Translations under genes and position numbers: made by a program
In this document: piece by piece, positions 1 to 64,000 of the stretch
Numbering within the stretch: the first letter of the stretch is position 1
Layout: each line of letters opens with the position of its first letter
The notes under the pieces: model-generated
What the model was told of the DNA's origin: nothing
The model's input: the letters and a program-made list of their open reading frames with translations, nothing else
Databases searched by the model: none
NCBI GenBank assembly: GCA_902586435.1
Contig: CACIHJ010000003.1
Span: forward strand, 1 to 64,000
Reading direction: 5' to 3'
DNA length: 64,000 nt
DNA from: an uncultured Bacteroidota bacterium
GTDB lineage: Bacteria; Bacteroidota; Bacteroidia; Flavobacteriales; Flavobacteriaceae

Positions 1-1
1 T

Positions 2-658
2 TCCTCTGAAGATACAATTCAAGAAGATGTAAAAGTTGCTGAAGAAGCTAGAGGTTTTAGAGAATACAAATCAAAATTGAATGCATTGGAAAAAGCTGCT
101 GAGAATCCTCAAGTTGTATTTCAGCCTATTTCATGTATGCACTGTAACCACGCTCCTTGTGAGACAGTTTGTCCTGTAGCTGCAACTTCTCATGGAAGGC
201 AAGGTCAAAATCAGATGGCTTATAACAGATGTGTTGGAACAAGATATTGTGCTAATAATTGTCCTTATAAGGTCAGAAGATTTAACTGGTTTACTTATGC
301 TGATAATGATGAATTTGACTTTAACATGAATAATCCTCTTGGAAAAATGGCATTAAACCCTGATGTTAATGTAAGATCTAGAGGTGTTATGGAGAAATGT
401 TCACTTTGTATTCAAATGACTCAAAAAGTAATTCTTGATGCAAAGAGGGATGGACGAAAAGTAAAAGACGGGGAATTCCAAACAGCATGTTCAGACGCAT
501 GTTCAGATGGAGCAATGGTCTTTGGAGATGTTAATGATGAGAAAAGTGTAATCAAGAAGGTTGAAGAAGGAGATAGAACCTATAGAGTTCTAGAAAGTAT
601 TGGTACAAAACCTAATGTGATTTATCAAACCAAAATTAGAAACAATATTAAAGTATAG
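2..658 (+). CDS. actB: Alternative complex III iron-sulfur subunit ActB, C-terminal part (5'-truncated by window edge)
   Basis: Frame is open from base 2. Ferredoxin-like Cys clusters CMHCNHAPCETVCP and CVGTRYCANNCPYKVRRFNW. Followed by NrfD-like, DUF3341 and cytochrome c genes. Confidence 0.9.
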   Translation, partial: SSEDTIQEDVKVAEEARGFREYKSKLNALEKAAENPQVVFQPISCMHCNHAPCETVCPVAATSHGRQGQNQMAYNRCVGTRYCANNCPYKVRRFNWFTYADNDEFDFNMNNPLGKMALNPDVNVRSRGVMEKCSLCIQMTQKVILDAKRDGRKVKDGEFQTACSDACSDGAMVFGDVNDEKSVIKKVEEGDRTYRVLESIGTKPNVIYQTKIRNNIKV

Positions 659-661
659 TAT

Positions 662-2050
662 ATGTCATCACACTATGAAGCACCTATAAGGAAACCATTG
701 ATTGCAGGGGATAAGAGCTATCATGATATTTCTGTTGATATTGCTAGGCCTATAGAAACCCCTCCTAATCGAGATTGGTGGATTGCCTTTACAATTTCAT
801 TAATTGCTTTCTTGTGGGGTGTTGGTTGTATAATATATACTATTGGAACAGGGATTGGATCATGGGGACTAAACAAGACAGTCGGCTGGGCCTGGGATAT
901 TACAAACTTTGTATGGTGGATAGGGATTGGACATGCAGGTACATTAATTTCAGCTGTATTACTATTATTTAGACAGAAATGGAGAATGGGTATCAATAGA
1001 TCAGCTGAAGCTATGACAATTTTTTCTGTAATACAGGCTGGATTATTCCCAATTATTCATATGGGTAGACCATGGCTTGCATACTGGATGTTTCCAATAC
1101 CTAATCAATTTGGGTCATTATGGGTCAATTTTAATTCCCCATTACTCTGGGATGTTTTTGCAATCTCAACCTATCTTACAGTATCATTAGTTTTCTGGTG
1201 GACAGGCCTTCTTCCTGACTTCGCAATGATTAGAGACCGAGCTGTCAAGCCTTTTCAGAAGAAAATATATAGTTTGGTTAGTTTTGGTTGGTCTGGAAGA
1301 GCAAAAGATTGGCAGAGATTCGAAGAGGTCTCTCTTGTGTTAGCAGGTTTGGCGACACCTTTAGTTTTATCAGTTCATACAATTGTATCATATGATTTTG
1401 CTACGTCAGTTATTCCGGGATGGCATACAACTATTTTTCCTCCTTATTTTGTGGCAGGAGCAATTTTTTCTGGTTTTGCAATGGTCCAAACACTATTAAT
1501 AATAACCAGAAAAGTTTTAAAACTAGAAAGTTATATTACACTTCAACATATTGAGTTAATGAACATAATTATTATGATAACTGGATCGATAGTAGGGTGT
1601 GCATATATTACAGAACTATTTATTGCTTGGTATTCAGGAGTGGAATATGAACAGTTTGCATTTTTAAACAGAGCAACTGGGCCATACTGGTGGGCATATT
1701 TCTTAATGATGACATGTAATGTTGTCTCCCCTCAAATAATGTGGATCAAAAAGATTAGAACTAGTATAATTATTTCATTTATAATTTCAATTGTTGTAAA
1801 TGTAGGAATGTGGTTTGAGAGGTTTGTAATTATTGTTACATCTCTACACAGGGACTATTTACCATCATCTTGGACAATGTTCTCTCCTACATTCATAGAC
1901 ATTGGAATTTTTATTGGAACCATAGGATTCTTTTTTGTTCTTTTCCTATTGTATGCAAGGAGTTTCCCTGTTATAGCCCAAGCTGAAGTTAAGAGTATAT
2001 TAAAGTCTTCAGGAGAAAAATATAAAACATTAAGAGATAATCATGAGTAA
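662..2050 (+). CDS. actC: Alternative complex III NrfD/PsrC-like membrane subunit ActC
   Basis: 462 aa polytopic NrfD-like protein in the act gene order. Confidence 0.9.
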   Translation: MSSHYEAPIRKPLIAGDKSYHDISVDIARPIETPPNRDWWIAFTISLIAFLWGVGCIIYTIGTGIGSWGLNKTVGWAWDITNFVWWIGIGHAGTLISAVLLLFRQKWRMGINRSAEAMTIFSVIQAGLFPIIHMGRPWLAYWMFPIPNQFGSLWVNFNSPLLWDVFAISTYLTVSLVFWWTGLLPDFAMIRDRAVKPFQKKIYSLVSFGWSGRAKDWQRFEEVSLVLAGLATPLVLSVHTIVSYDFATSVIPGWHTTIFPPYFVAGAIFSGFAMVQTLLIITRKVLKLESYITLQHIELMNIIIMITGSIVGCAYITELFIAWYSGVEYEQFAFLNRATGPYWWAYFLMMTCNVVSPQIMWIKKIRTSIIISFIISIVVNVGMWFERFVIIVTSLHRDYLPSSWTMFSPTFIDIGIFIGTIGFFFVLFLLYARSFPVIAQAEVKSILKSSGEKYKTLRDNHE

Positions 2051-2579
2051 AAACAACTTGCACGTATTATTTGATGATGATGATATTCTCTTAGAAGCTA
2101 TCAAAAAGATAAGAGAAAAAAAATATTATATAAATGAGGTATATACACCATTTCCTGTTCATGGACTTGATAAAGCTTTAGGGCTTGCGCCAACTAGAAT
2201 AGCTATTGCTGCTTTTATCTATGGATGTATTGGTTTTACAGTTGCAATATTAATGATGAATTATATTATGATAGTTGATTGGCCTCAAAATATTGGAGGT
2301 AAGCCAAGTTTTTCATTTATTGAAAACATGCCTTCATTTGTTCCAATAATGTTTGAAATGACGGTTTTCTTTGCGGCACATTTGATGGTTCTAACTTTTT
2401 ATATGAAATCTAAACTATGGCCATTCAAAAAAGCAGAGAATCCAAACCCATTAACAACTGATAATATGTTTTTAATAGATATGGAGTCAGGGGATGACTT
2501 AAATAAGTTGAAAGTTTTTTTAAAAAAAACAGGAGCAGTTTCAATAGAAGTAATTGAAAAAAATGAAAATGAGAAATAA
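2043..2579 (+). CDS. actD: Alternative complex III subunit ActD (DUF3341)
   Basis: 178 aa with two TM segments, DUF3341-like, in act operon context. Confidence 0.85.
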   Translation: MSKNNLHVLFDDDDILLEAIKKIREKKYYINEVYTPFPVHGLDKALGLAPTRIAIAAFIYGCIGFTVAILMMNYIMIVDWPQNIGGKPSFSFIENMPSFVPIMFEMTVFFAAHLMVLTFYMKSKLWPFKKAENPNPLTTDNMFLIDMESGDDLNKLKVFLKKTGAVSIEVIEKNENEK

Positions 2580-3123
2580 TATATTTATATTAATTATGGT
2601 GAGTTTATTATTCACTTCCTGTTTTGACACATCCAGGCCAAATTTTCAATATTTTCCTGATATGTATGAATCTTTAGCTGGAGAGGCTTATACTGAATCA
2701 GATGCATTTTCAAATGGTATCGAAGCTCAACTACCAGTTCAGGGATCAATTCCTAGAGGATGGGAGCCATATGAATATGAAGATACAAATGAGGGCTATG
2801 AGCTCGCTAAGTTGGAGTTATTATCTCCTTTAGAGACTAATGAATATAATGTATCAAGAGGTAAGGAATTATATCAAATTTATTGTTCTGTTTGTCATGG
2901 TGATAAAGGGGATGGCATTGGAATATTGGCTGAAAGAGAAAAATTCCTGGGGATACCTGCATATAATGATCCATCAAGAATTATAACAGAAGGAAGTATA
3001 TACCATGTATTAATGTATGGGAAAAATGCTATGGGCTCTCACTCTGGTCAAGTAAACGAAGAGGAACGTTGGCAAATTATTCAGTATGTGCTACAATTAA
3101 AAGAAGAACTTGAACAAGATTAA
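2554..3123 (+). CDS. actE: Alternative complex III cytochrome c lipoprotein ActE
   Basis: Lipobox LFTSC, haem motif CSVCHGDKGDG, act operon context. Confidence 0.88.
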   Translation: MKKMKMRNNIFILIMVSLLFTSCFDTSRPNFQYFPDMYESLAGEAYTESDAFSNGIEAQLPVQGSIPRGWEPYEYEDTNEGYELAKLELLSPLETNEYNVSRGKELYQIYCSVCHGDKGDGIGILAEREKFLGIPAYNDPSRIITEGSIYHVLMYGKNAMGSHSGQVNEEERWQIIQYVLQLKEELEQD

Positions 3124-3124
3124 T

Positions 3125-4510
3125 ATGAACGAAAAATATACAATTTCTAAACAAATCAAAATACTAGCCATTAGCTTTATGCTAATTGGTTTGGCAGGAA
3201 TAGTTTATGGTTTTGTTTCAGCTCCATCAAATATTGAGGAAGCTAAAGCAATTGTAGCAAGTAAAAGTCATGATTCACATCACGGTTCAGATCATGGAGA
3301 ATCAGATCATGGAGAATCAGATCATGGAGAATCAGATCACGGGGAATCAGATCACGGGGAATCAGATCACGGGGAATCAGCCCATCATTTAGTAGATCAT
3401 GACAAACATCTATTACATCAACTTCAAAATAAACCTTGGGCTTCGATTTATGTACCTGCACTATTTTTCATGTTAATTTCTCTTGGAGTTCTTGCTTTTT
3501 ATGCTATCCAAAGAGCATCTCAAGCTGGCTGGTCAATAGTCCTATTTAGAGTTATGGAGGGAATAACAGGTTATCTTTTAATCGGATGTATTTCGGTATT
3601 AATTATTTTACTGATGTCGGGGTTACATTTCAACCATTTATTTATTTGGATGGATCCTGATGTTGTTGCGCATGATGAAATTATAAGAAATAAAACTAGT
3701 TATCTAAATCTTCCATTCTTTTTTATTAGGGCTATTATTTATGTTTCAGGTTGGGTCCTATATAGAAATATAACTAGAAGATTATCAATAGAACAGGATA
3801 ATTCAACAGACATAAATATTCATAAAAAATTATTTAATTTCTCAGCAGGATTTTTAGTATTCTTTTTAATATCTGAATCGATGATGTCTTGGGATTGGAT
3901 TATGTCAATAGACCCTCATTGGTTTAGTACTTTATTTGGGTGGTATGTATTTGCTGGAGCTTGGGTTTCTGGTGTAACAACAATAGCAATAATAACTATT
4001 TATTTAAAATCAATAGGCTACCTTAAATTTGTCGGGGATAGTCATATTCATGATCTCGGAAAATTTATGTTTGCTGTAAGTGTTTTTTGGGCTTATTTGT
4101 GGTTTTCTCAGTTTATGCTTATTTGGTATTCAAACATACCTGAAGAGGTAACTTATTTTATTACTAGAATAGAAGATTATAATTTCATATTCTTTGGAAT
4201 GGTAGCGCTAAATTTAATATTCCCTTTAATCGTTCTGATGAATAGTGACTTCAAAAAAACTCACTTTATAGTAATACTAACAGGGATTGTAATTATAGTT
4301 GGACACTACATAGACGTGTTTAATATGATTATGCCATCTGCTGTTGGAGATCAATGGTCAATTGGTTTTTCTGAAATTGGAGGATTTCTATTCTTTTTAG
4401 GATTGTTTATCTTGGTTGTTTTTAGAGAAATCTCAAAAGCACCACTTCTAGCATCTGGAGATCCATTTGCCGAAGAAAGCAAAGGTTTTAAATATTATTA
4501 TTACGATTAA
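3125..4510 (+). CDS. actF: Alternative complex III quinone-binding subunit ActF
   Basis: Polytopic protein in act context with a His-rich DHGES tandem repeat near the N-terminus. The track start is 3110; the ATG at 3125 directly follows the actE stop. Confidence 0.85.
   Translation: MNEKYTISKQIKILAISFMLIGLAGIVYGFVSAPSNIEEAKAIVASKSHDSHHGSDHGESDHGESDHGESDHGESDHGESDHGESAHHLVDHDKHLLHQLQNKPWASIYVPALFFMLISLGVLAFYAIQRASQAGWSIVLFRVMEGITGYLLIGCISVLIILLMSGLHFNHLFIWMDPDVVAHDEIIRNKTSYLNLPFFFIRAIIYVSGWVLYRNITRRLSIEQDNSTDINIHKKLFNFSAGFLVFFLISESMMSWDWIMSIDPHWFSTLFGWYVFAGAWVSGVTTIAIITIYLKSIGYLKFVGDSHIHDLGKFMFAVSVFWAYLWFSQFMLIWYSNIPEEVTYFITRIEDYNFIFFGMVALNLIFPLIVLMNSDFKKTHFIVILTGIVIIVGHYIDVFNMIMPSAVGDQWSIGFSEIGGFLFFLGLFILVVFREISKAPLLASGDPFAEESKGFKYYYYD
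3290..3379 (+). repeat. 15-bp tandem repeat x6 encoding (DHGES)6
   Basis: GATCATGGAGAATCA x3 followed by GATCACGGGGAATCA x3. Confidence 0.95.
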
Positions 4511-4512
4511 TT

Positions 4513-5580
4513 ATGACAATAATACTCTCTTTAATAAGCTTAATTTTAATTTCTGTTGCTGTTTGGCAGCTTACAAAAATATTTGAGTTATCTAAACCAG
4601 TTAAATCTGAGTATACAGATGTTGCTGATTATAAAGACAACGATATTAATGGAAAGTTGATGTTTTTATTTTTAATCTTTTTATATGGTTTGACTATATT
4701 TTCTTTTTTTAAATGGGGTGATGTTATTCTACCTGAGTCTGCATCTCTTGAAGGAGAAAAAACAGATACTCTTCTATGGTTTACCTTTTCAGTAATTTTT
4801 GTTGTTCAAACAATTACTCAGGCATTTCTATATTATTTTGCCTTTAAGTATAGAGGTAATAAAAAAAGAAAAGCATTCTTTTTCCCAGATAGTAATCTCC
4901 TTGAAGGAGTTTGGACTGTTATCCCAGCTATAGCGCTTGCAGGAATCATTCTTTATGGATTAATGACTTGGACTGAGATTATGACAATAGAAGAAAATGA
5001 TGAAGCGCTTGTTGTTGAAATATATGCTCAGCAATTTAATTGGAAGGCAAGATATGCAGGGGAAGATGGAGTACTTGGAGATGCTAATGTTAGATTCCTT
5101 CAAGATTTTGGAGGTAAAAATTTAGTTGGTATTGATTCTACAGATCCTAATGGAGATGATGATATTGTAGTTCAAGAATTACATCTACCGGTTAATAGGC
5201 AAGTAGTCTTTAGAATAAGATCTCAAGATGTTCTTCATTCAATGTACATGCCACATTTCAGAGCTCAAATGAATGCTGTTCCAGGGATGATTACTCAATT
5301 TGCCTTTACTCCAAATGTGACAACAACCGAAATGAGATTAAGAAAAGAAGTTGTAGATAAGGTTATAAAAATTAATAATATTAGATTTCAAAAAAGTCAA
5401 GAACTAACTGCTAAAGGAGAATTTCCTTTAGATCCATATGAATTTGATTTCTTGTTACTATGTAACAAAGTATGTGGAGCATCACATTATAATATGCAAA
5501 TGAAGATCATAGTTGAAACAGAAGAAGAATTTGAAGACTGGTTAGATGAACAGATAACATTTAAAGAATTTATTAAATAA
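4513..5580 (+). CDS. coxB: Cytochrome c oxidase subunit II
   Basis: CuA-type motif CNKVCGASHYNM and two N-terminal TM helices; followed by subunit I. Confidence 0.92.
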   Translation: MTIILSLISLILISVAVWQLTKIFELSKPVKSEYTDVADYKDNDINGKLMFLFLIFLYGLTIFSFFKWGDVILPESASLEGEKTDTLLWFTFSVIFVVQTITQAFLYYFAFKYRGNKKRKAFFFPDSNLLEGVWTVIPAIALAGIILYGLMTWTEIMTIEENDEALVVEIYAQQFNWKARYAGEDGVLGDANVRFLQDFGGKNLVGIDSTDPNGDDDIVVQELHLPVNRQVVFRIRSQDVLHSMYMPHFRAQMNAVPGMITQFAFTPNVTTTEMRLRKEVVDKVIKINNIRFQKSQELTAKGEFPLDPYEFDFLLLCNKVCGASHYNMQMKIIVETEEEFEDWLDEQITFKEFIK

Positions 5581-5586
5581 TTAAAG

Positions 5587-7374
5587 ATGTCAAAAACAGA
5601 GACAAGTCATGATGATCATCATGATCACCATCATAAAGAAACTTTCATAACTAAATATGTTTTTAGTATTGATCATAAGATGATATCAAAACAATATCTG
5701 ATCACTGGTTTAATTATGGGTATCGTAGGAATAGCTATGTCCTTATTATTCAGGCTTCAGCTTGCATGGCCTGAACAGTCATTTGGTGTCTTTGATCTTT
5801 TACTTGGTAAGTGGGCAACTGATGGCGTAATGGACCCAAATGTTTATTTAGCATTAGTAACAATACATGGAACTATAATGGTCTTTTTTGTTCTTACAGC
5901 TGGTTTAAGCGGAACGTTTAGTAACTTGTTAATCCCTCTGCAATGTGGAGCTAGAGATATGGCCTCAGGATTTTTGAATATGATATCTTATTGGCTTTTC
6001 TTTGTTTCAAGTGTTTTAATGATTGCATCACTTTTTGTTGAAGCTGGGCCTGCAGCAGCAGGTTGGACAATATATCCACCCCTGAGTGCATTGCCTCAAG
6101 CTCAACCGGGATCTGGAGCAGGAATGACTCTATGGCTCCTTTCAATGGCAGTCTTTATAGCATCATCTCTTCTGGCAGCGTTGAATTACATTGTAACAGT
6201 TATAAACCTCAGAACTAAGGGAATGACCATGACTAGATTACCTCTAACTATATGGGCTTTTTTGGTCACGGCAATAATTGGAGTTATATCTTTTCCAGTT
6301 TTGTTATCTGCAGCTTTATTATTAATAATGGATAGAAGTTTTGGTACATCTTTCTTTTTATCTGATATATTTATACAAGGGGAGGTTCTTCATTATCAAG
6401 GTGGTTCTCCAGTATTATTTGAGCATCTTTTTTGGTTTTTAGGACATCCTGAAGTCTACATAGTTCTTCTTCCAGCTCTAGGAATAGCATCTGAAGTAAT
6501 AGCTACAAATTCACGTAAACCAATTTTTGGATATAGAGCAATGGTTGCTTCAATTCTAGCAATTGCTTTTTTATCTACAATAGTTTGGGGTCATCATATG
6601 TTTGTAACAGGAATGAATCCATTTCTAGGTTCAGTATTTACATTCACTACATTATTAATTGCCATACCATCAGCAGTAAAAGCATTTAACTATATTACGA
6701 CTTTATGGAAAGGAAATATTCAATTTAACCCTGGAATGCTTTTTGCAATCGGATTGGTTTCTACATTTATATCTGGAGGATTAACAGGAATAATATTAGG
6801 AGATAGTGCCTTAGATATAAATCTTCATGATACGTATTTTGTTGTTGCTCATTTTCATCTGGTAATGGGTATATCTGCTCTTTATGGTTTGTTTGCTGGA
6901 GTATATCACTGGTTCCCAAAAATGTTTGGAAGGATGATGAATAAAAATCTAGGATATATACATTTTTGGATAACTGCAATAGGAGCATATGGAGTCTTTT
7001 TTCCAATGCACTTTATCGGAATGGCAGGACTTCCAAGAAGGTACTATACTAATACAAATTTCCCATATTTCGATGATTTAGCTAATATAAATGTTGTCAT
7101 TACCATGTTTGCATTAATAGCAGGTGCTGCACAAATAATATTCTTATATAATTTTATAAGCAGTATATTTTATGGTAAGAGAACAGAGAAAAATCCTTGG
7201 AAATCAAATACTCTGGAGTGGACTGCTCCAATAAAGCATATTCATGGAAATTGGCCTGGTAAAATACCTCATGTTCATAGATGGGCATATGACTATTCTA
7301 AACCTGGATCTAAAGAGGATTTTATACCTCAAAATGTACCCCTTAAGAAAGGAGAAAAAGAACTCCAACATTAA
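5587..7374 (+). CDS. coxA: Cytochrome c oxidase subunit I
   Basis: Haem-copper oxidase motifs WFLGHPEVYIVLLPALG, VWGHHMFVTGMNP, HDTYFVVAHFHLVMG; His-rich N-terminus. Confidence 0.96.
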   Translation: MSKTETSHDDHHDHHHKETFITKYVFSIDHKMISKQYLITGLIMGIVGIAMSLLFRLQLAWPEQSFGVFDLLLGKWATDGVMDPNVYLALVTIHGTIMVFFVLTAGLSGTFSNLLIPLQCGARDMASGFLNMISYWLFFVSSVLMIASLFVEAGPAAAGWTIYPPLSALPQAQPGSGAGMTLWLLSMAVFIASSLLAALNYIVTVINLRTKGMTMTRLPLTIWAFLVTAIIGVISFPVLLSAALLLIMDRSFGTSFFLSDIFIQGEVLHYQGGSPVLFEHLFWFLGHPEVYIVLLPALGIASEVIATNSRKPIFGYRAMVASILAIAFLSTIVWGHHMFVTGMNPFLGSVFTFTTLLIAIPSAVKAFNYITTLWKGNIQFNPGMLFAIGLVSTFISGGLTGIILGDSALDINLHDTYFVVAHFHLVMGISALYGLFAGVYHWFPKMFGRMMNKNLGYIHFWITAIGAYGVFFPMHFIGMAGLPRRYYTNTNFPYFDDLANINVVITMFALIAGAAQIIFLYNFISSIFYGKRTEKNPWKSNTLEWTAPIKHIHGNWPGKIPHVHRWAYDYSKPGSKEDFIPQNVPLKKGEKELQH

Positions 7375-7408
7375 CTATATCATGAGTAATCAGATATTAC
7401 AATTAATG

Positions 7409-7416
7409 TATATTTG
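7409..7416 (+). promoter_or_regulatory. Bacteroidetes-type -7 element TATATTTG upstream of ruvB
   Basis: Exact TAnnTTTG match ending 5 nt before the ATG. Confidence 0.4.
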
Positions 7417-7421
7417 ATATA

Positions 7422-8420
7422 ATGAATGAAAATACAGAAAGAGAGCAGGAGATTGATAAAGCTCTCAGGCCTTTGAGTTTTAGTGATTTTATAGGGCAAG
7501 ATTCTATCATTAAAAATTTAAAAGTTTTTGTTGAAGCATGTAATCAAAGAGAAGATGCTTTAGATCATACTCTATTTCATGGTCCTCCAGGTCTTGGAAA
7601 AACTACTTTAGCTCATATACTTGCAAACGAATTAAATGTTGGTCTTAAAGTTACATCTGGTCCAGTTATAGATAAACCAGGAGATCTTGCAGGACTCCTA
7701 ACCAATCTTGAAGAAAGAGATATACTATTTATAGATGAGATCCACAGACTTAGTCCAATAATTGAAGAATATTTGTATTCTGCAATGGAAGACTATAAAA
7801 TTGATATAATGATTGAGACAGGGCCTAATGCTAGATCCGTTCAAATCAATCTTAATCCTTTTACTCTTGTTGGGGCAACTACAAGATCTGGTTTTTTAAC
7901 TAATCCAATGAGAGAGAGATTCGCAATTTCTAATAGACTTGAACATTATGGTGATGATCTTTTATCCAAAATTGTTGAAAGAAGTTCATCAATCCTTGGT
8001 CTTAAAATTGATAAAAACTCATGTTTTGAAATTGCAAAAAGAAGTAGGGGTACTCCAAGAATAGCAAATTCATTATTGAGAAGGGTAAGGGACTTCGCTC
8101 AGGTTGAAGGAGAAGGTTCTATTGATATTGAAATTACAAAGTCTTCATTAAAGTCTCTAAATGTTGATAAAAATGGACTAGATGAAATGGATAATAAGAT
8201 ATTATCAACTATAATAGAGAAATATAATGGAGGACCTGTGGGAGTATCCACACTCTCAACATCTCTATCTGAAAATGTTGAGACAATAGAAGAAGTGTAT
8301 GAGCCTTTTTTGATTCAACAAGGTTTTATAATAAGGACTCCTAGAGGAAGAGAGGTTACCGAAAAAGGGTATAAACATCTTGGTAAAAATAAAAATAATC
8401 AGAGCGGTTTATTTAATTAA
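7422..8420 (+). CDS. ruvB: Holliday junction branch migration helicase RuvB
   Basis: [11 protein letters not shown], Walker [16 protein letters not shown], Walker [12 protein letters not shown]. Confidence 0.96.
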
Positions 8421-8450
8421 TCATTCTATATTTATACATAATATAATGAT

Positions 8451-10733
8451 ATGGATAAAAGTAGAGAAAGGAGAGAGTCTTTAGTTTATCATGCTAAACC
8501 AAAACCTGGAAAAACCGAGGTTGTACCTACAAAAAAATATAATTCTCAAAGAGATCTTGCAATTGCATATTCCCCTGGAGTAGCTATACCATGTCAAGAA
8601 ATTGAAGACAACAAGAATAATACATATAAGTATACAAATAAAGGAAACTTAGTCGCTGTTATATCAAATGGAACAGCTGTATTAGGTCTTGGAGATATTG
8701 GCCCAGAAGCATCAAAACCTGTAATGGAGGGAAAGGCTTTGTTATTTAAAATTTTTGCTGATATAGATGTATTTGATATAGAAATAAATGAAAAAGACCC
8801 TCAAAAATTTGTTGAAATAGTTAAATCATTATCGCCAACATTTGGAGGGATTAATCTAGAGGATATAAAAGCTCCAGAAGCATTTGGTATTGAAAAAGAT
8901 CTAATAAAAGGATTAGATATTCCTGTAATGCATGATGATCAGCATGGTACTGCAATGATTTCCTGTGCAGCACTAATAAATGCTCTTGATTTAGTTAAGA
9001 AAAAAATAAAGACTGTTAAGCTAGTTATGTCTGGAGCTGGTTCTTCAGCAATTGCTTGTGCAAAACTTTATATCTCTTTTGGTCTTAAGAAAGAGAATAT
9101 AATAATGGTTGATAGTAAAGGGGTTATAAATGAGAAAAGAACTGACATAAATGATGAGAAAAAGTTTTTTATTACAAAAAGAGATATTGATACGCTTGAA
9201 GAGGCAATGATTGATTCTGATATTTTTGTTGGTTTATCTACAGGAGATATTGTTACAGCTAAAATGCTTAAATCGATGGCCAAAGACCCAATAGTTTTTG
9301 CTATGTCTAATCCTAATCCAGAAATTAATTATGATCTAGCCATGTCTACAAGAAAAGATTTAATTATGGCTACAGGGAGGTCTGATTTCCCTAATCAAGT
9401 TAATAATGTTCTTGGATTCCCTTTTATTTTTAGAGGTGCTCTAGATGTAAGAGCGACTAAAATAAATGAAGAAATGAAAAAAGCGGCTGTAGTAGCTCTT
9501 GCTAATCTTGCAAAAAAACCTGTACCAGAGCAAGTTAATGTTGCTTATGGAGAAGCAACTAGGCTAGTATTTGGTAAAGACTATATAATCCCAAAACCAT
9601 TTGATCCAAGACTTATTACTGAAGTTCCACCTGCTGTTGCCAAGGCTGCCATTGATTCTGGAGTCGCTCGTGAACCTATAGAAGATTGGGATAGATATAT
9701 TGAAACACTGGATTCAAGAATTGGAACGGATACAAAACTAATTAGGCTAATTCATAGAAGGGCTAAATCTAGAATTAAGAAATTGATTTTTGGGGAATCC
9801 GATCAATTAGATGTACTGAAAGCTGCCCAAATATGTAAAGAAGATGGAATAGTGGAGCCAATTTTAATGGGTAGAAAAAAAGTGATAAAAAAATTAATGA
9901 AATCTATAGATTTTAACGAAAAAGTAACAATTATAGATCCAAAGGATAAAGATCAAGTAAAAAGAATATCTAAATATGCTAAGGTTTTATTTGAAAATTT
10001 AAAAAGAAAGGGCAAAACACAAAAAGATGTAAAGCAAATGTTAAGAGATAGAATCTATTTTGGATCTATGATGGTTCTATCAGGTGATGCTGACAGTATG
10101 CTTGCTGGTTATTCAAGAAGTTACCCTTCAGCTTTTACTCCAATTCTTAATACAATAGGTAAATCTAAAGGTATCAAAAGGGTTTCAGCAACTAACTTAA
10201 TGTTAACAAAACAAGGTCCATTATTTTTATCTGATACATCTTTGAATATAAATCCTAATGCAGAACAATTAGCAAAAATTGCGGTAAATACTTCTAAAAC
10301 AGTTAAAATGTTTGGAATTGAACCTGTTATAGGTATTTTGTCGTTTTCTAATTTTGGGTCTTCTGATTCTAAAGAAGCAGAAAAAATTTCTTCTGCAATA
10401 AAGTTATTACACACTAACAATCCTGATATTATTGTTGACGGTCCAATCCAATCTGATTTCGCTTTAAATAAAGAAATGTTAAAAGCTAGGTTTCCATTTT
10501 CTAATTTGAATGGAAGAAAGGTTAATACATTAATTTTTCCTAATCTTGATTCTGCAAATATCTCTTATAAGATAATAAAAGAGCTAGATGATGCGATATC
10601 TATTGGTCCAATTCTAATTGGATTAAATAGACCTGTTCATATTTTACAATTAGGTGCTTCAGTTGAAGAGATCGTTAATATGGCAGCAATTTCAGCAATT
10701 GATTCACAACGAAGGAAAATAAGAAAAAAATGA
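8451..10733 (+). CDS. maeB: NADP-dependent malic enzyme with C-terminal phosphotransacetylase-like domain
   Basis: 760 aa; malic enzyme motifs ([20 protein letters not shown]) plus PTA-like C-terminal half. Confidence 0.93.
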
Positions 10734-11311
10734 TAGCCTATATTAAAGGTAGACTAATAGAGAAATCTCCAACTAAGATAGTTGTTGAAGTAAATGGTAT
10801 AGGTTATGATATTAATATATCCTTAAATACTTTTGAGAAAATTGGAGATGATGAGAATATAACTATTTATACTCATCTTCAGAAAAAAGAAGATACTGAT
10901 ATTTTATTTGGATTTATGACAAAAAGTGAAAGAAAACTTTTTCAGCAATTGATTTCAGTTTCTGGCATAGGGCCTAGTACTGCTAGAACTATTCTTTCAT
11001 CTATTTCCCCGGTTGAAATTCAGGAGGCACTAATATCAGAGGATTTAAATACAATTAAATCAATAAAAGGTATTGGGCTTAAAACCGCCCAAAGATTAAT
11101 AATAGAATTAAAAGATAAAGTAGATATATTTGAAAAAAATGATTTAGATTTGGCACAAGAAAAATTCAATGTCAAATTAGAGGCCTTAAAAGCTTTGGAA
11201 GTACTTGGGTTTAGTAGAAGTAAATCTGAAAAAGTAGTAAATGAGATTTACTTTAATCATAAAAATATCGAATTACAGCAACTAATAAAAAAGTCTCTAA
11301 ATAAATTATAA
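10730..11311 (+). CDS. ruvA: Holliday junction branch migration protein RuvA
   Basis: [28 protein letters not shown] and HhH motifs (SGIGPSTAR, KGIGLKTAQRLIIELKDK). Confidence 0.95.
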   Translation: MIAYIKGRLIEKSPTKIVVEVNGIGYDINISLNTFEKIGDDENITIYTHLQKKEDTDILFGFMTKSERKLFQQLISVSGIGPSTARTILSSISPVEIQEALISEDLNTIKSIKGIGLKTAQRLIIELKDKVDIFEKNDLDLAQEKFNVKLEALKALEVLGFSRSKSEKVVNEIYFNHKNIELQQLIKKSLNKL

Positions 11312-11312
11312 T

Positions 11313-11693
11313 ATGAATATTCCAAAAGAATTAAAATATACTGAAGAACATGAATGGATAAGAATTGATGGAAATACTGCTACAATTGGTATTACTGATT
11401 TTGCTCAAGGTGAACTAGGAGATATAGTATATATTGATATTGATTCAATTGGGAATGAGCTTGATGGTAATGAAATTTTTGGGACCGTAGAAGCTGTTAA
11501 GACAGTTTCAGATCTATTCATGCCTATAAAGGGAAAAGTTTTGGAGATAAATTCAGACATAGAATCTACTCCAGAAATTGTTAATGAGGATCCTTATGGT
11601 AAAGGATGGATAATAAAAATTGAGATACATGAAGATCAAGATATTTCAAATCTTTTATCTGATGAAGAGTATAGAAATATGATAGATAATTAA
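11313..11693 (+). CDS. gcvH: Glycine cleavage system H protein
   Basis: EHEWIRIDGNTATIGITDFAQGELGDIVYIDI and lipoyl motif GTVEAVKTVSDL. Confidence 0.96.
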   Translation: MNIPKELKYTEEHEWIRIDGNTATIGITDFAQGELGDIVYIDIDSIGNELDGNEIFGTVEAVKTVSDLFMPIKGKVLEINSDIESTPEIVNEDPYGKGWIIKIEIHEDQDISNLLSDEEYRNMIDN

Positions 11694-11769
11694 AAAAATA
11701 TATATAGAATTAATTATAAGTATGAATTAATTATATTTTTTTATAGATTAGTACTTTAAAAATAATTTA

Positions 11770-12471
11770 ATGCAACTGAAGAAGAACCCTAAAGCTGATT
11801 TAAATAAAAACAGAAACCTTTATTTTGTTATAGGTCTTGCGTCTGTTTTGTTTATTACATGGCAAGCTATTGAATCAAAAACATACGAAACAAAGTATGA
11901 TTATGAAGCTTTAAATGTTAATGATGACGATGATGAAGAAATTCCAATTACTGAACAGTTAAAACAACCTCCACCACCTCCACCACCTCCACCAGCACCT
12001 GAAATTATTGAAGTTGTTGAGGATGAGGAAGAGGTAGAAGAGACTATTATTGAATCAACAGAGTCTGATGAGGAAATGGTTATAGAAGATATTGAGGTTG
12101 AAGACGAGTTTGATGACATTGAAGTTCCATTTGCAGTTATTGAAGATGTTCCAATTTATCCTGGTTGTGAAAGAGTTGCAAAATCTCAAAGAAGAACTTG
12201 CTTCCAAGATAAAATTAATCAACATATAAAAAGAAACTTTAGATATCCTGAAATTGCACAAGAGATGGGAATTCAGGGTAGAGTTTATGTAAACTTTATC
12301 ATTGGAAAAGATGGTGTAATTTCTAATGTTAGAATGAGGGGCCCTGATAAGAATCTTGAACAAGAGGCAGGGAGAATTATAGGTAGATTACCTCAGATGA
12401 CACCTGGAAAGCAGAGAGGTAGACCAGTAAGAGTTCCATTTAGTATTCCAATAACATTTAGACTTCAGTAG
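11770..12471 (+). CDS. Energy transducer TonB family protein
   Basis: N-terminal TM helix, Pro9 tract, TonB C-terminal domain (GRVYVNFIIGKDGVISNVRMRG...VPFSIPITFRLQ). Confidence 0.9.
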   Translation: MQLKKNPKADLNKNRNLYFVIGLASVLFITWQAIESKTYETKYDYEALNVNDDDDEEIPITEQLKQPPPPPPPPPAPEIIEVVEDEEEVEETIIESTESDEEMVIEDIEVEDEFDDIEVPFAVIEDVPIYPGCERVAKSQRRTCFQDKINQHIKRNFRYPEIAQEMGIQGRVYVNFIIGKDGVISNVRMRGPDKNLEQEAGRIIGRLPQMTPGKQRGRPVRVPFSIPITFRLQ

Positions 12472-12494
12472 TTACTAACCTGTTCTAAATTCAT

Positions 12495-12502
12495 TACTTT
12501 TG
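12495..12502 (+). promoter_or_regulatory. Bacteroidetes-type -7 element TACTTTTG upstream of ctaB
   Basis: Exact TAnnTTTG match in the tonB-ctaB intergenic gap. Confidence 0.4.
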
Positions 12503-12530
12503 TACACTAAATTTTAAATAGCATAAATTC

Positions 12531-13388
12531 ATGTTTAGTGCCGTTCTTGAGTTAACAAAATATAGACTCTCCATAAGTGTATTATTCTCATCTATTGCAG
12601 GATATTTAATAGCAATAAATACTTTTTCAATTGAAACTTTTATGCTTCTTATCTCTGGTGGATTTTTTCTTATAGGAGCATCAAATGGATTTAATCAGGT
12701 AATGGAAAAGCATACAGATGCTTTAATGGATAGAACTAAAAATCGTCCAATTCCAAGTGGAAGAATAGGCGCAAAATCTGCTACATTTATTTGTTTAGCT
12801 ATGATGCTAATAGGAATAATTTTATTATACCTTATTAATTTTAGAACTGCTTTTTTTGGTTTAATATCAGCTCTTATATATCTTTTTCTTTATACACCTC
12901 TTAAGTCTAAAACACCTCTATGTGTTTTTTTTGGAGCAATCCCAGGAGCAATTCCTTTTATGCTTGGATGGGTAGCTGCGACAAATAAATTTGGAATAGA
13001 GCCAGGGATATTATTTATGATCCAATTCTTTTGGCAGTTTCCTCACTTTTGGTCAATTGGATGGCTATCAGATGATGATTATAAAAAAGCAGGCTTAAAG
13101 ATGCTTCCAACAGGAAAAAAAGATAAATCTACTGCATTTCAAATAGTCTTTTATACTATCTGGACAATATTAGTCTCTCTAATTCCCTTATCAGGGTTTT
13201 CAGGCTCATTTACAATAAGTAATATATCTGGTTTATTAATTTTCTTAGCAGGACTATTTATGTTATCTAAATCTATAAACCTAATGTTATATATGAATAA
13301 TTTAAATGCTTCTAGACTTAAATATGCAAGTATCTTTTATTTAACTTTTATTCAAACTATATTTGTTCTCGATAAATTTATAGTCTAA
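12531..13388 (+). CDS. ctaB: Protohaem IX farnesyltransferase
   Basis: UbiA-type motifs (NGFNQVMEKHTDALMDRTKNRPIPSGRI, DDDYKKAGLKMLP) in an oxidase gene cluster. Confidence 0.93.
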   Translation: MFSAVLELTKYRLSISVLFSSIAGYLIAINTFSIETFMLLISGGFFLIGASNGFNQVMEKHTDALMDRTKNRPIPSGRIGAKSATFICLAMMLIGIILLYLINFRTAFFGLISALIYLFLYTPLKSKTPLCVFFGAIPGAIPFMLGWVAATNKFGIEPGILFMIQFFWQFPHFWSIGWLSDDDYKKAGLKMLPTGKKDKSTAFQIVFYTIWTILVSLIPLSGFSGSFTISNISGLLIFLAGLFMLSKSINLMLYMNNLNASRLKYASIFYLTFIQTIFVLDKFIV

Positions 13389-13999
13389 TGTCTGAAGTTG
13401 AAATAGTTTTGAAAAATAGAAAAGCTAAGAAGATGATGCTTTGGTTTGGAATGATTAGCATAACCATGACCTTTGCTGGACTAACAAGTGCTTTTATAGT
13501 TAGTAGTAGTAGACCTGATTGGTTAGATTCTTTCTCTCTACCATCATGGTTTTTAATCAGTACATTATCAATAGGGCTTAGCAGTATCTTCTTTCAGTTA
13601 GCAAAATTTAATTTGGATAAATATTTTACAAATCCTCTAAAAGATAGTTCTAATTTAAATACATTTAGAAAAAATATAAATATATATTTAAGCCTTACAG
13701 GGGTTCTAGCAATTATATTTGTTATTTCTCAATTTTTAGGCTTTGAAGAAATAATCTCACTTGGATTTTATTTTACAGGTCCAGGAAGTTCAGTTACTAC
13801 TTCTTATATTTACATTCTAGTTTTAGTCCACTTACTACATCTATTAGCAGGAATAATTGCTTTATCAGTAGTAATAATTAGATTCAACAATCAAAAATAT
13901 GACAATAGTAAATTAGGTTTTGAATTAGCATTAATATTCTGGCACTTTCTTGGAGCTTTATGGATATATTTATTCCTTTTTATTAAATACTTCAGCTAA
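13388..13999 (+). CDS. Cytochrome c oxidase subunit III (short paralogue)
   Basis: COX3-like helices, LVHLLHLLAGIIAL, FWHFLGALWIYLF. Confidence 0.85.
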   Translation: MSEVEIVLKNRKAKKMMLWFGMISITMTFAGLTSAFIVSSSRPDWLDSFSLPSWFLISTLSIGLSSIFFQLAKFNLDKYFTNPLKDSSNLNTFRKNINIYLSLTGVLAIIFVISQFLGFEEIISLGFYFTGPGSSVTTSYIYILVLVHLLHLLAGIIALSVVIIRFNNQKYDNSKLGFELALIFWHFLGALWIYLFLFIKYFS

Positions 14000-14014
14000 A
14001 ATATTATAAATTTG
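13997..14014 (+). promoter_or_regulatory. Putative promoter block taaaatattataaatttg containing -7 TAAATTTG
   Basis: TAnnTTTG at 14007-14014; the same 18-mer is upstream of tRNA-Gly at 55127-55144. Confidence 0.45.
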
Positions 14015-14035
14015 TACCGTAAAATTTTGCCCTAG

Positions 14036-15019
14036 ATGCAAGCATCATCAGCAATATCAGAGAAAACAACATCAGGTTCATGGGGAGGAGGTGAAAAACC
14101 CTTGGTTGCAGGTTATGGAAAGTTAATGATGTGGTGGTTTATTGTTTCTGATGCTTTAACTTTTTCTGGATTTCTTGTTGCATATGGTTTTTCAAGATTT
14201 AAGAATATTGACTCTTGGCCAATAGCTGATGAAGTATTTACTCATTTTCCATTTCTACATGGAGTAGATGCTCCAATGTATTACGTTGCATTGATGACAT
14301 TTATTCTAATTTTTTCTTCTGTTACAATGGTTTTGGCTGTTGATGCCGGTCATCATAATAATAAAAATAGGGTAGCATTTTATATGCTACTTACAATAAT
14401 AGGTGGAGCAGTCTTTGTTGGATCACAGGCTTGGGAATGGAAAAATTTTATTAAAGGAGAGTATGGGGCAGTTGAGCTTCAAACTGGAAAGATCTTACAA
14501 TTCTATGATCTTGAAAAAAACAAAAGAATACCTATAGATGAATTTGCTGTATCTCTAACTCAAGAGAGACTTACACATGAAGACAATGTTGGATTGTGGT
14601 ATGTTGAAGAGTCAAAATTGCCTGAAATAACTTTAGATGAGGTTTTAGAAGGGTTTAATCGTAATCCAAATATTACTGTTAGACTTGAAGCAATTGATGA
14701 AAAGGGAAAGAAAATTATCTTAAATAGAGAAGAAGCAGAATCAACTATAAGTTCAGCAACAAGGGTAGTTAAGGGTGCTAACTTATATAGAAATGAATAT
14801 GGTAATCCACTATTTGCCGATTTCTTTTTCTTCATTACAGGATTCCATGGTTTTCATGTTTTCTCAGGAGTCATCATAAATATTATCATTTTTATAAATG
14901 TGCTACTAGGTACATATGAGAAAAGAGGGCATTATGACATGGTTGAGAAAGTAGGCCTTTACTGGCACTTTGTAGATTTAGTATGGGTATTTGTATTTAC
15001 ATTCTTTTATTTAGTATAA
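14036..15019 (+). CDS. Cytochrome c oxidase subunit III (long paralogue)
   Basis: GFHGFHVFSGVIINI, YWHFVDLVWVFVFTFFYLV; long hydrophilic insert in the middle. Confidence 0.9.
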   Translation: MQASSAISEKTTSGSWGGGEKPLVAGYGKLMMWWFIVSDALTFSGFLVAYGFSRFKNIDSWPIADEVFTHFPFLHGVDAPMYYVALMTFILIFSSVTMVLAVDAGHHNNKNRVAFYMLLTIIGGAVFVGSQAWEWKNFIKGEYGAVELQTGKILQFYDLEKNKRIPIDEFAVSLTQERLTHEDNVGLWYVEESKLPEITLDEVLEGFNRNPNITVRLEAIDEKGKKIILNREEAESTISSATRVVKGANLYRNEYGNPLFADFFFFITGFHGFHVFSGVIINIIIFINVLLGTYEKRGHYDMVEKVGLYWHFVDLVWVFVFTFFYLV

Positions 15020-15020
15020 T

Positions 15021-15404
15021 ATGGCAGAACATTTACATAAATTAGAAATTTTTAGAGGACTAATAAAGTTTAAATCAAATCAACAAAAGATATGGGGAGT
15101 CCTTATATTTCTTTCTATTGTAACTGCAGTTGAGGTAGCGCTTGGTATACTTAAACCAGAAATATTATTAAATAAGTTTCTTGGCCTTAAATTAATAAAT
15201 TGGATGTTTATTATAATGACTATTATTAAAGCATATTATATTACTTGGGATTTTATGCATATCAGAGATGAAAAGTCATTCCTTAAAAACACTATAGTTG
15301 TCCCCTTGCTAATTTTGATTCCATTCCTGCTCTTCATTTTATTAGTTGAAGGATCATATATTTTTGATGTAATGTTAGGTGGATTTAAAAGCTGGAATTT
15401 TTGA
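15021..15404 (+). CDS. Cytochrome c oxidase subunit IV-like protein
   Basis: 127 aa, three TM segments, AYYITWDFMHIRDE motif, directly after subunit III. Confidence 0.8.
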   Translation: MAEHLHKLEIFRGLIKFKSNQQKIWGVLIFLSIVTAVEVALGILKPEILLNKFLGLKLINWMFIIMTIIKAYYITWDFMHIRDEKSFLKNTIVVPLLILIPFLLFILLVEGSYIFDVMLGGFKSWNF

Positions 15405-16060
15405 TGAAAAAAAGTATTCAGAAGTATTTAATTCTTAGCTTCCTTTTCTTTTTCCCAATCTTTATATATATTTTTCTAGCTTCAGGAATAAACAATTTTG
15501 CAAAACTTCCTATTCTAACAAAAAGTGTTTTGGATATTGAAAATATAAAAGGGAATGAGCAAGGGATAACACTAAAAGATAATATATCAATCCTTGGTTT
15601 TTGGGGGGGAGATATTAACTTGAGAAAATCAGAAGCATTAAATTTGAATCAAAAAATTTATAAAAGATTTTATAAGTTTGAGGACTTCCAATTTGTATTT
15701 CTAACTACAAAAGATCAAGAAGAAAATATCAAAAATCTTAAAGAAGAATTAACAAGAGGAGTCGGAACAGATCTCCAAAGATGGAACTTTATTTTTACTG
15801 ATGATAATGAAATACAAAAGATTTACAATAGTCTTGCTACAGATATTAAGTTATCAGAAGAAAATAGCACACCTTATGTGTTTATAATTGACAGATATCT
15901 AAATCTTCGAGGCAGAGATGATGATGAGGATATTGGAAAATTATATGGTTTTAATGCTGAGTCTGTAGCAGAGATAAATAATAAAATGGTTGATGATGTT
16001 AAAATTATTTTAGCTGAATATCGACTTGCTTTAAAGAAAAATGATTCTTTATTTAAATGA
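15404..16060 (+). CDS. Membrane-anchored SCO/thioredoxin-fold-like protein lacking cysteines
   Basis: N-terminal TM; ISILGFWGG...FQFVFLTTK...PYVFIIDRYLNLRGR pattern resembles SCO; no Cys in the translation; next gene is a normal SCO. ATG at 15404 preferred over TTG at 15401. Confidence 0.6.
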   Translation: MKKSIQKYLILSFLFFFPIFIYIFLASGINNFAKLPILTKSVLDIENIKGNEQGITLKDNISILGFWGGDINLRKSEALNLNQKIYKRFYKFEDFQFVFLTTKDQEENIKNLKEELTRGVGTDLQRWNFIFTDDNEIQKIYNSLATDIKLSEENSTPYVFIIDRYLNLRGRDDDEDIGKLYGFNAESVAEINNKMVDDVKIILAEYRLALKKNDSLFK

Positions 16061-16758
16061 AAAAAATAGGTAAAAAAAATATTGGCCTTTTAATAATTAT
16101 TATTCTTTTTGGAATCTATTCAGTACCAAAGATTATAGATAGATTGTCAAATGAAAACGTTATAGATACTAATCGGCTTCATCAAAAAGAAGAATTGTCT
16201 TTCCTTAAAATTGATGGAAAAGACAGGAAGGTTCCAGATTTTGTTCTAACTAATCAAGATTCTCTTTTTATAAGTAATGATGACCTTTTAGGTAAAGTTT
16301 ATGTTTTAGAGTTTTTCTTTAGTAGATGTCCTGATATCTGTATAGAAATGAATAAGAATATGAAAAAATTGGATGATACATTTGGTGATCTAGATGATTT
16401 TGGGATTGTCTCTATTACAATAGACCCTTATCATGATACTCCAATTATTTTAAAAAAATATTCTGAAAATTTGGAGGTGAAATCTAAAGATTGGCATTTC
16501 TTGACTGGAGAGCGTGATTATATTTATGATTTAGCAAATAATGGTTTTAATATATATGCTAATGAAAATCCTAATTTTGCAGGAGGGTTTGAACATCAAG
16601 GATATTTTGCACTAATTGACAAGCAAGGCTACATTAGATCTAGAAATGATGATTATGGTAATCCACTTTTATATTATCTTGGTATAAATGATGAGAACAT
16701 AGATTTACAAGGAATCGATATGCTGGAATATGATATTAAAAAATTAATTGATGAATAA
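16057..16758 (+). CDS. SCO1/SenC family oxidase assembly protein
   Basis: CPDIC (CxxxC) and distal His in GGFEHQGYFALIDKQGYIRSR. Confidence 0.9.
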   Translation: MKKIGKKNIGLLIIIILFGIYSVPKIIDRLSNENVIDTNRLHQKEELSFLKIDGKDRKVPDFVLTNQDSLFISNDDLLGKVYVLEFFFSRCPDICIEMNKNMKKLDDTFGDLDDFGIVSITIDPYHDTPIILKKYSENLEVKSKDWHFLTGERDYIYDLANNGFNIYANENPNFAGGFEHQGYFALIDKQGYIRSRNDDYGNPLLYYLGINDENIDLQGIDMLEYDIKKLIDE

Positions 16759-17290
16759 ACCTGAAACAACATCTAATAACAAATTAAAGTATAGAGGTTT
16801 AATAATACTTATTTCAGTTCTAATTCCTGCTGTTGTAGTTGTTCTATTATTCGTTAGAATTGAGTCTATTCCTCCTTTAACTTTTCTGCCTCCAATATAT
16901 GCTTCTATTAATGGTCTAACAGCATTACTTTTAATCCTGGCATATAGATCAATACTAAAGAAAAATGTAAAGAGACATGAGTTGTTAATGAAAGTCTCAA
17001 TTGGTTTATCTGTTGTTTTTCTTGTAATGTATGTTCTGTACCATATGACAACAGATCCAACACCTTTTGGAGGAGAGGGCTTTATTAGATATGTCTACTT
17101 TTTTATCTTAATAACACATATAACTCTTTCTGTCTTTATCATTCCAATGGTTCTAGTAACTTATGTTAGAGCTATATCTAAGATGTTTGAAAAGCATAAA
17201 AAAATAGCTAGGATTACTTTTCCAATTTGGTTATATATTGCAGTAACTGGAGTAATTGTATACCTAATGATCTCACCTTATTATACCTAA
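16751..17290 (+). CDS. DUF420 family membrane protein
   Basis: TM-rich protein downstream of SCO; ATG at 16751 preferred over TTG at 16748. Confidence 0.8.
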   Translation: MNKPETTSNNKLKYRGLIILISVLIPAVVVVLLFVRIESIPPLTFLPPIYASINGLTALLLILAYRSILKKNVKRHELLMKVSIGLSVVFLVMYVLYHMTTDPTPFGGEGFIRYVYFFILITHITLSVFIIPMVLVTYVRAISKMFEKHKKIARITFPIWLYIAVTGVIVYLMISPYYT

Positions 17291-17292
17291 TA

Positions 17293-17508
17293 ATGAAAAA
17301 AATCCTTTTTACTATAATATTGTTTTTGATTTTTAGTGCAGAATCATATTCTCAATGTTCTATGTTAAGCGCTATAATGGAATCAGAACAGGCTTATGAC
17401 TCAGCAAAGAGTCTTAATAATGGAATAGTATACTTAATGGCTCTCCCATATATTATGGTACTTGTAATAATATGGATTATTTATAATACTAATAAGGTCA
17501 AACAATAA
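17293..17508 (+). CDS. Small secreted/membrane protein of the oxidase assembly cluster
   Basis: Signal peptide then CSMLSAIMESEQAYDSAKSLNNGIVYLMALPYIMVLVIIWIIY; ATG at 17293 directly after the DUF420 stop (track start 17227 is inside DUF420). Confidence 0.65.
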   Translation: MKKILFTIILFLIFSAESYSQCSMLSAIMESEQAYDSAKSLNNGIVYLMALPYIMVLVIIWIIYNTNKVKQ

Positions 17509-17528
17509 AATATTTTTAAAAAAATGTG

Positions 17529-17576
17529 ATGTAACGTTTGCTTCTCATTAAAAAAAATGATAAGTTTGCGTTACAT
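17529..17576 (+). promoter_or_regulatory. Imperfect inverted repeat overlapping a putative -33/-7 promoter
   Basis: Arms 17529-17549 and 17556-17576 pair at 16 of 21 positions, 6-nt A loop. TTTG at 17537-17540 and TAAGTTTG at 17561-17568 with a 20-nt spacer. Confidence 0.6.
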
Positions 17577-17595
17577 TAATATAAAATAAATAAAT

Positions 17596-18009
17596 ATGGA
17601 GAATATTTTAGAAGGATTAGGAATACTTATTCCAATAATAGGAGTATCCCTTCCTGCAATAATTATCTTGATTGTATTTGCCTATGAATCAAGAAATAAA
17701 AAAAAGAAATATGATACTATTATTGAAGTATCAAAAAACATTAGTGATCCTGAAGAAATTAGAAATCTTATTAAAGGCTTGGAGGATAACCAAAAAAAAT
17801 CACCTATTGATCTAAGAAGAAGTGGAGTTATAACCATTTTCGTTGGAGCTGGTTTATTTATGCTTGGCTGGATAGCGATAGGTGGAATTTTAGAAGGCGT
17901 AGGAGCATTAGTTGCCTTAATTGGAATAGGCCAGATGGTTGCAGGATATATTTATCCAAATCAATCGGAAGAAATTAATAAAGTAGTAGAGGAGTTTGAG
18001 AAAAAATAA
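17596..18009 (+). CDS. Small membrane protein (DUF6249-like), function unknown
   Basis: 137 aa; N-terminal TM, KKKKYDTIIEVSKN linker, two further TM segments (GAGLFMLGWIAIGGILEGVGALVALIGIGQMVAGYIYP). Confidence 0.65.
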   Translation: MENILEGLGILIPIIGVSLPAIIILIVFAYESRNKKKKYDTIIEVSKNISDPEEIRNLIKGLEDNQKKSPIDLRRSGVITIFVGAGLFMLGWIAIGGILEGVGALVALIGIGQMVAGYIYPNQSEEINKVVEEFEKK

Positions 18010-18018
18010 AAATAAAGT

Positions 18019-18231
18019 TTGGGAAGGAATCATCAAAAACTTAAAAATAATCTTGAGGAACTTAGAAGATCTGCTGGCTTAACTCAAAAAGAGCTTTCAG
18101 AGAGTGCAGGGGTTTCAAGAAAAAGTATAAATGCAATTGAAAATGGAATTTATATTCCATCAACTCTTCTTGCTCTTAAAATAGCAAAAACTTTAAAATG
18201 TAATGTTGAAGATATCTTTCAAATCCCTTAA
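18019..18231 (+). CDS. Small XRE-family HTH transcriptional regulator
   Basis: LEELRRSAGLTQKELSESAGVSRKSINAIENGIYIPSTLLALKIAKTLKCNVEDIF; apparent TTG start. Confidence 0.85.
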   Translation: MGRNHQKLKNNLEELRRSAGLTQKELSESAGVSRKSINAIENGIYIPSTLLALKIAKTLKCNVEDIFQIP

Positions 18232-18286
18232 AATAGTTATCTATGGAGTGGTCTAATAAATATAATTTAATTAATTTCGCCTTGTT

Positions 18287-18985
18287 TTGATTGAGATAAA
18301 GAATTTACATAAGTCTTATGAAATGGGGGCTAATTCACTGCATGTTTTAAAAGGAATTAATTTTTCTGTAAAAGATGGAGAGTTAGTTGCTATCATGGGA
18401 TCTTCAGGATCTGGTAAATCAACACTTCTAAATATTTTAGGAATGCTTGATACTGCTGATGCTGGAACTTATCATCTTGATAATATAAAAATTGCAAATA
18501 TGGATGAGACCAAGGCTGCAAACTATAGAAATAAATTTTTAGGATTTGTTTTTCAATCATTTAATTTAATTAATTATAAAGATGCCCTAGAGAACGTTGC
18601 TTTGCCACTTTATTATCAGGGTCTACCAAGAAAAGATAGGCAAAAAGTAGGATTAGAATATCTTGATAAAGTTGGACTTAAAGAATGGTCAGATCATCTT
18701 CCGAGTGAGCTCTCAGGTGGACAGAAACAAAGGGTAGCAATTGCACGAGCGATGGCATCAAACCCAAAAGTTCTTCTTGCTGATGAACCAACAGGTGCTC
18801 TAGATTCAACAACATCAAGAGAAGTAATGGCTTTAATACAAAGAATAAATAATGAAGGAAAAACCATTCTTGTTGTAACCCATGAAAATGATATTGCTAA
18901 TATGTGTAAAAGAATTGTACACCTTAAAGATGGAATTATAGTAGAGGATAAAAAAATTAAACAAAATATAATTAAAGATGTTTAA
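18287..18985 (+). CDS. ABC transporter ATP-binding protein (MacB/LolD type)
   Basis: GSSGSGKSTLLNILG, ELSGGQKQRVAIARAMASNPKVLLADEPTGALDS; TTG start. Confidence 0.93.
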   Translation: MIEIKNLHKSYEMGANSLHVLKGINFSVKDGELVAIMGSSGSGKSTLLNILGMLDTADAGTYHLDNIKIANMDETKAANYRNKFLGFVFQSFNLINYKDALENVALPLYYQGLPRKDRQKVGLEYLDKVGLKEWSDHLPSELSGGQKQRVAIARAMASNPKVLLADEPTGALDSTTSREVMALIQRINNEGKTILVVTHENDIANMCKRIVHLKDGIIVEDKKIKQNIIKDV

Positions 18986-20207
18986 TGCAGAGCGCTGGAT
19001 TGAGATTTTTCAATCTATTAGAAAAAATAAATTAAGAGCTGTATTATCTGGCTTTACAGTATCTCTAGGAATACTTCTATTTATTATACTTTTTGGCCTT
19101 GGAGAAGGATTAAAGAATTCATATAAAGATTTATTTTTAGATCAATCAAATAATGTAGTTTTTGTTTTTCCTGGGAAAACAACTAAGCCTTTTGGGGGTT
19201 TTAAATCAAATAGAAGAATAGAGTTTGACAATTCTGATATTAAAGAAATCAGTCAACAATTTGCTTCAAGAATTGAATATATAAATCCAAGAATAAGATT
19301 TGGTGGTAGAATTACATATAAGCTGGAATCTTACGACTTTTCTCTTCAAGCAGTTGCGCCTTCTAATCAATATATCGAAAATCATATTTTAATGAAAGGA
19401 AGGTATCTAAATGAAAAAGATATTAAAGAAAAATCTAAAGTAGCTGTAATAGGTAGACTTGTTGCAAGAGATATTTTTAAAGAAGAAGATCCTATTGGAA
19501 AATTCATTAATATAGGTAGCAGAGCATATAAAGTTATTGGAGTTTTTCAAGATAGAGGGGGGGATGTAGAAGAAAGCTATCTGTTTATACCCTATACCAC
19601 ACGTCAACAAATTTTAATGGGTTCAGATAAAATAGGTGACATTGTATTAACTTTTAACCCTGAAATAGGAGCTTCTGGTGCAGTTAAGTTAGGAGATGAT
19701 ATAAAGAAATTTTTAAAAGAAAAAAAATCAATTGATCCAACTGATCCAAGTGGTTTATTTATAAGAAATGTAGCAGATGAATTTGAAAGATCAATGCAAT
19801 TTGCAAGTGTACTTCAAATTATAGTAGCATTTGTTGGTATTGGTACATTAATTGCCGGAATAATAGGTATATCTAACATAATGGTATTTATAGTCAAGGA
19901 AAGAACTAAAGAACTAGGAATCAGGAAAGCATTAGGAGCATCTCCAAGTGAGATAATAAAAATGATTTTGACTGAATCAATCTTTATAACTGCAGTTTCT
20001 GGTTTTCTTGGAATGGCTGGAGGAATTTTATTATTGAATTCAGTGGATACTGGACTTTACGACTATTTCATAACAAGACCGGGGGTAAACTTTAGTCTAG
20101 CAATAACAGCAACTATAGTATTAATTGTTTTTGGTGTTATAGCAGGTTATATTCCTGCAAAAAGAGCTGCTCAAATAAAACCAATTGTTGCCTTAAGAGA
20201 TGAATAG
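18978..20207 (+). CDS. ABC transporter permease (MacB_PCD/FtsX type)
   Basis: N-terminal TM, periplasmic domain, KERTKELGIRKALGASPSEI. Confidence 0.9.
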   Translation: MFNAERWIEIFQSIRKNKLRAVLSGFTVSLGILLFIILFGLGEGLKNSYKDLFLDQSNNVVFVFPGKTTKPFGGFKSNRRIEFDNSDIKEISQQFASRIEYINPRIRFGGRITYKLESYDFSLQAVAPSNQYIENHILMKGRYLNEKDIKEKSKVAVIGRLVARDIFKEEDPIGKFINIGSRAYKVIGVFQDRGGDVEESYLFIPYTTRQQILMGSDKIGDIVLTFNPEIGASGAVKLGDDIKKFLKEKKSIDPTDPSGLFIRNVADEFERSMQFASVLQIIVAFVGIGTLIAGIIGISNIMVFIVKERTKELGIRKALGASPSEIIKMILTESIFITAVSGFLGMAGGILLLNSVDTGLYDYFITRPGVNFSLAITATIVLIVFGVIAGYIPAKRAAQIKPIVALRDE

Positions 20208-21474
20208 TTTAAAGAAAATTTTTGATAGAGATACTTGGGATGAAATTTTTGAATCAATTTCAAAAAATAGAACAAGAACTGTAATTACAACAATTGGAGT
20301 GTTTTGGGGAATATTTATTTATATAGCTCTAGCAGGTTCTGCAACTGGACTTGAAAATGGATTTGATCAAGCATTTAGTGGAATTAGTAAAAATTCAATG
20401 GGTTTTTGGGCTCAAAGTAGATCTATACCTTATAAAGGATATGAAGAAGGTAGTAGACCGATATTTAAAATAAGTGATGTTGATTATATACAACAAAGAA
20501 TCCCAGAAATTGAATATATATCTCCAGGACATCAGCTAGGAGCATTTAGTGGTTCCGCACCAATAGTTGTTAGAGGTACAAAAACAGATAATTTCAATAT
20601 TTTTGGAAACTATCCTAACTATGCTACTATAACTGTAAAAAAACTTTTTGATGGAGGACGTTGGATAAATGATGAAGATATGAGACTAGAAAGAAAAGTT
20701 GCTATTATTGGAGAGGGAACAAGGGACAGACTATTTGAAATAGATGAAGATCCAATAGGTAAGTATATAAAAATAAACGATATAAATTTTAAAGTTGTAG
20801 GAATTCATAAATATTCACAAAGCTCTGGATTTGGTTCAGATGGGGATATTTATATTCCATTTACAACTTTTGCTAAGGTTTATAATACAGGAGATGATTT
20901 TGGATTTATGTTCATTTCAGGTTATGATTATGTAAACCCAGAATACCTTGAAACCGTTGTCTTAGATAATCTAAAACTTCGTAAAAATGTATCCCCTGAT
21001 GATGGTAGAGCTTTTGGATCATTTAATATTGGGGCATTATTTGAGAGTATTATTAAATTCAGTAGAGGTATGGTATTCTTATCTTTAGTTGTTGGAATTG
21101 CAACAATTTTTGCTGGAGTAATAGGTATCGGAAATATAATGCTAATAGCTGTTAAGGAGAGAACTAATGAATTGGGTATTCGAAGAGCAATTGGAGCAAC
21201 TCCAGGAGAAGTAAGAGTTCAAATAATATTAGAGATGGTATTCCTTACAATTTTAGCTGGATTAATTGGAATAATTGTTGGGTCAATGTTGCTTTTTTTA
21301 ATAAATATTGGAACAGCAAGTTTAGAAGATTTTCCATTTACAAACCCAACAGTTCCTCTGTTGATTGTTTTTGGAGCATTTACAACTATGATTACATTAG
21401 GTACATTAATTGGCTTTATTCCAGCAGAAAGAGCTGTAAGTATTAAGCCAATAGATGCCCTAAGAGAAGAATAA
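20200..21474 (+). CDS. ABC transporter permease (MacB_PCD/FtsX type), second paralogue
   Basis: KERTNELGIRRAIGATPGEVRVQIILE and C-terminal TM helices. Confidence 0.9.
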   Translation: MNSLKKIFDRDTWDEIFESISKNRTRTVITTIGVFWGIFIYIALAGSATGLENGFDQAFSGISKNSMGFWAQSRSIPYKGYEEGSRPIFKISDVDYIQQRIPEIEYISPGHQLGAFSGSAPIVVRGTKTDNFNIFGNYPNYATITVKKLFDGGRWINDEDMRLERKVAIIGEGTRDRLFEIDEDPIGKYIKINDINFKVVGIHKYSQSSGFGSDGDIYIPFTTFAKVYNTGDDFGFMFISGYDYVNPEYLETVVLDNLKLRKNVSPDDGRAFGSFNIGALFESIIKFSRGMVFLSLVVGIATIFAGVIGIGNIMLIAVKERTNELGIRRAIGATPGEVRVQIILEMVFLTILAGLIGIIVGSMLLFLINIGTASLEDFPFTNPTVPLLIVFGAFTTMITLGTLIGFIPAERAVSIKPIDALREE

Positions 21475-21500
21475 TTTTTAACTTTATAAAAAAATAAATC

Positions 21501-22640
21501 ATGAACTTTAAAAAAGTAGGAATCGCAGTATTAATCTTAGGCTTTCTGTTTTCTATGGCCTATTTCATTAGAACTAATAGTACATCTGTAGAAGAATATG
21601 ATACAACTACTCCATTTACTTCATCAATAGAAAAGACAGCTGTTGTTACTGGAAAAGTAATACCTGAAGATGAGGTAGAGATTAAACCTCAATTAAATGG
21701 TATTATTGAAAGAATTCTTGTGGAAGAAGGAGACATTCTTAATGAAGGTGACTTAATTGCTAGAATAAAAGTTGTCCCTGATGAAGCATCTGTTTACAGA
21801 GTTCAAAGTCAAGTAAATAATTTGAAGCTTGCTGTTAATAATGCAGAGAGAGATTTTCAAAGATCTACAGACTTGTTCGCAAAACAAATAATTTCACAAC
21901 AAGATTTTGACAATGCTGAGTTATCATATAATCAAGCAAAAGAGAATTTATCTGCAGCTCAAAATGATTTAGAGATAATTAAAAAGGGTTCAGTCTCTGG
22001 ATCTACAACTGCAAATACAAACATAAGAGCTACTGTGTCTGGTACTATTCTTGAGATACCTGTTAAGCTAGGAGACCAAGTTATTCAAAGTAATAACTTT
22101 TCTGCCGGTACAACTGTTGCTATAATTGCTGATTTAAATAAAATGATCTTTGAAGGAAAAGTTGATGAAGCAGAAGTTGGTAAACTTTATAATGGTCAAG
22201 GACTAATTGTTAGTATGGCAGCTATTCCAGGAGAAGAGTTTGATGCTACTTTAAAGTTTGTTGCTCCAAAAGGAACTGAAGAACAAGGTGCTGTTCAATT
22301 TAAAATAGAAGCAGAAGTTACTTTGAGTGAATCTGTTTTTGTCAGAGCAGGATATAGTGCAAATGCATCTTTAGTTATTGACAGAAGAGATGATATTATG
22401 GTTATTCCAGAGGCGCTACTCCAATTTGATAGAAGAACACAAGCTCCTTATGTTGAAATAGAAACTGGAAATCAAAAATTTGAAAGAAAAGATATTGAAA
22501 TTGGATTATCTGATGGAATTAATGTTGAGGTATTATCAGGCCTATCTATGGATACCAAAATTAAAATATGGAATAAAACAGAACCAATAAAAATAGAAGT
22601 TGAGGAATCTGCTTTTGATGAATTTAGAGATGATGATTAA
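21501..22640 (+). CDS. HlyD/RND-type periplasmic adaptor subunit
   Basis: KTAVVTGKVIPEDEVEIKPQLNGIIERILVEEGDILNEGDLIARI, coiled-coil hairpin, beta-barrel region. Confidence 0.9.
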   Translation: MNFKKVGIAVLILGFLFSMAYFIRTNSTSVEEYDTTTPFTSSIEKTAVVTGKVIPEDEVEIKPQLNGIIERILVEEGDILNEGDLIARIKVVPDEASVYRVQSQVNNLKLAVNNAERDFQRSTDLFAKQIISQQDFDNAELSYNQAKENLSAAQNDLEIIKKGSVSGSTTANTNIRATVSGTILEIPVKLGDQVIQSNNFSAGTTVAIIADLNKMIFEGKVDEAEVGKLYNGQGLIVSMAAIPGEEFDATLKFVAPKGTEEQGAVQFKIEAEVTLSESVFVRAGYSANASLVIDRRDDIMVIPEALLQFDRRTQAPYVEIETGNQKFERKDIEIGLSDGINVEVLSGLSMDTKIKIWNKTEPIKIEVEESAFDEFRDDD

Positions 22641-23964
22641 AAAATATATTCTATTTACTATACTTCCTATTGCTTCTGTTTTTTCTCAATCAGATGTGAG
22701 GATTCTCTCTCTTCAAGAGTGCGTTGATATGGCAATAGAGAAAAATATAAGTATAAAGCAATCAGAATTAAGTTTAAAGGACTCACAAATTAATAAATCT
22801 AGTGCAATTGGTAATTTTTTACCTTCTATTAATGCGCAAGCTCAACATCAATGGAATATCGGTTTAAGTACAAACTTTACTACCAATCTATTGGAAACAA
22901 ACACTACACAGTTTTCTTCTATGGGTGCCGGAGTTGGTCTTGATGTATATAATGGACTAAGTAATGTATATCAACTTCATAGAGCAAATCTTCAAATTTT
23001 AGCTAGTAAATATCAACTTGATAACATGAAAGATGATATAAGTTTAATGGTTGCAAATGCGTATTTACAGATTATGTTTAACAGTGAGATTCTAAAAGTT
23101 CAAGAGTCACAATTGGAATTAACTAAAGTTGAACTTTTAAGAACACAAGATTTAATTGATGCAGGAATTTTTTCTCCAAAACAAATTTTTGAAATAGAAG
23201 CTAATCTAGCATCTCAAGAGCAATCTGTTATTCAAGCGGAAAACAATTATAGAAATGCTAAACTTAATTTGGCTCAACTTTTATTAATAGATGATTTTGA
23301 AAGTTTTGAAATTGCAAATGAAGATTTTGATGTTCCTTTTTCAGAGATACTAGAGAATAACCCTAAAGAGATATATAATAAATCATTAACCTTTAGAAAT
23401 GATATTAAACTTGGAGAGACTAATATTTCTATTGCAGAAAAGGACATTCAATTATCAAAAGCACAGCTTCAGCCATCAATAAGCTCATTCTATAGTTTTA
23501 ATAGTAGAATAGCTTATGAGGATAACTCAGCAGGGTTTAATGATCAATTCAATAGAAATAAAGGTCAAACTTTTGGACTACAGCTTAACGTGCCAATTTT
23601 TAATAGAATGCAAACAAGAAATAATATTAAAAGAAGTGAAATAAATCTTGAAAGAACTAAATACCAGTTCGAGCAAGATAAACTTAACCTTGAAAATACT
23701 GTAAATCAATCATACAATGATTTAAAAGGAGCAATTAAGTTTTATGAAGCATCATCAAAAACTTTAATTTCATTAAAAAACGCATTTGAAGATACAACCG
23801 ATAGATATCGCTTAGGAGTTCTTAGCTCATTTGATTTCATCCAAGCTAAGCAAAGATATGAGTCTGCAGTTTCAGAAAATATTAGAGCAAAATTCGATTA
23901 TATTTTTAAACTAAAAGTTTTAGAGTTTTACTTTGGAATACCTCTTACTATCCCTGCAGATTAA
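22633..23964 (+). CDS. TolC family outer membrane efflux protein
   Basis: Signal peptide MIKKYILFTILPIASVFSQ, LSLQECVDMAIEKN, coiled-coil repeats. Tandem ATGs at 22630/22633; track start 22600 lies inside the adaptor gene. Confidence 0.9.
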   Translation: MIKKYILFTILPIASVFSQSDVRILSLQECVDMAIEKNISIKQSELSLKDSQINKSSAIGNFLPSINAQAQHQWNIGLSTNFTTNLLETNTTQFSSMGAGVGLDVYNGLSNVYQLHRANLQILASKYQLDNMKDDISLMVANAYLQIMFNSEILKVQESQLELTKVELLRTQDLIDAGIFSPKQIFEIEANLASQEQSVIQAENNYRNAKLNLAQLLLIDDFESFEIANEDFDVPFSEILENNPKEIYNKSLTFRNDIKLGETNISIAEKDIQLSKAQLQPSISSFYSFNSRIAYEDNSAGFNDQFNRNKGQTFGLQLNVPIFNRMQTRNNIKRSEINLERTKYQFEQDKLNLENTVNQSYNDLKGAIKFYEASSKTLISLKNAFEDTTDRYRLGVLSSFDFIQAKQRYESAVSENIRAKFDYIFKLKVLEFYFGIPLTIPAD

Positions 23965-23982
23965 AATTTATTTTCAATTTAA

Positions 23983-24639
23983 ATGTCATATATCTTAAAT
24001 CTTGAGACTTCATCTAAAAACTGCTCAGTCTCTTTGTTAAAAGGAAATAAAATTGTAAATATCATTGAACAGGAAGATGATAGCTACAGACATAGTGAAT
24101 TGTTGACTTTATTTATTGATCAAATTCTTTCAAAAGAAAAAATTAGTACAGAAAATCTTTCTGCTGTTTCAGTATCAAAAGGCCCTGGATCTTTTACGGG
24201 TCTTAGGATTGGTTTCTCAGTAGCTAAGGGGTTATGCTTTCCTTATAATATTCCTATAATTGGAATTAATTCATTGAAAATTCTTGGTCTTTCATACACG
24301 CCCAAGAAAGACGAACAAATACTTTCATTAATTCATGATAAGAATAATAGTTACTATTCAATGCTATTAGATTCAAATTACAATGAGCTAGAGAAGCCGT
24401 CTGTAGTTATAATTGATGAGATTTTCTTATCTAAGTATGAAAACATAAATTCTTTAGTTGTTGTATGCAATACAAAATCAATTAAAGAAGTTATTAATTT
24501 TAAATCAATTAAAACTCATATAAGTAGTATATCAGCTAAACATATGGGAGATATGTCTAGAGAAAACTTTGATAAGAAAAATTTTGAAGATTTAGCTTAC
24601 TTTGAGCCTATGTATATCAAAAAACCTTATGTAGATTAA
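23983..24639 (+). CDS. tsaB: tRNA threonylcarbamoyladenosine biosynthesis protein TsaB
   Basis: ILNLETSSKNCSVSL, SVSKGPGSFTGLRIGFSVAKGLCF. Confidence 0.94.
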   Translation: MSYILNLETSSKNCSVSLLKGNKIVNIIEQEDDSYRHSELLTLFIDQILSKEKISTENLSAVSVSKGPGSFTGLRIGFSVAKGLCFPYNIPIIGINSLKILGLSYTPKKDEQILSLIHDKNNSYYSMLLDSNYNELEKPSVVIIDEIFLSKYENINSLVVVCNTKSIKEVINFKSIKTHISSISAKHMGDMSRENFDKKNFEDLAYFEPMYIKKPYVD

Positions 24640-25149
24640 TTAGAATCCTAATTCTTTCTTAACATCCTCTAATAGATCTTTACCGTTTGCTAGAATTACC
24701 CCTCCATTTGGACTAGAATCAATGACATAATTGAACCCTTGGTCTTTTCCAACCTTGTTTATTGCCTCTCTTGCTTTTTCAAGTAAAGGTGTCATTAAAT
24801 CCATTTGTTTTTTTTGTAGTTCTTGTGCGGCTGATTCTCTAAATTCTTGAAGATTCTGTTGCATACTCTCAAGTTCTTTTTGTCTTGCCTGATTAGTAAC
24901 ATCAGTTTGATTTGCAGCATCAGAAGAATAGTTTTGTGCTTTCGTCTGAAATTCTTTAAATGCATTCTCAATCTGTGTAGTATAGTCTTTTTCAAGCTTA
25001 GCTAATTCATTTTGAGCAGCAATAACTTCTGGCATTTCACTAATTAATTGCTGAACATTAATATGAGCGACCTCATTAGTTTGAGCAAAAGTAGTTAATG
25101 GTGCCAAAGCCATTAAAAAAGCTATTATTGTTTTCTTTATTGAATTCAT
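24640..25149 (-). CDS. OmpH/Skp family outer membrane chaperone
   Basis: Signal peptide MNSIKKTIIAFLMALAPLTTFAQ, coiled-coil, downstream of bamA. Track start 25242 would overlap bamA; ATGs at 25152/25149 fit better. Confidence 0.88.
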   Translation of the reverse strand: MNSIKKTIIAFLMALAPLTTFAQTNEVAHINVQQLISEMPEVIAAQNELAKLEKDYTTQIENAFKEFQTKAQNYSSDAANQTDVTNQARQKELESMQQNLQEFRESAAQELQKKQMDLMTPLLEKAREAINKVGKDQGFNYVIDSSPNGGVILANGKDLLEDVKKELGF

Positions 25150-25205
25150 CATAGTCTTATTTAAAATTACGCACTGCAATATCGTAAATTTTATCCAATT
25201 ATTAA

Positions 25206-27767
25206 TTAAAATTGTTGACCTATTACAAAGTGGGTTTGCCAACCTGATCTTTGATTAGAGTTTGAATAATTTGTTCTATCAAAACCATACCCAAAATCTA
25301 TCCCAAGAAGACCAAATGCAGGCATAAAAACTCTTACTCCAATCCCTGCAGATCTTTTAGCATTAAATGGGTTATAATCTTTAAAATCATCAAAACCATT
25401 TCCGGCTTCAAGAAAGCTTAGTGCAAAAACTGAAGCAGATGGCTTAAGACTAATAGGATATCTTAGCTCAAGTGAGAACTTATTGTAGATAATTGATCCA
25501 TCTCTACTGGAAAGAGAACCATTTTCATATCCTCTTAAAGCTATGGTCTCTCTGCCATCCAATGCATATTGTTGCATACCATCTCCACCAAGATAAAAAC
25601 GTTCAAAAGGGATATTCCCCTTATTTTTGTTATATGTCCCTAAGAACCCAAAATCAGTTTGTGTTTTAAGTATAAATTTTCCAAATAGCCTAGTGTACCA
25701 ACTACCATTAAATTTTAGTTTGTAAAATTCTAGCCATCTATACTTTTCTTGATCAATTAATGCTTGAATTGGCTCACCTTTATAATTTGTAAATTCACTC
25801 CTTTGTTCAACATCAGAAAAATCATCTCCAGTTATAAGAGAATATGGAGGAGAAAGCCTAGCACTAATTGTAAAGCTTGAACCACCAGTAGGGAAAATAG
25901 GATTTGTATAAGTATTATTTCTAAGCAAGGAGATATTATATGACAAATTATGGGACTCTCCATCTCCAAATGTAAACAAACCAGTATAATAGTTGTTTAA
26001 CTTATAATATTGGTATGAAATTGCTTGAGATAATTGGAAATAATCATCAGGAATACTAAGTCTTCTAGCCATTCCAATCGTTAGTCCTCTTATTTCAAAG
26101 AATTGACTTTTATCAGCTTTTCTTGTAAAATAATCATACCTAAACTGTTTAGTAGTTGAAATAGAAAAAGAAAATTGGACTGGTTGTCTTCCACCAAGCC
26201 AAGGTTCCATAAAATTAAAACTGTAGGTATTATAAAAAGTACTAGACTGAAGTCTTAATGCAAAAGTTTGTCCATCACCCTGGGGAAGAATTCCACCTCT
26301 TTCCCTCCAATTTTTTGCTAAATTTTTTGCAGAGAAGTTATTAAATGATAGCCCAAGTGTCCCAATAAAACCTCCACCACCATAACCACCTTGCAATTCA
26401 ATCTGACTAGCACCTGATTCAACTAATCCTAATTCAATATCTACCGTACCAAGATTAGGATTAACATTTTTAAAATCTGGACTTATTTGTTCAGCATCAA
26501 AAAATCCAAGCTGCCCAACCTCTCTTATAGTTCTTACAACCTTATCTTTACTATATAGTTCTCCAGGCTTAATTCTAAGCTCCCTGTATATTACATGATC
26601 ATTCGTCTTTGTATTTCCAACAACTGAAATTTTGTTGAAACTAGCAAGTTTACCTTCATTAATTCTGATTTCAAAATCAATAGTATCATTTTCAGCACTT
26701 ACTTCAACTGCGTTAACAGATGAGAATAGATAACCATTGTTTTGATATAAATTTGATAAATCATTAGCATCTGGTTTTTCATCTTGAATCCTTTCTTTTA
26801 ATAGAACTCCATTATATGAGTCACCTTGTTCAATTCCTAGAATTTGATTTAATTGATAATCTGAAAACGAACTATTTCCGATATAATCGATTTTTCCAAA
26901 ATAATATTGATTTCCCTCATCTATATCTAAGACTATATCAATTGTTTCTTCATCATTTTTTATTATTGTATCATAAGTTATTCTAGCATCCCTATACCCT
27001 TTTTCTTTATAATATGAGATAAGGTTTTCTTTATCAGTCTCAAAGTCATCTGGAATTAATTTTGACTTTTTCCAAAACCTTCCTAGAAACTTTTTCTTTG
27101 TCTTTTTAAGTTTTGTCTTTAACCTAGAATCTTTAAATACCTCATTTCCATTAAACGATATATCATTAATTTTTATTCTTTCACCTTTATTAACATCAAC
27201 TATTAGGTTTAATTTATTAGAACCTATTGTGTCTGGTCTTGTAATAAGATTGACTGTAGTGTTTAAAAAACCATCTTTTCTAAACTTATTCTCTATATAA
27301 TTCTTTGTATTTGTTAAAAAACTTTCAGATAATCTTTTTCCTTCGCTTAGTTCTGTTTCATCAATAATAGATTCTGACTGACCTTTTTTTATTCCATTTA
27401 TTTTATATTCATTAAGAGTAGGAAGTTCATCTACACTTATCTCTAATTTAGCTGATTGACCTGATATATCAGATATGTATATGTTTACGTCACTAAATAA
27501 CTCAAGATTCCATAACTTTTTAAGTACATTACTTATCTCTTCTCCAGGAACTTGAATATTTTGACCTTTTCTCAGCCCACTATATGCAACAACAGTTTTA
27601 TCACTAAAATTTTTTAATCCTGAAACAACTATAGTGTCTAATACATAATAACCACCTTTGTTGTAACTATTTTGAGAATAAGAAATAGTTGAAGTCAAAA
27701 TAAATATAAATCCAATATATATTTTGAAATATTTATGTAGGTTATATTTGTTCACTTGTTTTTCCAA
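25206..27767 (-). CDS. bamA: Outer membrane protein assembly factor BamA (Omp85)
   Basis: POTRA repeats, C-terminal beta-barrel (FYLGGDGMQQ, ALRGYENGSLS), uppS-bamA-ompH context. Confidence 0.93.
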   Translation of the reverse strand: MEKQVNKYNLHKYFKIYIGFIFILTSTISYSQNSYNKGGYYVLDTIVVSGLKNFSDKTVVAYSGLRKGQNIQVPGEEISNVLKKLWNLELFSDVNIYISDISGQSAKLEISVDELPTLNEYKINGIKKGQSESIIDETELSEGKRLSESFLTNTKNYIENKFRKDGFLNTTVNLITRPDTIGSNKLNLIVDVNKGERIKINDISFNGNEVFKDSRLKTKLKKTKKKFLGRFWKKSKLIPDDFETDKENLISYYKEKGYRDARITYDTIIKNDEETIDIVLDIDEGNQYYFGKIDYIGNSSFSDYQLNQILGIEQGDSYNGVLLKERIQDEKPDANDLSNLYQNNGYLFSSVNAVEVSAENDTIDFEIRINEGKLASFNKISVVGNTKTNDHVIYRELRIKPGELYSKDKVVRTIREVGQLGFFDAEQISPDFKNVNPNLGTVDIELGLVESGASQIELQGGYGGGGFIGTLGLSFNNFSAKNLAKNWRERGGILPQGDGQTFALRLQSSTFYNTYSFNFMEPWLGGRQPVQFSFSISTTKQFRYDYFTRKADKSQFFEIRGLTIGMARRLSIPDDYFQLSQAISYQYYKLNNYYTGLFTFGDGESHNLSYNISLLRNNTYTNPIFPTGGSSFTISARLSPPYSLITGDDFSDVEQRSEFTNYKGEPIQALIDQEKYRWLEFYKLKFNGSWYTRLFGKFILKTQTDFGFLGTYNKNKGNIPFERFYLGGDGMQQYALDGRETIALRGYENGSLSSRDGSIIYNKFSLELRYPISLKPSASVFALSFLEAGNGFDDFKDYNPFNAKRSAGIGVRVFMPAFGLLGIDFGYGFDRTNYSNSNQRSGWQTHFVIGQQF

Positions 27768-28449
27768 ATCTTCTTTCGCGACTTTTATAATTCTCTAATG
27801 CTAAATTAAAATCATCTTTCGAAAAATCAGGCCAATATACATCAGTAAAATATAATTCAGCATAAGCAATTTGCCATAACAGAAAATTACTAATTCTTTG
27901 TTCACCACTTGTTCTTATTAATAGATCAACATCTGGTAAATTTTTCGTGTAAAGATGGCTATTTATTATCGAATCATCAAAATTATTTAATTCAATTAAA
28001 TTATTTTTAACTTTATCAGCAATCATTTTAACAGCATTAAAAATCTCTTGTTTGCCTCCATAACTTAATGCTAGTGTCAAATTCATCTTCCGGTTATTCT
28101 TTGTTTTATTAATAATAAACTCTAATTCAGAAACTACTTCTTTGGGGAGACTATTAATTTCTCCTACAGCATTAAGTTTTATATCCTTATCAAAAATTTC
28201 ATCAAATTCATCCCTTAAAGTACTAACCAACAAAGACATTAATGAGCTAACCTCATCGGATGGTCTATCCCAATTTTCAATCGAAAATGCATACAGTGTC
28301 AAATATTCAATTCCTGATTTGTAGGCTTCTTGAACAATAGATTTCACTGAATTAACTCCATTTTGGTGACCAAATTCTCTCGGGAGACCTTTATCCTTTG
28401 CCCATCTTCCATTACCATCCATTATAATAGCTACATGTTTTGGAATCAT
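27742..28449 (-). CDS. uppS: Isoprenyl transferase (undecaprenyl diphosphate synthase)
   Basis: PKHVAIIMDGNGRWAKDKGLPREFGHQNG; LIRTSGEQRISNFLLWQIAYAELYFTD. Confidence 0.95.
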   Translation of the reverse strand: MIPKHVAIIMDGNGRWAKDKGLPREFGHQNGVNSVKSIVQEAYKSGIEYLTLYAFSIENWDRPSDEVSSLMSLLVSTLRDEFDEIFDKDIKLNAVGEINSLPKEVVSELEFIINKTKNNRKMNLTLALSYGGKQEIFNAVKMIADKVKNNLIELNNFDDSIINSHLYTKNLPDVDLLIRTSGEQRISNFLLWQIAYAELYFTDVYWPDFSKDDFNLALENYKSRERRFGKTSEQI

Positions 28450-28450
28450 A

Positions 28451-29338
28451 TTATTTGTTTATTGAATCAGTGTTTCTCATATCTTGCCCCCAAAATAGCC
28501 TATCTCTTAGCTTTTTGAAGAAATTGTCCTCTGCAAATTCTATTGTATTTATAGTAAAATCAGATTTTTTTATTAGTAAGATACTTTTTTTATCTATACT
28601 GTATATTCTTGAATCTAATGACAAAGAATAATCTTTTTCTTTAACTATAATTTTTATAGAAGATGTATCATTAATTAAAAAGGGTCTCATATTAATGTTA
28701 TGCGGTGAAATAGGGTTTAAAATTATAATTCCAGACTCTGGAGCTACTATTGGTCCTCCATTACTAAGAGAGTAACCTGTTGATCCTGTTGGAGTTGAAA
28801 CAATTAAGCCATCAGACCAATAATCTGTGTGATACATATTATCAATTTCACAAGAAATGTTTAGTAAAGATGTAGTGTCTTTTCTATGAATCGTTATTTC
28901 GTTTAAAGCGAAAGGGCTCTCACCAAAATCAATATTATTGTTCTCTGAACTAATTGTAATAGTAGATCTCTTTACAATTTGGTATTTATTATTTTTTAAT
29001 AATTCTAAGCCTTTTTTTAACGATTCTTTTTGAAGTCCTGTTAAAAAACCTAATCTCCCAGTATTTATTCCTAAGATTGGAATACCTGAATCTTTTATGT
29101 ATGTTATTGATCTAAGAATTGTACCATCTCCACCAATTGAAAATAAAAAGTCATGATTTGTTTCAATCTTTTTTGAAGAGTCAAAAAAAGATACTTTTGA
29201 AAGTATATCTTCTGAAAAATAGCTTTTATAAGCTTGATCAATTGATATATCATTATCTGCTCCTAATAGATTAATTATTTCTATACAACAATCAACAGAT
29301 AGCTGATTTTTACGTGAAATAAATAGAGCAATTTTCAT
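28451..29338 (-). CDS. nadK: NAD kinase
   Basis: SIGGDGTILRSITYIKDSGIPILGINTGRLGFL and STPTGSTGYSLSNGGPIV. Confidence 0.95.
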   Translation of the reverse strand: MKIALFISRKNQLSVDCCIEIINLLGADNDISIDQAYKSYFSEDILSKVSFFDSSKKIETNHDFLFSIGGDGTILRSITYIKDSGIPILGINTGRLGFLTGLQKESLKKGLELLKNNKYQIVKRSTITISSENNNIDFGESPFALNEITIHRKDTTSLLNISCEIDNMYHTDYWSDGLIVSTPTGSTGYSLSNGGPIVAPESGIIILNPISPHNINMRPFLINDTSSIKIIVKEKDYSLSLDSRIYSIDKKSILLIKKSDFTINTIEFAEDNFFKKLRDRLFWGQDMRNTDSINK

Positions 29339-29342
29339 ATAT

Positions 29343-29350
29343 CAAAAATA
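29343..29350 (-). promoter_or_regulatory. Bacteroidetes-type -7 element TATTTTTG upstream of nadK
   Basis: Reverse complement of caaaaata; 4 nt separate it from the nadK ATG. Confidence 0.35.
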
Positions 29351-29375
29351 CAAACTTTATGACTTTATAATACAT

Positions 29376-29383
29376 TATATTTG
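29376..29383 (+). promoter_or_regulatory. Bacteroidetes-type -7 element TATATTTG upstream of pdxJ
   Basis: Exact TAnnTTTG match in the divergent nadK/pdxJ gap. Confidence 0.45.
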
Positions 29384-29406
29384 CAATTAAGTCTAAATCA
29401 GCTTTA

Positions 29407-30138
29407 ATGACTAAACTTAGCGTTAATATTAATAAAATAGCAACTTTGAGAAATGCTAGAGGTGAGAACTTACCTGATCTATTAAATTCTGCAATTGATA
29501 TAATTAATTTTGGTGCTGATGGTATTACAATTCATCCCAGACCTGACGAAAGACATATTAAATATAGTGATGCAATAGATCTTGGAAAGATTATAACAAA
29601 GGAATTTAATATTGAAGGAAACCCAAATGAAAAGTTTATGAAACTTGTTTCAGATATTAAGCCCACTCAGGTAACATTAGTTCCAGATTCAATTGATACT
29701 TTAACATCAAATTCTGGATGGAATACAAAAGATAATTTTCCTTTTTTGAAAGATGTGATAAATGAATTAAAATCTTATTCAATTAGAGTATCTATTTTTG
29801 TTGATCCAAATATTGAGATGATTGAATATGCTAAAAAATTATCAGCTGATAGAATAGAGCTTTTTACTGGTAATTATGCAAAACAATATGCTAACGATAA
29901 AGAAAATGCTATTAGCAAATATGTTGAATGCTCTCATTATGCTAAAAAAATAGGTATAGGTCTGAATGCAGGTCATGATCTAAGTCAGGAAAATTTAAAA
30001 TATTTCAATGATTCAATAAAAAATCTTCTAGAGGTATCAATTGGGCATGCTTTGATTTGTGAATCAATATATAATGGTCTTGAAAAAACAATTAAATCAT
30101 ATTTAGATATTTTAAATAATGAAAATTCTTCATTCTAA
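29407..30138 (+). CDS. pdxJ: Pyridoxine 5'-phosphate synthase
   Basis: LSVNINKIATLRNARG, GADGITIHPRPDERHI, GLNAGHDLSQENL. Confidence 0.95.
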   Translation: MTKLSVNINKIATLRNARGENLPDLLNSAIDIINFGADGITIHPRPDERHIKYSDAIDLGKIITKEFNIEGNPNEKFMKLVSDIKPTQVTLVPDSIDTLTSNSGWNTKDNFPFLKDVINELKSYSIRVSIFVDPNIEMIEYAKKLSADRIELFTGNYAKQYANDKENAISKYVECSHYAKKIGIGLNAGHDLSQENLKYFNDSIKNLLEVSIGHALICESIYNGLEKTIKSYLDILNNENSSF

Positions 30139-30895
30139 AATTATTGGAGACAGTAATAAACATGTAATAATACTTCATGGATTTCTTGGTATGGGAGATA
30201 ACTGGAAAACTCATGCAAAAAAAATCTCTTTAGAAGGATTTACTGTTCATTTATTAGATTTAAGAAATCATGGTAGAAGTTTCTGGGATGATGACTTTAA
30301 CTTTGATTCTATGGCAGAGGATATAAAAGATTATTTTAAGTTCAAAAATATATCTAAAGCAGATTTTATAGGACATTCAATGGGAGGGAATTTAGCTTTC
30401 TATATTTCAAATAAACTTCCGGATATTATAAATAAAATTGTTATTGTTGATATTGCTCCAAAAAAATATGAGAATGTCCACGAAAGTATTTTGCTAGGTT
30501 TAAAATCAATTGACTTTAGTTTAATTAGTTCAAGAAAAGAGGCTGATGATAAGTTATCATTTTATATTTCAGATGAAAGAGTAAGACAATTTTTGCTAAA
30601 GAGTGTTTATTGGGAGAGTGAATCTAAACTTGGCTTCAGATTTAACCTAGATGTATTATATGAATTTAGTAAAAATGGTATTTCAAATGAATTCAAGAGT
30701 TCAATAGGTTTCAATGGCCCTACTCTTTTTTTACATGGAGAATTATCAAACTATGTAAATAAAAAAGACTATGAACTAATAAATTACCATTATACTAATG
30801 CTTCAATAATTGAAGTTCCGGATTCAGGCCACTGGCTTCATGCAGATAATCCAAATTTTTTCTTAGAGAAGACAATAAATTTTTTAAATTCATAA
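30119..30895 (+). CDS. Alpha/beta fold hydrolase (YbfF-like)
   Basis: ILHGFLGMGDNW, nucleophile elbow GHSMGG, DSGHWLHADNP. Confidence 0.9.
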   Translation: MKILHSKIIGDSNKHVIILHGFLGMGDNWKTHAKKISLEGFTVHLLDLRNHGRSFWDDDFNFDSMAEDIKDYFKFKNISKADFIGHSMGGNLAFYISNKLPDIINKIVIVDIAPKKYENVHESILLGLKSIDFSLISSRKEADDKLSFYISDERVRQFLLKSVYWESESKLGFRFNLDVLYEFSKNGISNEFKSSIGFNGPTLFLHGELSNYVNKKDYELINYHYTNASIIEVPDSGHWLHADNPNFFLEKTINFLNS

Positions 30896-30896
30896 A

Positions 30897-31382
30897 ATGA
30901 TAAATCATAAAATAAGAAAGGCTATAAAGGAAGATGTAAAAGATATACTTAGACTTTTGATTGAGTTAGCCATTTTTGAAAAGGAGCCTGATGCTGTAAA
31001 AATTACTGAAGAAGAATTAATTAATGATGGATTTGGAGATAGACCAAGATTTGAATGTTTTTTAGCAGAAGTAGAAAATGAGATTGTTGGTCTTGCTTTT
31101 TTTACTGAAAGATATTCTACATGGGTTGGAGATACATTGCATTTAGAAGATTTAATAGTTACTCAAAAATATAGGGGGCAAGGTATAGGGTTATCTCTAT
31201 ATAAATCATTTCTAAATGAAGCAAAAAATAGAGGAGTAAATAGAGTAGAGTGGTCTGTTCTTGATTGGAATAAATCCGCAATTGATTTTTATAAAAATAG
31301 TGGTGCTGAAATTGAATCTTTAAATGCTTGGAAAATTGTTAGGATGGATAAAGAGTCCATAAATCAATTTCTAAACACTTAA
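30897..31382 (+). CDS. GNAT family N-acetyltransferase
   Basis: LEDLIVTQKYRGQGIGLSLYKSFLNEAKNRGVNRVEWSVLDWNKSAIDFYKNSGA. Confidence 0.92.
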   Translation: MINHKIRKAIKEDVKDILRLLIELAIFEKEPDAVKITEEELINDGFGDRPRFECFLAEVENEIVGLAFFTERYSTWVGDTLHLEDLIVTQKYRGQGIGLSLYKSFLNEAKNRGVNRVEWSVLDWNKSAIDFYKNSGAEIESLNAWKIVRMDKESINQFLNT

Positions 31383-31391
31383 ATATTTATT

Positions 31392-32750
31392 TTAAAATCC
31401 TAATGCAACTTTTGCTATATAAAAAAATAAAAAGATTCCAAAAATATCATTTGCAGTTGTAATAAACGGACCAGTAGCAATTGCAGGGTCAATTCCTTGT
31501 TTCTCAAGGATTATTGGAACAAATGTTCCTACTAATGCTGCAATAACAATAACTCCCATCATCGATCCAGCAATAGTTAGACTCATTAAAAGGTCTTGAT
31601 TAACTATTTGACCAAAAATTATCAATATTATAGCTAATGCTAAACCATTTATTAAACTTAGACTAATTTCTTTTATTAATCTAGAAAAAAGAGAACCCTT
31701 AACAAGATCATTTGCTAGACCTTGGACAATAATTGCTGAAGATTGTACACCAACGTTTCCTGCCATAGCAGCTATTAACGGAGTATAAAAAAATAAATTC
31801 CTTAAATTAGGCTCACTCATTATTTGTTCAAAGTCTTTAAGAATAAATACACTCCCTAAACCTCCGAGTAATCCTAGAAAGAGCCATGGAAGTCTTGCTT
31901 TAGTTAATTGAAAAATAGAATCATTAGCTTCAACCTCAGAGAAGATACCTGAAGCTAATTGATAGTCTTTTTCAGCTTCATCTTTAATTAAATCAACAAT
32001 ATCATCAATAGTGATCCGTCCTAATAGTATTTTTCTGTTATTAACTACAGGAATAGCTTCAAGATCATATTTAGACATAACCTTTGCAACTTCTTCACCT
32101 TCTAGATTAACATTAACATAATCTACTTTAGGAATATAAATATCTTTGACTCTTGTTCTAGGCTTTGCAGTTAGAAGATCTTTTAATGAAACTCTTCCTT
32201 TTAACTTATTGCCTGAATCTGTAACATAGATTGAATGTACCCTTGTAACATTTTTTGCTTGTTTTCTAATTTCATCTAAACATCTAGAGATACTGAAATT
32301 TTCATTTACCTTAACCAGTTCTTTAGCCATTAGACCACCAGCAGAATTTTCTTCATACTTAAGTAGCTCCCTAATATCTCCGGCAAGTGTACTGTCTTTT
32401 AATTGAGAAAAAACTCTTTCTTGTCTCTCTTCTGTTAATTCAGAAATAATATCAGTCGCATCATCTGAATCTAATTCCTCAATTTTTTCTGCAATTTCTT
32501 TTTCAGATAAATTTTCAATTATACCCTCTCTAATGTCTTCATCAAGCTCTGCAAGAGCATCAGCACTTTTTTGTTTATCAAAAATCTTAATAATATAGAC
32601 AACCTCAGTTATATCAAGTAATTCAAAAATCTCTGCTATATCAGCATAATGAACATCTTTAAGATTCTCGATTAATTTAGTCTTATCCCCAAATGAGATA
32701 AGTTTTTTAATCCTGTCGATTAATTCTTCGTTGATTTTAAATTGGCTCAT
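31392..32750 (-). CDS. mgtE: Magnesium transporter MgtE
   Basis: MgtE N domain, CBS pair, C-terminal TM domain (AAMAGNVGVQSSAIIVQGL). Confidence 0.95.
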   Translation of the reverse strand: MSQFKINEELIDRIKKLISFGDKTKLIENLKDVHYADIAEIFELLDITEVVYIIKIFDKQKSADALAELDEDIREGIIENLSEKEIAEKIEELDSDDATDIISELTEERQERVFSQLKDSTLAGDIRELLKYEENSAGGLMAKELVKVNENFSISRCLDEIRKQAKNVTRVHSIYVTDSGNKLKGRVSLKDLLTAKPRTRVKDIYIPKVDYVNVNLEGEEVAKVMSKYDLEAIPVVNNRKILLGRITIDDIVDLIKDEAEKDYQLASGIFSEVEANDSIFQLTKARLPWLFLGLLGGLGSVFILKDFEQIMSEPNLRNLFFYTPLIAAMAGNVGVQSSAIIVQGLANDLVKGSLFSRLIKEISLSLINGLALAIILIIFGQIVNQDLLMSLTIAGSMMGVIVIAALVGTFVPIILEKQGIDPAIATGPFITTANDIFGIFLFFYIAKVALGF

Positions 32751-33516
32751 TACTAATAATTTGAGTTAATTTAATAAATTCAGAACTTGATAATTGTTCA
32801 GGTCTATACTCAAAGATACTATCTTCTAGGATAACTTCTGGAATATCTAATTTTTTTAGAGAATTTTTTATTTTTTTTCTTCTTTGTTGAAAAGAGAGCT
32901 TTACAATTTTGAATAGTAATTCTTCATCACAGTCTATTTTACTAGATTTTTTTCTTTTTAATGATAATACTGAAGAATTTACTTTTGGTTTAGGTTTAAA
33001 AACATTGGGGCTTACATCAAAATTGATTTCAACATCATAGTATAGTTTTGTTAGTACCGATAGTATTCCATATGTTTTAGTACCACTATTGCTGCAAATT
33101 CTAGCAGCTACCTCTTTTTGAAACATTCCAGTTAATGAACTTACTATCTCTCTATTTTCAATTACCTTAAAAATAATTTGAGATGAAATATTATAAGGAA
33201 AATTGCCAATTATTAATATTTCATTGTCTTTAAAAGATTTCAAATCATATTTAAGAAAATTGGCAGATATTATTTGTAATTCTTTTTTTTGATATTTCTC
33301 CTCTAAGTATTCTATGCATTCATTATCAATTTCTATAATAGATAATTTTTTTGCAGAGTCAATCAGGTGATCTGTTAATGCACCCATACCAGGGCCAATC
33401 TCAACTATTTGTTTATGTTTTTTAAAATCTACTAGTTCAGCTATTTTATTTGCAATATTATTATCTGAAAGAAAATGTTGACCAATTTTTTTTTTCGGTT
33501 TTACATTTTTTTTCAT
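32737..33516 (-). CDS. rsmA: 16S rRNA dimethyladenosine transferase RsmA (KsgA)
   Basis: KKKIGQHFLSDNNIANKI, VEIGPGMGALT, GNFPYNISSQI. Confidence 0.95.
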   Translation of the reverse strand: MKKNVKPKKKIGQHFLSDNNIANKIAELVDFKKHKQIVEIGPGMGALTDHLIDSAKKLSIIEIDNECIEYLEEKYQKKELQIISANFLKYDLKSFKDNEILIIGNFPYNISSQIIFKVIENREIVSSLTGMFQKEVAARICSNSGTKTYGILSVLTKLYYDVEINFDVSPNVFKPKPKVNSSVLSLKRKKSSKIDCDEELLFKIVKLSFQQRRKKIKNSLKKLDIPEVILEDSIFEYRPEQLSSSEFIKLTQIISNEPI

Positions 33517-33518
33517 TT

Positions 33519-34793
33519 CTATTTAATAATATCAAATCCAGTATATGGTACTAGAACATTAGGAATTGTAATCCCTTTTTTTGTTTGGTTATTCTCTAAT
33601 AATGCAGCCATAACTCTAGGAAGAGCAAGAGAACTTCCATTTAGGGTATGAAGATGCTTGTTTTTACCATCTTCAGCTTTATATCTTAAATTAAGTCTAT
33701 TAGATTGAAAAGTTCTAAAATTAGAAACTGAGCTAATTTCTAACCATTTGTTTTGACCTTTAGAGTAAACTTCAAAGTCATATGTAATAGCAGATGTAAA
33801 TCCTAAATCTCCGGCACAAAGGTTAACAACCCTATAATCTAATTTTAGCTCATTTAATATTGATTTAACATGTGATATCATCTTATCAAATGCTTCTTCA
33901 GACTTATCAGGATGTTCAATTCTTACTATTTCAACTTTATCAAATTGATGAACTCTATTTAATCCTCTAACTTCAGATCCATAGCTGCCTGCTTCTCTTC
34001 TAAAACAAGGTGTATAAGCAGTCATACAAATAGGTAATTCATTATTTTCAATTATAACATCTCTATAAAGATTAGTTAGAGGGACTTCAGAAGTTGGGAT
34101 TAAATAAAAATTATCACTTTCTACATGATACATTTGTCCATCTTTATCTGGAAGTTGACCAGTAGAAAAAGCAGACTCTTGATTTACTAGATGAGGAACA
34201 TTGTATTCTAAATATCCTGCATTAATATTTTTATCTAGAAAAAAACTAATTAAGGCTCTTTGAAGTTTAGCTCCAGCTCCTTTATATACAGGAAATCCAG
34301 AGCCAGTTATTTTACTTCCAAGTTCAAAATCTAGGATGTCATATTCTTTAGCAATGTCCCAATGATTTTGAAATTCTTTAGTTTCTTTTATATCATTATT
34401 ACTTATAAAAATTTCAATATTATCTTCTTCACTTGAGCCATCTGGAACCTCATCATCTGGAATATTAGGGATTGTAATAAGATGCTTATTTAGATCTTTT
34501 TTAATAGAGTCTAATTTTTCTGAAATTGTTTTAGATTCAGACTTAAGTGTTGATGACCTTTTCTTAAGATCATCAACATTTTTACCTGATTCATTGGACT
34601 TAAAAATTTCTGCAATTTCTTTTGAAATTGTATTTGATTCAAAAAGAATTTCTTCAAGATTTTGTTGAAGTTTTTTTCTTGAGAGGTCTAATTCAATGAC
34701 TTTATCAATAACTTCTAAATTATCAAATTTTCTTTTTTCTAAACCTTTAACTATCTCCTCTTTATTCTTTCTAAATCTATAAATCGAAAGCAT
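33519..34793 (-). CDS. serS: Seryl-tRNA synthetase
   Basis: Class II motifs (TPCFRREAGSYGSEVRGLNRVHQFDKVEIV; NGSSLALPRVMAALLE). Confidence 0.96.
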   Translation of the reverse strand: MLSIYRFRKNKEEIVKGLEKRKFDNLEVIDKVIELDLSRKKLQQNLEEILFESNTISKEIAEIFKSNESGKNVDDLKKRSSTLKSESKTISEKLDSIKKDLNKHLITIPNIPDDEVPDGSSEEDNIEIFISNNDIKETKEFQNHWDIAKEYDILDFELGSKITGSGFPVYKGAGAKLQRALISFFLDKNINAGYLEYNVPHLVNQESAFSTGQLPDKDGQMYHVESDNFYLIPTSEVPLTNLYRDVIIENNELPICMTAYTPCFRREAGSYGSEVRGLNRVHQFDKVEIVRIEHPDKSEEAFDKMISHVKSILNELKLDYRVVNLCAGDLGFTSAITYDFEVYSKGQNKWLEISSVSNFRTFQSNRLNLRYKAEDGKNKHLHTLNGSSLALPRVMAALLENNQTKKGITIPNVLVPYTGFDIIK

Positions 34794-34819
34794 TTATATA
34801 ATTTTTATTAAATATAAAC

Positions 34820-35749
34820 TTATTTGTTGATTAATTTGAGACAAAATTGTTCATCTTTTTTTAGTTGAATCTTAAGTTGATCAATAGAAGAAAATTTTTC
34901 CTCATTTCTAATTTTTTTGATTATTTCTATAGATACATTCTTTCCATAGATGTTATCTTTAAAATTAAAAAAATGAATTTCTAATGATTTATTTGTCCCC
35001 CCAACTGTTGGTCTTATGCCAATATTCATCATACCAAAGTAAGTGTTAGAATTAATTTTAGTCTTAACAAGATAAACACCATTCTTTGGTATTATTTTAT
35101 ATGTTTCCTTAATCTCAATATTTGCTGTTGGAAAATCTATTTTTTTCCCTAGACCGTCTCCATAGATTACTTTACCAGTTAGAATAAAATTTCTACCTAA
35201 AAATTTATTACATTTTTCAATTTCTCCATTTAATATTGCATTTCTAATTTTTGTTGAACTAATTGCAATAGAATCAATTTCTTGAGCAGGAATTTCTTTA
35301 ACAGTAAACATATAATCTTTGCCAAATTTCTTTAAGTCTTCCACCGATGCTTCTCTATCCTTTCCAAACTTATGATCGTATCCAATGATTATTTCTTTAA
35401 TTTTTAATTTTTTGACTAGTATTTCTTCAACGAATTCCTTTGCTCTAATCTTAGAGAAATTATTATCAAATGGGTGTATAATTAGATTATCAAGTCCAGC
35501 TTTTTCTAGAAGATTAATTTTTTCATCTATTGTATCAATCATTTTAATCTCATGAGACTTATTTAAAATCATTCTGGGATGAGGGAAGAAAGTCATAACT
35601 AGGGAAGATAAATTGTTTTTTTTAGAATCTTGAATTAATCTTTTTAAGATTTTATTATGGCCAATATGAACACCATCAAAAGTTCCTATTGTAAGTATTG
35701 ACTCTTTTTCAGATGAATATGATTTAAGATTATCAAATATTCTCATCAA
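34820..35749 (-). CDS. ribF: Bifunctional riboflavin kinase/FAD synthetase
   Basis: LTIGTFDGVHIGHNKIL, GDGLGKKIDFPTANI, MNIGIRPTVGG. Confidence 0.94.
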   Translation of the reverse strand: MMRIFDNLKSYSSEKESILTIGTFDGVHIGHNKILKRLIQDSKKNNLSSLVMTFFPHPRMILNKSHEIKMIDTIDEKINLLEKAGLDNLIIHPFDNNFSKIRAKEFVEEILVKKLKIKEIIIGYDHKFGKDREASVEDLKKFGKDYMFTVKEIPAQEIDSIAISSTKIRNAILNGEIEKCNKFLGRNFILTGKVIYGDGLGKKIDFPTANIEIKETYKIIPKNGVYLVKTKINSNTYFGMMNIGIRPTVGGTNKSLEIHFFNFKDNIYGKNVSIEIIKKIRNEEKFSSIDQLKIQLKKDEQFCLKLINK

Positions 35750-36365
35750 TGAGATTTTTAGTATTATGAGTGTTCATTGTTTGATCTATTCCGTTATGAA
35801 TAAATGATAGGACTGTTTCTGAACTGCTTGAGATGATATTAACTAAATCATCTTTTTCTTTGTCAGTCCATTCGCCAAGAACATAATCGGTCTTATTAAA
35901 GTTTTTTGAATTAAGAATTCCAACTCTAAGTCTAGGGTAATTAATGCTCTTCAAGTATTCTTCAATATCTTTTAATCCATTATGACCTCCTGAAGTTCCA
36001 TTTGCTTTAAGTTTTATATTTCCAAAATATAGATTGAGGTCATCACATACAACCAAAATATTTTTATTTGGGATTCTTTCTTTATTTTTCCAGTATAATA
36101 AAGATTTTCCTGAATTATTAACATAGTTTGAAGGTTTAAGAAGAATAACCTTTTTCCCTTTATAGCTAGCTTCAGCTCTATGTCCATGTTTTACAGATGA
36201 GAGGGGTGATTTTAGAACTTCTGCTATTTCATCTATGACCAGAAAACCTATATTGTGTCTTGTATCTGTATATTTATCACCAATATTACCAATCCCGACA
36301 ATTAAAAACTTATTCATAAGCTCTTTTTTGTTGAATCCAGAAAAAAAGTTTTGTAGAAAACCCAT
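35733..36365 (-). CDS. pth: Peptidyl-tRNA hydrolase
   Basis: LIVGIGNIGDKYTDTRHNIGF, VCDDLNLYFGNIKLKANGTSGGHNGLK. Confidence 0.95.
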   Translation of the reverse strand: MGFLQNFFSGFNKKELMNKFLIVGIGNIGDKYTDTRHNIGFLVIDEIAEVLKSPLSSVKHGHRAEASYKGKKVILLKPSNYVNNSGKSLLYWKNKERIPNKNILVVCDDLNLYFGNIKLKANGTSGGHNGLKDIEEYLKSINYPRLRVGILNSKNFNKTDYVLGEWTDKEKDDLVNIISSSSETVLSFIHNGIDQTMNTHNTKNLIDENI

Positions 36366-36409
36366 TAAATACTAAAATATCTTAATTAAAGTTAAGATTT
36401 ATTCTAATA

Positions 36410-37147
36410 TTACCCCTTGCTATCACTACCATCTTGATCCTTAGCTCCTTCATCTTTTTTACCTTCAGCAGCTCCTTCAGCAGCTCCTTCAGCAGCTCCT
36501 TCAGCAGCTCCTTCAGCTCCTTCAGCTCCTTCAGCTCCTTCAGCTCCTTCAACTCCTTCTTCACCTTCAACCTCTAGAACAGGTTCTTCAATTATCATAG
36601 ATGCTCTGGATGTTCTTACTTGACATACTACAGTATTCTCAGGATGTAAAATTTCATATTTATCACTTTGAATATCAGCCATTGTTACTTTATCTCCCAA
36701 TTGCATAGAGGAAATATCAATATCAATTGAATCAGGAAGATTAGAAGGAATAGCTTTTATTCTAATTTTTCTCTTGTTTCTACTTAACATTCCTCCATCA
36801 TTAAGAACACCTGGAGCAGATCCACTAATTATTACAGGAATATCCATTGTAATATCTTTATCCTCATGAATTTCATAAAAGTCAGCATGTATAATTCTAT
36901 CGCTTACTGGATGAAATTGAATATCTTGAAGAATAGCATTTATCTTTTTATCTCCGAAATCAAGACTCACAGTATGAGCAGCGGCAGTATATACAAGATT
37001 CTTGAAACTAATTTCAGTTGCAGAAAAGTGAATTGTTTCTTTGCCCCCATAAAGTACACAAGGAACAGATCCATTTTTTCTAAGAGATTTAGAATCACCT
37101 TTGCCTATTTTTTCTCTTTTACTACTTTTTATTTCTATTGATTTCAT
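36410..37147 (-). CDS. rplY: 50S ribosomal protein L25/general stress protein Ctc with Glu/Gly/Ala repeat tail
   Basis: KREKIGKGDSKSLRKNGSVPCVLYGG; C-terminal EGAEGAEGAAEGAAEG repeats. Confidence 0.93.
   Translation of the reverse strand: MKSIEIKSSKREKIGKGDSKSLRKNGSVPCVLYGGKETIHFSATEISFKNLVYTAAAHTVSLDFGDKKINAILQDIQFHPVSDRIIHADFYEIHEDKDITMDIPVIISGSAPGVLNDGGMLSRNKRKIRIKAIPSNLPDSIDIDISSMQLGDKVTMADIQSDKYEILHPENTVVCQVRTSRASMIIEEPVLEVEGEEGVEGAEGAEGAEGAEGAAEGAAEGAAEGAAEGKKDEGAKDQDGSDSKG
36463..36556 (-). repeat. Tandem repeats of 9-bp and 12-bp units encoding the (EGA)n/(EGAA)n tail of L25
   Basis: Repeated agctccttc and agcagctccttc on the plus strand. Confidence 0.9.
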
Positions 37148-37157
37148 TTTTTCAAGT

Positions 37158-38090
37158 TTAAGTTATAAATAATTCGTCAATTGATTTGTTATGATGAACA
37201 TTATACATAGCCTCACCAAATATTTTTGAACAAGATAATACTTCAATCTTATTAGTTTTTTTTATAGAATCAATTGAATCGGTAATTATTAAGTTTTTAA
37301 GTTTAGAATTTTCTATTTTTTCATATGCATCACCTGATAATAGTGCATGAGTACAAATTGCAATAACAGATTCTGCGCCTCTCTCAATCATAAGATCAGC
37401 AGCAGTAGTAAGAGTTCCTGCGGTATCAACCATATCATCAATTAGAATAACATTTTTTCCATTAACATCACCAATTAGCTCCATGTGAGTAATAATATTC
37501 CCTTTAGATCTTTGTTTGTAACATATTACTACATCTGAATCTAAAAATTTTGAATAAGCATATGCTCTTTTTGATCCTCCCATATCAGGAGATGCAATTG
37601 TCAAATTATCTATTTTTAAGGATTGAATATATGGTACGAAAATGGCTGATGCATACAAATGATCAACAGGTTTTTCAAAAAATCCTTGAATTTGGTCTGC
37701 ATGTAGATCCATTGTTATGATTCTTGTTGCACCAGCTGATTCAATTAGTTTAGCAATTAGTTTGGCACCTATAGGAACTCTTGGCTTATCTTTTCTATCT
37801 TGCCTAGCCCATCCAAAATATGGGATAACAGCAGTTATATGTCTAGCAGAAGCTCTTTTTGCTGCATCAAGCATTAATAACATCTCCATAAGGTTATCAG
37901 ATGAGGGGTTGGTTGATCCGATTAGAAAAACCCTAGACCCTCTTACTGATTCTTCAAAAGATGGTTGAAATTCTCCATCACTATACCTTTGAAATTCAAC
38001 CTTTCCAAGCGATTGACCAAATATTTGGGCAATTTTCTCAGATAGATTTTCACTTTGAGTACAAGAAAATATTTTTACAGGTGTTTCCAC
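37158..38090 (-). CDS. prs: Ribose-phosphate pyrophosphokinase
   Basis: YFGWARQDRKDKPR, TMDLHADQIQGFF, VILIDDMVDTAGTL. Confidence 0.96.
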   Translation of the reverse strand: METPVKIFSCTQSENLSEKIAQIFGQSLGKVEFQRYSDGEFQPSFEESVRGSRVFLIGSTNPSSDNLMEMLLMLDAAKRASARHITAVIPYFGWARQDRKDKPRVPIGAKLIAKLIESAGATRIITMDLHADQIQGFFEKPVDHLYASAIFVPYIQSLKIDNLTIASPDMGGSKRAYAYSKFLDSDVVICYKQRSKGNIITHMELIGDVNGKNVILIDDMVDTAGTLTTAADLMIERGAESVIAICTHALLSGDAYEKIENSKLKNLIITDSIDSIKKTNKIEVLSCSKIFGEAMYNVHHNKSIDELFIT

Positions 38091-38108
38091 TACTAATTAA
38101 TTGGTTTG

Positions 38109-38116
38109 CAAATTTA
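38109..38116 (-). promoter_or_regulatory. Bacteroidetes-type -7 element TAAATTTG upstream of prs
   Basis: Reverse complement of caaattta, 18 nt from the prs ATG. Confidence 0.45.
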
Positions 38117-38174
38117 TAAATAATTATTATTCGGTATAATTTTAATAAAGATTATTTACTATTAAGTAATTTAT

Positions 38175-38182
38175 TATTTTTG
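38175..38182 (+). promoter_or_regulatory. Bacteroidetes-type -7 element TATTTTTG upstream of tRNA-Leu(CAA)
   Basis: Exact TAnnTTTG match 9 nt upstream of the mature tRNA 5' end. Confidence 0.45.
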
Positions 38183-38191
38183 AGACCTTTA

Positions 38192-38273
38192 GCTTCGGTG
38201 GCGAAACTGGTAGACGCGCTGGATTCAAAATCCAGTTCCCTTAGGAGTGTGGGTTCGATTCCCACCCGAAGTA
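38192..38273 (+). tRNA. tRNA-Leu (anticodon CAA)
   Basis: Acceptor GCTTCGG/CCGAAGT, anticodon arm CTGGA-TTCAAAA-TCCAG, T arm GTGGGTTCGATTCCCAC, long variable arm. Confidence 0.95.
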
Positions 38274-38281
38274 CAAATACA

Positions 38282-38938
38282 CTAATAATCTAATATATTA
38301 TCAATACTTATTTTAGTATAGTCTTCTATGGTTTTAAAAGCTCCAACCGATTTTAATATTTCTGATGATTGAGAGCTCGTAACACCTATAGCTTTTATAT
38401 TCGCATTTTTTGCAGCTGTTACTCCTTCAATTGAGTCTTCAAAAATTATACATTCATTTTTATTGACTTTGAGCTTAGATAAGGTCTTTATATACATCTC
38501 TGGATCAGGTTTTCCCTTTGATACTTCATCTCCACAAATAATAGAACTGAAATAGTTAGTTATGCCTAGTTCTTTTATTGTCATCAAAACATTTTTTCTT
38601 ATTGCATTACTTCCAATAGATAATAAAATATTATTCTTTTTAAGATTATCTAAAAACTTTCTTAATCCATTTATTGGAAATATTTTACTCCTGTAGATAT
38701 CTCTAAAAATCACTTCTTTATCATCACTCATTTTTTCCAATTCATCTTTTGTGTATATATCTCCAAAAACACTGGTCATTAATTCAAGTGTTCCGCCCCC
38801 TTTATAATTTTTGTATATCTCATTAAAGTCATTCTCTTCTATATTATTTTTTTTGAAAAATATTCTCCATGATTCATGATGATAAGGTAAACTATCAACA
38901 AGAGTTCCGTCAAGATCAAAAATTATTGCTTTTAGCAT
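38282..38938 (-). CDS. HAD family hydrolase (beta-phosphoglucomutase-like)
   Basis: IIFDLDGTLVDSLPYHHESW, CGDEVSKGKPDPEMY, IIFEDSIEGVTAAKNANI. Confidence 0.92.
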   Translation of the reverse strand: MLKAIIFDLDGTLVDSLPYHHESWRIFFKKNNIEENDFNEIYKNYKGGGTLELMTSVFGDIYTKDELEKMSDDKEVIFRDIYRSKIFPINGLRKFLDNLKKNNILLSIGSNAIRKNVLMTIKELGITNYFSSIICGDEVSKGKPDPEMYIKTLSKLKVNKNECIIFEDSIEGVTAAKNANIKAIGVTSSQSSEILKSVGAFKTIEDYTKISIDNILDY

Positions 38939-39011
38939 TTTTGTTTTTATATAATATTAACTTAATTTATGAAATATAAATAATTATAAAGTTTAATAAA
39001 TAGTTATTAAA

Positions 39012-39914
39012 ATGGAAAATAGGAGAAATTTTATAAAAAAGACATCCCTACTATCTCTTGGTATGATTGGCTATAGCTTTAATCTACCAATTATAAAGAA
39101 TGTTGGAGGAGTTGATATTTCAGTTATTACCTATTCCTTTCAAGCTGGAACAGAAGATATGGAAACCATTATTCAATATTGTTTAGATTCTAAATCTGAT
39201 AATATAGAATTGATGGGTAATCATGTAGAAAGAACTATAGGTATGCCAAGATCTAGAAGAGATAGTGCTGATTGGAGAGCAAATGTCTCAATGAAGGAAT
39301 TTAAGAAAGTAAAAAAAGAATTTGACCAAAAGGGAATAAATATTTTTGCTTATAAACCATATTGTATGTCACCTAGGAATAAAGATGAAGAAATTGAATA
39401 TGCCATGAAAGCAACAAAAGCTTTGGGTGCTGATTATGTTACTGCAGAGTTAACGGATGAAACTAATACAAAAAGAATTTCTTACTATGCAGAAAAACAT
39501 GATGTTAAAGTTGGATATCATGGACATCTTCAATCCACTGATATCGCATGGAATTTTGCATTAGATAATTCTAAAAATAATTATATTAATCTCGATATTG
39601 GACATTATATTGCTGTTGGAGGAGTAAATACAAAAGAAACTCTTTTAAAATTTATTGAAGATAATCATGATAGAATTTGTAGCCTTCACTTAAAAGATAG
39701 AAATGCACCAACTGAAACTAATCCTGATGATAGAGATAATAAAATTTGGGGTCAAGGAGATACCCCAATAAAGGAAGTTTTATTATTAATGCAGAAAAAA
39801 TCATATAATTTTACAGCAACTATTGAACGAGAATATCCAATTCCTGAAGGATCTAATGCTGTTCAGGAAGTAATTAAATGTATGGATTATTGTAAATCCG
39901 TTTTAGATAGTTAG
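39012..39914 (+). CDS. Sugar phosphate isomerase/epimerase (xylose isomerase-like TIM barrel), secreted
   Basis: Twin-arginine-like N-terminus RRNFIKKTSLLSLGM; VGYHGH, LDIGHYIAVGG, SLHLKDR. Confidence 0.87.
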   Translation: MENRRNFIKKTSLLSLGMIGYSFNLPIIKNVGGVDISVITYSFQAGTEDMETIIQYCLDSKSDNIELMGNHVERTIGMPRSRRDSADWRANVSMKEFKKVKKEFDQKGINIFAYKPYCMSPRNKDEEIEYAMKATKALGADYVTAELTDETNTKRISYYAEKHDVKVGYHGHLQSTDIAWNFALDNSKNNYINLDIGHYIAVGGVNTKETLLKFIEDNHDRICSLHLKDRNAPTETNPDDRDNKIWGQGDTPIKEVLLLMQKKSYNFTATIEREYPIPEGSNAVQEVIKCMDYCKSVLDS

Positions 39915-39931
39915 ATCAAAATAATTTATAA

Positions 39932-42280
39932 TTGAAGTCCAAAATCTTTCTAATATTAATTTTAGCTCAGGGACTATGTTATTCTCAAAACTCAGGATCA
40001 ATTTCTGGAAGGGTAATAGATAATGAAACAGGGTTTGCACTCGAAGGAGCAACAATTATAATTGATCAAACCAACTACTCTACAATTACAGATCGAGATG
40101 GTTTTTTTCAAATAAAAAATATACCAACATCTAGCTACAATATAACAGCAAGTTTTATTGGTTTTAGTTCACTTACAAAATATAATATTGTTATAAAATC
40201 TGCAGGTAATCAGCCAATAGAATATTTGTTAAATCCATCATCCCAGCTTTTGGAAGAGGTAATAGTTTCTCAATCACCTTTTAGAACTTCAATTGAAACT
40301 CCCTTATCAACTCAAACATTTTCTGCAGTTGAAATTGAAACATACCCTGGAGGAAATAATGATATAACAAAGGTTATACAAAGTTTACCAGGAATTTCTC
40401 CTTCAATAGGAGGATTTAGAAATGATATAATCATTAGAGGAGGTGGACCCAATGAGACAGTATATTATATCGATGGAATTGAAATTCCAAATATTAATCA
40501 TTTTAGCACACAAGGAAGTTCTGGAGGACCAGTAGGACTTGTAAATGTCTCATTTATCAAGGATGTAACATTATCAACTTCTGCATTTGGAGCAGAATAT
40601 GATAATGCTCTATCTGGTGTTTTGTCCTTTGATCAAAAAGATGCAAACATTGATGGAATATCTGGTAATTTTAGATTAGGATCAAGTGAGGCAGGTATTA
40701 CATTTGAAGGACCAGTATCAATAATTAATAATAAAGAGACATCATTTATATTTTCAGTAAGGAGAAGTTATCTTCAGTTTCTTTTTAAAGCTTTTGGATT
40801 TTCTTTCTTACCAGATTACTGGGACTATCAAATGAAGATAAGACATAAAATAGATGATTATAATTATATAAATATTATTGGAATTGGATCAATAGATAAG
40901 TTAACTGTTAATGAGCCTGAAGAGTTTGACTTTGAAAATCAGTCTACAATAGAGCAAATACCAGTTATAAAACAAAATTCAAGAACTTTTGGAATATCTT
41001 GGAAGAGAACGTTTAAAAATAAGTCTGGTTATTTTACTGCCTCATTAAGTAATAATAGACTAGAAAATAATTTTAAGAGATTTAAAAATAATGTACAAGA
41101 AATTGATCCAGTTTATTCTAATGTTTCTGTAGAAGATGAAACTAAACTAAGATTAATTAGTACTCACAATTTAAATAATTATAAAATTTCATATGGAGCT
41201 AATCTACAGTCTTCTAAATATTCTAATAATACTTTGTTCAGATACTACAATATTGATTATAATACAAAAGTTGATTTTTTTAAATATGGTTTATTCCTTA
41301 AGTCTTCAAAGAATTTTTTTAAAGATAGATTAGGAGTTTCTTTCGGGGTTAGATTTGATCAGGATAGTTTTACTTCAGAATCAAGTCTTTTAGAAAATAC
41401 CTCACCTAGGCTAGCTTTATCATATATTTTGTCAAGGGATAATAGATGGAAGCTAAATTTTACAATGGGTAGATATTTTAAAATACCAACCTATACTTCT
41501 TTAGGATTCAAAAACTTATCTAATCAATATGTAAATAAATCTTCCAAATATACTAGAAGTGACCATTTGGTTAGTGGTATTGAATTTAATAGTTCACCCT
41601 CATCTAGATTTACTTTTGAAGCATTTTATAAAATTTATGATAATTACCCAGTATCTCTTATAGATGGAGTCTCACTTGCTAATAAAGGTGCTGATTTTGA
41701 AGTTTTAGGAAATGAGGAAATCTTAACAAATGGAAAAGGAAAAGCATATGGATTAGAGTTTTTATATCAGCAAAAACTAAGTAATAATTTTTATGGAATT
41801 TTTTCATATACATTTTTTTATAGCAAGTTTTCAGGATTAGATAATAAATTTTTACCATCGGTTTGGGATAATAGACATTTATTGTCATTCACAGGTGGCT
41901 ATAAACTAAAAAAGAATTGGGAGTTAAGTGCAAAATTTAGATATAATTATAAGACACCTTATCCACCGGTTAATCTTTCTGCTTCAGCTAAAGCATATCC
42001 TGAGATAATTTTTGATTATTCACAACTAGGCAATTATTATTTAGATGATTTTGGTAAACTAGACATCAGAATTGATAAAAGGTGGAATTATAAGGTGACA
42101 TCTCTAAAATTATATTTTGAAATTGAAAACATTTTATTAGATGAAATACCACGTCCTCCGGAATATGGAATACAAAGAGATGGTAACGGAGAAATTATAA
42201 ACCCATTAAATCTGACTGAAGTTATTAGTGAAAGATCTAGAAGTTTAATACCAGGAATTGGAATTGTATTTGATTTCTAG
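39932..42280 (+). CDS. TonB-dependent receptor with N-terminal carboxypeptidase-regulatory-like domain
   Basis: Signal peptide, GSISGRVIDNETGFALEGATIII, plug (IIIRGGGPNETVYYIDGIEIP), beta-barrel; TTG start. Confidence 0.92.
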   Translation: MKSKIFLILILAQGLCYSQNSGSISGRVIDNETGFALEGATIIIDQTNYSTITDRDGFFQIKNIPTSSYNITASFIGFSSLTKYNIVIKSAGNQPIEYLLNPSSQLLEEVIVSQSPFRTSIETPLSTQTFSAVEIETYPGGNNDITKVIQSLPGISPSIGGFRNDIIIRGGGPNETVYYIDGIEIPNINHFSTQGSSGGPVGLVNVSFIKDVTLSTSAFGAEYDNALSGVLSFDQKDANIDGISGNFRLGSSEAGITFEGPVSIINNKETSFIFSVRRSYLQFLFKAFGFSFLPDYWDYQMKIRHKIDDYNYINIIGIGSIDKLTVNEPEEFDFENQSTIEQIPVIKQNSRTFGISWKRTFKNKSGYFTASLSNNRLENNFKRFKNNVQEIDPVYSNVSVEDETKLRLISTHNLNNYKISYGANLQSSKYSNNTLFRYYNIDYNTKVDFFKYGLFLKSSKNFFKDRLGVSFGVRFDQDSFTSESSLLENTSPRLALSYILSRDNRWKLNFTMGRYFKIPTYTSLGFKNLSNQYVNKSSKYTRSDHLVSGIEFNSSPSSRFTFEAFYKIYDNYPVSLIDGVSLANKGADFEVLGNEEILTNGKGKAYGLEFLYQQKLSNNFYGIFSYTFFYSKFSGLDNKFLPSVWDNRHLLSFTGGYKLKKNWELSAKFRYNYKTPYPPVNLSASAKAYPEIIFDYSQLGNYYLDDFGKLDIRIDKRWNYKVTSLKLYFEIENILLDEIPRPPEYGIQRDGNGEIINPLNLTEVISERSRSLIPGIGIVFDF

Positions 42281-42281
42281 T

Positions 42282-43457
42282 TTAAAATGCATTATGCCCT
42301 GTGATATCCATTCCAAGGATTAATAAGTGAATATCATGTGTACCCTCATAAGTAATTACAGATTCTAGGTTCATCATATGTCTCATAATGCTAAATTCTC
42401 CTGTAATCCCCATACCTCCAAGCATTTGTCTTGCTTCTCTTGCTATCTTAACCGCCATCTCAACATTATTCCTTTTAGCCATTGATATTTGAGCTGATGA
42501 AGCTTTATCTTCATTTTTTAGTTTTCCAAGTTTCCAAGATAAAAGTTGTGCTTTTGTAATTTCTGTCAACATTTCAGCAAGTTTTTTTTGTTGAAGTTGC
42601 TTACTAGCAATTGGCTTTCCAAATTGGACCCTCTCTAATGAATATTTTAAAGCTGTATTATAACAATCCATAGCAGCACCAATTGCACCCCATGAAATTC
42701 CATATCTAGCAGAATCTAAACACATTAGCGCAGCACCAAGTCCAGACTTTCCAGGTAAAATATTTTTTTTAGGAATACGTACGTTATCAAAAATTAATTC
42801 TCCAGTAGAAGAAGCTCTCAAAGACCATTTATTATGAGTTTCCGGAGTTGTAAAACCTTCCATTCCTCTTTCAACAATAAGTCCATGAATTCTTTTGTTT
42901 TCATCTTTTGCCCAAACAATTGCAATATCAGCAAATGGGGAGTTGGAAATCCACATTTTAGCACCATTCAAAATAACATCATCACCATCACTTTTAAAAT
43001 TTGTAATCATTCCTCCAGGATCTGATCCATGATCTGGTTCTGTTAATCCAAAACATCCCATCATTTCACCAGAAGCTAATTTTGGTAAAAATTTTTCTTT
43101 TTGTTCATCGCTCCCAAATTTCCATATTGGATACATTACAAGTGATGATTGCACAGATGCAGTAGAACGAATTCCACTATCACCTCCTTCAATCTCTTGC
43201 ATCATCAATCCATAACTTATTTGATCAAGTCCTGCTCCTCCATATTCAGTGGGGATATATGGACCAAAAGCTCCAATCTCTGCGAGTCCAGAAATTAATT
43301 CACTAGGAAATTCAGCTTTTTGAGCATATTCTTCTATAATTGGAGTAACTGACTTATTTACCCATGAGCGAGTTGATTCTCTTATTAACTTGTGTTCTTC
43401 AGTTAGAAGGTCATCAATGTTATAGAAATCTGGAGAAGTAAAAGAATTGTCTTTCAT
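42282..43457 (-). CDS. Acyl-CoA dehydrogenase (glutaryl-CoA dehydrogenase-like)
   Basis: MMGCFGLTEPDHGSDPGGM, MWISNSPFADIAIVWAKDE, ITYEGTHDIHLLILGMDITG. Confidence 0.93.
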   Translation of the reverse strand: MKDNSFTSPDFYNIDDLLTEEHKLIRESTRSWVNKSVTPIIEEYAQKAEFPSELISGLAEIGAFGPYIPTEYGGAGLDQISYGLMMQEIEGGDSGIRSTASVQSSLVMYPIWKFGSDEQKEKFLPKLASGEMMGCFGLTEPDHGSDPGGMITNFKSDGDDVILNGAKMWISNSPFADIAIVWAKDENKRIHGLIVERGMEGFTTPETHNKWSLRASSTGELIFDNVRIPKKNILPGKSGLGAALMCLDSARYGISWGAIGAAMDCYNTALKYSLERVQFGKPIASKQLQQKKLAEMLTEITKAQLLSWKLGKLKNEDKASSAQISMAKRNNVEMAVKIAREARQMLGGMGITGEFSIMRHMMNLESVITYEGTHDIHLLILGMDITGHNAF

Positions 43458-43471
43458 TATATATCTTTTTA

Positions 43472-43479
43472 CAAAAATA
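43472..43479 (-). promoter_or_regulatory. Bacteroidetes-type -7 element TATTTTTG upstream of the acyl-CoA dehydrogenase
   Basis: Reverse complement of caaaaata, 14 nt from the ATG. Confidence 0.4.
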
Positions 43480-43492
43480 TGAATTTATGATA

Positions 43493-44005
43493 TTAGATGT
43501 CTAATAATCCATCTGGAATTCTTAAAAATATATTCTTATTTTCTTTATCGATTTTTATTATAAGGTCTTTATGGATAGGAACCATTACAGTTTTTGAATT
43601 ATAATTAATTTCAAAGACTTGTTGAGGAAGATTTTCATTTATACCAATAATTTTTCCAATTTTTTCTTTGTTACTATATACTTGAAAATTTATCACTTCT
43701 GAATAAACATGAGTCTCTTTCTTTTCGTCTTTATGATCATCAGACTCAATAAATACACTTTTAGAAATTAACTGATTTGCATAGTACTCATCATTAACTT
43801 CATTAAGCTTTATTTTATAGGATTTATTTCGGAAAGTACTAGAATTATCAAGTCTAAAAGGAATATGTTTTTTATTTATTTCTATAAATAAAAAATTAAC
43901 TTTTGATAGACCGTTAAAATTTTTGTTAGAAACTTTTAATATTAGATTTCCACTAGAACCATGTTTTGAAGCTATGGTTCCAATTTTAGTATAACTAAAA
44001 TCCAT
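43493..44005 (-). CDS. rimM: 16S rRNA processing protein RimM
   Basis: YTKIGTIASKHGSSGNLILKV, position directly downstream of rpsP. Confidence 0.85.
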   Translation of the reverse strand: MDFSYTKIGTIASKHGSSGNLILKVSNKNFNGLSKVNFLFIEINKKHIPFRLDNSSTFRNKSYKIKLNEVNDEYYANQLISKSVFIESDDHKDEKKETHVYSEVINFQVYSNKEKIGKIIGINENLPQQVFEINYNSKTVMVPIHKDLIIKIDKENKNIFLRIPDGLLDI

Positions 44006-44022
44006 GATTTAGAAGTGTATCC

Positions 44023-44871
44023 TTATTTTTCTTCAGCAGGTGCTTCGTCAGCAGGTGCTTCGTCAGCAGGTGCTTCGTCAGCAGGTGCTTCTTCAGCAGC
44101 AGGAGCTTCTTCTTCAGCAGGAGCTTCTTCTTCAGCAGGAGCTTCTTTTTCAGCAGGAGCTTCTTTTTCAGCAGGAGCTTCTTTTTCAGCAGGTGCTTCT
44201 TCTTCAGCAGGAGCTTCTTCTTCAGCAGGAGCTTCTTCTTCAGCAGGAGCTTCTTCTTCAGCAGGAGCTTCTTCTTTAGCAGGAGCTTCTTCTGCTCCTT
44301 CTGCAGCAGCACTTTCTTCAGCAGGAGCTTCTTCTGCTCCTTCTGCAGCAGCACTTTCTTCAGCAGGAGCTTCTTCTGCTCCTTCTGCAGCAGCACTTTC
44401 TTCAGCTGCTTTAGCTTCCTTCTTAGCCTTAGAATCTTCAGCTCTTTTCTGACTATATTCTTCTTCTCTTTTACGAGCTTCCTTCTTATTTGACTCTAGA
44501 GATGATGCAAGGTCTTCAATTTTTTTCTGAATTTTTGCACTTTTCTCTTTTTTCCATTCATCAAACCTTTTCTTTGCTTCTTCCTCTGTGAATGCTCCTT
44601 TTTTTACACCAAGATTTAAATGCTTTTTTAACAATACACCTTCATATGAAAGAATTGCCTTTGCTGTATTTGTTGGTTGCGCACCCTTTTCTAACCACTT
44701 AATTGCAGAATCAAAATCTAATTCTATATTTGCTGGGTTAGTGTTAGGATCATATGACCCAATCTTTTCAATATATTTTCCATCTCTTTTTGATCTTTCA
44801 TCTGCAATTACCATCCAATATATCGGGTGACCTTTTTTACCGTGTCTTTGAAGTCTAATTTTTACTGCCAT
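44023..44871 (-). CDS. rpsP: 30S ribosomal protein S16 with very long Ala/Glu/Pro-rich C-terminal extension
   Basis: [42 protein letters not shown] followed by [14 protein letters not shown] and EEAPAE repeats. Confidence 0.94.
44033..44404 (-). repeat. Nested tandem repeats encoding the S16 tail (15-, 18- and 42-bp units)
   Basis: gcaggtgcttcgtca (DEAPA), gcaggagcttcttcttca (EEAPAE) and three 42-bp copies of gcaggagcttcttctgctccttctgcagcagcactttcttca. Confidence 0.9.
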
Positions 44872-44886
44872 AACATATTAATATTT

Positions 44887-44901
44887 AGGGTACTCGACCC
44901 T
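44887..44901 (-). promoter_or_regulatory. Short hairpin in the rpsP 5' leader
   Basis: AGGGT-cgagt-ACCCT on the minus strand between the putative -7 element and the rpsP ATG. Confidence 0.35.
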
Positions 44902-44920
44902 GGTTACTAATTTTAAGCTG

Positions 44921-44928
44921 CAAATTTA
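44921..44928 (-). promoter_or_regulatory. Bacteroidetes-type -7 element TAAATTTG upstream of rpsP
   Basis: Reverse complement of caaattta. Confidence 0.45.
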
Positions 44929-44960
44929 GCATAATATTTTTATTTACTTATGTATTTGAC

Positions 44961-44968
44961 TATTTTTG
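44961..44968 (+). promoter_or_regulatory. Bacteroidetes-type -7 element TATTTTTG upstream of clpP
   Basis: Exact TAnnTTTG match; overlaps the TTG start used in the ORF track. Confidence 0.45.
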
Positions 44969-44992
44969 AGCGAATACAAAGAAATAGAAAAA

Positions 44993-45646
44993 ATGGATTA
45001 CGCTAAAGAATTTAAAAAATATGCTACTAAACATCATGGTATTAACTCTTTATATTATGAAAAGATTGTCAGTAGTATGACACCATATATTATCGAGGAA
45101 AGACAATTAAATGTTGCTCAAATGGATGTTTTCTCAAGACTGATGATGGATAGGATAATGTTTTTAGGGACTTCAATTACTGATAGTGTAGCAAATGTTA
45201 TTCAAGCTCAACTTCTTTTTCTTCAAAGTACAGATTCTTCAAGAGATATTCAGTTATACATAAATTCTCCTGGAGGAGGTGTTTATGCTGGTCTTGGTAT
45301 ATATGATACTATGCAATTTATTAAACCTGATGTTGCAACAATTTGTACTGGTTGTGCTGCATCTATGTCAGCAATTCTTTTATGTGCTGGTAAGAAGGGG
45401 AAAAGATCTGCACTTAAACATTCCAGGGTAATGATTCACCAACCACTTGGAGGAGTTTCAGGCCAGGCTGCTGATATTGAGATTACCGCGAGAGAGATTC
45501 TAAAGCTAAAGGATGAGCTTTATAAGATTATATCTAAGCATAGTGGTCAAAGCTTAAAAAAAGTTGCTTCTGATAGTGATAGAGATTATTGGATGAAATC
45601 TGAAGAAGCATTGAAGTATGGAATGGTTGATGAGGTCCTAAACTAA
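44993..45646 (+). CDS. clpP: ATP-dependent Clp protease proteolytic subunit
   Basis: YINSPGGGVYAGLGIYDTMQFI, TGCAASMSAILLCAG, RVMIHQPLGG. ATG at 44993 (MDYAKEFKKYA) preferred over TTG at 44966. Confidence 0.95.
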   Translation: MDYAKEFKKYATKHHGINSLYYEKIVSSMTPYIIEERQLNVAQMDVFSRLMMDRIMFLGTSITDSVANVIQAQLLFLQSTDSSRDIQLYINSPGGGVYAGLGIYDTMQFIKPDVATICTGCAASMSAILLCAGKKGKRSALKHSRVMIHQPLGGVSGQAADIEITAREILKLKDELYKIISKHSGQSLKKVASDSDRDYWMKSEEALKYGMVDEVLN

Positions 45647-45652
45647 TTTTCT

Positions 45653-46882
45653 ATGAGTGAAAAGGAAATCTTATGTTCTTTTTGCGGAAGAACAAAATCT
45701 CAAACAAAACTTTTAATTGCAGGTTTAGATGCTCATATATGTGATATATGTATTTCTCAAGCTGATCTTATATTAAAAGATGATGAATCAAGTACTGATC
45801 TAGATACAAGTACTTTTGATTTAAAACCTCCTAAAGAAATTAAATCTTTTCTCGATCAGTATGTTATTGGTCAAGACCAGGCTAAAAAGGTATTATCAGT
45901 TGCTGTTTATAACCACTATAAAAGAATACTTCAAGATAAGCTGCAAGATGATATAGATATTCAAAAAAGTAATGTTTTGTTGGTTGGCCCTACGGGAACT
46001 GGTAAAACACTATTAGCTCAGACAATTGCAAAATTATTAAATGTTCCTATTGCTATAGTTGATGCCACAGTTTTAACTGAAGCGGGGTATGTTGGTGAAG
46101 ATGTTGAGAGTATTTTAAGTAAACTGTTACAAGCTGCTGATTTTGATGTAAAAAAAGCGGAAAATGGAATTGTTTTTATTGATGAAATTGATAAAATTGC
46201 AAGAAAAAGAGATAACCCATCTATTACTAGAGATGTTTCAGGAGAAGGGGTCCAGCAAGCATTACTAAAGCTTTTAGAAGGAACTACGGTAAATGTCCCA
46301 CCAAAGGGAGGTAGGAAACACCCTGATCAAAAATTTATTGAACTCAATACCTCAAATATACTTTTTATTGCTGGTGGAGCTTTTGATGGAATTGAAAAGA
46401 TTATTAAGACTAGGCTTAATCTTCAATCTATAGGCTATAAAATGTCAAAAGAACATAAAATGCATGTTCAGGAAGACAACCTTTTAAGATACATTAATCC
46501 TCATGACGTTAGAACATATGGTCTCATTCCAGAAATAATTGGTAGACTTCCTGTTTTGAGTTTCTTAAACCCCTTATCAAAGGATGCACTTAGGGATATA
46601 ATGACAGTCCCAAATAATGCTTTAATAAAACAGTATCAGAAATTATTTGAAATGGATGGTATAAATTTTTCAATTACCTCGAGTGCTATAGATTATATAG
46701 TCGATAAAGCAATGGAATATAATTTGGGAGCAAGAGGATTAAGAAATTTGTGTGAGGCTATTCTAAATGATGCAATGTTTAATCTTCCCAACTCTGAGGT
46801 TAAAGACCTGAAAGTAACTAAAGTTTATGCTGATCAAAAGTTACAAATGATAGACATGACATATTTAAAAGCAGTTTCTTAA
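45653..46882 (+). CDS. clpX: ATP-dependent Clp protease ATP-binding subunit ClpX
   Basis: Zinc-binding [17 protein letters not shown]...CDIC, Walker [16 protein letters not shown]. Confidence 0.97.
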
Positions 46883-48378
46883 TTTAGGGATTTTAATTCC
46901 TCAAGGTAATCCCTGGAATTTGAAAGTCTTGGAATTTTATTTTGACCTCCTAGTTTCTTTTTTGAAGAGAGCCAATCATAGAATAGTCCAGGTCTTGCCT
47001 TAATAACTTTAGGTATTTTCATAGTTGAATCTTTGTATCTTTTTGCTTCATAATCTGAATTTATTTTCTTTAAATTTTCATCAAGAGTTTTAGTGAACTT
47101 ATCCAAATCTTTAGGTTCCTCAGAGAATTCAATTAGCCATTCATGACCTCCGCTTTTTTTAGAGCTCATATATACTGGAGCTGCAGTATAGTCTTTTATC
47201 TTACAATTATTTTTTTCTGCAGCTTTAGCTAATGCAACTTCCGCATTTTCAACTATTAATTCTTCACCAAAAGCATTAATAAAATGTTTTGTTCTTCCTG
47301 TAACTTTTATTCTATATGGTTTTAGTGAAGTAAATTTAATTGTATCTCCTATTTTGTATCTCCATAAACCTGAATTAGTAGTAATTACTATTGCATAATT
47401 AATGCCTAGTTCTACCTCTCCCAAAGGAATTATCTTATTAGTATTGTTAACTGGTATAAATTCATAGAATATTCCATAATCTAACATAAGTAATAGTTCT
47501 GAAGAATCATTCTGATCCTGGATTGCAAAAAATCCTTCAGAGGCATTATATATTTCATAATATTTGAATTTTTGTGAAGGAAACATCTTTTTGTATAACG
47601 ATCTGTATGGTTCAAAATTTACTCCCCCGTGAAAATAAACCTCACTATTTTCCCATACTTCTAGAATATTATCTTTTTTAGTTTCCTTAAGAACAGTATT
47701 AAGAAGAACCATCATCCAAGAGGGGACTCCAGCAAAACTGGTTACTTTCTGGTTTATCGATTCTTTTATTATTGCTTTAACTTTTTCTTCCCATTCTGGA
47801 ATCAGAGATGTTCTTTGACTTGGTGTGCTACTTAGCTCGGCCCAGAAGGGAAGATTGTCAATCATTATTGCAGATAAATCACCATAATAGCTCATGTTAT
47901 CTTCATATATTTCTCTTGAACCTCCTAATCTAAGACATTTCCCAGCTAGAAGTTGAGAATCTTCATTATTGTTAAAATATAGTGATAACATATCCTTACC
48001 AGCTTTATAGTGACAATCATCAAGACTTTCATAGCTTATAGGAATAAATTTACTTTTTGCATTGGTAGTTCCACTTGATTTTGCAAACCATTTTATAGGA
48101 GTATTCCAAAAAATGTTTTGCTCTCCTTTTCTAACCCTTTCAATATCTTCACTAATATCTTCATAGGAAACAGATTCTACTCTATTACTAAAATCTTTAT
48201 AATTCTTAATACTTTTAAAATCATATTTCCCTCCAAATTCAGTATTAATATTATACACTAAAAGTTTTCTTAGAACTTCTTGCTGAACTTCATTAGGATA
48301 CTTTTTAAATAATTCAATTTGATTAATCCTTTTTTTTAAGAACCAAGAAGCTACAGAATTGAATAAAGGAATTGGCAT
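46879..48378 (-). CDS. GH3 auxin-responsive promoter family protein (acyl-adenylating enzyme-like)
   Basis: WFAKSSGTTNAKSKFIPIS, YNASEGFFAIQDQ, LWRYKIGDTIKFTSLKPYRIKVTGRTKHFINAFGEELIVENAE. Confidence 0.88.
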   Translation of the reverse strand: MPIPLFNSVASWFLKKRINQIELFKKYPNEVQQEVLRKLLVYNINTEFGGKYDFKSIKNYKDFSNRVESVSYEDISEDIERVRKGEQNIFWNTPIKWFAKSSGTTNAKSKFIPISYESLDDCHYKAGKDMLSLYFNNNEDSQLLAGKCLRLGGSREIYEDNMSYYGDLSAIMIDNLPFWAELSSTPSQRTSLIPEWEEKVKAIIKESINQKVTSFAGVPSWMMVLLNTVLKETKKDNILEVWENSEVYFHGGVNFEPYRSLYKKMFPSQKFKYYEIYNASEGFFAIQDQNDSSELLLMLDYGIFYEFIPVNNTNKIIPLGEVELGINYAIVITTNSGLWRYKIGDTIKFTSLKPYRIKVTGRTKHFINAFGEELIVENAEVALAKAAEKNNCKIKDYTAAPVYMSSKKSGGHEWLIEFSEEPKDLDKFTKTLDENLKKINSDYEAKRYKDSTMKIPKVIKARPGLFYDWLSSKKKLGGQNKIPRLSNSRDYLEELKSLN

Positions 48379-48411
48379 GGATTATATATATTTATTATAA
48401 ATAAAAATATA

Positions 48412-49203
48412 ATGTTCTCGGGAGTTTTACAAAAGATGACTAGTATTCATGATAAACCTATTAGATATATTCTAGATTTTGAATCCAACTTTATTCTTAT
48501 GAATCAGGCTATAACTAAGGAAATTCATATTTCAAAAAAGGGATATTGCTGTTTATCATGTGCTGGGGATATTGAAATTTTTGCAAACGGTTTTTGTAAA
48601 AAGTGTTTTTTTGAGTCGCCAAAGTCTGGTGATTGGATTATGAGACCTGAATTAAGCAAAGCTCATCTTGATGAAGAAGATAGGGACCTTGAATTTGAAA
48701 AAAAAATGCAACTACAGCCACATATAGTCTACCTCTCTATAACAAGTGGACTTAAGGTTGGTGTAACAAGAAAGAACAATATGTTAACAAGATGGGTAGA
48801 TCAAGGTGCTTCTGAATCAATAATATTACTTGAACTTCCTAACAGATATTTAGCTGGTTTAGCTGAAGTTGAATTAAAAGAAGGGTACTCTGACAAAACT
48901 AATTGGAGAAAAATGCTAACAAATGAATTCACTAAGTTAGATCTGATTAAAGAAAAAAAAGATGCCTTAGATAGATTATCCGAGGAATTAAAAAAATATA
49001 AATCAGGAAATGAAACGGTTTATCAATTTAACTACAATGTTTTGAACTATCCAAAAAGTGTTAAGTCAGTTAGTTTAAAAAAATCTGATCAAATAAAGGG
49101 AAAACTAATAGGTATTAAAGGTCAGTATCTCATTTTTGAGGATTCCACTGTATTTAATATTAGATCAAATGAAGGATATTTAGTAGAAATTGATTTAAAA
49201 TAA
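48412..49203 (+). CDS. DUF2797 domain protein
   Basis: CCLSCAGDIEIFANGFCKKCFFESPKSGDWIMRPELSKAHL; VGVTRKNNMLTRWVDQGA. Confidence 0.8.
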   Translation: MFSGVLQKMTSIHDKPIRYILDFESNFILMNQAITKEIHISKKGYCCLSCAGDIEIFANGFCKKCFFESPKSGDWIMRPELSKAHLDEEDRDLEFEKKMQLQPHIVYLSITSGLKVGVTRKNNMLTRWVDQGASESIILLELPNRYLAGLAEVELKEGYSDKTNWRKMLTNEFTKLDLIKEKKDALDRLSEELKKYKSGNETVYQFNYNVLNYPKSVKSVSLKKSDQIKGKLIGIKGQYLIFEDSTVFNIRSNEGYLVEIDLK

Positions 49204-49881
49204 TTGCTTTATTTCATTCTCATCAAGAAACCTGTATTCACCAACCTTAGTGTCAAGCTGAATATCCATTACCCTAATTCTTTTTAGTTTTGTGACCCTA
49301 TATCCAAGTGAATTACACATTCTCCTAATCTGTCTATTTAATCCTTGGGTTAGAACTATCTTAAACTGATTTTCATAAGTCTTTTCAACATAACATTTTT
49401 TGGTAAGCTTACCCATAATCCTCACTCCGGTTCTCATTTTATGAATGAAATCTTTATCGATTTTTTTGTTTAATGTTACTAAATACTCCTTCTCTTTTTT
49501 GTTTTCAGCTCTTAATACATTATTTACAATATCTCCATTATTTGTTAACAAGATAAGTCCTTCACTATCTTTATCTAGCCTTCCTATAGTGAATAGTCTT
49601 TTATTAAAATTTATAAAGTCAATAATATTGTTTTTTACTTTTTGATTTCCAGTACACTCAATCCCAACGGGTTTATTAAATGCTATATATATTTTGTCCT
49701 CTATCTTATTTATTAACTCTCCATCAACTTTTACCAAATCATCTCTGTTGACCTTTGAGCCCAATACAGCAACTTTTCCGTTGATATAAACTCTTCCTTG
49801 TGAAATTATTTTATCGGCACCTCTTCTAGAGCAGAATCCAACTTCACTTAAAAACTTATTTATTCTTATTTTCTCTTCCAA
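49195..49881 (-). CDS. 23S rRNA pseudouridine synthase (RluF/RsuA family)
   Basis: S4 domain (INKFLSEVGFCSRRGADKII), FTIGRLDKDSEGLILLTNNGD, QGLNRQIRRMC. Confidence 0.92.
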   Translation of the reverse strand: MEEKIRINKFLSEVGFCSRRGADKIISQGRVYINGKVAVLGSKVNRDDLVKVDGELINKIEDKIYIAFNKPVGIECTGNQKVKNNIIDFINFNKRLFTIGRLDKDSEGLILLTNNGDIVNNVLRAENKKEKEYLVTLNKKIDKDFIHKMRTGVRIMGKLTKKCYVEKTYENQFKIVLTQGLNRQIRRMCNSLGYRVTKLKRIRVMDIQLDTKVGEYRFLDENEIKQLF

Positions 49882-49884
49882 GAT

Positions 49885-50589
49885 CTAATCTATTTTTAGT
49901 TCTTCTCCAACTTTTAATCCGAATTTTTTCCTAAATACCCATACAAAAAAGTATAAAAGGGGAGTATCTAAAATTGCCACAATAACTTTAAATAAAAACC
50001 CTGATATTACAAGAACTAAAAACTTGTCACTAGGAATAATATCAGCAATTATTAATAATGAAACAATAGTTAATGTGTCCATTAATTGAGATGTAAAAGT
50101 AGAGAAGTTATTTCTTAGCCAAAGGTGTTTCCCTTTAGTTAATTTTTTCCAAAAATGATAAATTCTAATATCAATATACTGTGCAATTAAGTATGCAAAC
50201 ATTGATGCAAGTACTGCTAAAGGAGCATTCAGGAACACTTTATTAAAAGTTTCATCATTAATTGGAGAAGCTTCTATGGCAGGAACTTGACTGGATATTA
50301 GAATTAGTAAAATTGAAAAAATAGAGGCAAAAATACCAGTTGTTACTACTTGATTGGCTTTTCGTTTACCATAAATTTCTGATATTAAATCAGTTATTAA
50401 AAAAGTAAGAGGGTAAGGTAAAATTCCAACGGATAATTCAAAAAGCTTAACCCCATATATATTAATCTCAAAAGGGTACCAATAAAATATTTTTGTAAAA
50501 ATTAAGTTTGAGGCTACTAGAGAAGTTATAAATAATCCGGCGAGAATTAAATAAATTTTATTAGCTAGAACAATCTGATTTTTTTTCAT
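49885..50589 (-). CDS. Queuosine precursor transporter (YhhQ/VUT family)
   Basis: FPLTFLITDLISEIYGKRKAN-type motif (PYPLTFLITDLISEIYGKRKANQVV). ATG at 50589 preferred; track start 50646 overlaps the upstream gene. Confidence 0.88.
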   Translation of the reverse strand: MKKNQIVLANKIYLILAGLFITSLVASNLIFTKIFYWYPFEINIYGVKLFELSVGILPYPLTFLITDLISEIYGKRKANQVVTTGIFASIFSILLILISSQVPAIEASPINDETFNKVFLNAPLAVLASMFAYLIAQYIDIRIYHFWKKLTKGKHLWLRNNFSTFTSQLMDTLTIVSLLIIADIIPSDKFLVLVISGFLFKVIVAILDTPLLYFFVWVFRKKFGLKVGEELKID

Positions 50590-50605
50590 AATCGCAAATT
50601 TATAA

Positions 50606-51139
50606 TTAAAGATTGAAACTTTTTTGATAAAAATCCCATAATACAATTCCAGCTGCTACAGAAACATTAAGTGAATGTTTTGTTCCTACTTGAGGAATTT
50701 CAATAACATGTTTTGAAGCTTTTATAAATTCTTCTCTTACGCCTTCAACTTCATTGCCAAATACAAAACCATATATAGAGCCAGTAACTGGATGAAAATC
50801 TTGAATCTTAATTGATTTATCAGCTTGTTCTACTGCAGTAATTATGATATTATCTTTTTTGAGCTTTTGTATTAAGTCTTCAGGTTCTTTAATATATTCC
50901 CAATCTACAGAATCTGTTGATCCTAAAGCTGTTTTTTCCATTCTAAGGTTTTCTGGAGTTGCGGTTATACCGCATATATATAACTTTTTAATTAAAAAAG
51001 AATCAGAGCTTCTAAATATTGAACCTACATTATGGATACTTCTTATATTGTCTAATACAACTATAGCAGGAGTCTTATCTGCTTTTTTAAATTCTTCAAT
51101 TGATTTTCTATTTAACTCTGTATTTTTTAATTTACGCAT
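50606..51139 (-). CDS. TrmH/SpoU family RNA methyltransferase
   Basis: LDNIRSIHNVGSIFRSSDSF, FVFGNEVEGV, IPQVGTKHSLNVSVAAGIVLW. Confidence 0.93.
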   Translation of the reverse strand: MRKLKNTELNRKSIEEFKKADKTPAIVVLDNIRSIHNVGSIFRSSDSFLIKKLYICGITATPENLRMEKTALGSTDSVDWEYIKEPEDLIQKLKKDNIIITAVEQADKSIKIQDFHPVTGSIYGFVFGNEVEGVREEFIKASKHVIEIPQVGTKHSLNVSVAAGIVLWDFYQKSFNL

Positions 51140-51184
51140 ATAAGTAAAAATAAAAATATTTACTTTAGTAAAAATGCAAATATT

Positions 51185-53776
51185 GTGACAAAAGCTTCAA
51201 AAGTAACACCTTTAATGAAACAATACAATGATATTAAATCAAAGTATCCAGATGCAATATTATTATTTAGAGTAGGAGACTTTTATGAAACTTTTGGAGA
51301 TGATGCTGTTGTGGCATCCAAGGTTTTAGGAATTGTTTTAACTAAAAGAGGAGCGGGCTCAACAAGTGAAACAGAACTAGCAGGCTTTCCTCATCATTCA
51401 ATAGGGAATTATTTACCTAAGCTTGTAAAATCAGGTTACAGAGTTGCAATATGTGATCAATTAGAAGATCCAAAACTTACAAAAAAAATTGTTAAAAGAG
51501 GAGTCACCGAAATTGTAACTCCTGGTGTAGCATTAACCGATGGCGTTTTAGAACAAAAGGAGAATAACTATTTAGCATCAGTTTGTTTCTTAAAGGATAA
51601 ATGCGGAATGTCATTTATAGATGTTTCTACAGGAGACTTTTACTTAGCAGAAGGATCAGCAAAACTAGCAGATCAATTACTAACCAATTATGCACCAAAA
51701 GAAATATTGGTTCCTAAGCCATCAAAAAAAATATTTCAAGAATCATTTGATAAAGGATATAATTCATTCTTTCTTGATGATTGGGTTTTTGAAGAGTCTT
51801 ATGCAAAAAATAAATTGTTAACCCATTTCAATACTAAAAGCCTAAAAGGTTTTGGAATTGTAAACCAGGATTTAGCTCAAATTGCTGCAGGAGCGATAAT
51901 CCATTATTTAAACGATACAGAACATAATAAACTTTCACATATTAATCGTATTCAAAAAATTTATCCTGATGATTATGTTTGGATGGATAGATTTACAATT
52001 AGAAATCTTGAATTATTTAACTCAAATTCTCCAGGAGGATATAATCTTTCTGATACTATTGATGGTACAATAACTCCTATGGGTTCAAGAAAAATTAAAA
52101 ATTGGATAGCATTCCCTTTAGTTAAAGAGAAAGAAATTAAAAAAAGACAGGATCTAGTTAAATCACTTGTAAATAATGAGGATATATCAGAGACATTAAA
52201 ATATAATTTTGATAATATTATTGATATTGAGAGGGTAATGACCAAAATTGCTACATATAGAGTTAATCCTAGAGAGTTAGTTCAATTAGGGGATTCATTA
52301 AATAACGTATCAGAAATTAAAAAGCTTCTAGAGAGCTCCAAGTCTAAAGAGTTAAAATCTTTTGGTAAAAGAATTTCTAAAACTAAAAAGTATGTTGATA
52401 TTATCTATAATACATTAAATCAAGAAGCACCAGTTCAAATAAATAAAGGAAACGTAATAATTTATAATTTTTCTAAAGAACTAGATGATCTTAGATCAAT
52501 ACACAATTCAGGGAAAGAATATTTAGATCAAATGCTTGAAAGAGAAAGTGAAAAAACTAAAATTCCTTCTTTAAAGATATCTTTTAATAATGTATTTGGC
52601 TATTATATAGAGGTTAGAAATACTCATAAGGATAAAGTTCCGGAAGGATGGATAAGAAAACAGACTCTAGTTAATGCTGAAAGATATATAACAGAAGAAT
52701 TAAAATCATATGAGGAAAAAATATTGACTGCAGAAGAAAAAATTAAAGTCCTAGAGAATAAAATATATATTGAATTGTTAGATAAGCTTCAAAAAAGCTT
52801 AATTGATCTTAAAAATATAGCTAGCTGTATCTCAGAATTGGATGTTTTAAATTCATTTACTGAACAAGCAATTAAATTTGATTATATATGTCCAAAAATT
52901 TCTAAGGATCAAATCATTCAAATAAAAAATGGAAGACACCCTGTAATAGAAAGAAATGTACCTCATGGAGAATCGTATGTGCCAAATAGTGTTTTACTTA
53001 ATAAAAAACAGCAAATAATAATGATTACTGGGCCAAATATGTCTGGTAAATCAGCAATTCTTAGACAAACAGCATTACTTACTTTGCTTTCTCAAATTGG
53101 TAGTTTTGTTCCAGCAGAGGAAATGACATTTGGTTTAGTTGATCGGATATTTACTAGAGTTGGGGCAAGTGACAATATCTCTATGGGTGAATCTACATTT
53201 ATGGTTGAGATGAATGAAACAGCTTCAATCTTAAATAATTTGACAAAGTCAAGTTTGATTTTGTTAGATGAGATAGGGAGGGGAACAAGCACATATGATG
53301 GAATTTCTATAGCTTGGGCTATAGCTGAGTATTTACACGAACATAAAGACAGACCAAAAGTTCTCTTTGCTACTCATTATCATGAACTCAATCAAATGGA
53401 AAACCACTTTAAAAGAATAAAAAACTTTAATGTATCTGTGAAGGAGTTAAAAGATGATGTAGTATTTTTAAGAAAGTTAGAAAGGGGTGGGAGTGCTCAT
53501 AGCTTTGGAATTCATGTTGCAAAAATGGCAGGTATACCAAAGACAGTATTATCATCAGCAGTTAAAAAATTAGGTACTATGGAAAGAGCTAATGGCTCTT
53601 ATAAAAAAAATGATAGCAAATCAGATGACTTCCAACTCAGCTTTTTTGATATAGAGGACCCAAAAATGCAAGAGATAAAAAAAATAATAAAAGATTTAGA
53701 TATAGAAAGTTTAAGCCCTATTGAAGCCTTGCTAAAACTTAATCAAATTAAAAAAGAAATCGAAGATGAAAGTTGA
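51185..53776 (+). CDS. mutS: DNA mismatch repair protein MutS
   Basis: MKQYNDIKSKYPDAILLFRVGDFYETFGDDA, ITGPNMSGKSAILRQTALL, LLDEIGRGTSTYDG; GTG start in track. Confidence 0.97.
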   Translation: MTKASKVTPLMKQYNDIKSKYPDAILLFRVGDFYETFGDDAVVASKVLGIVLTKRGAGSTSETELAGFPHHSIGNYLPKLVKSGYRVAICDQLEDPKLTKKIVKRGVTEIVTPGVALTDGVLEQKENNYLASVCFLKDKCGMSFIDVSTGDFYLAEGSAKLADQLLTNYAPKEILVPKPSKKIFQESFDKGYNSFFLDDWVFEESYAKNKLLTHFNTKSLKGFGIVNQDLAQIAAGAIIHYLNDTEHNKLSHINRIQKIYPDDYVWMDRFTIRNLELFNSNSPGGYNLSDTIDGTITPMGSRKIKNWIAFPLVKEKEIKKRQDLVKSLVNNEDISETLKYNFDNIIDIERVMTKIATYRVNPRELVQLGDSLNNVSEIKKLLESSKSKELKSFGKRISKTKKYVDIIYNTLNQEAPVQINKGNVIIYNFSKELDDLRSIHNSGKEYLDQMLERESEKTKIPSLKISFNNVFGYYIEVRNTHKDKVPEGWIRKQTLVNAERYITEELKSYEEKILTAEEKIKVLENKIYIELLDKLQKSLIDLKNIASCISELDVLNSFTEQAIKFDYICPKISKDQIIQIKNGRHPVIERNVPHGESYVPNSVLLNKKQQIIMITGPNMSGKSAILRQTALLTLLSQIGSFVPAEEMTFGLVDRIFTRVGASDNISMGESTFMVEMNETASILNNLTKSSLILLDEIGRGTSTYDGISIAWAIAEYLHEHKDRPKVLFATHYHELNQMENHFKRIKNFNVSVKELKDDVVFLRKLERGGSAHSFGIHVAKMAGIPKTVLSSAVKKLGTMERANGSYKKNDSKSDDFQLSFFDIEDPKMQEIKKIIKDLDIESLSPIEALLKLNQIKKEIEDES

Positions 53777-53993
53777 TTTACATGGAATGCCTCATCCTGA
53801 GGCTATAGAGAAAGTAGAAGAAATCATGCTTTTAAATTCTGCTAAAGGGAGTGTTGATTTAACAGTAATTACAGGAAACTCACCTTCTCTTCAGAGTAAA
53901 ATTATTAATCAGATATGTGATAAACATGGTTTTGTTTATTACAAACCCCCTCATAATGCAGGTGAAATAGTAATTCAATATGAAAAAATTTAG
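53766..53993 (+). CDS. Minimal stand-alone Smr-domain protein
   Basis: DLHGMPHPEAIEKVEEIM and VITGNSPSLQSKIINQICDKHGFVYYKPPHNAGEIVI. Confidence 0.75.
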   Translation: MKVDLHGMPHPEAIEKVEEIMLLNSAKGSVDLTVITGNSPSLQSKIINQICDKHGFVYYKPPHNAGEIVIQYEKI

Positions 53994-55098
53994 AATTGTT
54001 ATTTTACTTTTATTGGTATTTGTAAACTCATGTTCTAAAGAGGATGAAATTAAATCACTTAATGAACTAGTAGATAGTCTGCAAAATAAAATTGCACAAC
54101 TCAACTCTGAAATTAATGATTATTCAAATCAAATAACACAACTGATTTCTCAGAATAATGTTTTTACAGTCCAGATTGAAGGTTTAAATAATCAATTAAC
54201 TGGCTTACAAAATAATATTCAAAATTATATTGATGAGATTCAAGTTCTTACTGAATCTAATGAATTACTTCAAAGTGAAAATAACACATTGACAAATCAG
54301 TTAACAGACCTTCAAGATCAGCTTTACGATATTCAATCTCAATCTGCAGAAAGTGGAATTTATATATTTAACCAAATTAATTTAACTGACCCTCCATTTG
54401 GAGGGACTATGTGGGATTTGCCCGATCTAATTACCTCGTCTGACTATACTGTATACTCTTCATCAGTATATCAAGGTGTAGAGACAAGACTATTTTATGA
54501 TAAGGCTATACCTGATTTTGTTAATTATCCAGCTCATATTTTTAAAGTAAATTTTGGTGATGGGCTTTCAGTTGATTTTGAGATCTATTCAGAATTTTCT
54601 GAACAAGAGGCAATTTCAATTGAACAAAAGTATGCTCCCCTTCTAGGTCAGCTAGGGAAAGAATTAAGAAAAAATATAAAATCAATAGAATTCTTAAAAG
54701 GAGATTTTGTAGCATCTGCCCAACGCTCAACAGATCTATCATATGCAAATATTACTTTTCATATTGATTGGTTAAATAACTCGGTTGAGACTAGGCCAGA
54801 TGGTGACAAAACAGAAGAATTACTTATTCATGAATCTGCTCACCTTTCAATTGATCCATATGTATATGATCAACAAGGATGGATAGATGCTGTTAGTTTA
54901 GATAATAATTATATTTCTACTTATGCAAAAGATAACCCTGACTCAGAAGATGTTGCTGAAACCTTTCAGGCATATATAGCTGTAAAATATTTTCCTGAAA
55001 GAATTTCAAATAGTTTAAGAGACACAATATTGTCTGTATGTTTAAATCGTTTTAAATATTTTGATTCATTAAACTTTGATTTATCAATTTATAAATAA
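53980..55098 (+). CDS. Coiled-coil lipoprotein with putative zinc-metallopeptidase domain
   Basis: Lipobox VNSC, heptad-rich region, HESAH motif (EELLIHESAHLSIDP) and downstream ISTYAKDNPDSEDVAETFQAY. Confidence 0.65.
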   Translation: MKKFRIVILLLLVFVNSCSKEDEIKSLNELVDSLQNKIAQLNSEINDYSNQITQLISQNNVFTVQIEGLNNQLTGLQNNIQNYIDEIQVLTESNELLQSENNTLTNQLTDLQDQLYDIQSQSAESGIYIFNQINLTDPPFGGTMWDLPDLITSSDYTVYSSSVYQGVETRLFYDKAIPDFVNYPAHIFKVNFGDGLSVDFEIYSEFSEQEAISIEQKYAPLLGQLGKELRKNIKSIEFLKGDFVASAQRSTDLSYANITFHIDWLNNSVETRPDGDKTEELLIHESAHLSIDPYVYDQQGWIDAVSLDNNYISTYAKDNPDSEDVAETFQAYIAVKYFPERISNSLRDTILSVCLNRFKYFDSLNFDLSIYK

Positions 55099-55126
55099 GT
55101 AAGGATTAAAATAGATAATAGTATCG

Positions 55127-55144
55127 TAAAATATTATAAATTTG
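55127..55144 (+). promoter_or_regulatory. Putative tRNA promoter block taaaatattataaatttg (-7 TAAATTTG at 55137-55144)
   Basis: TAnnTTTG match 7 nt upstream of tRNA-Gly; 18-mer identical to 13997-14014. Confidence 0.5.
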
Positions 55145-55151
55145 CATTCGC

Positions 55152-55223
55152 GCGAAAGTAGCTCAGGGGTAGAGCATCACCTTGCCAAGGTGAGGGTCGC
55201 GGGTTCAAATCCCGTCTTTCGCT
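55152..55223 (+). tRNA. tRNA-Gly (anticodon GCC)
   Basis: Acceptor GCGAAAG/CTTTCGC, anticodon arm TCACC-TTGCCAA-GGTGA, T arm CGGGTTCAAATCCCG. Confidence 0.95.
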
Positions 55224-55228
55224 CAATT

Positions 55229-55314
55229 GCTCGAGTGGTGGAATTGGTAGACACGTTGGACTTAAAATCCAATGAACAGCAATGTTCGTGCGGGTTCAAG
55301 TCCCGCCTCGAGTA
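55229..55314 (+). tRNA. tRNA-Leu (anticodon TAA)
   Basis: Acceptor GCTCGAG/CTCGAGT, anticodon arm TTGGA-CTTAAAA-TCCAA, T arm GCGGGTTCAAGTCCCGC, long variable arm. Confidence 0.95.
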
Positions 55315-55317
55315 CAG

Positions 55318-55345
55318 AAAAGCCTCCTTTTAGGGGGCTTTTTTT
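55318..55345 (+). terminator. Rho-independent terminator after the tRNA pair
   Basis: AAAAGCCTCC-TTTTA-GGGGGCTTTT stem-loop with T run. Confidence 0.85.
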
Positions 55346-55863
55346 GCTATTTCAATGTGAGCAAGGTGATGTCTTACATGCCATGCATACATTCCAACAT
55401 GCTCGTGAAGAAATATATTCTTATCTCTATTTGAATGATAATATGTTTTATTAAAATCTTCTTGAGAAAAAGTTTTTAATAGACCAACCCATTTTGAATG
55501 GATACCTTCAATTATGTTTAAACTATCTCTTACATCTAATGTGTTTGCGTCAGGAGTGGATAAGAACTCATCAACCTCATACATCTTCACATTTGGATTG
55601 TCTTCAAGAATTGTATGCTTTGTTCTTAAAAAAGCATAGGTATGAGTATCACACCAATGATGAATTATTTGGGCAATATTCATTCCTCCTTCTCTATATG
55701 TTTTTTTGAAATCTGATTCATTGAGATCTTTTATAGACTCTTTTAATATTTCTGCAAACGCTCCTAGTGTTTTCATATCCTCTGATGTTTTTGAAAAGTC
55801 AAACTCTAGATTAGCTTTGTATTTCCCAATTGGGAACTGCAGTTTTTCAATGTTTTCTTCCAT
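55330..55863 (-). CDS. DinB-like superfamily protein
   Basis: MNIAQIIHHWCDTHTYAFLRTKH and HVGMYAWHVRHHLAHIEIA, metal-binding His pattern. Confidence 0.85.
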   Translation of the reverse strand: MEENIEKLQFPIGKYKANLEFDFSKTSEDMKTLGAFAEILKESIKDLNESDFKKTYREGGMNIAQIIHHWCDTHTYAFLRTKHTILEDNPNVKMYEVDEFLSTPDANTLDVRDSLNIIEGIHSKWVGLLKTFSQEDFNKTYYHSNRDKNIFLHEHVGMYAWHVRHHLAHIEIAKKAP

Positions 55864-55867
55864 TATA

Positions 55868-56857
55868 CTATTTGTTAGTTGTTAAAATTTTTTTTACAAT
55901 TTCTCCAGAGTTGTCTTTATAATTAATATGTAATACTGTTGGAGAATTAATCCATTCTTTTATTTTTTCAATATAATTTAATGAGAATTCTTTTAATATT
56001 TGAATTCCTTCCTTTTCAAGAGCTGCTGCATTAAATTGCTGCTCTATTTGAGCTTTTACAGGTATTACAAGCATTGGTTTTCCTAAAAAAATTGCTTCAG
56101 ATGTTAAAGAGAATCCTCCAGCGCAAATTATTCCATAACATGAAGCTATCTTTTTTGTAAATAGATTATCAGAAATAGAATTGATACTTATCCCCTCTAA
56201 ATTATAATCAGAATTACTTTCATTTGTAAAGATTGTCCATTTCATTTTAACAGGTATCTCTTTAATTATATTGATAATATTATTTATCGAATATGTAGGC
56301 AAATAAATTAATATCTCATTACTAGTTGAAGTATTAATCTCTCTAATTCTGTCTCTAATAATTGGATCTAATATATTTTTATTATAGGGTCTGTAATGAT
56401 ATCCATATCCGACTTTCGATGGACAAAAAAGATTTATTGCAGAAAGAACTATTCTGCTATACCTTTTTGGTTTAGGAACATTCTTTGAATTAAGTACATA
56501 TTGATTACTTAATGCCACGCATTTAACTCCTCTTAGTATACAAGCCCATGCTGAAATTGGTTCATAATCACTTACTACTAAATCATAATTTTTTACAGGA
56601 GAATTAAATATATCAACTAAAAATTGAAAATAGTTGTTATAAAAAATTGTTTTAATCCAATTGATTGATCCAGATTTGGATGTAAAAAATTTAAAACCTT
56701 GGTAATGCTTTATAGGGGTTTTGTATGTTGGAAAATTATTAGAAGGTCCACTGGTTAATATATCTACTCTTGCCTTTTTAATAAATTCGGGGACTAGTTT
56801 TTGAGCACGAGAAAGATGACCATTTCCTTGTGTTTGAATAGCATATAAAATTTTCAT
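55868..56857 (-). CDS. Glycosyltransferase (MurG/GT28-like)
   Basis: MKILYAIQTQGNGHLSRAQKLVPEF, CYGIICAGGFSLTSEAIFLGKPMLVIPVKAQIEQQFNAAALEKEG. Confidence 0.82.
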   Translation of the reverse strand: MKILYAIQTQGNGHLSRAQKLVPEFIKKARVDILTSGPSNNFPTYKTPIKHYQGFKFFTSKSGSINWIKTIFYNNYFQFLVDIFNSPVKNYDLVVSDYEPISAWACILRGVKCVALSNQYVLNSKNVPKPKRYSRIVLSAINLFCPSKVGYGYHYRPYNKNILDPIIRDRIREINTSTSNEILIYLPTYSINNIINIIKEIPVKMKWTIFTNESNSDYNLEGISINSISDNLFTKKIASCYGIICAGGFSLTSEAIFLGKPMLVIPVKAQIEQQFNAAALEKEGIQILKEFSLNYIEKIKEWINSPTVLHINYKDNSGEIVKKILTTNK

Positions 56858-56901
56858 TTTTATTTAAAAAATATAAGATAGAAAATTAAGATAGTATTAA
56901 A

Positions 56902-57156
56902 TTATAAGGTCTCAATATATTCATGGAACGATTTTCCATAAACTTTTTTAAAATTTGCCTCAAAGCTCCTTTTAGAATTGAATCCACAAAGTACCCATAT
57001 CTTTTCAATTGACTGTGGGTCTTTCTTTACTAAAGATTTAGCAAGAGTTATTGCATAATTAACCTTGGAACGATTTATTTTTAGATTAACGTTTTCGATA
57101 TTAATTGGTTTTAGCGAGCTAAATATATGATAAAAAGTAATTAGTTCGACAAAAAA
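56902..57156 (-). pseudogene. AraC-family HTH domain fragment (no canonical start codon; not in ORF track)
   Basis: Open frame reads ...NRSKVNYAITLAKSLVKKDPQSIEKIWVLCGFNSKRSFEANFKKVYGKSFHEYIETL*, matching the second half of an AraC HTH. Confidence 0.7.
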
Positions 57157-57161
57157 CTAAA

Positions 57162-57455
57162 TTACATAAATGATTGAAGCTTCATAGCAAGACCTGTATC
57201 ACCCTTAATCTTTAGCTTTCCTGTCATAACAGCCATCATAGGATTAACTTTTCCATTTTTTAGATCTTCCATTAAAGATCCTTTCATGATAATAGTACAG
57301 TCAGACTCCATATCTTCTAATAATATTTTGTTTTCTGATCCAGTGCCATCAATGCAAATAGAATTATCATCTATTACAAATTTTATAATTCCACCAATTG
57401 GAGATGCATTCTTAGCTTTTTCTTGAAAATCGGCAAGTATATTTTCTTTGTCCAT
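57162..57455 (-). CDS. SCP2 sterol-binding domain protein
   Basis: IKFVIDDNSICIDGTGSENKI...GKVNPMMAVMTGKLKIKGDTGLAMKLQSFM. Confidence 0.88.
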   Translation of the reverse strand: MDKENILADFQEKAKNASPIGGIIKFVIDDNSICIDGTGSENKILLEDMESDCTIIMKGSLMEDLKNGKVNPMMAVMTGKLKIKGDTGLAMKLQSFM

Positions 57456-57476
57456 AATAAATTAGTTTATCTTAAG

Positions 57477-57484
57477 CAAAGTTA
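57477..57484 (-). promoter_or_regulatory. Bacteroidetes-type -7 element TAACTTTG upstream of SCP2 gene
   Basis: Reverse complement of caaagtta. Confidence 0.4.
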
Positions 57485-57492
57485 AAAAATCT

Positions 57493-57510
57493 AACTAATT
57501 TTAATTAGTT
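57493..57510. promoter_or_regulatory. Perfect inverted repeat AACTAATT-TT-AATTAGTT between SCP2 gene and fadB
   Basis: 8-bp arms, 2-bp spacer, in the divergent intergenic region. Confidence 0.45.
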
Positions 57511-57532
57511 TAGCACTTCCAATTATTTAGAA

Positions 57533-59917
57533 ATGAGTTATAAAATAAAAAAAGTTGCAGTTTTAGGATCAGGTGTTATGGGATCTGGAATTGCATGTCA
57601 TTTGGCCAATGTAGGGATTGATGTTCTGATGCTAGATATAGTTCCAAAAAATTTAGAGAAAGGTAAAAGTAGGAATATGGTTGCTGATGAATCTCTTTCT
57701 AGAGTTGTCAAATCAAAACCTAATCCTATCTATAACAAAGAATTCTTAAAAAGAATTAAAACAGGAAATTTTGATGATGATTTTGAAAAGATTTCATCAA
57801 CAGATTGGATTATTGAGGTTGTAGTTGAGAACCTAGAGATTAAAAAACAGATTTTTGAAAAAGTAGAAAAATATAAATCTAAGGATTCATTTGTTAGCTC
57901 TAACACTTCAAGTATTCCTATAAACTTATTATGTGAAGGCAGATCTAAAGATTTTAAGAAAAACTTTTGTGGAACACATTTTTTTAATCCTGCAAGATAC
58001 ATGAGGTTGCTTGAAATTATTCCTCAAACTGAAACTGATTCAAAATTAGTTGAATTTCTAATGGAGTTTGGAGATATAACTCTTGGAAAACAAACAGTTT
58101 TATGTAAAGACACTCCTGCTTTTATTGCTAACAGAATTGGAATTATGGCTGGTATAAAATTGCTTCAGTTAACTGATAAATATGATTTTACTATTGAGGA
58201 AGTTGATTTAATGACAGGTTCAGTTATTGGATATCCAAGCTCAGGTACATTTAGATTACAAGATCTTGTAGGTCTAGATACAAGTGAGAAGGTTACAAAA
58301 TTTCTAGTTGATACTGTTAAAGATGATTCATTCTATAGTACCCTAAAAGATCAACCTGAGAATAAAGCTTTTAGATTTTTAATTGATAATAATTTTCTTG
58401 GAAATAAGTCAGGTAAGGGGTATTACGAAAAAACAAATAAAAAAGATGAAAATGGAAAAACGATAATTAACTCATTAGATCTAAAAACTCACCAATATAG
58501 AAAATCAATCAAGCCAGATTTAAAATTAGTTAAAGAGGCAAAATCTATAGAACTTTTTGATAGAAGAATTAAATTTTTGATTGAAGGTGATTCAAATGAA
58601 AATTTATTTTATAGAGAATATTTAGCCTGTCTTTTATCCTATTCTGCGATGAGTATTCCTGAAATAGCAGATGATTATTACCAAATTGATGATGCAGGGA
58701 GAACAGGATATGCATGGACATATGGTCCTTTTGAGCTATGGGATAATTTAGGACTTGAAAATGGAATAAAGCTTTTAGAATCTTGTGATGAAAAAATTCC
58801 TAAATGGATCCATGAAATGAAAAAAAATGGAGGTGATGTATTCTATAAGTTCGAAGATGGTAAAAGAAAATATTTTGATGTAAAATCTAAAAAATATGTA
58901 ACCGTTCCAAGTTCGGAATCATTTATAATCCTAGATGCATTTAGATCAAATAATATTTTTAAAAATTCAGAATGTACTCTACATGATATAGGAGATGGTG
59001 TGATTTGTATCGAATTTCAGAGTAAAGCAGGAGCTATTGGTTCAGGAATAGGGGATGGAATAAATAAAGCAATTGATATAGCGGAGAGTGATGGTTGGAA
59101 GGGAATTGTTATAGGACATAATAATAAGCAGTTTTCTGTTGGTGCTAACATAATGAACATGGGTATGGCAGCTATGCAGAAAAAGTATGATGAAGTTGAA
59201 AAATTTCTAGTAGGATTTCAAAATATTTTGATGAAAATGAAAACTTCTAAGGTCCCCATTGTAGCTTCTACTCAGGGATTTGTATTGGGTGGTGGTCTGG
59301 AAGTAGTAATTCATTGTGATGCAGGGATATTTGCTTCCGAGTCATATATAGGACTTCCTGAAGCAGGAATAGGATTACTTCCGGCAGGAGGAGGTACAAA
59401 AGAGATGGCAATGAGAGCATCTAATTCATTTAAAACAGGAGATGTGAAAATGCCAACATTAATAGAACATTTCAGGTCTATTGCTACAGCTACAGTTGCA
59501 ACATCTGCTCATGAGGCATTTGATATTAATTATCTTCAAGCTACAAGAGATACTGTGTGCATGAACCAAATGAGAAATATAGCAATGGCTAAAGAAAAAG
59601 CATTACAATTATCGGTAGGATATATTCCTCCATCTTTAAACCAACATGTTGAGGTTCTTGGTAGAGCAGGTCTTTCAACTCTTTACTCTGCAATTAATGA
59701 GTTTAAGTTAGGAGGCTACATGTCAGATTATGATGTCGAGGTATCAAGAAAAATAGCTTATGTTATATGTGGTGGAGATTTAACAAGTTCTCAACTTGTA
59801 AGTGAAGAATATTTATTTGACCTTGAAAGAGAAAACTTTATGAGTCTTCTAGGTAATCAAAAAACTTTGGATAGAATCCAATACATGCTAATGAATAAAA
59901 AACCTTTAAGAAATTAA
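57533..59917 (+). CDS. 3-hydroxyacyl-CoA dehydrogenase/enoyl-CoA hydratase fusion (FadB/FadJ-like)
   Basis: VAVLGSGVMGSGIACHLANVG, FCGTHFFNPARYMRLLEII, enoyl-CoA hydratase region GFVLGGGLEVVIHCDAGIFASESYIGLPEAGIGLLPAGGG. Confidence 0.94.
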   Translation: MSYKIKKVAVLGSGVMGSGIACHLANVGIDVLMLDIVPKNLEKGKSRNMVADESLSRVVKSKPNPIYNKEFLKRIKTGNFDDDFEKISSTDWIIEVVVENLEIKKQIFEKVEKYKSKDSFVSSNTSSIPINLLCEGRSKDFKKNFCGTHFFNPARYMRLLEIIPQTETDSKLVEFLMEFGDITLGKQTVLCKDTPAFIANRIGIMAGIKLLQLTDKYDFTIEEVDLMTGSVIGYPSSGTFRLQDLVGLDTSEKVTKFLVDTVKDDSFYSTLKDQPENKAFRFLIDNNFLGNKSGKGYYEKTNKKDENGKTIINSLDLKTHQYRKSIKPDLKLVKEAKSIELFDRRIKFLIEGDSNENLFYREYLACLLSYSAMSIPEIADDYYQIDDAGRTGYAWTYGPFELWDNLGLENGIKLLESCDEKIPKWIHEMKKNGGDVFYKFEDGKRKYFDVKSKKYVTVPSSESFIILDAFRSNNIFKNSECTLHDIGDGVICIEFQSKAGAIGSGIGDGINKAIDIAESDGWKGIVIGHNNKQFSVGANIMNMGMAAMQKKYDEVEKFLVGFQNILMKMKTSKVPIVASTQGFVLGGGLEVVIHCDAGIFASESYIGLPEAGIGLLPAGGGTKEMAMRASNSFKTGDVKMPTLIEHFRSIATATVATSAHEAFDINYLQATRDTVCMNQMRNIAMAKEKALQLSVGYIPPSLNQHVEVLGRAGLSTLYSAINEFKLGGYMSDYDVEVSRKIAYVICGGDLTSSQLVSEEYLFDLERENFMSLLGNQKTLDRIQYMLMNKKPLRN

Positions 59918-59919
59918 TT

Positions 59920-61089
59920 ATGGAAGCATATATAGTAGCTGGATATAGATCAGCAATAGCAAAAGCAAAAAGAGGAGGCTTTAAAAATTATAGAACTGAT
60001 GATTTAGCTGTCGATGTTATAAAGCATCTTACAACGCAAGTTCCAAAACTTGATACAACTAAAGTTGATGATGTGATTGTTGGTTGCGCAAATCCTGAAG
60101 GTGAGCAGGGACTTCAAGTTGCTAGATTAATTTCTGCAAGAGCCCTTGGAAAAGAAGTTCCAGGTGTTACGATTAATAGATACTGTGCCTCTGGTCTTGA
60201 AGCAATATCAATGGCAGTTAGTAAGGTTAAAGCTGGGTTCGGTCATATTTTTATTGCAGGTGGAATTGAAAGTATGAGCTTAATTCCAATGACTGGTTAT
60301 AAATTAGCCCCAAGTTATAAAGCAAACTTAGATAATATGAACTATCATGTTGGAATGGGTCAAACAGCAGAGGCTGTTGCTGAAAAATACAATATATCAA
60401 GAGAAGCTTCAGATCAATTTTCATTGGAGTCTCATACTAAAGCTGCTAACGCAATTGATAAAGGGCACTTTAAAGATGAGATTGTGCCAGTTACTGTTGA
60501 GGAAGTTTTTGTAGAAAATGGTAAAAAAGTATCTAAATCTCATGTTGTAGATATGGATGAAGGTGTTAGGAGAGATACCACTCTTGAAGCTTTATCAAAA
60601 CTTAGACCCGCATTTAAAATGGGTGGAATTGTTACTGCTGGTAACTCATCTCAGACTTCTGATGGTGCTGCTTTTGTTTTAGTAATGAGTGAAGAAATGG
60701 TTAAGCAATTAGGGGTTAAACCAATTGCTAGAATGGTTACTTGTACATCAGGAGGTGTTGATCCATTATACATGGGTATCGGACCTGTTGAAGCTATTCC
60801 AAAGGCACTAGATCAAGCTGGCTTAAAAATATCCGATATTGAGCAAACAGAATTAAATGAGGCTTTTGCTTGTCAAGCTTTAGCTGTTATTCAAGAGGCA
60901 GGTCTAGATCCTAGTACTGTTAATGTTAATGGAGGAGCTATAGCATTAGGCCACCCTCTTGGGTGTACTGGAGCCAAGTTAACTATTCAGCTTCTCAATG
61001 AAATGAAAAGAAGAGATCAAAAGTATGGAATGGTTACCGCTTGTGTTGGAGGAGGTCAAGGAATAGCAGGAATTTTTGAAAGACTTTAG
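59920..61089 (+). CDS. Acetyl-CoA C-acyltransferase (thiolase, FadA-like)
   Basis: [54 protein letters not shown]. Confidence 0.95.
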
Positions 61090-61520
61090 GTCTTCTTTAT
61101 AACATAGGTTACTATTCCCCATACTATAAGTTCATTCTCTTCAGTTATTTTAATTGGATTATATTTTTTGTTTTCAGGCATTAGATATACATGATCTTTT
61201 TCAATTTTCACCCTTTTAACAGTAAACTCTCCATTTACATAGCATACAGCTATTTTGTTATTCTTCACCTCTTCGCTTCTGTCAATTACTAAAATATCAC
61301 CATCATTTAATCCAGCATCTTTCATTGATTCACCAGATACTTTTGCATAAAATGTAGCTTCTTTATTTTTTACTAAAACTTTTTCAAGACTAATTCTTGC
61401 TTCCTCAAAATCGCCTGCTGGTGATGGAAATCCAGCCGATATTCCATCCCTAATAAAAATATTATTGGAAGATTTTTTATCATTTGGTTTAAATATTTGA
61501 ATTTTATCTTTCTTAATCAT
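61086..61520 (-). CDS. umuD: UmuD-like S24 peptidase (translesion synthesis)
   Basis: SAG-F cleavage-site-like sequence, [26 protein letters not shown] catalytic Lys. Confidence 0.92.
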
Positions 61521-62776
61521 GACACTAATAAAACCTCTTCGATATTAGTTGTATAATTCCTAGATAAATTTTGTCTATTCATTTTCCATATTCTTTTTTG
61601 ATCTTGACTTGCGAGTCTAACTTTATATAAACCATACTTATTATCTATATTATCTATGCTTTCCATTAATTTTTTATGCTTCTTAGTATCTTTCTCAAAA
61701 AAACTGACTTGATGAATAGATTCAGGGGTTAATCCCATAAGAATTATACCTGCCTTTTTATATGATTTGCCTTTATGATAAATCTTCTTTAAAAGTTTTA
61801 TTGCAAACTTACTGATTTCAATACTTGAGTTTGTAGAGAAAGGCAAAGCCCCCGTAAGACTAAAATGATACCTTTCATTATTTTCCTTGAAAGGATTACT
61901 ACGTATATAGATAGAGATCATATTACACTCACTATTTTGTGTTCTTAATTTTTTAGAGGCAACAACAGCAAATGTTGTAATCCTTTCTATCAAGTCATCA
62001 AGTGATGAAATTTCAGCCTCAAAACTTCTGGTAGTGGCTATAGATTTCTTATTATTATTTTCTTCCACGATATCTAGAGTTGGAATACCTTCAAGCTCTT
62101 TTTTTAATTTCAGTCCAATAATGCTCATGTTTCTTTTTACCCAATTATCTGGAAGCCTGATAAAATCAAAACCAGATTTTACACCAACTTTTAATAGTTT
62201 TTTTTCATTCTTAAGTCCAATACCCCAAATGTCCTTAATATTTATATTCTTTAGAGCTTTGATATGTTTGCTATTCTTGTTAATTGAGTAAAAACTCCTA
62301 GTTTCATTGGAGTATTTTTTTGCAATTCTATTTGCAACTTTTGCTAGTGATTTTGTCTCTGCAAGTCCTATTGATATCGGTATGCCTGTCCATTTCATAA
62401 CAGTTTCTATTATCTCTCTACATTTCTGATCAATTATATCTTCTGAGAATCCTTCAAACTTTACAAAAGCTTCATCAATACTATATATCTCAATATTTGG
62501 TGTGAATTGAGCTATAATAGACATTACCCTATTACTCATATCTCCATACAGTTTAAAATTAGAAGAAAAGACCTCAATCTTATTATCTTCAAATTTTTTC
62601 TTGTATTTGAATGCAGGAGCTCCCATTGGAATTCCAAGAGATTTTGCTTCATCACTTCGAGCTATAACACAACCGTCATTATTAGATAAGACAACAATAG
62701 GCTTGTCGATTAGGTTAGGTTGGAATACCCTTTCACAAGAGGCATAAAAATTATTACAGTCAATAAGAGCAAACAT
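61517..62776 (-). CDS. umuC: Y-family DNA polymerase UmuC
   Basis: [57 protein letters not shown]. Confidence 0.95.
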
Positions 62777-62846
62777 TGTACAAAAATCCGAAAAATATTA
62801 AAATACATTAAAAACAAGTTGTAATTTTATTAACTAATTACCTACT

Positions 62847-64000
62847 ATGGATAAGTTCTCTTTTCTCAATTCAGCTCATACGAGTCATTTTGCAGAAATG
62901 TATGATCAATATTTGCAATCTCCGGATAGTTTAGAGCCAAGTTGGAAAGCTTTTTTTCAAGGATTTGATTTTGGAATGGAGACATCAAGTGTCACATTTG
63001 AAGAAAAGAAATTTCAAGTTCCTGAGAATATAAAGAAGGAGTTTCAAGTTGTTAATTTAATTGATGCATATAGAAAAAGAGGTCATCTATTTACAATTAC
63101 AAATCCAGTTAGAGAAAGAAGAAAATATTCTCCAACTCTTGATATAGAAAATTTTGGTCTTAATGAAACAGACTTGGAATTAGTTTTTAGTGCAGGAGAA
63201 ATTGTAGGCCTAGGACCAGATAAATTAAAAAATATAATTAAACACCTAAATGATATCTATTGTTCATCAATAGGTGTAGAATATATGTATATAAGAGATC
63301 CTAACAGAGTTAAATGGATACAGAACAGGTTAAATATTAATGCAAATCATCCAAATTTTTCAAAAACTCAGAAACTAAGTATCCTTAACAAACTAAATCA
63401 AGCATATCTGTTTGAGAATTTTTTACAGAAGAAATATGTTGGGCAAAAAAGATTTTCTTTAGAAGGGGGGGAATCATTGATTCCAGCAATTGACTTTTTA
63501 ATCCAATTAGCAGCTGATAAAGGAGTAAAGGAAGTTGTTATGGGAATGTCACACAGGGGTAGGCTTAATACATTAGCTAACATTTTCGAAAAGTCAACAA
63601 ACGAAATATTTGCAGAGTTTGAAGGGAAAGATTATGAGGAAGATATTTTTGATGGAGATGTAAAATACCACTTAGGTTGGACTTCTGAAAGAATCAGTGA
63701 TAAAGGAAATAAGATAAAATTAAATTTAGCTCCAAACCCTTCACATTTAGAGTCAGTATTTCCTATTGTTCAAGGAATCTCAAGAGCTAAAATTGAAAAT
63801 GATCTTGATAATGATCCGAATAGTTTAATCCCTATAATTGTTCATGGTGATGCAGCTATAGCTGCTCAAGGGGTAGTTTATGAGGTGGTGCAAATGTCTA
63901 AACTTAAAGGTTACTCGACAGGAGGTACAGTCCATATTATAGTGAATAATCAGATAGGATTTACAACTAATTATCTTGATGGGAGATCCAGTACATACTG
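62847..64000 (+). CDS. sucA: 2-oxoglutarate dehydrogenase E1 component, N-terminal part (truncated by window edge)
   Basis: ATG at 62847: MDKFSFLNSAHTSHFAEMYDQYLQSPDSLEPSWKAFFQGFDFG...; later VVMGMSHRGRLNTLANIF; open to the window end, so absent from the ORF track. Confidence 0.93.
   Translation, partial: MDKFSFLNSAHTSHFAEMYDQYLQSPDSLEPSWKAFFQGFDFGMETSSVTFEEKKFQVPENIKKEFQVVNLIDAYRKRGHLFTITNPVRERRKYSPTLDIENFGLNETDLELVFSAGEIVGLGPDKLKNIIKHLNDIYCSSIGVEYMYIRDPNRVKWIQNRLNINANHPNFSKTQKLSILNKLNQAYLFENFLQKKYVGQKRFSLEGGESLIPAIDFLIQLAADKGVKEVVMGMSHRGRLNTLANIFEKSTNEIFAEFEGKDYEEDIFDGDVKYHLGWTSERISDKGNKIKLNLAPNPSHLESVFPIVQGISRAKIENDLDNDPNSLIPIIVHGDAAIAAQGVVYEVVQMSKLKGYSTGGTVHIIVNNQIGFTTNYLDGRSSTY

Follow-up and report, generated by a model that had tools for sequence, protein, structure and literature searches.

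The minus strand of the window, i.e., the whole stretch of 64,000 nucleotides from an uncultured Flavobacteriaceae genome analyzed here, bears a short open frame between the genes of an SCP2-type sterol-carrier-like protein and of an MJ1255-type glycosyltransferase. A gene of the 3-hydroxyacyl-CoA dehydrogenase type, named by sequence resemblance rather than by profile search, diverges from the SCP2 gene (Table 1). The open frame runs from 57156 to 56902, comprises 84 codons plus a stop, directly follows an in-frame TAG at 57159–57157 and translates as FFVELITFYHIFSSLKPINIENVNLKINRSKVNYAITLAKSLVKKDPQSIEKIWVLCGFNSKRSFEANFKKVYGKSFHEYIETL. None of its 84 codons is ATG, GTG or TTG (referred to as NTG in the following)—an observation of an earlier note on this DNA whose coordinates and codon content we could confirm. 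Judged by the codon frequencies of the neighboring genes, ~7% of true coding stretches of such a length are expected to lack NTG, so that this absence is by itself only mildly unusual. The frame portion 5' of about 57111 probably remains untranslated, since relatives carry stops there or just before the core; the predicted gene within the frame is termed mini-AraC here.

The stretch between the mini-gene and the glycosyltransferase gene (56858–56901) lacks a metallophosphatase-like gene of ~284 aa that is present at this place in other genomes of the genus. Searched with its N-terminal half, the window's genome yields nothing at E≤0.001, and G007 yields a weak match at best (E=1e-4). Further along, the ORF translation at 55142–55333 (SSGVEHHLAKVRVAGSNPVFRS..., ARVVELVDTLDLKSNEQQ...) resembles tRNA genes read as protein.

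Table 1. Features at and around the mini-AraC locus of the window
Feature	Position	Strand	Basis and remarks
MJ1255-type glycosyltransferase, 3' neighbor	55868..56857	-	Pfam Glyco_trans_1_3 E=5.5e-34; NCBIfam MJ1255 below cut-off
Whole open frame as first reported	56902..57156	-	Relatives: stops 5' of or just before core
Predicted mini-AraC gene	56902..57099	-	65 codons + stop, ATC 57099-57097 to TAA 56904-56902; start inferred
Candidate start codon ATC	57097..57099	-	ATC in 16/19 genomes (16/17 with Ile there)
Alternative start codon ATT	57103..57105	-	Directly after AACCA; GTG or ATG there in 9 relatives
AACCA motif	57106..57110	-	Invariant in 19/19 aligned genomes; upstream alignment
TATATTTA, -7-like promoter box (Bacteroidota TAnnTTTG)	57120..57127	-	Resemblance; candidate promoter
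TTTG, -33-like element	57150..57153	-	22 nt before -7-like box
SCP2-type sterol-carrier-like protein, 97 aa	57162..57455	-	Pfam SCP2 E=1e-16; 5' neighbor in 19/19 genomes
3-Hydroxyacyl-CoA dehydrogenase type gene, divergent from SCP2	57533..59917	+	ORF list, conserved synteny

The frame had been proposed to encode the C-terminal half of an AraC DNA-binding domain, and profile searches bear this identity out with significant E-values at scores just under the curated cut-offs: residues 36–81 match positions 33–78 of 80 of Pfam HTH_18 (PF12833; E=4.3e-6, 27.4 bits, curated cut-off 33.6 bits) as well as Pfam HTH_AraC (PF00165; E=1.3e-5, 25.6 bits, curated cut-off 26.6 bits), with the scores of the relatives being lower still. 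The two helix–turn–helix (HTH) units of the AraC/XylS architecture are not found; all members bear the linker helix and the second HTH alone. The missing sensor domain and first HTH, which the earlier note had pointed out for the window, are hence missing in every member of the family, and the short form is for this reason taken as the normal form of the gene. An AlphaFold2 model, calculated with 14 relatives in the alignment (pLDDT 91), predicts the fold of an AraC DNA-binding domain. It displays a long helix, a helix–turn–helix and a closing helix (predicted helices 3–24, 29–32, 35–38, 44–55, and 59–65) and begins right at the proposed first residue. The closest PDB structures are domains of the AraC family—3oou (TM 0.76), GadX, ToxT, and MarA—where Foldseek TM values (query) reach up to 0.76 at E-values of 0.26 or worse, which are poor because the chain is so short. 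As the predicted fold resembles AraC-family domains, the mini-protein would represent the linker helix and HTH2 of such a domain, kept alone.

With the AraC/XylS domain, mini-AraC shares the linker helix, the second HTH, and the G-F, F..F, and G..Y signature positions. By contrast, it bears neither a sensor domain nor the first HTH, falls short of the curated cut-offs, carries an invariant Trp in the first helix of its HTH and, in several lineages, does not start with NTG. In the second recognition helix, the positions of the usual AraC Ser and Arg are often acidic or neutral, and these replacements make DNA binding uncertain.

Among 24 further genomes of the window's genus, 18 carry an ortholog (E 4e-29 to 8e-20, 48–62% identity), which places the frame far beyond chance. 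The named carriers are single-cell and metagenome genomes of uncultured marine Bacteroidetes or Flavobacteriaceae. In 19/19 carriers the mini-AraC ORF lies directly after the SCP2 gene, and a core of 66 residues is equal in length in all 19 copies, free of stops and indels. The third codon positions vary most among these copies. Nei–Gojobori pairwise dN/dS values are mostly 0.1 to 0.3, with dS close to saturation in most pairs; they amount to 0.13 between the window and its nearest relative L002 (dS about 1.8), to 0.16 between L018 and L006, which both lack NTG, and to 0.52 for the close pair L006–L009. L006 and L007 stem from separate metagenome-assembled genomes and are mutually consistent. 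Five other genomes of the genus lack mini-AraC with both flanking genes intact; there, the SCP2 gene is followed within about 45 nt by the metallophosphatase gene, an arrangement that we read as clean loss. In a further non-carrier, G003 (a 54% complete genome), no SCP2 match was found.

These data bear on the two alternatives of the earlier note, a decaying remnant or a gene with an odd start. A remnant would be a pseudogene that recently lost its start codon and whose conservation is left from a working past. The absence of NTG from the entire frame agrees with this, and so does the fact that loss does occur—in the five genomes above and in L095 of a second genus, whose copy is frameshifted. 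However, the window copy bears neither an internal stop nor an indel, its dN/dS toward the nearest relative is 0.13 even at a dS of about 1.8, and NTG-less copies occur in at least three separate lineages, all of them intact, where repeated recent decay predicts otherwise. In the second genus, moreover, this single-domain gene comes with ATG or TTG as the start. A remnant is hence unlikely, and of the two alternatives the non-canonical start is the one that gains from the comparison. The intact small ORF in 18 other genomes and its purifying selection strongly support a functional coding gene rather than a pseudogene. A full-length AraC gene at the SCP2–glycosyltransferase junction of related genomes, as considered in the earlier note, did not appear; all relatives have the short form. 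Only 41 to 76 nt separate the SCP2 stop from the mini-gene in the carriers, which leaves no decayed N-terminal part in between. An in-place remnant of a full-length AraC gene was rejected, as the gap between SCP2 and the core is too short to hold one and the gene is equally short in all relatives.

The second genus, g21 of the same family, matches a short homolog in 15 of its 22 genomes, with open frames of 72 to 103 aa. Most of them immediately follow SCP2, and the divergent dehydrogenase gene is again found upstream. Possible starts are ATG in L084–L088, L094, and L097, and TTG in L083 and L089–L092. L096 lacks NTG around its start; at the very position of the L097 ATG, eight codons ahead of GAT CAG, it bears ATA. 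In G448, the copy L095 (1465–1683) is decayed and apparently frameshifted. G445 and G446 (L089 and L090) carry two copies per genome, one of which is found near the metallophosphatase and glycosyltransferase pair and not after SCP2. Searches across the family (400 genomes) and the order (398 genomes) placed the stand-alone short form in these two genera alone; the other matches sit within longer AraC-like frames (at least 300 aa). A weak match in SAR116 (L067) was rejected as a mini-gene since it is the C-terminus of a long AraC-type frame.

Where might translation of mini-AraC start? Five of the 19 carriers have no usable NTG: L001 (the window), L006, L007, L009, and L018, the latter four with TAA immediately before the CCA of the core. 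These copies fall into three or four separate positions of a tree built from dehydrogenase and SCP2 proteins—with the lineage of the window being basal and the inner support in that region weak—so that NTG-less copies are seen in the independent lineages L001, L006/L007, L009, and L018. L006, L009, and L018 have TTGs farther downstream, but starting there would cost them the conserved first helix; the window has no such TTG. As the NTG-less copies offer no usable ATG, GTG or TTG, their initiation, if they are translated, would happen at a non-NTG codon, and a non-canonical start is probable for the window's mini-gene. Thirteen copies of the genus have an NTG available at one of two places: four codons before a conserved Ile (ATG, TTG or GTG; L003, L004, L005, L008, L011, and L012) or directly before it (GTG or ATG; L005, L010, L012–L017, and L019). 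In L002, an ATG is located far upstream, next to unresolved bases.

In the window, the codon of this Ile is ATC, which we regard as the best candidate and, at about even odds, as the actual start. ATC makes up 9.6% of the Ile codons of the neighboring genes, and the two exceptions at this position (TTC and TTA) have GTG or ATG one codon earlier. The invariance of ATC was considered as a proof of start-codon use and loses weight: 16 of 17 against 9.6% is striking, but a tree-aware count gives two third-position changes at the ATC codon, and five of the 42 comparable columns show at most one, so that it is not exceptional. L003, L004, L008, and L011 may truly start at an ATG or TTG that lies in frame four codons ahead of the Ile, in which case they would not need ATC. 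Initiation in F. johnsoniae is favored by adenines at −3 and −6 (PMC6847099); read from the sequence, both are present at the window's ATC, while they are lacking at that of L006. The ATT directly after AACCA is possible as the start instead, and in the copies without GTG or ATG at this place the codon is ATT, GTT or ACT.

A real gene might also start elsewhere, either in another frame with programmed frameshifting or by reinitiation or readthrough after the SCP2 stop. The short distance of 41 to 76 nt to this stop in all relatives would allow for it, and the ORF shares the frame of SCP2 in L010 and L015. However, the frame relative to SCP2 varies among genomes and stops intervene in most of them, for which reasons readthrough was rejected; reinitiation would still need a non-NTG codon; and inspection by eye revealed no conserved slippery site or out-of-frame ATG near the core. 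Taken together, a start elsewhere is quite improbable.

Upstream of the core, AACCA is also kept in the four genomes in which its CCA follows an in-frame stop. The -7-like box lies 17 to 21 nt from the ATC in 14/19 genomes, 11 of which show exactly 19 nt. Box plus upstream TTG or TTTG are found in 15/19 genomes compared with a mean of 2.3 for shuffled sequences, which keep base composition alone and ignore the relatedness of the genomes. In F. psychrophilum, the TAnnTTTG -7 element occupies positions −12 to −5 and the median leader measures 24 nt (PMC9723704). If the box of the window is a promoter, the leader would span about 15 nt, and transcription would begin only downstream of the ATG found in L003, L008, and L011. 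AACCA and the box are conserved where coding is impossible, which could point to an operator or another regulatory element that acts at the DNA or RNA level, with the open frame being incidental. But the core varies by codon pattern while amino acids, frame, and length are kept, and it is predicted to fold (pLDDT 91) and matches a protein family. We hence consider a DNA or RNA element highly improbable for the core.

It is very rare for a bacterial gene to be recognized as starting with ATC, ATT or ATA, and standard gene callers are unable to find such genes. The classic textbook case of a start other than AUG, GUG or UUG is infC, the gene of translation initiation factor IF3, which is autoregulated by IF3. 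In the window's genus, infC has no NTG start either (GTT ATA GCA ATA AGA), so that non-NTG initiation has a precedent in these cells. N-terminal infC frames without ATG, GTG or TTG were seen in G000 (C2:48641–48844; L107) and in L108, L113, L114, L116–L118, and L121–L125, where the start appears to be ATA or a nearby ATT or GTT, e.g., in ATT GTT ATA GCT ATA AGA. Both infC and mini-AraC are conserved genes without an NTG start. They encode unrelated proteins, and the non-canonical start is kept broadly in infC, whereas that of mini-AraC varies among ATG, TTG, GTG, ATA, and none.

Based on conservation, synteny, purifying selection, the NTG absence, and the predicted fold, our best explanation, with a probability of roughly 0.7, is that 57099–56902 on the minus strand is a functional small gene with a non-NTG start, whose ~65 residues form a linker helix plus HTH2 and serve as a scarce accessory regulator; from this evidence, we infer translation, the exact start codon, low expression, DNA binding, and targets. 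Mini-AraC would descend from the C-terminus of an AraC regulator, and the stand-alone gene might have arisen behind SCP2 before, or at the split of, the two Flavobacteriaceae genera. Within the genus of the window, translation is expected to start at or within a few codons of AACCA. In the NTG-less lineages, that of the window included, fMet initiation would most likely take place at ATC (57099–57097) and possibly at ATT two codons earlier. Such a codon is expected to initiate weakly, which would keep the protein scarce. The likely role is that of a low-abundance accessory regulator of the neighborhood of SCP2/fatty-acid oxidation and glycosyltransferase genes. The protein would bind DNA as a dimer, or else compete or pair with a full-length AraC regulator. 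Such an accessory regulator, or partner or competitor of a full-length AraC protein, seems the most likely function. To our knowledge, the AraC negative regulators (ANR) are not themselves HTH_18 fragments. Like mini-AraC, ANR proteins such as Aar are small proteins that possibly act on AraC-type regulators (PMC4038620, PMC5570504), and they are set beside mini-AraC only as an analogy for the model of a competing partner.

More broadly, and only tentatively, mini-AraC might be a conserved single-HTH family of marine Flavobacteriaceae that repeatedly uses non-NTG starts (ATC, ATA, possibly ATT), with a tuned scarcity and a sensitivity to IF3, and that gene finders miss in many genomes. For the window's copy, they would miss it because its start is probably an unusual codon such as ATC. 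Comparative genomics would thereby add, beside infC, a second candidate gene with a non-NTG start in the same genomes of uncultured streamlined ocean bacteria—and a mini-regulator that is cut down to one helix–turn–helix, yet kept under selection. As close relatives carry ATG, GTG or TTG and form a natural series, the evolution and the effect of start-codon strength are directly testable. At least one full-length AraC protein is encoded in the window's genome (C1:14802–15038).
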